The position numbers were made by a program, and so were the translations under genes. Positions 1 through 30,962 of a stretch of 30,962 nucleotides of DNA are shown piece by piece. Origin of the DNA: a virus; IMG/VR virus record IMGVR_UViG_3300005471_000040, positions 1 through 30,962 of that record; one strand, written 5' to 3'. The notes under the pieces are model-generated. The model worked only from the letters and a program-made list of their open reading frames with translations. It had not been told where the DNA came from and made no database searches. Position 1 is the stretch's first letter. The number at the start of each line of letters is the position of its first letter.

Positions 1-516
1 TAAGGGTAAGGGCGGGGTCCGGCGACACCGGATGGTCCGCCGGACGGTTCGCCGGACGGTTGAGGGGTCCAACCGTCCGGCGGTGTCGGACGGTCTGCCG
101 GACGGTTGGGCGAACGGTTCGGGGGTGGTGCGCAGCAGGCGGAAGACGGTGCGGTTGCGTCCACCGGTGGACTCGCGCTCGAGCAGCGACGGCCGGTGCT
201 TGGTCGGCCGCTCGAGGCGCTGGACGATCTTGTAGAGCGAGCTGCGCAGCAGCCCACACCAGGCTGCGAGGCCGTCCATCGTCGGGGCGCTCTCGTACCC
301 GTCGAAGCTGTCACAGGCGAGCGCGAGCAGCACGAGGCGTTCGGACTCGCTCAGCTTGTACGACCGGGGCAGGGACGCGACCCACGCGACACCCGGACGG
401 TCGCCGTCGACGACCAGCTGCGGGGGCGGTGTGGGGCCGCGAGCGCCTCCGTGTGGGTTGCTGGGTGTGGTGTCGGCGAGGTCGTCCGACGCTGGTGTGA
501 GCTGGTGGTCGCTCAA
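1..516 (-). CDS. Winged-helix replication initiator-like protein (3' end cut by window edge)
   Basis: TTG start at 516 with AGGAG six bases upstream; 172 codons are visible and the frame is open at position 1. Residues about 46-125 look like a winged-helix DNA-binding domain of the kind found in phage and plasmid replication initiators: a helix-rich stretch (SYKLSESERLVLLALA), then a second helix pair with LRSSLYKIVQRLE as the likely recognition helix, then a short beta wing (GRNRTVFRLL). After residue 130 the protein becomes Arg/Pro/Thr-rich low complexity because this part of the gene is the iteron array at 28-119. That arrangement, an origin inside the initiator gene, is known from lambda O. 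It is the last gene of the leftward early operon. I infer replication initiation from domain type plus iterons; a transcription regulator remains possible. If the window ends join as a circle, the frame stops two codons further on. Confidence 0.6.
   Translation of the reverse strand, partial: MSDHQLTPASDDLADTTPSNPHGGARGPTPPPQLVVDGDRPGVAWVASLPRSYKLSESERLVLLALACDSFDGYESAPTMDGLAAWCGLLRSSLYKIVQRLERPTKHRPSLLERESTGGRNRTVFRLLRTTPEPFAQPSGRPSDTAGRLDPSTVRRTVRRTIRCRRTPPLPL
28..119. repeat. Iteron array, candidate replication origin
   Basis: Six direct copies and one inverted copy of a 10-mer, consensus CCGGACGGTT. Direct copies start at 28, 40 and 52 and again at 86, 98 and 110, each triplet with an exact 12-bp period. 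An inverted copy (AACCGTCCGG) lies between the triplets at 71-80. The array is inside the 3' part of the initiator-like gene. Ordered short repeats in or beside an initiator gene are typical of iteron origins. An isolated further match at 393-401 (CCGGACGGT) is probably chance. Confidence 0.6.
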
Positions 517-540
517 CGGCTGCTCCTATCCGTTCTGGTC

Positions 541-577
541 GTGGCGGGGCGGCAGCTGGGGGGTGTCGCCCCGCCAC
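541..577 (-). terminator. GC hairpin between early genes
   Basis: Perfect 11-bp inverted repeat GTGGCGGGGCG (541-551) / CGCCCCGCCAC (567-577) with a 15-base loop, in the 108-bp gap upstream of the initiator-like gene. No T-run follows on either strand, so it may be an attenuator or mRNA-processing structure rather than a full terminator. Confidence 0.4.
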
Positions 578-624
578 GGGGCTTGCGGGGCGCTCGCCGT
601 GGGGGTGGCGGGCGCTGGGTGGGT

Positions 625-771
625 CTACTGGGTTTCCTGCCGGCGTACGTAGGTCGTGGCGGCCGCGAGCGCCGCCCACGCGAGTGCGAGGGCGGCGCGC
701 GGGATGGTTCGTAGGTCCCGGCCGTCGGTCAGGGCGGCCTCGGCCTTGGCGAGCATCTGGTCGGGGGTCAT
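625..771 (-). CDS. Small early protein, 48 aa
   Basis: ATG at 771, stop TAG at 625, lying five bases downstream of the preceding gene's stop. The protein starts MTPDQMLAKAEAALTDG and has an Ala-rich helix (IPRAALALAWAALAAATTYV) that could be amphipathic or membrane-associated. Short proteins of this style recur in actinobacteriophage early operons, but I cannot assign a function. Position, strand and codon use fit the operon. It is the last gene before the hairpin at 541-577 and the initiator-like gene. Confidence 0.55.
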   Translation of the reverse strand: MTPDQMLAKAEAALTDGRDLRTIPRAALALAWAALAAATTYVRRQETQ

Positions 772-776
772 GACGG

Positions 777-1205
777 CTAGCTCTCCGGGGTGATCCGGGT
801 CGGCGGATTCTCGAGCCCAGCGCGGAGGCACTTCTCGTCGAAGTCGCGGCGGAGCTCTTCGGCTTCGGCCTTGGTCAGGCGGCGTCCGAGGTCTCGGCTG
901 CCCTGGCCGCCCGTGACCCGGTACGTCGGCTCGGGCGGCGGTAGTGGAGTCGGCGGGGCCGGCGGTGGCTCGGGGCGTAGCAGGCCGGCCTCGCCGAGCA
1001 TGTCGACCTGGTGGATGGCCAGGCCGGCGAACACGGTCTCGCGGCCGGTGCCGCCATCGGAGAGCTTCTTGTCGCAGCCGTCGCAGTTCCAGAACCATGG
1101 TTCGTTGGGGAGCTGGATCTCGGGGGACGCTCTGAAGCTCGCGTGCAGCTGGAGCGCGCGGAAGGCCTCCATGGTGGTGGCGACGGCGACCGATTCTCTC
1201 GTCAT
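777..1205 (-). CDS. Hypothetical early protein with CxxC knuckle, 142 aa
   Basis: I chose the ATG at 1205 because it overlaps the upstream stop as ATGA, the coupling used throughout this operon; the frame is open further upstream but there it lies inside the neighbour. The protein begins MTRESVAVATTMEAFRALQ, has one CxxC pair (NCDGCDKK, near residue 40), a Pro-rich linker near residue 85-95 and a charged C-terminal helix (KAEAEELRRDFDEKC). A single CxxC could bind a metal only as a dimer or with other ligands. No family recognised. Confidence 0.6.
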   Translation of the reverse strand: MTRESVAVATTMEAFRALQLHASFRASPEIQLPNEPWFWNCDGCDKKLSDGGTGRETVFAGLAIHQVDMLGEAGLLRPEPPPAPPTPLPPPEPTYRVTGGQGSRDLGRRLTKAEAEELRRDFDEKCLRAGLENPPTRITPES

Positions 1206-1501
1206 GTGGCTCCTCCAAAGTCTTTCGCCCGGCGGGTCCGGAGCGCGCGGATAAACCCGTCCGCTGTCTTGTTCGGTAGGCCGGCTTCCTTCATCTCGGC
1301 GTGGACCATCGCGTCGGACTCGGCTGCCTCCGCGGCCGCGAGCCACCCGAGGGCCGTCATGCGGACCTCGGCCGGCGACATCTGCCCCGCCGCGCGGGCG
1401 CCGTCGGACAGGACCGCCTCGACGATCAGGAACCCCTCCCCCGTGGACGCCGAGACACCCGAGGTGATCTCGAGCCCGTCCAGCTGCCGTGCGTCACTCA
1501 T
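1202..1501 (-). CDS. Hypothetical early protein, 99 aa
   Basis: ATG at 1501 is preceded by GAGGAGG with a six-base spacer, which decides it over the in-frame ATG 24 bases upstream. The first eight bases overlap the end of the upstream gene and its stop overlaps the next start (ATGA). The protein begins MSDARQLDGLEITSGVSAST and is predicted mixed alpha/beta with an Ala-rich middle helix (LGWLAAAEAAESDAMVH) and a basic C-terminus. No motif that gives a function. Confidence 0.6.
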   Translation of the reverse strand: MSDARQLDGLEITSGVSASTGEGFLIVEAVLSDGARAAGQMSPAEVRMTALGWLAAAEAAESDAMVHAEMKEAGLPNKTADGFIRALRTRRAKDFGGAT

Positions 1502-1865
1502 GGCGGGCCTCCTCGGTGGGCGCATCGGCGACCCCTGCGGGGATCTCCCACAGGTGCAGGCAGGTCGGGTGGATATCGACCCACTCGGCGCGCGGTGGGA
1601 GGAGCGCGGCCATGTGCGCCCGGTCGGGCACGAACCGGTACCGGGCGTCCTTCAGCTCGTCCCACGACGGAAGGCGGCGCGCACCGCCCGGGCCGTAGAA
1701 CGACACGGATAGGTGCCAGCCCTGCGGTTCGTGGGTGAGGACCGCGTGCAGCACACCGTCGGGCACCGTGGCCTCGTAGTTGCGCATGTCGCCGACGTCG
1801 GGCAGGCGGGTCCAGAGGATGCCCTGCACGCCGGGCAGGCTCGTGCCGGGGCCGGCCGGGATCAT
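1494..1865 (-). CDS. Hypothetical early protein, DUF7694-like, 123 aa
   Basis: ATG at 1865 with GGGGGAGG just upstream; the start overlaps the preceding stop (ATGA). The core reads HLSVSFYGPGGARRLPSWDELKDARYRFVPD, the pattern of a small phage/actinobacterial family in which a beta strand is followed by an R-L-P-(S/T)-W-(D/E)-E-L motif and a helix. I recall this as DUF7694, but the name is from memory and unchecked. C-terminal segment HPTCLHLWEIP is also typical. Function unknown; it sits amid other early genes and is probably cytosolic. Confidence 0.65.
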   Translation of the reverse strand: MIPAGPGTSLPGVQGILWTRLPDVGDMRNYEATVPDGVLHAVLTHEPQGWHLSVSFYGPGGARRLPSWDELKDARYRFVPDRAHMAALLPPRAEWVDIHPTCLHLWEIPAGVADAPTEEARHE

Positions 1866-1896
1866 GGGGCCTCCCCCAGGACCATGGTGCGGATGG
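1862..1896. repeat. Direct repeat copy 1 (end of gene / SD / start module)
   Basis: 35 bases matching 2170-2204 with one mismatch. On the minus strand it encodes the C-terminus IRTMVLGEAP of one gene, and its GGGGGAGG also serves as Shine-Dalgarno for the next gene. Confidence 0.85.
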
Positions 1897-2173
1897 TCTG
1901 CGCGATGTGCTGGTCGTGCAACTCCCAGCCCGCGGGGGTGTCGTCGTCCGGCCCGAGGTCGGTGTCGCAGTCTGCGCAGATGATCCGGCCGTCGCGGGTC
2001 AGGTAGTCGATGTGGGCGCCCAGGACGTTCGCGATCTCATAGACGTCGAGCGCCGCGGACAGACCCGCACGCGTCGTCGTGATCGCGCCCAGGACACTCG
2101 AGCTCAGGGCGGGCCGGAAGTCGGCCCGCATGACCCGCACGGCCCGCTGTACGGCCGCGGAGGGGGTCGTCAT
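1862..2173 (-). CDS. Zinc-finger early protein, paralogue A, 103 aa
   Basis: ATG at 2173, overlapping the upstream stop (ATGA). N-terminal part MTTPSAAVQRAVRVMRADF, middle ALDVYEIANVLGAHIDYLTRDG, then a Cys/His finger (CADC followed by WELHDQH) and the C-terminal tail IRTMVLGEAP. The same order of elements (TPSAAV..., ...R.H..YL, CxxCD, H, IRTMVLGEAP) occurs in the next upstream gene, so the two look like tandem paralogues. The finger suggests nucleic-acid or protein binding. The last codons are also the SD of the downstream gene, which explains the conserved LGEA. Confidence 0.65.
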   Translation of the reverse strand: MTTPSAAVQRAVRVMRADFRPALSSSVLGAITTTRAGLSAALDVYEIANVLGAHIDYLTRDGRIICADCDTDLGPDDDTPAGWELHDQHIAQTIRTMVLGEAP

Positions 2174-2204
2174 GGCGCCTCCCCCAGGACCATGGTGCGG
2201 ATGG
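2170..2204. repeat. Direct repeat copy 2 (end of gene / SD / start module)
   Basis: 35 bases matching 1862-1896 with a single mismatch (C versus G at the sixth position after the start triplet). It spans the end of the 146-aa paralogue and the start of the 103-aa paralogue. Confidence 0.85.
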
Positions 2205-2610
2205 CGTCACCCTGGTGGTTGGAGAACGCCCTGCGGGCCGACGTGCGCCGCTCGCTCGACTCCGTGCCCTCCCACTCGGGTACGAACGTCCAGTCGCAGC
2301 CGCCGCAGCTCGCGCGACCGCTACGCAGGTAGTACGGGCGGTGCGCACGCACCACCTGACCGAGCTCGACGCCGACGAGCGCGGCCTCGAGGGCAGCGCG
2401 GGTCAAGTCGGCGGACGCCGCCCGACCGTGGACCTCGGGAGGCAGTTCGGTCCATGCCTCGTGCAGCGCCTCCGCTCCCCGCGCCACGGCAGCCGACGGC
2501 GTGGCGGGCTCGGCGCCGCGCTTGAACGCGTCCGTGAGGCAGCAGCCCTCGGCGCGGGCGAAGCAGTCCTGCTTCGTGGCGGGCGGGCCGCCGTCGATGG
2601 TCGCGCTCAC
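2170..2610 (-). CDS. Zinc-finger early protein, paralogue B, 146 aa
   Basis: GTG at 2610 overlaps the upstream stop as GTGA, matching the coupling style of the operon; an in-frame ATG at 2622 is the alternative. An N-terminal extension (about 40 residues with C..C: DCFARAEGCCLTDAF) precedes the part shared with paralogue A: TPSAAVARGAEALHEAW, then RAHRPYYLRSGRASCGGCD, a His near the end (NHQ) and the tail IRTMVLGEAP. CGGCD plus downstream His suggests a zinc finger. Function unknown. Confidence 0.6.
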   Translation of the reverse strand: MSATIDGGPPATKQDCFARAEGCCLTDAFKRGAEPATPSAAVARGAEALHEAWTELPPEVHGRAASADLTRAALEAALVGVELGQVVRAHRPYYLRSGRASCGGCDWTFVPEWEGTESSERRTSARRAFSNHQGDAIRTMVLGEAP

Positions 2611-3101
2611 GGCGCCACCCATGACCCGTTGTGCTCGATGTCGACCCAGAAGTTGGCGTATTCGCCCTCGACCAGGTCCCAGTCCTCCGGGTCTTCCAGG
2701 TCGAGCGGGACACCGCCCTTGGCCAGGCGGAGCCGCACCAGGTAGGTCCCGTTCGAGCAACCGGCCGTGATGTCGCGTGCGACGAGCGTCTCGTCAGGAT
2801 TGGCCTCGCACGAGAGGACGGCGTTCTTCTCCAGAGTGTGGAAGGTGATGAACCCGCTGGAGTCGATGACCGGATCGATCGTCGGGTCGATGCCCTCGAT
2901 CCAGTGATCAGCGTCGACATGCCACTCGGGGCCGTCGGCGTACAGACGCATCACCCCGCCGACGAACTGCGGGCCGTCCGGCAGCACCGTCGAGGACGCA
3001 GCAGGCTGCGGCTGCTCGTGCAGGGCTGCGGCTGCGCCGTTACCCCACGCGCCGAGCGCGACGGCGAGCGTGAGAGCTGCCGCGGTGAGGACCTTGTTCA
3101 T
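2607..3101 (-). CDS. Predicted secreted protein in the early operon, 164 aa
   Basis: ATG at 3101 with GGGGAGG six bases upstream, one base after the upstream stop. The N-terminus MNKVLTAAALTLAVALGAWG is a clear Sec signal peptide (one Lys, hydrophobic core), probably cleaved near GAAAA-LHE by signal peptidase I; there is no lipobox Cys. The mature part has strands such as FITFHTLEKNAVLSCEAN and TYLVRLRLAKGG, two Cys about 18 residues apart (likely a disulfide) and an acidic Trp-rich end (DPEDWDLVEGEYANFWVDI). An exported protein inside an early or lysogenic operon could alter the host surface, for example by superinfection exclusion, but that is only inference. Confidence 0.65.
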   Translation of the reverse strand: MNKVLTAAALTLAVALGAWGNGAAAALHEQPQPAASSTVLPDGPQFVGGVMRLYADGPEWHVDADHWIEGIDPTIDPVIDSSGFITFHTLEKNAVLSCEANPDETLVARDITAGCSNGTYLVRLRLAKGGVPLDLEDPEDWDLVEGEYANFWVDIEHNGSWVAP

Positions 3102-3102
3102 C

Positions 3103-3879
3103 TCACGCCTCCCCGAGGAGGCCAGCGCGCAGCTTCGCGGCACGGTGCTCGGCGAACTCGTGGTCCGAGCCCATGAAGAGGTGCCCGCAGAGGCACTTGA
3201 ACAGGTCGGTGCCGTCGTCGTAGCCGGCGCTCGGGTGCTCGCCCAGAATCTTCGACATCGCCTCGAGGTTGAGCGCACGCTTGACGACGGTGCGCGGCCC
3301 GAGGTGGTGGTCGAACGCGTGTGCGAGACCGCTGTCGCCCATCGCGAAGGCCTCCGCGGCCGCCCACTGCGCCGAGCTCGACTGCCGGTACGGCAGGTCG
3401 AGCATGTCCTCCAGATCGTTGGCGATGATCCGCAGCGGCTCGCCGGCGTCGTCGTCCTGCCGGTCTAGCATGCCGCCCACCCAGCCCAGGGCCTCGAGGT
3501 ACTCCCGGGCCTTGGCCAGGCTCGCCAGCATCCGCGGGACGTCCTCGCGCTGCAGCTCCAGGCGCGCGTTCAGGATCGCCTTCCCCTCCGGGCTGTTCTG
3601 CCCGCCGGCGGCCGGGATGTCACGCAGGGCCAGCTGCTGGTGATCGGCTACCCGCTCCAGGAAGTGGGGGTCGGACGTGCTCGTCACCGGTAGTGCGGTG
3701 TTCTCGGTCATTCGTGTGTTGCCTCTCATGAGTTCGGTCATGCATTGCGGGCAGATCTCGCCGTCGTCGCCGCTGTACCAGCCCAGCGGGACGTTGGTGA
3801 GGACCTGGATCGGGTTGTAGTCGTACGCGTCCTGCAGGGTCCGCTTCCGGCCGCAGGAGCCACAGATCGGGACCTCCAT
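3103..3879 (-). CDS. Two-zinc-module early protein, 258 aa (possible internal start)
   Basis: ATG at 3879 overlaps the upstream stop (TGATG). Residues 6-46 form a zinc ribbon with C6-x2-C9 and C43-x2-C46. The middle is helical. The C-terminus carries a compact C-x-C...H...H finger (KCLCGHLFMGSDHEFAEH) and ends LRAGLLGEA, again encoding the SD of the next gene. An in-frame ATG at 3711 (MTENTALPVTS) has AGAGG about ten bases upstream, so a shorter 202-residue form without the ribbon is possible. It may be a fusion of two genes that are separate elsewhere. The fingers suggest nucleic-acid binding; no enzyme motif is visible. Confidence 0.65.
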   Translation of the reverse strand: MEVPICGSCGRKRTLQDAYDYNPIQVLTNVPLGWYSGDDGEICPQCMTELMRGNTRMTENTALPVTSTSDPHFLERVADHQQLALRDIPAAGGQNSPEGKAILNARLELQREDVPRMLASLAKAREYLEALGWVGGMLDRQDDDAGEPLRIIANDLEDMLDLPYRQSSSAQWAAAEAFAMGDSGLAHAFDHHLGPRTVVKRALNLEAMSKILGEHPSAGYDDGTDLFKCLCGHLFMGSDHEFAEHRAAKLRAGLLGEA

Positions 3880-4472
3880 CAGCCGGCCTCCTGGTCTTCG
3901 GCCTCGCCGCGGCGGACCAGCTCGGCGGCCTTCATGAGCGAGGACACGAGGACCTCACGGGCCTTGGACCCGTTGGCCGGGCCGACGATGCCCAGCACCT
4001 CGAGGTGGTCCATCAGGTCGCCCGCCCGCGCGAGCTCGACCCGGAGCTTGCGCCGCAGGAACGGCACCGTCGCGAACCGCGTCGTGACGACCAGGTCAGC
4101 GGCCTCGCCCAGCAGGCCCGCACCCGGGCGCGGCTCCACGGCCCTCAGCTCGGCCAGAATCGTGCCGTCGAGCAGGTGCGCAGGACGCCACACGCCCACG
4201 TCGGCACGGGCCTTCGTCAGGGCCTCGATCCAGGTGCGCTGCTCTTCCGAGACCTCGCCCTTGGCCGCCTTCAGCTCCCGCCACATGATCCGGTTGCCCC
4301 GGATCATCACGACGTCCGGGAAGCCCGCCTGCGAGCGCCGTGAGTCGTGCGTGTGGTAGATCAGCCAGCCGAGCTCGCCGGCGAGCTCCTCGACGCGGGC
4401 CTGCAGCGTGTCCTCGGGCATCTCGTCCGCGATCACCTGCCGGTACTGCGTGGTCGTCATGGACCGGGTCAT
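3879..4472 (-). CDS. VRR-NUC nuclease fused to an FtsK-gamma-like winged helix, 197 aa
   Basis: ATG at 4472 has AGGAG 11 bases upstream; an in-frame GTG at 4586 overlaps the preceding stop (GTGA) and would add 38 low-complexity residues but has no SD. Residues 20-115 match the VRR-NUC (PD-(D/E)xK) fold: GFPD (D53), then E67-L-K69 in WRELKAAKG, Gln78 in SEEQRTW, and a strand VGVWRP. Residues 124-178 match the FtsK gamma domain: [38 protein letters not shown]. In FtsK this winged helix reads short polar DNA motifs. The fusion suggests a structure-specific nuclease directed to particular sequences, perhaps for recombination or dimer resolution. Domain calls are confident; the role is inference. 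Confidence 0.8.
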
Positions 4473-4580
4473 GGGGGTGGGATCTCCTGGTCGTTGGTCG
4501 GGTCGGGAAGGGGCGCCGGCGGCGACTGTGACATCGGCGGCGCGGCCGACCGTGAGCGCCGTCGGGGGTTCTGTCACAGT

Positions 4581-4621
4581 CGTCACGGTCGGGGCCCGTC
4601 ACGGTCGGTCGCGTCACGGTC
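4581..4621. repeat. Three direct copies of CGTCACGGTC
   Basis: Exact 10-mers at 4581-4590, 4597-4606 and 4612-4621 (16- and 15-bp steps), with a weaker relative at 4571-4580 and a 9-base match near 4897. They cover the end of the 91-aa gene and the 110-bp leader of the nuclease gene. They could be a regulator-binding cluster or simple repeat expansion. Confidence 0.45.
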
Positions 4622-4858
4622 GGGCTCCAGGTCGGCGCGACGCTTCGCCTGTCGGCACCGCTCGTCGCACGTCTGCCGGCGGGACCCGGGCGCGACATCT
4701 AGCGGTTTGTCACACTCGGGGTTGCCGCACCGTGACGCGTTGATCCGGCGGACCTGGGCGCGCATCTCGACGACGGCGTCATGGCCGAGCTCGTCGACGA
4801 GGTTCTCGATGGCCTCCCGCATGGCGCCGGGTGTGACGGCGCGCTCGGGCGCCGTCAC
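4583..4858 (-). CDS. Zinc-binding early protein, 91 aa
   Basis: GTG at 4858 overlaps the upstream stop (GTGA). N-terminal helices ([19 protein letters not shown]) precede a four-Cys cluster C44-x4-C49...C64-x3-C68 ([10 protein letters not shown], then [11 protein letters not shown]), the treble-clef pattern found in many small phage and actinobacterial proteins. The C-terminal tail ([14 protein letters not shown]) is low complexity because it is encoded by the CGTCACGGTC repeats. Likely DNA- or RNA-binding; partner unknown. Confidence 0.65.
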
Positions 4859-5091
4859 GCTTCGGCCCTGGTGGTGTCACGCTCGGGTGCGGCCGTGTCA
4901 CGGTCAGCGTGGTCGCGCAGCGCAGCCTCGACGTCCGCGCGGTGGTATCGGCGGTGACCGCCCAGCGTGACGAACGCGGCGAGTTTGCCCGCCCTCGCCC
5001 ACCGCCACACGGTCTGCGGGTGCACCCCGAACACCTCGCCCACCTCGGCCGGCGTCAGCACGTCCGGCAGCTCCAGCAGCGGCTCATCCAT
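4855..5091 (-). CDS. MerR/BldC-type HTH protein, candidate excisionase, 78 aa
   Basis: ATG at 5091 overlaps the upstream stop (TGATG). Residues 8-57 are a classic MerR/BldC-type winged HTH: LTPAEVGEVFGVHPQTVWRWARAGKL, then FVTLGGHRRYHRADVEAAL. Proteins of this size and domain are excisionases (recombination directionality factors) in many actinobacteriophages, or BldC-like regulators. With a tyrosine integrase and attP in the same genome, excisionase is the natural guess, but a second HTH candidate (8238-8471) is equally plausible. The C-terminal 20 residues are charged and unstructured. Confidence 0.75.
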   Translation of the reverse strand: MDEPLLELPDVLTPAEVGEVFGVHPQTVWRWARAGKLAAFVTLGGHRRYHRADVEAALRDHADRDTAAPERDTTRAEA

Positions 5092-5699
5092 CACGCGCCA
5101 CCCCGCACCGTCGTCTTCGATGCCGTGGCGTTCGCCAGTTGCGGCACGTTGAACGCAGTCACGGCGTGACGGATGGCCCAGCAGCACCACAGGAAGTGGA
5201 CGGTGTGCGGGTGCAGGTCGGCCTCCCACCAGAAGTCGACGAACGGCTCGCCGATGTGCGCGAGGCCGAGCCGGAAGTTGTCCTCGTCGGCGCGGTCCTC
5301 GTCGGCGATCAGCTCCCGGAACATCTGGCGGACCCGACCGACGGCGTCGGGGTCCGTGTGCTCGGCCCACTCGTCGAGGTACTCCGCCGCGACCCGGCGG
5401 GCGTAGTCCTCGTCGTACCGCTTGGTCTCGCCGGCGAGGACCTTCTCGCCCCAGTAGCCGGGGTTGACCCCGGTGCCCGAGCGGAAGAACTCGAACATGT
5501 CCTCCAGGCGGGAGAACGTGAACGTGCCCATGTCGCCGTTGATCGTGAGGCTGCCGGGCCACGTGACGACGTCGAACCAGTAGGCGCTCTGATCGGGCCG
5601 CTTGAACCGGAGGTGCCGGTACAGACCGTCGTTGTGCAGCACGGTCATCTCGTGCTGTGCGATGTCGCTCTCGAATCGCTCCTGGATGGTGCTGGTCAT
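5091..5699 (-). CDS. Conserved phage hypothetical protein, 202 aa
   Basis: ATG at 5699 overlaps the upstream stop (ATGA). Contains the block LYRHLRFKRPDQSAYWFDVV, then TWPGSLTINGDMGTFTFSR and DMFEFFRSG. I know this block from hypothetical proteins in phages and prophages of actinobacteria and proteobacteria. The C-terminal half is helical and rich in acidic and aromatic residues (FVDFWWEADLHPHTVHFLWCCWAIRHAV). Function is unknown in the family as far as I know. Its length and intact core indicate an active gene. Confidence 0.75.
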   Translation of the reverse strand: MTSTIQERFESDIAQHEMTVLHNDGLYRHLRFKRPDQSAYWFDVVTWPGSLTINGDMGTFTFSRLEDMFEFFRSGTGVNPGYWGEKVLAGETKRYDEDYARRVAAEYLDEWAEHTDPDAVGRVRQMFRELIADEDRADEDNFRLGLAHIGEPFVDFWWEADLHPHTVHFLWCCWAIRHAVTAFNVPQLANATASKTTVRGGA

Positions 5700-6103
5700 A
5701 CGGTCTCCAGGGCTCGGGCCGCCGTCAGGAGGCGGCGACGGTGGTAAGGGTCGGTGGTGAACGCGGCCTGCTCGACGGCGTCCTCCAGGGCATGCACAGC
5801 CGGCCAGTCCGCGAGCCCGTGACGGGCGCCGGACCAGAACCGGTCAGCGTCCAGCGCGAGCGCCGGCCGCACCTCGGGATGGGCCGCCGCCGGGCCCAGC
5901 GCGATCGGCCGGGCCTCCAGCGGCGTGAACCACGTCAGGCCCGGCGGGTGCGGGCGATCCAGGTCGGGCAGCGTCGCGGCGGCGTCGACCGCGGCGGCCA
6001 GCTGCGCGGCCGCGGCGCCCGCATTGGGGCACAGGTGCCCCTCGTCGATGTCGTAGAACTCGTGGCACTTCTGGCAGCGGACGCGGCCGTAGCGGACCTT
6101 CAT
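5696..6103 (-). CDS. Hypothetical early protein with N-terminal zinc knuckle, 135 aa
   Basis: ATG at 6103 overlaps the upstream stop (ATGA). Residues 10-25 carry CQKCHEFYDIDEGHLC, a C-x2-C-H...H-x-C zinc-knuckle pattern. An Ala-rich helix follows, then a segment PPGLTWFTPLEARPIAL and a helical C-terminus (FTTDPYHRRRLLTAARALE). No family recognised. Confidence 0.6.
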   Translation of the reverse strand: MKVRYGRVRCQKCHEFYDIDEGHLCPNAGAAAAQLAAAVDAAATLPDLDRPHPPGLTWFTPLEARPIALGPAAAHPEVRPALALDADRFWSGARHGLADWPAVHALEDAVEQAAFTTDPYHRRRLLTAARALETV

Positions 6104-6375
6104 CGCGTGGCCGCCTCTCGCTCCGCTTCGCGCAGGTCACGGATCGACTCCCGGAAGTCACGATCCGGGAGAGCGAAGCGGAACCAGGCGTCCTGCGCGC
6201 GGGCGCACTCCTGGCGGGCCTGCTCGACCCGCTCGAGGGCACGTGCCTGCGCGGGCGTCGGCTCCCCCGCCGACGTCGGGTACCAGGACGGGCTACCCAA
6301 CGTCGGCTTGATCTCCCAGCCCCCCAGCACGTCGGGACGCTGATGACGCGCGAGGCGGTTCAGGAGCACCTTCAT
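6100..6375 (-). CDS. Hypothetical early protein, 91 aa
   Basis: ATG at 6375 overlaps the upstream stop (ATGA), with GAAGGGA eight to ten bases upstream. N-terminus MKVLLNRLARHQRPDVLGGW, then a Pro/Ser loop and a long C-terminal coiled-coil-like helix (QARALERVEQARQECARAQDAW..., ESIRDLREAEREAATR). Probably a small cytosolic helical protein; no function can be assigned. Confidence 0.55.
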   Translation of the reverse strand: MKVLLNRLARHQRPDVLGGWEIKPTLGSPSWYPTSAGEPTPAQARALERVEQARQECARAQDAWFRFALPDRDFRESIRDLREAEREAATR

Positions 6376-6749
6376 GAGCGGAATCCCTTCGCGTTCTTCC
6401 CATCCGCGAGCCCGTCGCGGCAGTCCACCCGGTCGTACTCGGTCACCGCGCCGATCTCCGTCTCGAACGCCGTCACGCACCGGCGTTCGGAGTCGTCGTC
6501 CGGGCTCGGCGCGGTGAGCGTGAGGAACGCGGCCAACGCCGCGCCCAGGACGGCCGCCACGGCGAGCAGCACGACCCTCACGGTCATGCGGGCCGGCTCA
6601 GGCGTGGCCTGGACGATCCACCAGCACGCCTCACCGCGCTGCTGGTGCATGTGCGTGTGCTTGTCCATGTGCGCGCCCATCACGCCGTCGACGTCGGATC
6701 TCGGCTGCACGAGCGTGTGCCCGCACCCGGAGCAGATCCGGCGCGTCAC
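6372..6749 (-). CDS. Membrane protein with cytosolic zinc finger, 125 aa
   Basis: GTG at 6749 overlaps the upstream stop (GTGA). Residues 6-31 form a C2H2-like finger: C6-x2-C9 and H27-x3-H31, followed by a His-rich HTHMHQQ. One transmembrane segment lies at about 56-79 (MTVRVVLLAVAAVLGAALAA), then a short outer domain with two Cys (C91, C110). An internal ATG at 6587 (Met55) begins exactly at the hydrophobic segment and would make a short signal-anchored protein, but its SD is weak. So this is either one tethered finger protein or two fused or nested genes. Confidence 0.5.
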   Translation of the reverse strand: MTRRICSGCGHTLVQPRSDVDGVMGAHMDKHTHMHQQRGEACWWIVQATPEPARMTVRVVLLAVAAVLGAALAAFLTLTAPSPDDDSERRCVTAFETEIGAVTEYDRVDCRDGLADGKNAKGFRS

Positions 6750-7252
6750 GCCGTCACCGCCGCGGCGACGCGCTCGACGATTCGGGAATCCGGAATCGGG
6801 CCGTAGGGCACCAGCTCGACCCATGGGGCGTAGATGACCTGTCGCCGCCCGTGGTCGTCCTCCCCGAACATGTACTTCGACGTCGTGTCGCCGAGGGTCA
6901 GCTCGGCGCCGACCGGCGCTGAGCCGGGGCCGGCGCAGGGCTGCACGACCCGGACCCGGACCCCGGGCACGATCCCCGACAGCGCGAGCTCACGCGCGGT
7001 CGCGCGACCGCGCAGATCGAGCATCCTGGTCTGCGCCTCGTTCAGGAGCTGGGCGGCGCGGGCCTCACGCCGCGCCCCCGGGATGTCTCCACGCTGCACG
7101 GCCCACGCGGTGGACCGCTCGCAGAGCTGGATCGCGCACTCGAACACGTCGTATGCGCTGTTCGCGTGACGCTGGCGATGCCGCGCCGTCTTGAGTGCCT
7201 CGTCGGCGAGGATGCGGGCGTCTCGCTCGACCGGGCTCCGGCGGGCGCTCAT
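6746..7252 (-). CDS. Hypothetical early protein, 168 aa
   Basis: ATG at 7252 overlaps the upstream stop (ATGA). The N-terminal 85 residues are helical and charged (ERDARILADEALKTARHRQ, AQLLNEAQTRMLDLRGRATA). The C-terminal half looks like a small beta barrel: GVRVRVVQPCAGPGSAPVGAEL, a glycine-rich turn, then GRRQVIYAPWVELVP. That SH3-like layout is seen in many small phage proteins. No catalytic motif seen; role unknown. Confidence 0.6.
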   Translation of the reverse strand: MSARRSPVERDARILADEALKTARHRQRHANSAYDVFECAIQLCERSTAWAVQRGDIPGARREARAAQLLNEAQTRMLDLRGRATARELALSGIVPGVRVRVVQPCAGPGSAPVGAELTLGDTTSKYMFGEDDHGRRQVIYAPWVELVPYGPIPDSRIVERVAAAVTA

Positions 7253-7650
7253 GGCTGACGCTCCGGGACGCAGTCGGCGGCCGCCTGCTCGTACTCCGAC
7301 AGGGCCGCGTCCCGCTTGGTCTGCGCCGCGCCCGCCAGACGCTTCTCGCTCTCCGAGGCCTCGGTGATCTCGCGCACCTGCTTGGCGTCACCGGCCAGCA
7401 GCGCGGGCATCAGACCATCGGTCGCGGCGATCGCGATGTCCTCGTGCTGGTCGATGCTGTCCCAGTGCGTGATCGCGAGGTCCACGGCGTCGAGCGCCTT
7501 CCCGCACGCCGGCGGCAGGTCCTTGTAGACCGTCACCACCTCCGGCTCCACCTCGGGCGTGGTCACCCGCGCCGCGCCGTACCCGACGACGACCAAAGAC
7601 ACCACCGTCAGGGTGATACCCGCCGCGCGGCCGAGACCACGGGCGTTCAT
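7249..7650 (-). CDS. Membrane-anchored early protein, 133 aa
   Basis: ATG at 7650 overlaps the upstream stop (ATGA). One N-terminal transmembrane helix at about 10-27 (AGITLTVVSLVVVGYGAA), then a helical, acidic, coiled-coil-like domain with two Cys (C53 in PPACGKALDAV and one near the C-terminus in AADCVPERQP) that could pair outside the membrane. Sequence such as REITEASESEKRLAGAAQTK favours a coiled coil. Exposure outside the cell would fit an exclusion or envelope role, but this is inference. Confidence 0.6.
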   Translation of the reverse strand: MNARGLGRAAGITLTVVSLVVVGYGAARVTTPEVEPEVVTVYKDLPPACGKALDAVDLAITHWDSIDQHEDIAIAATDGLMPALLAGDAKQVREITEASESEKRLAGAAQTKRDAALSEYEQAAADCVPERQP

Positions 7651-8165
7651 CGAGACACCGCCGAGAAGGCCGCGAGCGCCTCGGCGAGGTTGTTCTCGGC
7701 GACGGTGGTGAAGCCGAGCGTGAGGGCGTAGAGCAGGCCGGCGGCGGCGCTCGCGAGGCGGTTGGCGGCCTCTTCGTAGCCGTCGAGCCTGACCAGGCTC
7801 GGGATGGTGTCGGCCGGCGGCGTGGGGGCCGGCATCGCGTGGCGGGGCGAGGTGAAGGAGGCCAGGCCGGCCAGCGAGGAGGGGGCGTACGGCTTGGGCA
7901 CGGACACCTCGGCGACGGCGTCGGGCGTGGTGCCGTCGACGGCACCGTCGGGCTCGACGGCCGCAGCCGCCTCGATGGCGGCCAGGGCTGCGCGGGGCGT
8001 CCGCCGCGGGAGCTCGGAGCCGGCGTGGGGTTCGTTGTGGATCGCGTCGAGCAGACGGTCCAGGGCCTTCTCGTCGACGTTGCTGCCGTCCGCCATGAAG
8101 GGGCGCAACGCGCCGGGCGGCTCGAACTCCGGGTAGCCGGGGTTGGCGGGGTTGCTGGTGACCAT
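7647..8165 (-). CDS. Hypothetical early protein, 172 aa
   Basis: ATG at 8165 with GAGAGGAAG six bases upstream, a clear SD and the first gene after a 72-bp gap, so it may have its own translation entry. N-terminus MVTSNPANPGYPEFEPPGAL, a Pro/Ala-rich centre and a C-terminal helical domain (YEEAANRLASAAAGLLYALT, NNLAEALAAFSAVSR). No domain recognised. Its stop overlaps the next start (ATGA). Confidence 0.6.
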   Translation of the reverse strand: MVTSNPANPGYPEFEPPGALRPFMADGSNVDEKALDRLLDAIHNEPHAGSELPRRTPRAALAAIEAAAAVEPDGAVDGTTPDAVAEVSVPKPYAPSSLAGLASFTSPRHAMPAPTPPADTIPSLVRLDGYEEAANRLASAAAGLLYALTLGFTTVAENNLAEALAAFSAVSR

Positions 8166-8237
8166 GGGATGCTTCCTCTCGGGTCTGAGGGTCCGTCTCG
8201 CTTCGCGGTGTGGGCGGGCCCTCGGGCTTTTCTGTGG

Positions 8238-8471
8238 TCAGGCAGTCGTGCGGGTGGTGCGGTGCTGGTCGAGGTCGACCACGTTCGCCGTCTTGTGCCG
8301 GCAGGGGACGTTTTCGATCCAGGCGTCCAGGCACTCGGGATCGATCAGCCACCGACCGCGCTTGATGCGCTGCACGCCGTGCAGCACGCCCGCCTGCAGG
8401 GCGGTGCGCACGGTCTCCGGGTGCCGGCGGGAGTCGGCGGCCGCGTCAGCGACCGTCAGGCGCGCGGTCAT
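8238..8471 (-). CDS. Small HTH DNA-binding protein, excisionase-like, 77 aa
   Basis: ATG at 8471 overlaps the Cro-like gene's stop (ATGA). It begins MTARLTVADAAADSRRHPETV followed by RTALQAGVLHGVQRIKRGRWLIDPECLDAW, the layout of a MerR/excisionase-type HTH with wing (trigger helix, recognition helix, then a basic wing and a hydrophobic closing helix). Second in the lytic operon after Cro, it is either the excisionase or an early regulator. The C-terminal tail is His/Arg/Thr-rich. Confidence 0.7.
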   Translation of the reverse strand: MTARLTVADAAADSRRHPETVRTALQAGVLHGVQRIKRGRWLIDPECLDAWIENVPCRHKTANVVDLDQHRTTRTTA

Positions 8472-8692
8472 GCTGCGACCACCTCGGAGCGCTTGATGAT
8501 GTCGAGCACGGTGATGTCCAGGACTCGGCCGACCTCGGCCAGCTCCTGGACGGTGAACGGGGTCTGGCCGGACAGGCGCCGGCGCAGCGTCACCCGGGGG
8601 ATCCCGGACTCGTGCGCGACGAAGAGCTCGGACATGCCCCGTTCGGCTACCAGGCCCCGCACTGCTGCGGCGACCGTCTGTGTGATGTCCAT
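8468..8692 (-). CDS. Cro/CI-type HTH regulator, Cro-like, 74 aa
   Basis: ATG at 8692. The whole protein is one XRE-type five-helix domain: VAAAVRGLVAERGMSELFVAHESGIPRVTLRRRLSGQ, then TVQELAEVGRVLDITVLDII. It is divergent from a larger XRE repressor gene (8788-9198), so by position it is the Cro counterpart that opens the lytic operon. No SD precedes the ATG; a -10 hexamer ends seven bases upstream, indicating a leaderless mRNA. An operator palindrome sits inside its promoter, consistent with repression by CI and self-control. Confidence 0.8.
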   Translation of the reverse strand: MDITQTVAAAVRGLVAERGMSELFVAHESGIPRVTLRRRLSGQTPFTVQELAEVGRVLDITVLDIIKRSEVVAA

Positions 8693-8727
8693 ACGGCGAC
8701 ATTAGTGTCCGTACGGACATCGCGCAA
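8686..8727 (-). promoter_or_regulatory. Early leftward promoter with embedded operators
   Basis: On the minus strand: -35 TTGCGC (8727-8722), a 17-bp spacer, -10 TAATGT (8704-8699), then six bases to the ATG at 8692, so transcription would start at or next to the start codon. The spacer contains a perfect 14-bp palindrome TGTCCGTACGGACA (8706-8719). A degenerate second copy (TGTCCATACGGCGACA, 8686-8701) overlaps the -10 and the start codon about two helical turns away. Repressor binding here would block RNA polymerase directly. Confidence 0.7.
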
Positions 8728-8787
8728 CCTATTCGGCGATCCCGTTCGGGTGACTTATTGCCCGTCTGCCTGTCAAACTTGGTCACT

Positions 8788-9198
8788 ATGGACACAGCGA
8801 GAGCACCTATGAACGCGGCCGTCGCCGCGACGCTACGTGCTGAGCGAGTCGTGCTCGGCCTCTCGTACCCCTACCTGGAGGGGATCACGGGCATCCCAAA
8901 GACGAGCCTGCAGCGCTACTTTGCCGGGACCAGGCCCCTCACGATCGACACGATCGCACTGCTCGCCGACGCCCTCGGCATGTCGGTGCTGCAGACGATC
9001 AGCGAGGCAGAGCGCCGGCTGCCGATGTTCACCACGGACGACGCTCACCCGGACCCAGGCCCAGACGACGAGCCTGGGCACGTGCCGCCATCAGCCGAGG
9101 GCATCGGATCCACGAGGGGCCCGAAGGTCGTGGTTCCCGAACTGCACCCGCGAAGGACTCGGAGAACGGGCACCCACTCGCACGGGCACAATCAATGA
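8788..9198 (+). CDS. CI-like immunity repressor, XRE HTH, 136 aa
   Basis: ATG at 8788; a second ATG at 8809 with a weak GAGAG upstream is the alternative. Residues about 8-65 form an XRE HTH: AAVAATLRAERVVLGLSYPYLEGITGIPKTSLQRYFAGTRPL, then DTIALLADALGMSV. A Pro/Asp-rich linker and a basic tail (HPRRTRRTGTHSHGHNQ) follow. There is no peptidase domain, so it is not a LexA-type self-cleaving repressor; induction would need another route. It is divergent from the Cro-like gene across about 95 bp holding the operators, the standard layout of a lysogeny switch. Confidence 0.75.
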   Translation: MDTARAPMNAAVAATLRAERVVLGLSYPYLEGITGIPKTSLQRYFAGTRPLTIDTIALLADALGMSVLQTISEAERRLPMFTTDDAHPDPGPDDEPGHVPPSAEGIGSTRGPKVVVPELHPRRTRRTGTHSHGHNQ

Positions 9199-9258
9199 TT
9201 TCGCATGATCGGCGCGCCAGCTGCGGTGTGCGCGCGGTGAGCTGTGTTGCTCGCATCC

Positions 9259-9278
9259 GTGCGCTCATCTCAGCGCAC
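9259..9278 (+). terminator. Hairpin after the repressor gene
   Basis: GTGCGCT (9259-9265), loop CATCTC, AGCGCAC (9272-9278): perfect 7-bp stem, 60 bp after the repressor stop. There is no T-run, so terminator strength is uncertain. Confidence 0.4.
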
Positions 9279-9450
9279 CTGGTCTCGCGGAGCGCGCCAT
9301 CGCGCCCGCCCCCTCAGCGTTCGACATATCCACATCATGGGACTATTCACCCTTTCCGTAAACATGCAAGTTGATACCGACCTGGGTGAAGAGTTGCGAT
9401 TCGGGTTCGGGTATCGGACATTTCCTAACTAAACAACCAGGCCAGACCCT

Positions 9451-9492
9451 GATGCGTGTGCGTATGCATGCAATGCGCATCGAAATGCATTG
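9451..9492. repeat. ATGC-rich dyad cluster upstream of integrase
   Basis: Contains TGCATGCA-type palindromes and the inverted repeat CAATGC (9471-9476) / GCATTG (9487-9492). The motif GCATCGAAATGCAT (9477-9490) closely resembles GCATCGAGTGCAT at 27158-27170 in the late divergent control region. It is a possible regulator-binding site. Confidence 0.4.
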
Positions 9493-9520
9493 AATCTCTC
9501 CGCGCGGAAGGACACCTCTC

Positions 9521-10729
9521 ATGGCATGGGTACAAACCCTGGCGTCCGGCAAGTACCGAGGCCGGTACCGCGACGCCGACAACAAGATTCGTACCGCGCC
9601 CGGTGGGCCCTACGTTCAGAAGAAGGAGGCGCGGCGGGCTGCGGAGACGGCCGAGGGCGAGTCCCGCTCCCTGGGCTGGCGCGACCCCGCGGCCGCCGGC
9701 CGGACCTGGGGCGAGTGGTGCAAGCAGTGGTGGCCCAGCCGCAGGGTGAAGGCCTCGACGCTGCGCTCCGACGTCGGCCGGCGCGACAATCACCTGCTCC
9801 CCCAGTGGGGTGAGGTGCGCCTGTGCGACATCACCCGGCAGGACGTGAAGAACTGGGCCGCCGAGCTGCAGCAGTGGGAGGACGACGACGACGCCGTGCA
9901 CACCCGCGCGCCGGCGACGGTGAAGCAGATCGTCGGCCTGTTCGCCTCGTCGCTGCGCGGAGCCATGGACGCCGAGGTGCTGCCGTACAACGTGGCCGAC
10001 AAGCTGAAGCTGCCCGGCACGCCCGAGGGTCTGGAGCGGTACCTCACGCAGGAGGAGTTCTGGAAGCTGGCCGGCGAGCTGGAGGGCGAGTACCTCGCGA
10101 TGACGCTGCTGTTGGCCGGCTCCGGCATGCGGTGGGGCGAGGCCGCCGGCCTGCACCGCGCCAGGGTGCACAAGGACCGGCGCGTCATCGACGTCGTCGA
10201 GGCCTGGGGCTACGACGACTCGAAGATGGCGCCGATCCCGAAGGGGAAGCGGATGCGGACCGTGCCGATCGCCGACTGGGTCGACCTGTCCACGCTCGAG
10301 GAGAAGGCCGGCACGGACACGTGCGGGTACACCCACACCCAGGGCCACTGCCGAGGGCCGCTGCTGCTGACCACCGAGAACGGCGCGGTGCTCGACCGGT
10401 CGAAGTTCACCAAGGTCTTCCACGCCGCGGTCAAGCGCGCCGAGCTCGGGCATGTGCGCCCGCACGACCTGAGGCACACGTACGCGAGCTGGCTGCTGCA
10501 GGGCGAGCGCACGCTGGCCGAGGTCGGCAAGCTGCTCGGCCACAAGTCCCCGATCACCACCGCGCGGTACGCGAACCTCGCCGACATCGCCGCCAAGGGC
10601 GTCGTCGACGCGCTCGGCGCCCGCCCGTCGGCGCCCACGCCGCCGACCACACCCGACCCCGTGCCGGCCGCGGCGGCGGCCGTCGACGAGCTCGCCGCGC
10701 GGCGCGCGCGGCGCGCCCAGGGCGCCTGA
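9521..10729 (+). CDS. int: Tyrosine integrase, 402 aa
   Basis: ATG at 9521 with AAGGA eight bases upstream. Residues 1-50 are an AP2-like arm-binding domain (MAWVQTLASGKYRGRYRDAD). Residues 60-165 are the SAM-like core-binding domain. Residues 175-365 are the catalytic domain, with R204 (AGSGMRWGEAAGL), a basic strand at about 241-248 supplying the Lys, H315 and R318 (RPHDLRHTYASWL), H341 (LGHKS) and the nucleophile Y350 (TTARYANL). All catalytic residues are intact, so it should be active. The attP core begins 155 bp after its stop. It is read alone from the leader at 9199-9520 and catalyses integration into a host tRNA-Lys gene. Confidence 0.97.
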   Translation: MAWVQTLASGKYRGRYRDADNKIRTAPGGPYVQKKEARRAAETAEGESRSLGWRDPAAAGRTWGEWCKQWWPSRRVKASTLRSDVGRRDNHLLPQWGEVRLCDITRQDVKNWAAELQQWEDDDDAVHTRAPATVKQIVGLFASSLRGAMDAEVLPYNVADKLKLPGTPEGLERYLTQEEFWKLAGELEGEYLAMTLLLAGSGMRWGEAAGLHRARVHKDRRVIDVVEAWGYDDSKMAPIPKGKRMRTVPIADWVDLSTLEEKAGTDTCGYTHTQGHCRGPLLLTTENGAVLDRSKFTKVFHAAVKRAELGHVRPHDLRHTYASWLLQGERTLAEVGKLLGHKSPITTARYANLADIAAKGVVDALGARPSAPTPPTTPDPVPAAAAAVDELAARRARRAQGA

Positions 10730-10730
10730 A

Positions 10731-11001
10731 CGTGGCGCACGTGGCGCAAACGTGGCGCAGCCGGCGACTGTACGAGACTGGACGAGACTTTACGATTCGA
10801 TTCCTTGAAGGCTCAGGATCATTGGAATCTAGCCATTTCCCTGGACCGGACTGGATGAGCCGGGATAAGGCTGGACGGATCGCAGCGGACTTTTAATCCG
10901 CGGGTTCCGGGTTCGATCCCCGGGGGGCCCACTGCGTTAACCAGCATGTTTGAACATTCCTTGAACATTGTGCCGGTGCCGAATGGCGCAAAAGTGGCGC
11001 A
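10731..11001. other. attP region with arm-type repeats
   Basis: The core is 10885-10931 (separate entry). On the left, three copies of CGTGGCGCA at 10731, 10740 and 10751, then ACGAGACT twice (10772, 10782; 10-bp step). On the right, TTGAACATT twice (10950, 10961; 11-bp step), then TGGCGCA twice (10984, 10995; 11-bp step). The TGGCGCA motif on both sides of the core, at near-helical spacing, is what arm-type integrase sites should look like; the other pairs could be excisionase or host-factor sites. Confidence 0.75.
10885..10931 (+). other. attP core: 3' half of tRNA-Lys(UUU)
   Basis: Anticodon stem GCGGA / TCCGC around the loop CTTTTAA (anticodon UUU), a 5-base variable region, T arm CCGGG-TTCGATC-CCCGG, acceptor 3' strand GGGGCCC and discriminator A. 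No matching D arm or 5' acceptor strand lies upstream, so it is only the 3' half. A phage carries this half so that integration restores an intact host tRNA-Lys gene. The crossover is probably in the anticodon loop. Confidence 0.85.
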
Positions 11002-11023
11002 ACCGATCGAAGGACGGTGTCTC

Positions 11024-11353
11024 ATGAGCAGCGAGTACGCACTGCCAGACCCGGGTAAGACCTATGCGCCGATGCCCGAGCTAGGGACCATTCGGGTGTG
11101 CGAGTTCTGTCATTTCGTAGTGACGCTCCGCGAGGTCCGCGGGGCGTGGCACTACTGGACCGCGGACCGCGACCCGCTCGACGGCCGCTGGTGGTGCGAC
11201 GGCGGCCAGCCGGGTACCGAGAACGACCCCGCTCTGCGGACCCTGCACTACCCGGCGGCGGCCGCCGGCGCCCTACCCTTCGCGACGCGGTACGACGCCG
11301 GCGGGCAACCGCACTACCCCCAGGACCACGGCACCCGACGGAGGCTGGCATGA
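11024..11353 (+). CDS. Hypothetical protein next to attP, 109 aa
   Basis: ATG at 11024 with AAGGA nine bases upstream; the frame is open upstream into the attP arm, but the SD favours this start. It has a CxxC (CEFCHFVVTLREVRGAWHYW) and aromatic strands (PLDGRWWCDGG) resembling a small zinc-binding beta domain; the His/Cys could complete a site. First of three plus-strand genes between attP and a terminator, so it may be expressed from the lysogen. Function unknown. Confidence 0.6.
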   Translation: MSSEYALPDPGKTYAPMPELGTIRVCEFCHFVVTLREVRGAWHYWTADRDPLDGRWWCDGGQPGTENDPALRTLHYPAAAAGALPFATRYDAGGQPHYPQDHGTRRRLA

Positions 11354-11613
11354 CCGCCGACCACGCCACCCACGCGCTGTCCGCTCGCATCCGCGCCCTG
11401 TACGGCACCAGCCCGAGCGAGGGCCTCCTCGGCGCTCTCGCCGCCGAGGCTGACAACCTGCAGCGGCGCCTCGAGGTCGCCGAGGAGCGGATCGCACACA
11501 TGCTCGAGGACGACGGCACGGAGGCCGAGGCGCCGGCGCAGGTTCAGGAGCCGATGCGGGAGCCGATGCGGGAGCCGAGCACGGGCAACGGCCAGGTCTT
11601 CACGCATGGCTGA
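11350..11613 (+). CDS. Coiled-coil hypothetical protein, 87 aa
   Basis: ATG at 11350 overlaps the previous stop (ATGA). A long amphipathic helix (LAAEADNLQRRLEVAEERIAHM) predicts a coiled coil. It contains a tandem EPMR repeat (EPMREPMREPS) encoded by a perfect DNA duplication. Middle gene of the small plus-strand operon. No function recognised. Confidence 0.6.
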   Translation: MTADHATHALSARIRALYGTSPSEGLLGALAAEADNLQRRLEVAEERIAHMLEDDGTEAEAPAQVQEPMREPMREPSTGNGQVFTHG

Positions 11614-11818
11614 GCGCCCAGCCGGCCGAGCCGCCGTCCCCCTGTCGTTCGGCGTCGCGCTGATCGGCGTCGGGTGCATCCTCGCGTGGTGGTGGCCCGA
11701 CGGGCGCGACGGCGCGCTCGCACCGCTCGGCCTCGGACTCTGCTTCCTCGTCTGGGGCGTGTACCAGCTCGCCGACAACCTCGACCGTGCGGCGCGGGCG
11801 GTGCTCGAGCGGCGGTAG
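11606..11818 (+). CDS. Two-TM membrane protein, 70 aa
   Basis: ATG at 11606, overlapping the previous gene by eight bases. Two hydrophobic helices (LSFGVALIGVGCILAWWW and APLGLGLCFLVWGVYQLA) with a short polar loop between them and a basic C-terminus (LDRAARAVLERR). Small two-TM proteins expressed near an integrase can be exclusion or holin-like proteins; with a separate holin near the endolysin, exclusion or an unknown role is more likely. Confidence 0.6.
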   Translation: MAERPAGRAAVPLSFGVALIGVGCILAWWWPDGRDGALAPLGLGLCFLVWGVYQLADNLDRAARAVLERR

Positions 11819-11834
11819 TCAGCCCCGGCAGCGG

Positions 11835-11868
11835 CGAAGCCCCCACCTCCGAAGAGGTGGGGGCTTCG
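11835..11868. terminator. Strong hairpin terminator between convergent operons
   Basis: Perfect 15-bp stem CGAAGCCCCCACCTC / GAGGTGGGGGCTTCG with a CGAA tetraloop, 16 bp after the last plus-strand gene and facing the end of the late minus-strand operon. It could act in both directions. There is no clear T-run, as is common in high-GC phages. Confidence 0.85.
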
Positions 11869-11897
11869 TGGTCGACCAGGACGGGACTTGAACCCGC
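11869..11897 (-). other. tRNA 3'-end-like fragment (T arm, acceptor, CCA)
   Basis: On the minus strand, GCGGG-TTCAAGT-CCCGT is a good T arm, followed by CCTGGTCG and ACCA. The preceding text (GAGGCGT) resembles class II tRNAs such as tRNA-Leu, but I find no pairing 5' acceptor strand or anticodon arm upstream. It is most likely a remnant tRNA or an old attachment-site scar between the terminator and the holin gene. Confidence 0.4.
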
Positions 11898-11982
11898 ACG
11901 CCTCGCTGCCCTCTGGCCGACCTGGGGCCCCGCAGCACGTTCGCAGGCTACTCCGAGGGACTGACATCCTCGAACGTGGTTT

Positions 11983-12270
11983 TCAGCGGCGCGTCGGCCG
12001 GTAGGCGACGCCGAGAGCACCGGTGACGAACAGCAGCCAGTCGTCGATCCGGTCCCACGACTCGTCGATCCGGTCGGAGTATTGCGGTGCCCAGACGTCG
12101 GCCTGCCCGACGGCGAGAATGCCCAGCGCGGCCACCGCGAGCGCCGTGAAGTAGACGGCGGTGCGGAGCTTGCGTGGCACGAGCTCGGCTGCCGGCTCGA
12201 CCTCGAAGGTGGTCCACTCGACGCCGGCGTCGTCGGGCGGTGGGTCGGTGGGGGCGGGTGTGGTGGTCAT
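11983..12270 (-). CDS. Holin, 95 aa
   Basis: ATG at 12270, three bases after the endolysin stop. Polar Pro-rich N-terminus, then RTAVYFTALAVAALGILAVG (TM1) and LLFVTGALGVAYRPTRR (TM2 with a basic tail). This RTAVY...hydrophobic...W.....LLF..GALG layout is typical of holins in the lysis cassettes of Streptomyces and related phages. Directly downstream of the amidase and last in the late operon, so it is positioned to time lysis by permeabilising the inner membrane. Confidence 0.8.
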   Translation of the reverse strand: MTTTPAPTDPPPDDAGVEWTTFEVEPAAELVPRKLRTAVYFTALAVAALGILAVGQADVWAPQYSDRIDESWDRIDDWLLFVTGALGVAYRPTRR

Positions 12271-12273
12271 GGG

Positions 12274-13161
12274 TCAGAACTTCCCTTCGTTGAGGCGGCG
12301 CTGGAGCGCGCGCACGGTGGCCGACGGCGACCAGATCTCGCCGTCGACGGTGCCGCCGAGGTAACGCTGCAGGCGCCGGACGCTCTGGCGCCCGAGGATC
12401 CCGTCAGTCTCGGCGCCGATGGTCTCCTGCAGGGCGGCGATGAGCTTGGAGCCGCGGGGGTCGCGTACCCACTGCCAGCCCGAGGTCAGGCCGGGGTTGT
12501 CGTCGCGCCACCGCAGGGCCTGGGAGGACACGACGCCGTCGGCCGGCGTGCCGAGCTCGAGCTGCAGGGCCCACGTGGTCGCGCGTCCCCACCGGCCGTC
12601 GACGATGAGCCCGCTGGGCGTCGGGGCGGTGGGCTTGGGGTTGTCCACCAGCTGGGCGCCGGCGGCGATGTCGTCGATTCGCTCGTACACGTGCCGGCCC
12701 GGGCACGCCGTCTGCGAGACGTCGCGGTGGCCGCGCAGCGGCGCGCCCGGGAGCCACAGGCGCCCCTTGCCCTCGGCGTAGATCGCGGCCGCCGTGGCGA
12801 TCTGGGCGTCGGTGGGCTCGTTCACCTCGTAGTTGCCGGCGAAGCAGATCGAGCGCGCCGTGCTGTTGCGGCCGCCGGTGTGGGTGCCGCGTCGGTTCCA
12901 GCTCGCGCCCTGGTACGGGCGGCCCGAGGGGAAGATGACGACGTTGTACGAGATCCCGGTGCCGAACCGGGACTGCCCGATCGACTCGAGCGAGCGCATC
13001 TGCTCGCACTCGGCGGAGATGCTCGCGTCCGGCGAGAGCTGCACGGTCACGGAGTGGTGTGCGAACACCTCGAGCGCGAGACCGGTCAGCGTCAGGTCGC
13101 CGTCGGGGTACCGGGCGCCCCAGCTATCGCGGGAACGGATGTCGTCGAGCGTGGTGGTCAT
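12274..13161 (-). CDS. Endolysin: N-acetylmuramoyl-L-alanine amidase with peptidoglycan-binding repeats, 295 aa
   Basis: ATG at 13161 overlaps the upstream stop (ATGA) with GGAG upstream. Residues 8-160 are a PGRP/Amidase_2 domain. The zinc ligands are H36 (FAHHSVT), H145 (GHRD) and C153 (ACPG), with the usual SYNVVIFPSGRPYQG and GTHTGGRNSTARSICFAG blocks. It cuts the bond between muramic acid and L-Ala of the stem peptide. Residues about 185-295 hold two or three peptidoglycan-binding-like helical repeats (VDGRWGRATTWALQ, TDGILGRQSVRRLQRYLG, SATVRALQRRL). There is no signal peptide, so it needs the holin for release. Confidence 0.93.
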   Translation of the reverse strand: MTTTLDDIRSRDSWGARYPDGDLTLTGLALEVFAHHSVTVQLSPDASISAECEQMRSLESIGQSRFGTGISYNVVIFPSGRPYQGASWNRRGTHTGGRNSTARSICFAGNYEVNEPTDAQIATAAAIYAEGKGRLWLPGAPLRGHRDVSQTACPGRHVYERIDDIAAGAQLVDNPKPTAPTPSGLIVDGRWGRATTWALQLELGTPADGVVSSQALRWRDDNPGLTSGWQWVRDPRGSKLIAALQETIGAETDGILGRQSVRRLQRYLGGTVDGEIWSPSATVRALQRRLNEGKF

Positions 13162-13982
13162 GGTTGCTCCTGAGGTGAGGGCGAAGGCGAGGGTTCGATG
13201 ATGGGCTCGACCCGGCACGGGCCGGGCACGATCTGGGTAGTGCCGTCCGTGAAGGTGTAGAGCCAGTCGTCGTTCTCGTCGTCAGGGCACTCGACCTTCT
13301 CGATGCTGACGCCTGGCTCCCCCTTGTCGCCGTCTTGCCCGTCGGCACCGCAGATCGGGCCGACCCGGTCGGTGGTGTGGTCGGTGTAGGTGAACACGAC
13401 GTCGCAGTTGTCGAGGCTGGCCGAGACCACGCCGCGACCGTTGGTGCCGTTCGTGCCATCAGCGCCGTCGGCGGGCGGGTTGGTGATCAAGTAGGCGGCC
13501 ACCTGGGCGGCGATCTGCTGATCGGTGGGCTCAGGAGCGTCCTCGCCGTCCTCACCGTCCGCCGGCGGGTTACGGGACAGGTACCGGGTGACCGCGGCCT
13601 CCATGGACGCGCTGTAGCCGGCAGTCAGGGACAGGTCGTGGGTGTCGAACCAGTCGGCGACCCCGGCGGCGACCTGCGCGTCGCTCGGCGGCGGCGCGTC
13701 CTGCGGGACAGGTGGCGCGGCGGGGTCCTCGACGATCTCGTCCGCGCGCGGGCACAGGTCGCGGCCGTCCACGGGCAGCCCACCGTTGGCGCAGGCGTCC
13801 TGTACCTGCTGGGCGAAGCTGACGGCGGTCTGGGTGGCGTTCTCGGCGCGCTGCTGCGCCTGCCACCAGACGCCGACGTTCACCACGACGGACACCATCA
13901 GCGCGACGACGAGCACGCCCGTCACCAGAGCGCGGCGATCGACCCAGTTCAGGAACTTCTCGGTGCGTTCGGTCTCAGTCAT
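13158..13982 (-). CDS. Membrane-anchored collagen-like protein in the lysis region, 274 aa
   Basis: ATG at 13982 has GGAAGG about six bases upstream; a GTG at 14000 is an alternative. One TM helix at about 17-39 (ALVTGVLVVALMVSVVVNVG) anchors a long outer part. Two similar helical repeats follow (DAQVAAGVADWFDTHDLSL; DQQIAAQVAAYLITNPPADG), then two short collagen-like runs (GADGTNGTNGRG; GADGQDGDKGEPG). Between and after these are two copies of a Cys-bounded strand pair (FTYTDHTTDRVGPIC and YTFTDGTTQIVPGPC). The end is Pro/Ser-rich. It lies just before the endolysin gene, so an envelope role in lysis is possible; a virion-associated role cannot be excluded. Confidence 0.7.
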   Translation of the reverse strand: MTETERTEKFLNWVDRRALVTGVLVVALMVSVVVNVGVWWQAQQRAENATQTAVSFAQQVQDACANGGLPVDGRDLCPRADEIVEDPAAPPVPQDAPPPSDAQVAAGVADWFDTHDLSLTAGYSASMEAAVTRYLSRNPPADGEDGEDAPEPTDQQIAAQVAAYLITNPPADGADGTNGTNGRGVVSASLDNCDVVFTYTDHTTDRVGPICGADGQDGDKGEPGVSIEKVECPDDENDDWLYTFTDGTTQIVPGPCRVEPIIEPSPSPSPQEQP

Positions 13983-14223
13983 GGGTGCCTTCCGTGACAC
14001 TGCGGCGCCGTCTCAGGGTGGCGTTCTCGTCCTCGAGCGCCATGCGGCGGTCCCGTTCGGTCTCAAGATCCGCGCGGAGCTCGGCGTTCTCCTTGGAGAT
14101 CCGCCCGAAGTGCTCCTGAGTCTGCTTCCGGACGGCCGAGTCCTGCCGCAGCAGGTAGAGGATGATCAGGCCCAGGATCGTGAAGGTCCCGCCCGCGGGC
14201 AGCAGACTCAATAGTGGGTCCAC
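13975..14223 (-). CDS. Small membrane/coiled-coil protein, second holin-like candidate, 82 aa
   Basis: GTG at 14223 is chosen because AGGAGG lies eight bases upstream; longer in-frame starts lack an SD. It begins VDPLLSLLPAGG, has one TM helix (GTFTILGLIILYLLRQ) and a long coiled-coil C-terminus (KENAELRADLETERDRRMALEDENATLRRR). One-TM proteins with a charged coiled coil in this position are common in actinophage lysis regions and may be holins or antiholins. The stop overlaps the next start by eight bases. Confidence 0.65.
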   Translation of the reverse strand: MDPLLSLLPAGGTFTILGLIILYLLRQDSAVRKQTQEHFGRISKENAELRADLETERDRRMALEDENATLRRRRSVTEGTHD

Positions 14224-14276
14224 GCGGGCCACCTCCTGTGTGGTGCTAGGCAGCTTTACCGGTGGTGGTGCGCACA

Positions 14277-14762
14277 TCACGACACGCCTGACCCGAGCCT
14301 CGCCGCGGAGAAGATCGGCGACGCCACGCCAAGTAGCGCGAGGTCACGGGCAACGTTTGCGGAGTTGTTCTGTAAGACCTGCACCTCGAGGTAGTCGCCG
14401 GCGACGAACTCGTCCGTGGTAGTCACAAGGACCTTTGGTGGGATAGCGGTTGTCGTCACGACATACGGTCCGAGGGCGATATCCGTACCGCCGTTGAGCC
14501 GCAATGTCGCGTACACCTCGACGTAGTCGTTTGCGGATGCGAACCGGCCCTGAAACGTCACGACGTAGATTCCGGCCGTGACGATCGTGATCCTGGAGTT
14601 GTTGGTCACGTTCGAGTGCATGCCGTCGTTGTTCCACAGCTCGTCATCGAACGTGACCGTGGTTGTGGTGTTGTCATTGATCGACTGTGAGGCGGTGCTG
14701 GTGACCCGGCACCCCTGCACCGCGACGTCGGACGCCCGGACGAGGTCACCGGCGTTAGGCAT
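14277..14762 (-). CDS. C1q-like beta-sandwich tail protein, candidate receptor-binding tip, 161 aa
   Basis: ATG at 14762 with AGGAG upstream. From residue about 18 it is nearly all beta strands: CRVTSTASQSINDNTTTTV, then TIVTAGIYVVTFQGRFASAN, VYATLRLNGGTDIALG, FVAGDYLEVQVLQNNSA. This resembles the C1q/TNF-like trimerising heads found in phage receptor-binding proteins. It follows the large tail protein gene and precedes the lysis genes, the usual slot for tail-tip adhesins. Its DNA is noticeably richer in A/T than neighbouring genes, suggesting recent acquisition or host-range exchange. Confidence 0.65.
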   Translation of the reverse strand: MPNAGDLVRASDVAVQGCRVTSTASQSINDNTTTTVTFDDELWNNDGMHSNVTNNSRITIVTAGIYVVTFQGRFASANDYVEVYATLRLNGGTDIALGPYVVTTTAIPPKVLVTTTDEFVAGDYLEVQVLQNNSANVARDLALLGVASPIFSAARLGSGVS

Positions 14763-14774
14763 GCTGTTCTCCTG

Positions 14775-17700
14775 TCAGAGAGCGTAGTAAGCGGGTTTGA
14801 ACAGCCGGACCTCGTCGCCGGCGTCGTGCGCTTTCACGACGCCGTTGACCGAGCGGGTCACGGTGAAGAGCTGCGGGCTGCTGGTTCCGGCCACCGCGGT
14901 GACCGTCATCCGCTCGCCGGCGACGTAGATGTCGTACGGCTGGTCGTCGTCGCCCCAGAGCGGGCCCGTGGGGGTATCCACGACGAGCCTGGCGCCGTCG
15001 AGCACGGCGGGCGAGGTGATCGTCCACGTCAGGCCCGATCCGTCGGCGAACGACGTCGCGCCGGCGAGCTGCGCGCCGAAATCCGGGTTCGTCACGATCG
15101 CGCCGTCGATGCCGCTGCGGACCTCGGCGGAGAACACGCGCCCCGACAGGCGGTCCAGCGTCCCGACCTCGCGCGAGCCCACGATCACGGGGGCCGAGCT
15201 CGAGAAGATCGACGTGACGCCGGCGGTGGTGACCGTGGTCCCGAGCTGGGTCCACGTCTCGCCGTCAGGGCTGGTGTAGAACCGCACGGAACGACCCGCG
15301 GCGCCGTTGTCGACGTCGATGGTGGCGCGCACCCACAGCGGCGCGGCGTTCGCGACGGTGGGCGCAACAGTCGAGTCGGCCGAGAGCGTCGCGGAGCCGT
15401 CAGCCGACCACACGAAGCGCAGGATGCCGGTCGACAGGACGTTGAACCGCCAGGAGATCTGGTTGCCGGACGTCGTCGACTTGGTGAGCAGGGCCGAGGC
15501 CGCGGCCGGCGTCCAGTCGTCCATGGCGACGTGCACCCGGAGGTCGAGGTCCCCGACGATGTCCAGCGCCGCGGCGTCCGGGGTCGATGCGCGCCCGGGC
15601 GACGTCCCGTTCAGCAGGAGGGAGGCCCCCGCCACCAGGGTGGAGCCGTCCGAGGAGTACCGGGCCTCCCCCGCCCCCGAGCTCTCGTTCCACACGGCCA
15701 CGTCCCACGGCGACCCCGGGGAGCAGTTGACGTCGATCAGCCACTCGAACCGGGTCAAGACCTCGGTGAAGCCCTGCGCGATCTGAGCGACGTCGTCCGG
15801 CGGCATCCACGCCGGCAGGTTCGTCACCGTGATCTTGTCGCCGATGTCGAGCGTCTCAGCGTCCGTCGTCAGCGTGGCGTCCCCGGTGAACGCGGCGCGC
15901 GCGAGGTTCAGCGCGAGCACCGGGTACCTGGCCTCGTCGACCGTGCCCAGGTGCAGCCGCCACCCCGCCTGATCCGGCAGGTCCTCGTCCCGCTCGACGG
16001 AGATCGTGACCTCCTCGTCGTACCGCCCCACGCCCGACGGCGGTGCGTTCACCGACAGTGCGCCCGACGTCAGCTCCACACGAGCACTGGACCCGCCCTC
16101 ACGCTTGACCGTGATGTCGTTGCGCGTCGCCTGGTCGTCCTCCACCGGCTCGATGCTCGACAGCTCGTCCGCCGAGTAGTCCAGGGCCAGGTCGGCGGCC
16201 TGGGCGTACAACGACGCCCGCGTGCGGTACGCCAGCCCGAGGTGCCCGCGAGGCTCGTGCAGGATGCCGAGATCCGCCTCGGCCGCCTCCCGCAGCAGAT
16301 CGAGCAGCGTCGCGGGCAGCTGGTAGCCGAGCTCCGTCGCGTCGTTCACGTCACCCACAAGCGTGACCGGCATCCCCTCCTCCCGGCACAACCGCAGGAT
16401 CCGGTCGGTAGCGGACTCCCCCGAGTACGCGTTCAGCTCGTCGGACAGGTCGTAGATGCTCGAGATCTCGTTCTCGACCGAGATGTGCCCCAGGGCGGTG
16501 TCAGTCAGCACGCCGCCGACGTTCATGCTGATCCACCGGATGCGGCCGATCGTGCGGCCGACCAGCGTGCCGCTGGTCGCTGAGCCAGTGGTCTGCCCTA
16601 CCTCCAGAGTGGCCACGGCCCAGTCGACGTCGGCGCCGGTGTGGTCCAGCTCGATCGAGACGCGCAGCAGCTTCCCGTTGACGGCGAATGCGACGAACCC
16701 GGAGTCCTCGATCTGTACGTCGTCCACGTTGAATGCCTGCAAGCGCAGGCTCCCGCTCGTGTTCACGTGGAGCGTCCACGACGTCGCGCTCCCGGAGGCG
16801 CGTATCCGGCAGACCTGCGAGGTGGACGCGACGCCGCCGGACGGGACGGCGAGCAGGAAGTTGACCTGCGTCTCGCCCGTGATGTCGTAGTCCGTGACCA
16901 ACCCGGTCCACTGCAGGCCGGACGCTGTAGGTAGCGCCTCAGAAGCCTTGAAATCGGTGAACGAGGCGTTGTCGAGGGTGCCGGACTGATGCAGCATGGG
17001 CGGCTGCCCCGGAAGCCCCGAAGCCAGCTCCGTCGCTCCGGCGCTGTCCTCGCACGGCCAGTACGCCTTTACCCGGTCCAGAGCGGTCAGTCCCCGGTAC
17101 AGGGTGCTCTTCAGGGCCGCGGCGCCCTGCCCCAGCCGGCGCATCACCCCGGCCGCCTGCACCGGTGTGTGCACGTCCGACCCGGACGCGTCCCACCTCG
17201 GCGGCCACGCCGGGACCTCACCGTGGAAACGCGCGTTCGGGTTCACCATCGTCGCGTTGCCCTGCAGTGTCCACGTCAGGCCCTGCGCGTCCGTCAGGGA
17301 CGTGTCGCCGCTGTCGGCCGCGTTGAAGTCGGGGGACGCTACCGTGGTGCCGCCGATCCCGTCACGCAGCCGGAAGCCATACACCGTGCCCTGCAACGAG
17401 TCATAGTCGACCCCGGCCAGCGGCGACGGCGCGGTCGTGCGACCGACCTCCAGGGCGGCCGTACCGGCATGTACCGACGTGACGCCCGCGGTGGTGACCG
17501 TGGCCCCCAGCTGCGTCCAGGACCCGCCAAGCGAGCTGGACGTGTAGAACGTCACGTCGTTGCCCACTGCGCCGTTGTTCACGTCCAGGGTGACCCGCAG
17601 TGCCAGCCGGGTGCTCGCCACGGGGATGGCGGCGGTTGAGGAGGCGAGGATCCGGTTGGCCAGGGTGCCGTCCGGCGACCAGAAGAACTGCAGCAGGCCG

Positions 17701-18155
17701 GTCGAGCCCACGCCGAACAGCCACGACCGTTGGTCACTGGTCGCCACGTACTTGCGGGCCACGCCATAGCTGTTGGACGGCCGCCACGTCCGCGGCTCGA
17801 GCTCGATCCGCAGGTCGAGGTCCCCGGTGATATCCAGGGACGCGGCGTCCGGCGTCGACGCGTACGACTCGTCACGGCCCGGCAGCGCCATGTACGGGTC
17901 CAGCCCCGACGGCGTCAGCACTCGCAGCGGCGTGTTGCGGCCCAGCGCCCCGTAGTACGTCCCGGTCGGGTTGCGCGGGCTGTAGTTCCCTGACCGGTCG
18001 TCCAGCGTCAGGCTGCAGCTCGACGGGTCCACCTTCGCGGCCTCGTCCGAACGGCCCCGGCTGATCGTGACCGGGTCGCGCTGGTAGGTGTCAGCGGTGA
18101 TGTCGGTCCACGTGCCCAGCAGCAGCTCCGTGGTGAACGCCAGGGGGAAGCTCAT
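14775..18155 (-). CDS. Large minor tail protein with LamG-like domains, 1126 aa
   Basis: ATG at 18155 overlaps the tape-measure stop (ATGA). Residues 1-90 are an N-terminal tail-attachment part (GTWTDITADTYQRDPVTISRGR) known from actinophage minor tail proteins. Residues about 96-301 are a LamG/concanavalin-like jelly roll (STPDAASLDITGDLDLRIEL). A second, diverged jelly roll lies about 370-560 (AYWPCEDSAGA, DYDITGETQVNFLLAV). Residues 560-840 resemble a tail-hub region (SIYDLSDELNAYSGESATDR). Residues 853-1054 repeat the first LamG closely (STPDAAALDIVGDLDLRV). The end has an ERM-type motif (GERMTVTAVAG). It probably forms the tail tip and binds host glycans. Confidence 0.85.
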   Translation of the reverse strand: MSFPLAFTTELLLGTWTDITADTYQRDPVTISRGRSDEAAKVDPSSCSLTLDDRSGNYSPRNPTGTYYGALGRNTPLRVLTPSGLDPYMALPGRDESYASTPDAASLDITGDLDLRIELEPRTWRPSNSYGVARKYVATSDQRSWLFGVGSTGLLQFFWSPDGTLANRILASSTAAIPVASTRLALRVTLDVNNGAVGNDVTFYTSSSLGGSWTQLGATVTTAGVTSVHAGTAALEVGRTTAPSPLAGVDYDSLQGTVYGFRLRDGIGGTTVASPDFNAADSGDTSLTDAQGLTWTLQGNATMVNPNARFHGEVPAWPPRWDASGSDVHTPVQAAGVMRRLGQGAAALKSTLYRGLTALDRVKAYWPCEDSAGATELASGLPGQPPMLHQSGTLDNASFTDFKASEALPTASGLQWTGLVTDYDITGETQVNFLLAVPSGGVASTSQVCRIRASGSATSWTLHVNTSGSLRLQAFNVDDVQIEDSGFVAFAVNGKLLRVSIELDHTGADVDWAVATLEVGQTTGSATSGTLVGRTIGRIRWISMNVGGVLTDTALGHISVENEISSIYDLSDELNAYSGESATDRILRLCREEGMPVTLVGDVNDATELGYQLPATLLDLLREAAEADLGILHEPRGHLGLAYRTRASLYAQAADLALDYSADELSSIEPVEDDQATRNDITVKREGGSSARVELTSGALSVNAPPSGVGRYDEEVTISVERDEDLPDQAGWRLHLGTVDEARYPVLALNLARAAFTGDATLTTDAETLDIGDKITVTNLPAWMPPDDVAQIAQGFTEVLTRFEWLIDVNCSPGSPWDVAVWNESSGAGEARYSSDGSTLVAGASLLLNGTSPGRASTPDAAALDIVGDLDLRVHVAMDDWTPAAASALLTKSTTSGNQISWRFNVLSTGILRFVWSADGSATLSADSTVAPTVANAAPLWVRATIDVDNGAAGRSVRFYTSPDGETWTQLGTTVTTAGVTSIFSSSAPVIVGSREVGTLDRLSGRVFSAEVRSGIDGAIVTNPDFGAQLAGATSFADGSGLTWTITSPAVLDGARLVVDTPTGPLWGDDDQPYDIYVAGERMTVTAVAGTSSPQLFTVTRSVNGVVKAHDAGDEVRLFKPAYYAL

Positions 18156-19303
18156 CGGCCGACCACCGCCTGGACATCGCCACCACGGATCGCAACCGCG
18201 TCACGCAGCAGCGCCAGCAGCATGTCGGACATCTTCGAGCCGGAGGAGCGCAGCTCGAGGACGACGCGGCCCCCGCCTCCCCCGCCGCCGAGCATGCGCT
18301 CGGTCTGCCCATTGGGGATGACCGACGAACCCACGGGCAGCCGCACCAGCTCGCGGCCATGCTCACCGACCATGGCCATCCGGCCCGCGAGCGCCCCGGT
18401 GACGCCACCATGGGCCAGGTACGGGATGGAGAAGCTCTTGCCGCCGACGCCGGGTATCCAGCTGGGGACGGTGAAGCCGAATCCGCCGATCGTGGAGTTC
18501 CAGAGGGCCTTGACTCCGGCAAACGCGTAGCGGAATGGCGCGGAGATCGCGTCGGCCAGGGTCGCGAACGCGCCGGACACACGGCCTGGGATGGACTTGA
18601 AGAAGTCCATGACGCCGTTCCAGGCCCGGACCACCGCGCTCGCCACGATCTTGGCCGAGATGCCGATCGAGGTGAAGACGATCTTCATGAACGGAAGTGC
18701 TGTGTTTTTGAACCAGTTGACGACGACTGACACGGTTTTCTGTATGCCGCGCCAGGCAGCATCGACGATCCGGCGGAAGGTCGCGGACCGCTTGTAGGCG
18801 ATGACGACGCCGGCGACGAGCGCTGCGATGAGCACGATGACGATCCCGATCGGGTTCGCGCTCATGGCAGCGTTCATCAGCCACTGCGCTGCAGTGAACG
18901 TCTTGGTGGCGATGCTCGCGGCGATCATGGTCGCGCGCTGCACTACCCACGCGGCCGAGGACCTCACGGCCGAGATGGCGTTGCTGATCGTGGCCCGGGT
19001 CATGCTCTTGAGGGTCGGGATTACGAAGGACGCGAGGCCGCCGGCGAGGTCGGCGGCGCCCTGCCCGGCCATGACGAAGCCCTCGAACAGGTTGCCCTTG
19101 GCGATCTCGCCCGCGCCGGCCATCAGGTCGCTCGTGCCGGTCAGGGTGTCGGAGAAGCCCTGCGCCTTGCCCTCGCTGGCGTCGGCCGCTTCCCCGACGC
19201 GGTCGAACCCGCCGACGGCCTCGTCGGCGGATTCGCGCACCTTGCTCAGGCCGGCGGAGGCGTCGTCCTTTGCGATGACGCGGATCTCGACCTCGTTAGC
19301 CAT
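18152..19303 (-). CDS. Tape measure protein, short, 383 aa
   Basis: ATG at 19303 preceded by GGAGGAGGTGGAG, the strongest SD in the region, and overlapping the frameshifted chaperone by eight bases. Features are a helical N-terminus (KDDASAGLSKVRESADEAVGG), a hydrophobic central region (about 95-185, ANPIGIVIVLIAALVAGVVIA), a WNGVMDFFKSIPGRVSGAF block and a Gly-rich C-terminus with AHGGVTGALAGRMAMVGEHG, a segment common at tape-measure ends. Tail length follows tape-measure length at about 1.5 angstrom per residue, which would give a tail near 55-60 nm, short for a siphovirus. Order (chaperones, tape measure, tail tip) is canonical. Confidence 0.9.
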   Translation of the reverse strand: MANEVEIRVIAKDDASAGLSKVRESADEAVGGFDRVGEAADASEGKAQGFSDTLTGTSDLMAGAGEIAKGNLFEGFVMAGQGAADLAGGLASFVIPTLKSMTRATISNAISAVRSSAAWVVQRATMIAASIATKTFTAAQWLMNAAMSANPIGIVIVLIAALVAGVVIAYKRSATFRRIVDAAWRGIQKTVSVVVNWFKNTALPFMKIVFTSIGISAKIVASAVVRAWNGVMDFFKSIPGRVSGAFATLADAISAPFRYAFAGVKALWNSTIGGFGFTVPSWIPGVGGKSFSIPYLAHGGVTGALAGRMAMVGEHGRELVRLPVGSSVIPNGQTERMLGGGGGGGRVVLELRSSGSKMSDMLLALLRDAVAIRGGDVQAVVGR

Positions 19304-19915
19304 ACGACTCCACCTCCTCCAGCTCGTCCTGGTCCTGGTCCTCGGGGCGGTTGGCGGCCTCGATCCGCAACATGCGCCACAGCTCGGTCTGCTCAGCCAT
19401 CAGCTGGCTCGGGAGACACCCGAACCGCTCGCAGAGGCCGAGGATGAACTCGGCTCGCTCGAGCTCGTGTGGCTTGGTGACAACGGCTCCATCGGCAGCG
19501 ACGCCACCAGGGACGGCTCGCCACTGCTCGAGCCGGCGCCTAAAGGGGCCGGGATCTCGCCCGACACGAAGTCCCACCACGTCGTGATGATGTGCTTGCC
19601 GAGCCGGGACGACACGCGCGCCAGCCCCTCACGGGTGGCGGGGATCGGCTCCCCGGAGACCGGGTCCTCGACGTTCCACTCGACGAGGTGCTCCAGGAAC
19701 GCGTCGACCATGCCCGCGCTCGTCCCGACGCCGTCGGCGACTTCCTCGGGCGTGATGTCCTGGGGCCGCTTGGTCATCAGCGGAGCCAGCCGCGCCGCTG
19801 CGCGCTCGATCTCCTGCTGCTGCCCGGTCGTGGCGTCGGTGACCTTGACGACCAGGCCCTCGAAGTCGCCCTCGAACGTCAGGGCGTAGACGGTCTCCTT
19901 CTCACGAAATCCCAC
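19296..19915 (-). CDS. Tail assembly chaperone, -1 frameshift fusion product, about 206 aa
   Basis: Translation from 19915 reads 125 codons to the slippery site CCCTTTA (minus strand; 19547-19541), slips -1 and continues 81 codons to the stop at 19296. The downstream part holds KPHELERAEFILGLCERFG and an acidic Glu/Asp/Gln-rich end. This is the G-T type product of siphoviruses: a minor fusion form that, with the unshifted form, loads tail-tube subunits onto the tape measure. The downstream frame has no good start of its own. Confidence 0.85.
19400..19915 (-). CDS. Tail assembly chaperone, unshifted product, 171 aa
   Basis: GTG at 19915 with GGAG seven bases upstream. N-terminal beta part (MGFREKETVYALTFEGDFEGLVVKV), then helices (IERAAARLAPLM, TPEEVADGVGTSAGMVDAFLEHLVEW), the architecture of gpG-like chaperones. 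After the slippery site the zero frame continues as a Ser/Pro/Ala-rich tail (EPSSSSASASGSG), which is the out-of-frame reading of the shifted gene and may have little function. It is the major product and lies between the tail proteins and the tape measure. Confidence 0.85.
   Translation of the reverse strand: MGFREKETVYALTFEGDFEGLVVKVTDATTGQQQEIERAAARLAPLMTKRPQDITPEEVADGVGTSAGMVDAFLEHLVEWNVEDPVSGEPIPATREGLARVSSRLGKHIITTWWDFVSGEIPAPLGAGSSSGEPSLVASLPMEPLSPSHTSSSEPSSSSASASGSGVSRAS
19541..19547 (-). promoter_or_regulatory. Programmed -1 ribosomal frameshift site CCCTTTA
   Basis: The minus strand reads GCC CCT TTA in the zero frame, so C-CCT-TTA matches X-XXY-YYZ exactly. Slippage re-pairs both tRNAs in the -1 frame (CCC TTT) and opens the frame ending at 19296. 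Position, direction and downstream frame fit tail-chaperone frameshifting. Confidence 0.85.
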
Positions 19916-19918
19916 GGG

Positions 19919-20326
19919 TCAGCTCCACGTGGGTACGGTGCCGTTCGCCAGCACTCCGGGCGCCGCCCAGGTCAGCGACCCGTCAGCGGCGCGGGTCAGG
20001 GCGTAGTCGGTGAACCAGCACTCGTTGGCCAGCGTCTGCCCGCTGATCGCGAGCGAGACCGTGCGCTGCACCGACGTGGACGCGACGTCCTTGAACGTGG
20101 CGTGCGACTTGTCCGCCTCGTCGTTGAACACGCCATTCAGGTCGATCGAGAAGTCCGCCAGGAGCAGCAGCCGCTCCATCGCGCTCTTGTCCACGCCCGT
20201 GACGTCCTGCACCGCGCGCGGGGTCGCGAACGAGAAGTTGGTGACGTCGTTCTTGATGTCGTTGACCGCTGCATCACTGCCGTCGACGCTCAGCGTCGTC
20301 CAGCCGAGGCCACTCTCCTTGGCCAT
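19919..20326 (-). CDS. Second tail-tube-like protein, 135 aa
   Basis: ATG at 20326 has GGAG ten bases upstream; a GTG at 20335 is too close to it. The core VQDVTGVDKSAMERLLLLADFSIDLNGVFN, then SHATFKDVASTSVQRTVSL and ALTRAADGSLTWAAPGVLANGTVP, matches the larger tube protein at 20756-21496 along its first two thirds (VTGIDKSAHERIL...FFNPA...AHARLS). The two are paralogues. Placed just upstream of the chaperones, this one occupies the usual major-tail-protein slot; which copy builds the tube cannot be told from sequence. Confidence 0.75.
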   Translation of the reverse strand: MAKESGLGWTTLSVDGSDAAVNDIKNDVTNFSFATPRAVQDVTGVDKSAMERLLLLADFSIDLNGVFNDEADKSHATFKDVASTSVQRTVSLAISGQTLANECWFTDYALTRAADGSLTWAAPGVLANGTVPTWS

Positions 20327-20327
20327 C

Positions 20328-20756
20328 TCAGCCACGCTCCAATCGGGTTGCTAGTTGGTCCTGATGGGTGGAGAAGTCCTCGACCCAGTCGGCGGGGCCG
20401 GCGTGCCGGTGCGGGTTGCGGCTCTGACGCCAGTCGCCGTCCTTGACGAGGTAGATCTCCGGGCGGGTGCGGTGCTCCGCGAAGCACCGTTGCCGGGACT
20501 CGAACCGGAAGACGGTCATCCCGTCGCCGCGGCGCGTCTCGCGGAAGGTGCGGCGCGACTCGGTCCGGATGTAGGCGGCCTGCTGCGCGCCGAGCTGCGT
20601 GGACTCGTCGATGACGGTGTCCCAGCCGTGCAGCCACGCCTGGCACCCGACCTTTTCGCAGGCCGCGGCGACGGTCTTGTCAGGCGGAGCGACGATCTGG
20701 AACGTGCGGTACGCCCGCGCGGGTCCCAGCGGCTGGATCCGGTTGACCGGGCGCAT
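20328..20756 (-). CDS. Conserved hypothetical protein of the tail region, 142 aa
   Basis: ATG at 20756 overlaps the upstream stop (TGATG). It begins MRPVNRIQPLGPARAYRTFQ and contains CEKVGCQAWLHGWDTVIDES and REIYLVKDGDW-type strands (EIYLVKDGDWRQSRNP). I know similar proteins between the tail genes of Streptomyces-type phages but not their function. Cys at CEKVGC and a Cys in RQRCFAEH could bind metal. It sits between the two tail-tube paralogues, an unusual slot. Confidence 0.7.
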   Translation of the reverse strand: MRPVNRIQPLGPARAYRTFQIVAPPDKTVAAACEKVGCQAWLHGWDTVIDESTQLGAQQAAYIRTESRRTFRETRRGDGMTVFRFESRQRCFAEHRTRPEIYLVKDGDWRQSRNPHRHAGPADWVEDFSTHQDQLATRLERG

Positions 20757-21496
20757 CAGATCCTCACCGCCGCTTCGTTCCGGGTGAACGACACCGCGAA
20801 CACGGCATTGGTGAACGTGCCCGACGTGATGGCCCGCACGTACCGGCGGACGGTCGCATCCGTCGCGCCGGCCAGTCGCTGACTGGTGCGCCCGGTGGCC
20901 GCGGTGAACGCGCCGCTGGTGATGTTGGCGAAGGAGACGTTGTCGGCGGAGTCCTGCAGCGTCACGGTCACGCTGGTGCCGGTGAGCGCGAACACGTGCA
21001 GGTACGCCTGCCACCCGAACGCCGTCGAAACGGTGGTGAAGTCGACCCCGGTCCCGTTCGTGGCCGTGGTGTCGGTGCGCTGCCCGGCTGTCAGCTGCCG
21101 TCCCCAGTCGAGCCCGTAGCTGTTGGACAGCGCCTGGGCTGCGATGGTCAGGGAGCCGTCAGCGCCGCGGGTGGGGTCGTAGCCGATCTGCTTGCCAACC
21201 GTGGACGCGGCCGGGTTGCCCAGGGTCTGACCGCGGAAGTAGGACACCTCCCTGTCGATCGTGGGCAGGCTGGAGAGCCGGGCGTGGGCCTGGTTGGCGG
21301 CGGGGTTGAAGAACGCGGAGTATTCGATGCTGCCGTCCCGCAGCCCCAGGATCCGCTCATGAGCGGACTTGTCGATGCCGGTGACGTCGAAGGTGCCGGT
21401 GACACCGGAGCTGATGCCGCCGAGCGACCCGATGTCGCCGGAGAGGTCGTACCCGCCGACGTACAGCTGGTCCCCCAGCCCTGTCTGCTTGCTCAT
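20756..21496 (-). CDS. Major tail-tube protein with C-terminal beta domain, 246 aa
   Basis: ATG at 21496 overlaps the upstream stop (ATGA). Residues 1-140 are the tube domain (GGYDLSGDIGSLGGISSG, VTGIDKSAHERILGLRDGSI, FNPAANQAHARLSSLPT, GQTLGNPAASTVGKQIGYD). Residues about 150-246 are an added beta sandwich (AYLHVFALTGTSVTVTLQDS, RRYVRAITSGTFTNAVFAVS), a known decoration on siphovirus tail tubes that can bind carbohydrates. It follows the tail terminator gene in transcription order, as expected. Confidence 0.8.
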   Translation of the reverse strand: MSKQTGLGDQLYVGGYDLSGDIGSLGGISSGVTGTFDVTGIDKSAHERILGLRDGSIEYSAFFNPAANQAHARLSSLPTIDREVSYFRGQTLGNPAASTVGKQIGYDPTRGADGSLTIAAQALSNSYGLDWGRQLTAGQRTDTTATNGTGVDFTTVSTAFGWQAYLHVFALTGTSVTVTLQDSADNVSFANITSGAFTAATGRTSQRLAGATDATVRRYVRAITSGTFTNAVFAVSFTRNEAAVRI

Positions 21497-21951
21497 GAGC
21501 TCTGCGTCCAAACGTCGTTGATGACCAGGGGCAGGTTGATCGTCATGACCCGGAACATCTTGCGGTCCTGCTCGAGGTAGCCGGCCTTCGCGGAGAGGCC
21601 TTCGCCGAACTGGCCGAGGAGATCGACGTTGCGGACCCGGTCGCCGAGCGTGAAGTCGCTGGCGTAGGCGCTCATCAGCGCGTCGGTGGCCGCGACGAGC
21701 TTCGGGTCGATCAGGTCCTGAGGGTCGGCCAGCATGTTGCTGTAGAGCCGCACGTTGACGATCAGGATCGCGGCGGTGGCGGCGAGCCCGGAAGCCTGGG
21801 CGGCCGGGCGGAGGTCCTGTACCCAGATCGCGGCGGTCAGGCCGTTGCCGGGCGCGTTCTTCGGCTCGTGCCGGTTCACGCGCTCGAAGTGCCCGGTCGC
21901 GGCGACGTGCGACTCGGCGGCCTGGAGGATCGCGAGGGTGTCCAAAGCCAT
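21493..21951 (-). CDS. Tail terminator protein, 152 aa
   Basis: ATG at 21951 overlaps the upstream stop (TGATG). It begins MALDTLAILQAAESHVAATGHFERV and continues with AIWVQDLRPAAQASGLAAT, a strand ILIVNVRLYSN and DPKLVAATDALMSAYASDF, then GYLEQDRKMFRVMTINLPLVI at the end. This is the profile of lambda gpU/tail-terminator-like proteins of actinophages, which cap the tail tube and join it to the head. Order (connector, gp10-like, terminator, tube) supports the call. Confidence 0.8.
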   Translation of the reverse strand: MALDTLAILQAAESHVAATGHFERVNRHEPKNAPGNGLTAAIWVQDLRPAAQASGLAATAAILIVNVRLYSNMLADPQDLIDPKLVAATDALMSAYASDFTLGDRVRNVDLLGQFGEGLSAKAGYLEQDRKMFRVMTINLPLVINDVWTQSS

Positions 21952-22337
21952 CAGGCACCGCCGAGCTGCTCGATGTAGCGGCTGAATGTGGCGTCAGCGA
22001 TCTCGCCGGCGCTCTCCTGCAGCTCCTGCGTTATGCGGCGGAACGTCCCGTAGCCCTTGAACCTGGTGGTCTTGTTCCGCGAGCCGGTGCCCTCCAGCCA
22101 CGGGCCGTAGTAGTACCCCTGGTCGGTGATGTCCCACCGCTCCTCGCTGACGCGGTCGGTGATGATCTTGGAGCGGTACTTCCCGGTCTCGTGGCGCAGG
22201 ACCGACTGCAGCCGGTTCTGCACGGCGTTCTCGCCTTCCTCGGCGACGGCGCGCAGGGCCTCCTCGATGCCGGCTTGCACGATCTGCGGGGCGGTGCCGT
22301 CCAGCAGCGGGCCCTTGACCGTGATCTCGACGCCCAT
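21951..22337 (-). CDS. HK97 gp10-like head-tail joining protein, 128 aa
   Basis: ATG at 22337 overlaps the upstream stop (TGATG). N-terminus MGVEITVKGPLLDGTAPQIV, helix EEALRAVAEEGENAVQNRLQ, then TGKYRSKIITDRV and GYYYGPWLEGTGSRNKTTRFKG. This is the gp10 family signature (helix, then T-G-x-Y/L-x-x-S and YG-x-W-L-E-x-G). The protein forms part of the neck and stopper between the portal/connector and the tail terminator. Confidence 0.85.
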   Translation of the reverse strand: MGVEITVKGPLLDGTAPQIVQAGIEEALRAVAEEGENAVQNRLQSVLRHETGKYRSKIITDRVSEERWDITDQGYYYGPWLEGTGSRNKTTRFKGYGTFRRITQELQESAGEIADATFSRYIEQLGGA

Positions 22338-23392
22338 CAGACGGCCCTCACGCGGGCGCGGCGGCCGTAGGTGCGCCGGACGGACTCCCGCAGCCCCACC
22401 AGGCCCGCGCCGGGCGCCTCGCGGCCGCTCTCGCCCTCACCGACCTCCTTGGCGTAGGCCGAGGACTCCTGCTGCAGCTCATTGAGCGTCTCAGCGACGC
22501 ACAGGGCGTGCACGGGCCCGGGCACGACGTGGCGGGTGATCGCCGCGGCGTCGTCGTGCGTAGCCGCCGTGGTGCCCACGGCGCCGCGGGTGACTGTGAG
22601 CCGGCGGGGCGCGTAGACGTCGGCCGTCGGCGCCGTGTGCGCGGCCAGGGTCGTGCCGTCGACGGCGCGGATGACGATCAGGTTGTTGCCGGCGATGTCG
22701 ACGATCAGCATGCGCTCGGCGTCGATCAGGATGACCTCGTCCACCGCGAACGCCGAGCCAGTCGTCACGACCACCGTGGCGTCGGCCATGGACGCCGTCA
22801 GGCTGGTCTGCAGGTTCTGGGTCGTGTCCAGCATCGTCTTGGCCGTGACCAGCATCCGCTCGGTGTCGACCTTGACCAGGTCGCCGACGCCGATCGCCGC
22901 CGAGTCGGTCACGTCCACCGTGGTGGTCGACGTCGACCCGATCGCGTTCTCCAGGGACCCGGCGGGCGCGTCGGTCGCCGTGTGCCCGTACTCGCCGGTG
23001 ACGGCGATGGCGCGCTGGTGGGTGTCGCCGGCGGAGAACGACGCCGAGCTCGCCAGGTCGATCTCGATGTGCGTGTAGGGCGGGCCGGTGTCCGGGCGCA
23101 GGAAGTAGTCCGCGGCGGCGATCGCCGTGCCGGCGGCGGTCAGCGTGGCGACCGAGACCAGCTCGTCGCGGTCGAGCCAGAGCCGCCAGGGGCTGGCGCC
23201 GGAGCGGTTGGGCCAGTCGAAGTACCGGGTGTCGGTCTGCGGGTAGAAACGGCGCAGCAGCAGGCCCTCGACCGAGCGGGACGAGGAGTCCAGAGCGCGG
23301 TCGATGCGCCCGTTGCTGCGGGCGCCGTCGGCGAAGTCCAGCGCGGCCCGGATGTCCTCCCGGGTCGCGTAGACGGGCTGCGTGATCGCCAT
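22337..23392 (-). CDS. Head-tail connector (adaptor) with ERM-motif beta insert, 351 aa
   Basis: ATG at 23392. Residues 1-145 match the gp6-like adaptor: YATREDIRAALDFADGARSN, then VEGLLLRRFYPQTDTRYFDW, and DRDELVSVATLTAAGT. Residues about 150-290 are an insert with repeated beta units around VDTERMLVTAK, IDAERMLIVDIAGNN and RAVDGTTLAAHTA. A related unit ends the large tail protein. The C-terminal helix HVVPGPVHALCVAETLNELQ closes the adaptor fold. It attaches to the portal ring. At 351 residues it is about twice the usual adaptor length because of the insert. Confidence 0.75.
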   Translation of the reverse strand: MAITQPVYATREDIRAALDFADGARSNGRIDRALDSSSRSVEGLLLRRFYPQTDTRYFDWPNRSGASPWRLWLDRDELVSVATLTAAGTAIAAADYFLRPDTGPPYTHIEIDLASSASFSAGDTHQRAIAVTGEYGHTATDAPAGSLENAIGSTSTTTVDVTDSAAIGVGDLVKVDTERMLVTAKTMLDTTQNLQTSLTASMADATVVVTTGSAFAVDEVILIDAERMLIVDIAGNNLIVIRAVDGTTLAAHTAPTADVYAPRRLTVTRGAVGTTAATHDDAAAITRHVVPGPVHALCVAETLNELQQESSAYAKEVGEGESGREAPGAGLVGLRESVRRTYGRRARVRAV

Positions 23393-23418
23393 TCCTTCGC
23401 TCTCGCTTTCTGGAGCCA

Positions 23419-23442
23419 GCCAGCCCCCGTGCGGGGCCTGGC
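23419..23442 (-). terminator. Hairpin upstream of the connector gene
   Basis: GCCAG-C-CCCC / GGGG-C-CTGGC with one C:C mismatch and a GTGC loop, in the 81-bp gap between the 58-aa gene and the connector. No T-run; it may tune expression between head and neck genes. Confidence 0.4.
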
Positions 23443-23473
23443 AGGAGTGGGGTGGTGCTATGCGGTTGTCAGG

Positions 23474-23650
23474 TCAGATCAGGCGTCCGTCGCGGGGGTA
23501 CTCGTAGTCCCCGTCGGGGCAGTACCAGATGCCGTTGTGCTCGAGGAGGGGCGTTCCCCCGAACGGGCACGCTTGCGGGGGCTGGGCTTGCTCGGCTCGG
23601 CGGTCTTCGGCGGCTTCGCGGGCGATGTCTCGGAGCTGCTCCCAGCCCAC
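23474..23650 (-). CDS. Small Cys-motif protein, 58 aa, overlapping another gene
   Basis: GTG at 23650 with GGAGGAGG directly upstream, the better SD of the pair. It begins MGWEQLRDIAREAAEDRRAE and ends with ACPFGG...WYCPDGDYEYPRDG. The layout (MGWEQL, a Gln/Pro stretch, CP..G, YCP.DG) is a family I know from mycobacteriophages and other actinophages next to head-tail genes. It has only two Cys. It lies -1 relative to the 94-aa gene and covers most of its 3' half. Function unknown. Confidence 0.75.
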   Translation of the reverse strand: MGWEQLRDIAREAAEDRRAEQAQPPQACPFGGTPLLEHNGIWYCPDGDYEYPRDGRLI

Positions 23651-23763
23651 GGCTCCTCCTCCTGGTCGGCCAGGGCCGGCGTGGTGTCGGGCAGCAGGCC
23701 ACGGGCGCGGACGCTGGTGACGGTCGCGTCGGTGAACCCGCCGATCCGGTTGATCTTCGCCAT
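23479..23763 (-). CDS. Small head-region protein, 94 aa
   Basis: ATG at 23763, two bases after the preceding gene's stop. The first 38 residues (MAKINRIGGFTDATVTSVRA, then GLLPDTTPALADQEEEP) look genuine and resemble short actinophage head-region proteins. The remaining 56 residues are Ser/Pro/Thr/Lys-rich and lie out of frame over the 58-aa gene, so they may be a passive by-product. A -1 slip near the GGAGGAGGAG run could also join the two frames into one protein, but no canonical slippery site is present. Confidence 0.55.
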   Translation of the reverse strand: MAKINRIGGFTDATVTSVRARGLLPDTTPALADQEEEPWAGSSSETSPAKPPKTAEPSKPSPRKRARSGERPSSSTTASGTAPTGTTSTPATDA

Positions 23764-23765
23764 GG

Positions 23766-24257
23766 TCAGGCCGATGCCACGCTTGCGCCGTCGTCCAGCG
23801 GGACGTACACGAGGGTCCACTTGGTGGCCCCGGTGGTGTCGGTCGCCGTCGTCTTCAGCTGGATGACGCCGGCCGGGACGACGAAGCCGCCGCCGACCGG
23901 GGTCTTGGCCACCGCGTGGGTGGGGACCTCCGTGCCGCCCTCCTTCTGCGTGCCGAGCAGGGCTGCCTGGATGCCGTGGACGGTGTAGAGGGTGCCGGCG
24001 GCGTCCGAGGTGCAGACGGTCGCGGCGGCGAGGTCGGCGGCGGCGCCGACCGTGGGGTCGGCCTCCACGCTGAGGCTGTTCACGGTGCCGTCGAAGACGG
24101 TGGTGACCTCGCCGATCAGCGCGGTCACCACGACCCGACCACCGGAGATGGTGAACAGGGACTGCGTGGTGGACGCCGGCAGGATCGCCGCGGCCTTCTG
24201 GACGCGGATGCCGAGCGCCATGGCCCGGATGTCGGCGCCCTGGATGATGGTGCTCAT
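23766..24257 (-). CDS. Head-associated structural protein, 163 aa
   Basis: ATG at 24257 with GAAGGGG seven bases upstream. Mostly beta: LFTISGGRVVVTALIGEVTT, LSVEADPTVGAAADLAAAT, GVIQLKTTATDTTGATKW, LVYVPLDDGASV. The pattern (ISGGRV.VT..IGEVTT, then TVG...DLAAA) is common in actinophage proteins encoded after the capsid gene, probably decoration or accessory head proteins. Directly downstream of another such gene. Confidence 0.7.
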   Translation of the reverse strand: MSTIIQGADIRAMALGIRVQKAAAILPASTTQSLFTISGGRVVVTALIGEVTTVFDGTVNSLSVEADPTVGAAADLAAATVCTSDAAGTLYTVHGIQAALLGTQKEGGTEVPTHAVAKTPVGGGFVVPAGVIQLKTTATDTTGATKWTLVYVPLDDGASVASA

Positions 24258-24271
24258 GATTCAGCCCCTTC

Positions 24272-24748
24272 TCACGCTGTCAGACTGGACTGGAGGTTCG
24301 CCGGATCGCGCATGACCGTCAGGTCGTGAATGATCGCGAAGCACAGGCCGGTGTCGACGGTGACCTGCACCTGGTCGTAGCCGTCCGAGAGCTGCGTAGC
24401 CCGGACCGTGAACACGCCCGTGTCGTTCGTGGTCTCGTCCGACAGGTCGAACGTGTTGTCGGCGAACACGGCGTCGCCGTTCTCCGTCCACGTGCCACCG
24501 ACGTCGGGGCCGACGTGGGCGCGGGAGACCCCGTTGGATCCCTCGACACCGGAGACGGTGAAGACGTTCAGGTCGATCTCGGAGTTGACGGACTTCGAGT
24601 CGGTCTGCGTGACGGTCGCGATGGCGGCACCGGTGCCGGCGTCGCCGAACACGAACGTGACCGCGCCTGCGCGGGTGAGGGGGATGTTGAGGCCGGAGGC
24701 GGTCTTGATGACGTTGAAGACCGCGCCTAGCCCTTCGACTGCGTGCAT
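24272..24748 (-). CDS. Head-associated structural protein, 158 aa
   Basis: ATG at 24748 with AAGGAAGG about nine bases upstream. First gene after the capsid-gene hairpin. Beta-rich: NIPLTRAGAVTFVFGDAGTG, VFTVSGVEGSNGVSRAHVG, NDTGVFTVRATQLSDGYDQV, CFAIIHDLTVMRDPANLQ. The closing R-D/T-P-A-N-L motif is frequent in actinophage head proteins in this slot. Probably a decoration or head-completion protein; not proven. Confidence 0.7.
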   Translation of the reverse strand: MHAVEGLGAVFNVIKTASGLNIPLTRAGAVTFVFGDAGTGAAIATVTQTDSKSVNSEIDLNVFTVSGVEGSNGVSRAHVGPDVGGTWTENGDAVFADNTFDLSDETTNDTGVFTVRATQLSDGYDQVQVTVDTGLCFAIIHDLTVMRDPANLQSSLTA

Positions 24749-24794
24749 GATTTTTTGCCTTCCTTCTCGGGGCGTTACTGCCGGTTCGGAACTG

Positions 24795-24826
24795 GCCCCG
24801 GCAGGGGCGTTACTGCCTGCCGGGGC
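24795..24826 (-). terminator. Hairpin after the major capsid gene
   Basis: Perfect 11-bp stem GCCCCGGCAGG (24795-24805) / CCTGCCGGGGC (24816-24826), 10-base loop, just after the capsid stop. Direct repeats GGGGCGTTACTGCC at 24769-24782 and 24804-24817 overlap it. It is a probable partial terminator or mRNA-stabilising structure that raises capsid output over downstream genes. Confidence 0.6.
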
Positions 24827-24835
24827 TGGCTCAGG

Positions 24836-26182
24836 TCAGGCCCGGTCCGCCAGCTGCACGAACGGGGTCAGGGTGGTGGCGCCCTTGTTGGGCGTGATCG
24901 CGGACTGGATCCAGGGGCGGCCGTCGACGCGCTCGATGAACCGGATCGCGGTCTGGTCGTTCTGGAACTTGAAGTGCGGCGACGTCATCGCCTGGATGGC
25001 CTGGCGGTCGCCCAGCAGGTAGTAGCCGAGGTCGACGAAGTTGATGTCTCCGTCGTCGCCGAGGGTCTCGGCCTTCTCGGTGAACAGCACCGGGCGGCCG
25101 AGGATCGTCATCGGCGGGCCCTCGACGCCGTTGTTCAGCCACACCGCGCTGCCGCCGGTGCCGACGGACAGCGCCATGGTGGCCAGCTCGGGGAAGGTGT
25201 TGATGTGCGCGATCCAGACCGCACGGCCCAGGGAGGTGGGGAGCATCCGGGAGTACATCTTGACGATGTTCTCCCAGACGATGGTGTCGGCGGTCTGGCC
25301 GGACTCCTTGGCGACCTCGACCGCGGCGGCGGCGTTGAGAAAGCCGAGCGGCTCGCCGACGCCGGTGCCGCGGATGAACGCGATGTCCTCGAACCAGGCG
25401 ATGGCCTCGGGGAAGACCTCGTTGATGAAGACCTCGAGGCTGATGATGCTGTCGGTGAACAGCTCGTTGGGGACCTCGGAGTAGGCGGTGAGCTTCTTCG
25501 CCTCGAGCTTGACCCGGCCGAACTTCGGTGACGTGTCGGTCAGCGTGCCGGACTCTTCGGTCCACGCCGCCGTGACGCCGCCGTAGACGTTGGAAGCGTG
25601 CGAGGTCTGGTCGATCGTCGGGAACGGGACCGTGAGGGTCTCCATCGGGATCACGCGGGCGCGGGGGCGCACGATCGCGGTCTCCAGTGCGACGCGCAGC
25701 AGCTCCGAGCGGAGCGTCTCCGGGATCAGGAACCCGCCATCGGAGCCGACGGTCGAGCCGAACGTGTTGCGGATCGCGTCGAGCTTGGCCCGCTTGCCGG
25801 CCGCGGCCTCGGTCCGGTTGCCGTGGAAGATGGTGGAGAGGAACTCCCGGTTGGAGTCGAAGATCTTTTCCTGGTCGATCTTCGCGCCCGGCGCGGTCTG
25901 GGAGTACAGGCCCTGGCCCCTGGTGTTGACCGGGGCGTTGGGGTCCAGGTTGAGCCGCGGCACCTTGGCGTCGGGGTTGTCCTTGAGCCACTGCGTCAGG
26001 ACTCGCTGCGTCTCTTCCTTGACCTGGACGGCGATCGAGGAGTCGGCCGACATCGTGGCCTTGGCGTAGGACGAGATGAACTCGGTGAACGTCGGCTTGT
26101 CGGAGAACACCTGCTGCATCTTGACCGAGTCGCCGAGCATGTCCTCCAGCTCGGCGGCCGTCTTCGGAATCGTGAGCTTCAC
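24836..26182 (-). CDS. Major capsid protein, HK97 fold, 448 aa
   Basis: GTG at 26182 overlaps the protease stop (GTGA) with GGAAGGGA upstream. The N-terminal 130 residues are helical and charged, like the delta/scaffold domain removed by the protease. The body has STVGSDGGFLIPETLRSELL, a typical capsid start, then RPRARVIPMETLTVPFPTID, AWTEESGTLTDTSPKFGRVK, YSEVPNELFTDS, FIRGTGVGEPLGFLN and TILGRPVLFTEKA. These blocks define the HK97-like family. It assembles the icosahedral shell. Cleavage probably lies near residue 110-140. Confidence 0.95.
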   Translation of the reverse strand: MKLTIPKTAAELEDMLGDSVKMQQVFSDKPTFTEFISSYAKATMSADSSIAVQVKEETQRVLTQWLKDNPDAKVPRLNLDPNAPVNTRGQGLYSQTAPGAKIDQEKIFDSNREFLSTIFHGNRTEAAAGKRAKLDAIRNTFGSTVGSDGGFLIPETLRSELLRVALETAIVRPRARVIPMETLTVPFPTIDQTSHASNVYGGVTAAWTEESGTLTDTSPKFGRVKLEAKKLTAYSEVPNELFTDSIISLEVFINEVFPEAIAWFEDIAFIRGTGVGEPLGFLNAAAAVEVAKESGQTADTIVWENIVKMYSRMLPTSLGRAVWIAHINTFPELATMALSVGTGGSAVWLNNGVEGPPMTILGRPVLFTEKAETLGDDGDINFVDLGYYLLGDRQAIQAMTSPHFKFQNDQTAIRFIERVDGRPWIQSAITPNKGATTLTPFVQLADRA

Positions 26183-27066
26183 GACGTCATCCCTTCCTTG
26201 AAGGCCGCCCGAAAGGCGTCCGGGTCGAACTGGAACTCCGGCCGCTTGCCGGGAGTCGGTGGGGCCGGCGCCTGGGCGCGGCCGGCGTACAGGAACCGCT
26301 CGTACGCGGTGCGGAAACGGTCGGCCGGAACCGGCTCGTCGTCGTCCTCTTCGGGGTCGGCCGGCGGGTCATCCTCCGCGGGCTCTTCCGGGTCCTCGGT
26401 GGGGTCGGCCGGGTCGTCTTCCTCGTCGGGGTCGGGCGTGTTCTTGGGTCCGGACACGGCCTCGTCGGCGAGGCCGGCGTCGACGGCCTCAGTCGCGGAG
26501 TACCACGTCTCGGCGCGCATGAGCTCGCGCCAGTCGTCGGCCTTGCCACCGGCACGGTCGGCGTAGATGCCGGCGATCGTGTCGGAGATGCGGTCCAGGA
26601 GGGCCTTCATCTCCTCCATGTCCGCGGCGTTCCCGACGCAGAACCCGAGGGCGTCGTGGATCATGAGCTGGCTGCCGCGGTTCATCTTCACGCTGTCGCC
26701 GGCCATGGCGATGTAGCTGGCGGCCGAGGCGGCCATGCCGTCGACGACGACGTTCACGGTGGCCGGGTGGTCGGCCAGCGCGTTCATGATCGCGAGGCCG
26801 TCGAACACGTCGCCGCCGGGGCTATTGACGTGCAGCTCGATGACGCTCGAGTCGATCGCGAGGAGCTCGTCGACGAAGGTCTGCGCGGTGGTCCCCCAGT
26901 ACCCGATCTCGTCCATGAGGTCGATCCGGGTGGTGTCCGTCTCGGCGTTGGCCACGACACGGACCCGGGACGCGACCGGGGGGCGGGGGCGTTCGTCACG
27001 GGCCCGCAGGTGCTGCCAGACCTCGGAGACGAGACGACCCGGCACGGATGCCCGCCCTGTAACCAT
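26179..27066 (-). CDS. ClpP-like prohead protease with acidic scaffold-like tail, 295 aa
   Basis: ATG at 27066 with AAGGGAG six bases upstream. Residues 34-205 match the ClpP/S14 head protease: VIELHVNSPGGDVFDGLAIM, catalytic S114 in VDGMAASAASYIAMAGD, catalytic H137 in LMIHDALG, then AETWYSATEAVDAGLAD with the likely Asp. Residues 206-255 are a very acidic Asp/Glu/Pro tract, and residues 255-295 are a helical end (RFRTAYERFLYAGRAQ, DPDAFRAAFKEG). Such acidic tails can serve as scaffold. It trims capsid N-termini during prohead maturation. First gene of the leftward late operon. Confidence 0.92.
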   Translation of the reverse strand: MVTGRASVPGRLVSEVWQHLRARDERPRPPVASRVRVVANAETDTTRIDLMDEIGYWGTTAQTFVDELLAIDSSVIELHVNSPGGDVFDGLAIMNALADHPATVNVVVDGMAASAASYIAMAGDSVKMNRGSQLMIHDALGFCVGNAADMEEMKALLDRISDTIAGIYADRAGGKADDWRELMRAETWYSATEAVDAGLADEAVSGPKNTPDPDEEDDPADPTEDPEEPAEDDPPADPEEDDDEPVPADRFRTAYERFLYAGRAQAPAPPTPGKRPEFQFDPDAFRAAFKEGMTS

Positions 27067-27211
27067 CTGCCGCTCCCTTGTTACGGACCGTAACTTTGTT
27101 ACGCGCCGTAGCCTACATGCGTGGATGCACTCCAGGCATGCACCAGGTGGGGTTCATGCATCGAGTGCATCCACACTGACGGCAGAGCGCGTGAGGGGCG
27201 GGTGACAGGTG
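27067..27211. promoter_or_regulatory. Divergent late control region with paired dyads
   Basis: Between two operons pointing apart. Dyad 1 GTTACGGACCGTAAC (27080-27094) has perfect 7-bp arms about a single central base; dyad 2 GTTACGCGCCGTAGC (27098-27112) is a close imperfect copy 18 bp away. Beyond them a perfect 11-bp inverted repeat GTGGATGCACT (27121-27131) / AGTGCATCCAC (27164-27174) encloses GCATGCA and ATGCAT palindromes. No promoter hexamers fit well in either direction, which hints at an activator-dependent late promoter pair. Confidence 0.65.
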
Positions 27212-27637
27212 ATGGCGACACGGCGCAGGACTCCCTCGGTGCTCACCGCGCTGCACACGGCACTGCGGGCGAAGCCGCCGGCTGACGCGGACGGCGCCAC
27301 GGTGGCGCTGGCCAAGCGGTACGCCCTGGAGCTGGACGACTCCGCGCCCATCTCCAAGGCGATGGTCAAGATCCTGCGCAGGCTCCAGCAGGAGGGCCGA
27401 TACGACGAGTACGACGAGCTGCTGGATCTGGCGACCCGGATCGAAGAGGTTCACGTCGCGGCGGTGGTCGGGCCCAAGCTGCTCGCCGCGCTCGAGTCCC
27501 TCCAGCTGACGCCGAAGGCGCGCACCGGCGTGCTGCAGGGAGGGGGTACCCCGGATGCTGACCCTGGCGCAACTGCCCTCGACGAGCTCCGAAATCGTCG
27601 GGCGAACCGAGCCGCGGCTGTGGACCCGTCCTCTTAG
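27212..27637 (+). CDS. terS: Small terminase subunit, 141 aa
   Basis: ATG at 27212; a GTG one codon earlier has slightly better spacing to GAGGGG. Basic N-terminus (MATRRRTPSVLTALHTALRA), helices ALAKRYALELDDSAPISKAM, ILRRLQQEGRYDEYDELLDL and VVGPKLLAALESLQLTPKAR, ending RNRRANRAAAVDPSS. All-helical, about 140 residues and directly before the large terminase: the profile of actinophage small terminases, which bind pac/cos DNA and regulate the motor. It overlaps the large-subunit gene by 83 bp. Confidence 0.85.
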   Translation: MATRRRTPSVLTALHTALRAKPPADADGATVALAKRYALELDDSAPISKAMVKILRRLQQEGRYDEYDELLDLATRIEEVHVAAVVGPKLLAALESLQLTPKARTGVLQGGGTPDADPGATALDELRNRRANRAAAVDPSS

Positions 27638-29153
27638 GCCGCTGACCCCGGGCACCTCGTACGGGTTCGACGTCATCGACTTCGCGCGAGACGTCCTGCA
27701 CCACCCGCTGGACCCGTGGCAGGAGTGGGTCGTCATCCACCTCGGCGAGCTGCTCGAGGACGGGCGGCCGCGGTTCAAGAAGGCCTTGATCATGGTCGCC
27801 CGGCAGAACGGGAAGACCGAGCTGCTGGTCGTGCTGACGCTGTACTGGATCTTCGTGGACCGGGTCGGCACCGTGCTGGGCACCAGCACGAAGCTGGACT
27901 ACGCCGCGGAGTCCTGGCGCAAGGCGTGCAAGCTCGCGCGCCGCGTGCCGGCACTGAACGCGGAGATCCCCAAGCGCGGCGGGATCCGCAAGGCAAACGG
28001 TGAGCAGGTCCTGTGGCGGGCCGACGCCGAGGAGCACGCCATGGAGGAAGGCTCCCGGTACAAGATCGCGGCGTCCAACGAGGAGGGCGGCCGATCACTG
28101 ACGATCGACCGGCTCGTGTTGGACGAGCTGCGCCAGCACAAGGACTACTCGGCGTGGGACGCGTCCGAGCCGGCGACGTCGGCGGTGCCGGACGCGCAGA
28201 TCGTCGCGATCACCAACGCGGGGTCGGCCGCGTCGGTAGTGCTGAACGACATGCGCGGCGATGCGGTGCACTACATCGAGACCGGTGAGGGAGATCCACG
28301 GCTTGGGCTGTTCGAGTACAGCGCGCCGCCCGGGTCCAGCCCGGTCGATCCGGAGGCGCTGGCGCAGGCGAACCCGAACGCGAACGTCCGGATCCTGATG
28401 GAAGACCTCATGAACGAGGGCGCGGCCGCGATGCGGGTCGGCGGGAAGAAGCTGGCCGGGTTCAAGACGGAGAAGATGTGTATGGAGGCCTCCGTGATGG
28501 ATCCGGCGGTCGACATGGACACCTGGGGCCGCGAGTACAACCCGCTGCAGCGGATCCCGCTAGGCATCCGACACCCGGACGTCAAGGCCGGCTGCCTCGA
28601 CCCGGGCAACCTCGCGGGGCTCCGCTCGCGCGTGGCACTGGTCGTCGACGTCGCCGAGGACAGCCAGCACGCCACGCTGTACGCCGCGGCGGTCCAGGAA
28701 GACGGGCGGGTACGGATCGACCCCGTGGCGGCCTGGACGGGCCCCGGCTGCACCAAGGAGCTCCAGGCAGACCTGCCCGGGTGGGTCAAGAAGATCAAGC
28801 CCCGCAAGGTCGGGTGGTTTCCCGGGGGTCCCGCCGCCCAGGTGGCCGCCAGCCTGCGCAAGCGGGAGAGCTGGGCGCCCCACGGCGTCGTCGTGGAGGA
28901 GATCACCCGGGACACGCCCGCCGTGTGCATGGGGTACGCCGAGCAGATCACCACCGGGCAGGTCGCGCACGGCGGCGACCCGCTCCTGGACAAGCAGATC
29001 GCAACCGCAGAGAAGAAGTTCACCGGCAAGCGGTGGGTGTTCGCCCTGGACGGCGCCCACGTCGACGCCGTCTACGCCGCGGCCGGCGCCGTGCACCTGG
29101 CGCGCACGCTGCCTCCACCTACCGCACCACGACTGAGGATGATGCCATCGTGA
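27555..29153 (+). CDS. terL: Large terminase subunit, 532 aa
   Basis: ATG at 27555 with GGAGGGGG about eight bases upstream, inside the end of the small-subunit gene. ATPase: Walker A VARQNGKT (81-88) with upstream adenine-binding LDPWQ, Walker B LVLDE (D190, E191). Nuclease: VVDVAED (D365), with a later acidic AHVDAVYAAAGA. GTSTKLDYAAESWRKACKLA and EYNPLQ are also family blocks. It translocates DNA into proheads and cuts it. The nuclease Asp is intact. Opens the rightward packaging operon with the small subunit. Confidence 0.95.
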   Translation: MLTLAQLPSTSSEIVGRTEPRLWTRPLRPLTPGTSYGFDVIDFARDVLHHPLDPWQEWVVIHLGELLEDGRPRFKKALIMVARQNGKTELLVVLTLYWIFVDRVGTVLGTSTKLDYAAESWRKACKLARRVPALNAEIPKRGGIRKANGEQVLWRADAEEHAMEEGSRYKIAASNEEGGRSLTIDRLVLDELRQHKDYSAWDASEPATSAVPDAQIVAITNAGSAASVVLNDMRGDAVHYIETGEGDPRLGLFEYSAPPGSSPVDPEALAQANPNANVRILMEDLMNEGAAAMRVGGKKLAGFKTEKMCMEASVMDPAVDMDTWGREYNPLQRIPLGIRHPDVKAGCLDPGNLAGLRSRVALVVDVAEDSQHATLYAAAVQEDGRVRIDPVAAWTGPGCTKELQADLPGWVKKIKPRKVGWFPGGPAAQVAASLRKRESWAPHGVVVEEITRDTPAVCMGYAEQITTGQVAHGGDPLLDKQIATAEKKFTGKRWVFALDGAHVDAVYAAAGAVHLARTLPPPTAPRLRMMPS

Positions 29154-29317
29154 TCACCAAGCTCCTCCCGTACATCCCCTGGATTCTCGGCGTCCTCGGC
29201 CTAGCGTTCCTCGTCGCCGCGGCGTGGACCATCAACCGTGCCGAGCTCGGCACCACCCTGGGCCTGGTCGCCACCGGGCTCGCGTTCCTGATCCTTGAAG
29301 TGAGGGCCTCATCATGA
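29150..29317 (+). CDS. Small two-TM protein between terminase and portal, 55 aa
   Basis: GTG at 29150 overlaps the terminase stop (GTGA) and the stop overlaps the portal ATG (ATGA), so it is coupled on both sides. Two hydrophobic helices: YIPWILGVLGLAFLVAAAW and TLGLVATGLAFLILEV, with a short polar turn (NRAELG). A membrane protein here is unusual for a packaging operon. It may be holin-like or an accessory protein. No family recognised. Confidence 0.7.
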   Translation: MITKLLPYIPWILGVLGLAFLVAAAWTINRAELGTTLGLVATGLAFLILEVRASS

Positions 29318-30546
29318 CGAAGTCCATCCTCGGCAGCCTCGGCGGCCTCGTCGGCACCGTCACCAACAAGGCGCCCGACATGCTCGGCGCCCGCGCGCGC
29401 CAGCTGAGCCTGCCATGGGCCGGGACCAACAACGCCGAGAGCCAGATGCGGGCCATGGGGCAGGTCGGCACGTTGTTCGCGATCGTGAACCGGACCTCCA
29501 ACGCCACCAGCCAGGTCGACTGGCGGCTGTGGCGCAAGCAGGTCGACGGCCGCCGGCGGTTCGGGCCGGACAACGGCGACCGGACCGAGGTCATGCGGCA
29601 CGCCGCGCTGGATCTGCTGAACAACCCGAACCCGTTCATGAGCCGGCAGGCCCTGTTCGAGTCCGTCCAGCAGCACGTCGACCTCGTCGGCGAGGGCTAC
29701 ATCGTGATCTACCGCGACTCCCGGTCCCCGCTGCCGATGGAGCTGTGGCCTGTGCGTCCTGACCGGATGACGCCGGTCCCCGGCGGCGACTTCCTGTCCG
29801 GGTACATCTACACGGCGATGACCGGCGAGCAGGTGCCGCTCGGGCTCGACGAGGTGATCCCGCTGAAGATGCCGAACCCGCTAGACCCCTATCGCGGCCT
29901 GGGACCGGTGCAGGCGGCGATGGTCGACATCGACTCGGCGCGGTACTCGGCCGAGTGGAACCGGAACTTCTTCGTGAACTCTGCCGAGCCCGGCGGGATC
30001 ATCGAGGTCCCCGACCGGCTCGACGACGAGGCGTTCGAGGAGCTCACCTCGCGCTGGCGTGAGCAGCACCAGGGCGTGGCCCAGGCGCACCGGGTCGCGG
30101 TCCTGGAGCAGGGCACGTGGAAGGACCGGTCCATGTCCCAGAAGGACATGCAGTTCGTCGAGCTGCGTGGCCTGTCGCGCGAGGTCCTCCGTGAGGCTTT
30201 CGGGATCCACGGGCACATGATCGGCAACAGCCAGGACGTCAACAAGGCCAACGCTGAGGCCGGCGAGACCTCTTTCGCGCGATGGCTGGTGAAGCCGCGC
30301 TGCGAGCGGTTCAAGCAGGCCCTCAACCACCGGCTCCTGCCCATGTTCGGGGCGACCGACCTCGAGTTCGACCACGACCGCGTCGTCCCCGAGGACCGGG
30401 AGGCCGACGACCGCGAGCGAACTTCGAAGACGGGCGCCGCCAAGACGCTGATCGACGCCGGGTTCGACCCTGCGGAGACGCTCGCCGCGCTCGAGCTGCC
30501 CGAGATCTCGTTCCGGGGCCGCCCGGCGGCCGCCGGAGGCGCGTGA
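29314..30546 (+). CDS. Portal protein, HK97 type, 410 aa
   Basis: ATG at 29314 overlaps the previous stop (ATGA). Blocks include FAIVNRTSNATSQVDWRLWR, LLNNPNPFMSRQALFESVQQ, VGEGYIVIYRD, ELWPVRPDRMTPVP, DEVIPLKMPNPLDPYRGLGP, NFFVNSAEPGGIIEVPD, EAFGIHGHMIGNSQDVNKAN and a C-terminal helix. This is the phage_portal (HK97 gp3-like) family, forming the dodecameric vertex ring through which DNA enters. The usual downstream protease gene is absent; it lies on the other strand across the divergent region. Confidence 0.95.
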   Translation: MTKSILGSLGGLVGTVTNKAPDMLGARARQLSLPWAGTNNAESQMRAMGQVGTLFAIVNRTSNATSQVDWRLWRKQVDGRRRFGPDNGDRTEVMRHAALDLLNNPNPFMSRQALFESVQQHVDLVGEGYIVIYRDSRSPLPMELWPVRPDRMTPVPGGDFLSGYIYTAMTGEQVPLGLDEVIPLKMPNPLDPYRGLGPVQAAMVDIDSARYSAEWNRNFFVNSAEPGGIIEVPDRLDDEAFEELTSRWREQHQGVAQAHRVAVLEQGTWKDRSMSQKDMQFVELRGLSREVLREAFGIHGHMIGNSQDVNKANAEAGETSFARWLVKPRCERFKQALNHRLLPMFGATDLEFDHDRVVPEDREADDRERTSKTGAAKTLIDAGFDPAETLAALELPEISFRGRPAAAGGA

Positions 30547-30594
30547 GGGCCCGCTGGGCGGCCGGACAGAGCTAGCCGGCCGCCCGCGGGGCCC
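30547..30594. terminator. Long hairpin between convergent genes
   Basis: Perfect 10-bp stem GGGCGGCCGG (30556-30565) / CCGGCCGCCC (30576-30585), extended outward by GGGCCCGC / GCGGGGCCC with one bulge, 10-base loop. It starts right after the portal stop and overlaps the last codons of the minus-strand gene, so it is a probable bidirectional terminator. Confidence 0.75.
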
Positions 30595-30847
30595 GAGCGG
30601 CGGCCGCGAGCGCCTGGCGGACGAGGTGACGGCGCCGTTCGGCCGTTGCTGGGTCCGTGTAGCGGCGCAGGTGGCGCCGGATGAGGTGTGGCTTGCAGAT
30701 CAGGCAGGGCACGGGCGTGCCGTCGGGGGCGGGGGCAAGCCATCCGCGGTGGCACAGGTGCAGGTGCGGGTCGGGCGCGTCAATGTCGGGGTAGAGGTCG
30801 CCGTCGCGGTCGCGGCGCATGGGGATTGCGTCGTCGGTGATCGTCAT
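30572..30847 (-). CDS. Small zinc-motif protein under the operator array, 91 aa
   Basis: ATG at 30847 with GGAGGGAG six bases upstream, a very strong SD. Acidic N-terminus (MTITDDAIPMRRDRDGDLYP), then HLHLCHRGWL and a second pair PCLICKPHLIRRH, giving C-H...C-x2-C...H, a likely zinc knuckle. Basic C-terminus (ERRRHLVRQALAAAARAPR). It is convergent with the portal gene and has the palindromic array at 30861-30948 directly upstream as its probable promoter region. A small DNA-binding regulator, possibly self-regulated, is plausible but unproven. Confidence 0.65.
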   Translation of the reverse strand: MTITDDAIPMRRDRDGDLYPDIDAPDPHLHLCHRGWLAPAPDGTPVPCLICKPHLIRRHLRRYTDPATAERRRHLVRQALAAAARAPRAAG

Positions 30848-30860
30848 GTGCCACTCCCTC

Positions 30861-30962
30861 CGTGAAAGTTTCCGCCATACCATCTTATCTGAAAGTTTCC
30901 AACATCGTGTTGGAAACTTTCAGGCTCCTAGTTTTCCGTGAAACTTTCATACATTTTCACGA
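30861..30962. promoter_or_regulatory. GAAASTTTC operator array with a 35-bp near-perfect palindrome
   Basis: Four copies of the 9-bp dyad GAAA(G/C)TTTC at 30864, 30891, 30913 and 30940. Centre-to-centre distances are 27, 22 and 27 bp. The middle two are arms of CTGAAAGTTTCCAACA / TGTTGGAAACTTTCAG (30889-30904 / 30908-30923), a perfect 16-bp inverted repeat around TCG. A CGTGAAA half-site is at 30861 and 30937 and an inverted one near 30953-30960. On the minus strand TTGGAA-N17-TATGGC overlaps the array as a possible promoter for the 91-aa gene. Confidence 0.8.

Follow-up and report, generated by a model that had tools for sequence, protein, structure and literature searches.

Two repressors of Streptomyces have operators that are the closest described counterparts of the sites analyzed here. 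BxlR, a member of the LacI family, recognizes CGAAACTTTCG, and the ROK-family repressor CsnR recognizes AGGAAANTTTCCT; both operators have the core GAAANTTTC (PMC4743123; PMC6097792). The related words GAAA(G/C)TTTC and TGAAANTTTCA have been predicted as cellulase/xylanase (glycosidase) sites in Catenulispora and Actinospica (PMC3377646). A second point of comparison is the packaging element cosB of phage lambda, a 120-bp element with three sites for the small terminase subunit, TerS (PMC4669245).

The DNA considered in this work (hereafter, the window) is a whole IMG/VR contig of 30,962 bp, a linear fragment of the genome of an uncultured soil-type phage; its right end lies approximately 34 bp short of a cos-like end. 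A motif search of the complete record revealed exactly four matches to GAAASTTTC, all of them exact, and no further copies with up to one mismatch elsewhere in the window. The dyads are spaced 27-22-27 bp from start to start, and the extended site is an 11-bp dyad, TGAAASTTTC followed by A or C (Table 1). With a 22-bp step between them, the inner two dyads face the same side of the helix; the outer two, 27 bp further out, do not. Four dyads with this spacing, as well as a perfect palindrome with 16-bp arms around 3 bp, had been claimed in an earlier note on this DNA, and both are present precisely as described, the inverted repeat being CTGAAAGTTTCCAACA tcg TGTTGGAAACTTTCAG (30889-30904 and 30908-30923); only the start of the array, given there as 30861, has to be shifted to 30863/30864. 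Dinucleotide shuffling of the local 115 bp (20,000 replicates) produced one motif in 97 cases, two in a single case, and three or more in none, and 9-bp dyads of any sequence reached a maximum of two copies, compared with the four observed. We conclude that the array is a real, conserved and probably functional element, unusual in its location and with a role that is plausibly an ordinary one.

Table 1. Coordinates of the array and of the features of the window discussed in the text.
Feature	Position	Strand	Remark
Dyad site 1, GAAAGTTTC	30864..30872		11-mer TGAAAGTTTCC at 30863; between the Shine-Dalgarno sequence of the leftward gene and site 2
Dyad site 2, GAAAGTTTC	30891..30899		exact motif match
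Dyad site 3, GAAACTTTC	30913..30921		exact motif match
Dyad site 4, GAAACTTTC	30940..30948		inside GTGAAACTTTCATACATTTTCAC, identical in L013 and L014
Central palindrome	30889..30923		16-bp arms with 3 bp between; holds sites 2 and 3
Left-end gene, 91-aa Cys-rich protein P0001 (CHRGW..PCLICKPHL)	30572..30847	-	
Shine-Dalgarno sequence GGAGGGAG of the leftward gene	30854..30861	-	
Portal gene	29314..30546	+	transcribed towards the left-end gene; used as the anchor in the search for relatives
Terminase large subunit	27555..29153	+	
Terminase small subunit, Terminase_6, PF23931	27209..27637	+	candidate binder if the array serves packaging
Inverted repeat in the cro/ci intergenic region	8679..8726		probably the immunity operator; no sequence relationship to the array
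Last bases of the record	30949..30962		cos-like genome end approximately 34 bp beyond, by alignment to L013/L014

The position of the array in the genome had to be revised. The earlier note placed it next to the initiator end of the phage because two contig ends were joined; the record is linear, its right end is near the cos-like end, and the initiator-like ORF (1-516, minus strand) is at the opposite end, where the window is truncated inside it. The related contigs L013 and L014 extend 34 bp past the end of the window to an identical end, ...AGGGGAGAGAGAGCTAGAAGAC, and L125 (portal 78% identical; 39.3 kb long and placed in the bin of a groundwater MAG) stops at the aligned base, ...CGGGGAGAGAGAGACGCCTGAC. 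Because the relatives run past the window to this common end, we reject a circular form of the record in which the array would adjoin the initiator. More distant relatives with an inverted terS-terL-portal cassette share the core GACCTGCGG.....CGGGGAGRGA past the portal gene; L015, L016, L018, and L020 end 6–8 bases after this core, which is internal in the other relatives. Seven contigs, nearly all of them from separate data sets, share this end position, for which a physical cos end is the best explanation. Because this end is shared by related contigs from separate data sets, the array, judging from the alignments, adjoins the left end of the genome (virion orientation) and not the initiator. 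It lies 48–134 bp from the common end of L013/L014, with the last dyad 48 bp before the cos-like core. This cos-ended reading of the contig replaces the circular one, and it indicates that contig ends alone define cos cores of an uncultured phage group.

Several further observations concern the architecture of these genomes. A search with the right half of the cos pattern for contigs beginning on the far side of cos gave internal matches only. Both outward ends of the L125 contig (L145 1-60; L125 11858-11886) finish in CGCCTGAC, which at one of them is followed by apparent Illumina adapter sequence; this word may be artefactual, or it may be an interrupted palindrome at cosN whose overhang was lost. 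The terS-terL-portal cassette is inverted relative to the protease-capsid-tail genes (window 24836-30546), and the inverted cassette is common to L013, L014, L016, L019, L020, L023, L025, L026, L027, L068, and L125, whereas in most other portal relatives it is collinear. A different motif, GCCGTARATYTTGCGG, stands on both sides of the cos core in L026 (6560-6881), with a 37-nt inverted repeat across the core. The HNH call beside cos in L019 and L119 rests on weak Pfam matches below the cut-off (E 0.24 and 0.016) and is a hint only. Just after the tyrosine integrase, positions 10889-10931 of the window resemble the 3' half of a tRNA-Lys(TTT) gene, a probable attP.

The nearest portal relatives, L013 (89%) and L014 (87%), both carry the array past the portal gene, with the site order kept and a spacing of 28-22-27. 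Site 1 is kept in L013 (6053) and L014 (7538), the counterpart of site 2 is GAAACTTTC (6081 and 7566, respectively), and that of site 3 is degenerate by one change, GAAACTTTT (6103 and 7588), the 22-bp step being retained. Between the window and L013, 40/44 positions are identical in the dyads and 44/56 in the spacers. The arrays of L013 and L014 are identical at 100/101 positions, their portal genes are 93.7% identical, and their left-end genes beside the array are 98.4% identical; such high identity of the arrays may partly reflect a recent exchange of the whole genome end. The earlier note had proposed a search of related phages for pairs spaced 22 or 27 bp and had named a lack of conserved dyads or spacing as evidence against its view; these steps recur in L013 and L014, where dyads and spacing are both kept. 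The symmetry that it emphasized survives in the dyads and the 22-bp step and not in the long palindrome, whose 16-bp arms are complementary at only 12/16 pairs in the two relatives. The array is absent from the next relative, L125, in which there is no intergenic space either: the left-end gene starts approximately 58 bp from the genome end. In a scan of 2.9 million viral contigs, motif pairs were sought at a distance of 22 bp, at a wider range with a GG flank, or at approximately 27 bp; besides L013/L014 and the unrelated L154/L161, the inspected matches looked like coding or AT-rich chance occurrences. L014, unlike L013, has a DNA methyltransferase-like gene (5240-6650) between the portal and left-end genes.

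In the window, the 11-mer of site 1 ends 15 bp upstream of the P0001 start codon, beyond its Shine-Dalgarno sequence. P0001 gave no match in Pfam, PHROGs, or the phage collection, nor in the sequences of L013 and L014; it is similar over a short stretch to a gene that L125 carries at its other genome end, and its predicted structure (pLDDT 54) was not used. The gene below the array in L013/L014 differs from P0001: it starts more than 100 bp away and its protein is 53% related to the window ORF 11024-11353. This Cys-rich ORF and TerS likewise had no match in the phage collection. The one visible gene that the earlier note took to be controlled by the array would be P0001 in the window; L013/L014 have another gene there. 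Autoregulation by the 91-aa P0001 is unlikely, since L013/L014 have the same array above an unrelated gene. A conserved, regulatory-looking array with an exchangeable downstream gene may mark an entry point for cargo genes at the end of a phage genome. The reverse arrangement, a different array above a related gene, occurs at the other genome end of L125, where three to four palindromes of the TAGTCCGTGTGACGGACTA type, approximately 21 bp apart, are located upstream of a P0001-like gene (L145 453-538).

The motif, which the earlier note did not recognize, matches the operator core described for BxlR and CsnR (PMC4743123; PMC6097792), and the palindromic GAAA-N-TTTC core typical of these operators is present in four exact copies. 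The BxlR flanks (C..G) and the CsnR flanks (AGG..CCT) are absent from the array, whose own flanks, TG...CA or TG...CC, are closest to the Actinospica motif. Because the flanks differ, we do not assign the array, on its sequence, as a BxlR or CsnR operator; nevertheless, the known motif gives a named family of candidate binders. Paired GAAASTTTC sites 8–38 bp apart were found in only 4/395 Actinomycetes genomes, and a step of 22 or 27 bp, which the earlier note had proposed to look for in hosts, occurs in none of these pairs. Two of the four genomes, L149 and L151, have a motif triplet approximately 200 bp upstream of a gene that by our own reading of the sequence encodes a GH10 xylanase-like protein.

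Outside the array-bearing lineage, the unrelated uncultured phage L161 has nine copies of TGAAASTTTCA, 7/9 of which lie 15–34 bp upstream of an ATG with a Shine-Dalgarno sequence. This phage, represented by L154 (956-5063) and L161 (2714-11530), has 9–10 such palindromes, most of them just upstream of Shine-Dalgarno sites; the core is fixed and the flanks change complementarily (GCGT..ACGC, GTCT..AGAC, GTGT..ACAC). These palindromes appear to be start-associated elements of the DNA or RNA type. Other three-site arrays, TTTGTAGCTACAA / TTGTGGCCACAA with a spacing of 34 and 24, were seen in L060 (760-830), L061 (77-147), and L065 (964-1034) between divergent small genes upstream of the terminase, and are probable operators of the leftward gene. 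The CI-like/Cro-like pair of the window itself is an unlikely binder of the array: these proteins are poor candidates because the inverted repeat of their own intergenic region, GTCCATACGG / CCGTACGGAC, is unrelated to GAAASTTTC.

In our view, the best explanation is a cooperative multi-site operator through which a dimeric regulator other than CI or Cro acts on the left-end gene or genes of a cos-type temperate phage, and we give this explanation about an even chance of being correct. We infer binding, cooperativity, the promoter, and the identity of the regulator as follows. Each 11-bp dyad would accommodate one dimer of a repressor or activator. With two helical turns between them, sites 2 and 3 would hold a side-by-side tetramer, a complex that sites 1 and 4 would lengthen. 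Occupancy of the array would control leftward transcription into the left-end gene, whose Shine-Dalgarno sequence is directly below site 1. The regulator might be encoded in the missing part of the genome (approximately 8 kb, assuming a genome equal in length to that of L125), or it might be a host sugar-type repressor of the LacI or ROK family, for example BxlR or CsnR, whose operators have the same core. The cooperatively bound regulator or nucleoprotein complex put forward in the earlier note remains, as a multi-site regulator-bound complex, the best reading, while the cos position opens a packaging alternative to it.

Several lines of evidence argue for such an operator. The motif occurs only at the array within the window, between a gene start and cos. 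The conservation in L013/L014 of dyads, spacing, and order, with sites changing less than spacers, is consistent with bound sites. The published BxlR/CsnR core, together with the triplets upstream of the GH10-like genes, suggests by analogy a regulatory use, as does the placement of site 1, which is like that of the L161 copies. The joint absence of array and intergenic space from L125 would also fit. The weakest element of this reading is the promoter: a search for sigma-70-like promoters gave none that fits the consensus, and of the hexamers between sites 1 and 2 the one most like a -10 box, with TAAGAT in the window and TAGGGT in L013, is broken in L014 (TGGGGT). Also against an operator are the different and distant downstream gene of L013/L014, the array staying with cos while that gene is exchanged, as a packaging site would, the host pairs with neither a 22- nor a 27-bp step, and the window itself, in which no LacI or ROK protein was seen as a candidate regulator.

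The main rival, which we consider unlikely, is a cosB-like array in which the four sites, bound by TerS and perhaps by a bending protein, would place the large subunit at the cos cut in the manner of lambda R1-R3. The distance is suitable, since a cosB is expected within approximately 200 bp of the terminase cut and the array is well inside that range; its reference end in L013/L014 is at the same aligned position as the L125 end and close to the ends of L015, L016, L018, and L020. The constancy of the array next to cos beside an exchanged gene would be natural for a packaging site. In addition, the sister lineages L019, L023, and L025 have direct repeats near cos, GCTAATTCSC / GNTATTTC, spaced 21–23 bp, on both sides of cos and nowhere else in the records (L019 5362-5775; L023 5451-5600; L025 5630-5740); the genes around them converge, leaving no gene start there that would call for an operator, and such lineage-specific cos-flanking repeats are candidate terminase sites. 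However, these are direct repeats, whereas the sites of the array are two-fold symmetric, and GAAASTTTC is already known as the core of transcription operators. A cosB would be expected wherever terminase and cos core are shared, yet L125, whose core ends at the same base and whose terminase subunits are related (TerL 71% and TerS 57% identical), has no array. The AF2 model of TerS shows a long helical hairpin and no clear N-terminal HTH, and this low-confidence model (pLDDT 65) gave no significant match in Foldseek. A combination of both roles, a host-type LacI/ROK operator array at the packaging end that silences the left-end gene or genes and gates the access of terminase to cos, seems to us improbable; if true, a LacI/ROK regulator beside cos would link host nutrition to phage gene expression or packaging.

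The remaining alternatives are also improbable. Replication-origin iterons bound by the initiator-like protein, marginally the better of them, would be compatible with four short dyads at 22–27 bp in an AT-rich island, a general layout similar to that of the lambda ori iterons. However, iterons normally lie within or adjoining the initiator gene, and here the initiator is not adjacent, the linear record being truncated inside that ORF; L125, a contig apparently reaching both ends, has a replication-type gene (by our own reading) approximately 4 kb inside the other end and no array. The case for a partition (centromere-like) site, which has a similarly small chance, comes mainly from L016 and L119, inverted-cassette phages with one perfect copy each of the chromosomal parS core GTTTCACGTGAAAC immediately next to the cos core, upstream of the left-end gene (L016 5115-5128; L119 8865-8878), the only perfect copies in 1.35 Mb of loci compared; phages using host ParB would be notable. 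In the window, no chromosomal-type parS with up to one mismatch was found, and the best match, with two mismatches, overlaps site 4 at 30931 and could be due to chance, the array dyad being GAAA-S-TTTC as opposed to GTTTC-ACGT-GAAAC in parS; moreover, with its tyrosine integrase and tRNA-Lys-like attP the phage should integrate, needing no partition. Least probable of all is an RNA element, with the 35-nt palindrome forming a hairpin in the leftward leader for termination or translation control. Its stem is perfect over 16 bp in the window, and the TGAAASTTTCA flanks in L154/L161 covary as extended palindromes beside start codons, but we set this reading aside because the stem is not conserved: the differences in L013/L014 are without compensation while each 11-bp dyad persists, and neither a T tract nor a terminator was found at the palindrome.

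Compared with known systems, the array most likely belongs to the class of multi-site palindromic operators, with no named regulator. Like lambda cosB, which comprises R1-R3 and an IHF site, it consists of several short sites approximately 50–135 bp from the genome end, on the terminase/portal side; the R sequences are asymmetric, in contrast to its two-fold symmetric sites, and its lack in L125 despite the same cos core limits the likeness. With parS it shares the word GTGAAAC, and the perfect parS of the sister phages has an equivalent position, but the half-sites are in the opposite (everted) arrangement with another spacing. Site 1 resembles start-associated phage sequences and repeated operators in being a short conserved motif just upstream of a Shine-Dalgarno sequence, although L154/L161 have one TGAAASTTTCA copy per gene and the window has a single clustered array at one locus. 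The BxlR and CsnR operators share with the array an odd-length GAAA-N-TTTC dyad; they are short palindromes upstream of regulated genes, of which one gene may have several, and site 1 likewise stands ahead of a start codon. Their flanks are CG/CG or AGG/CCT, whereas those of the array are TG/CA or TG/CC, and the array is further distinguished by belonging to a phage, by its place beside cos, and by having four sites with the spacing 27-22-27.
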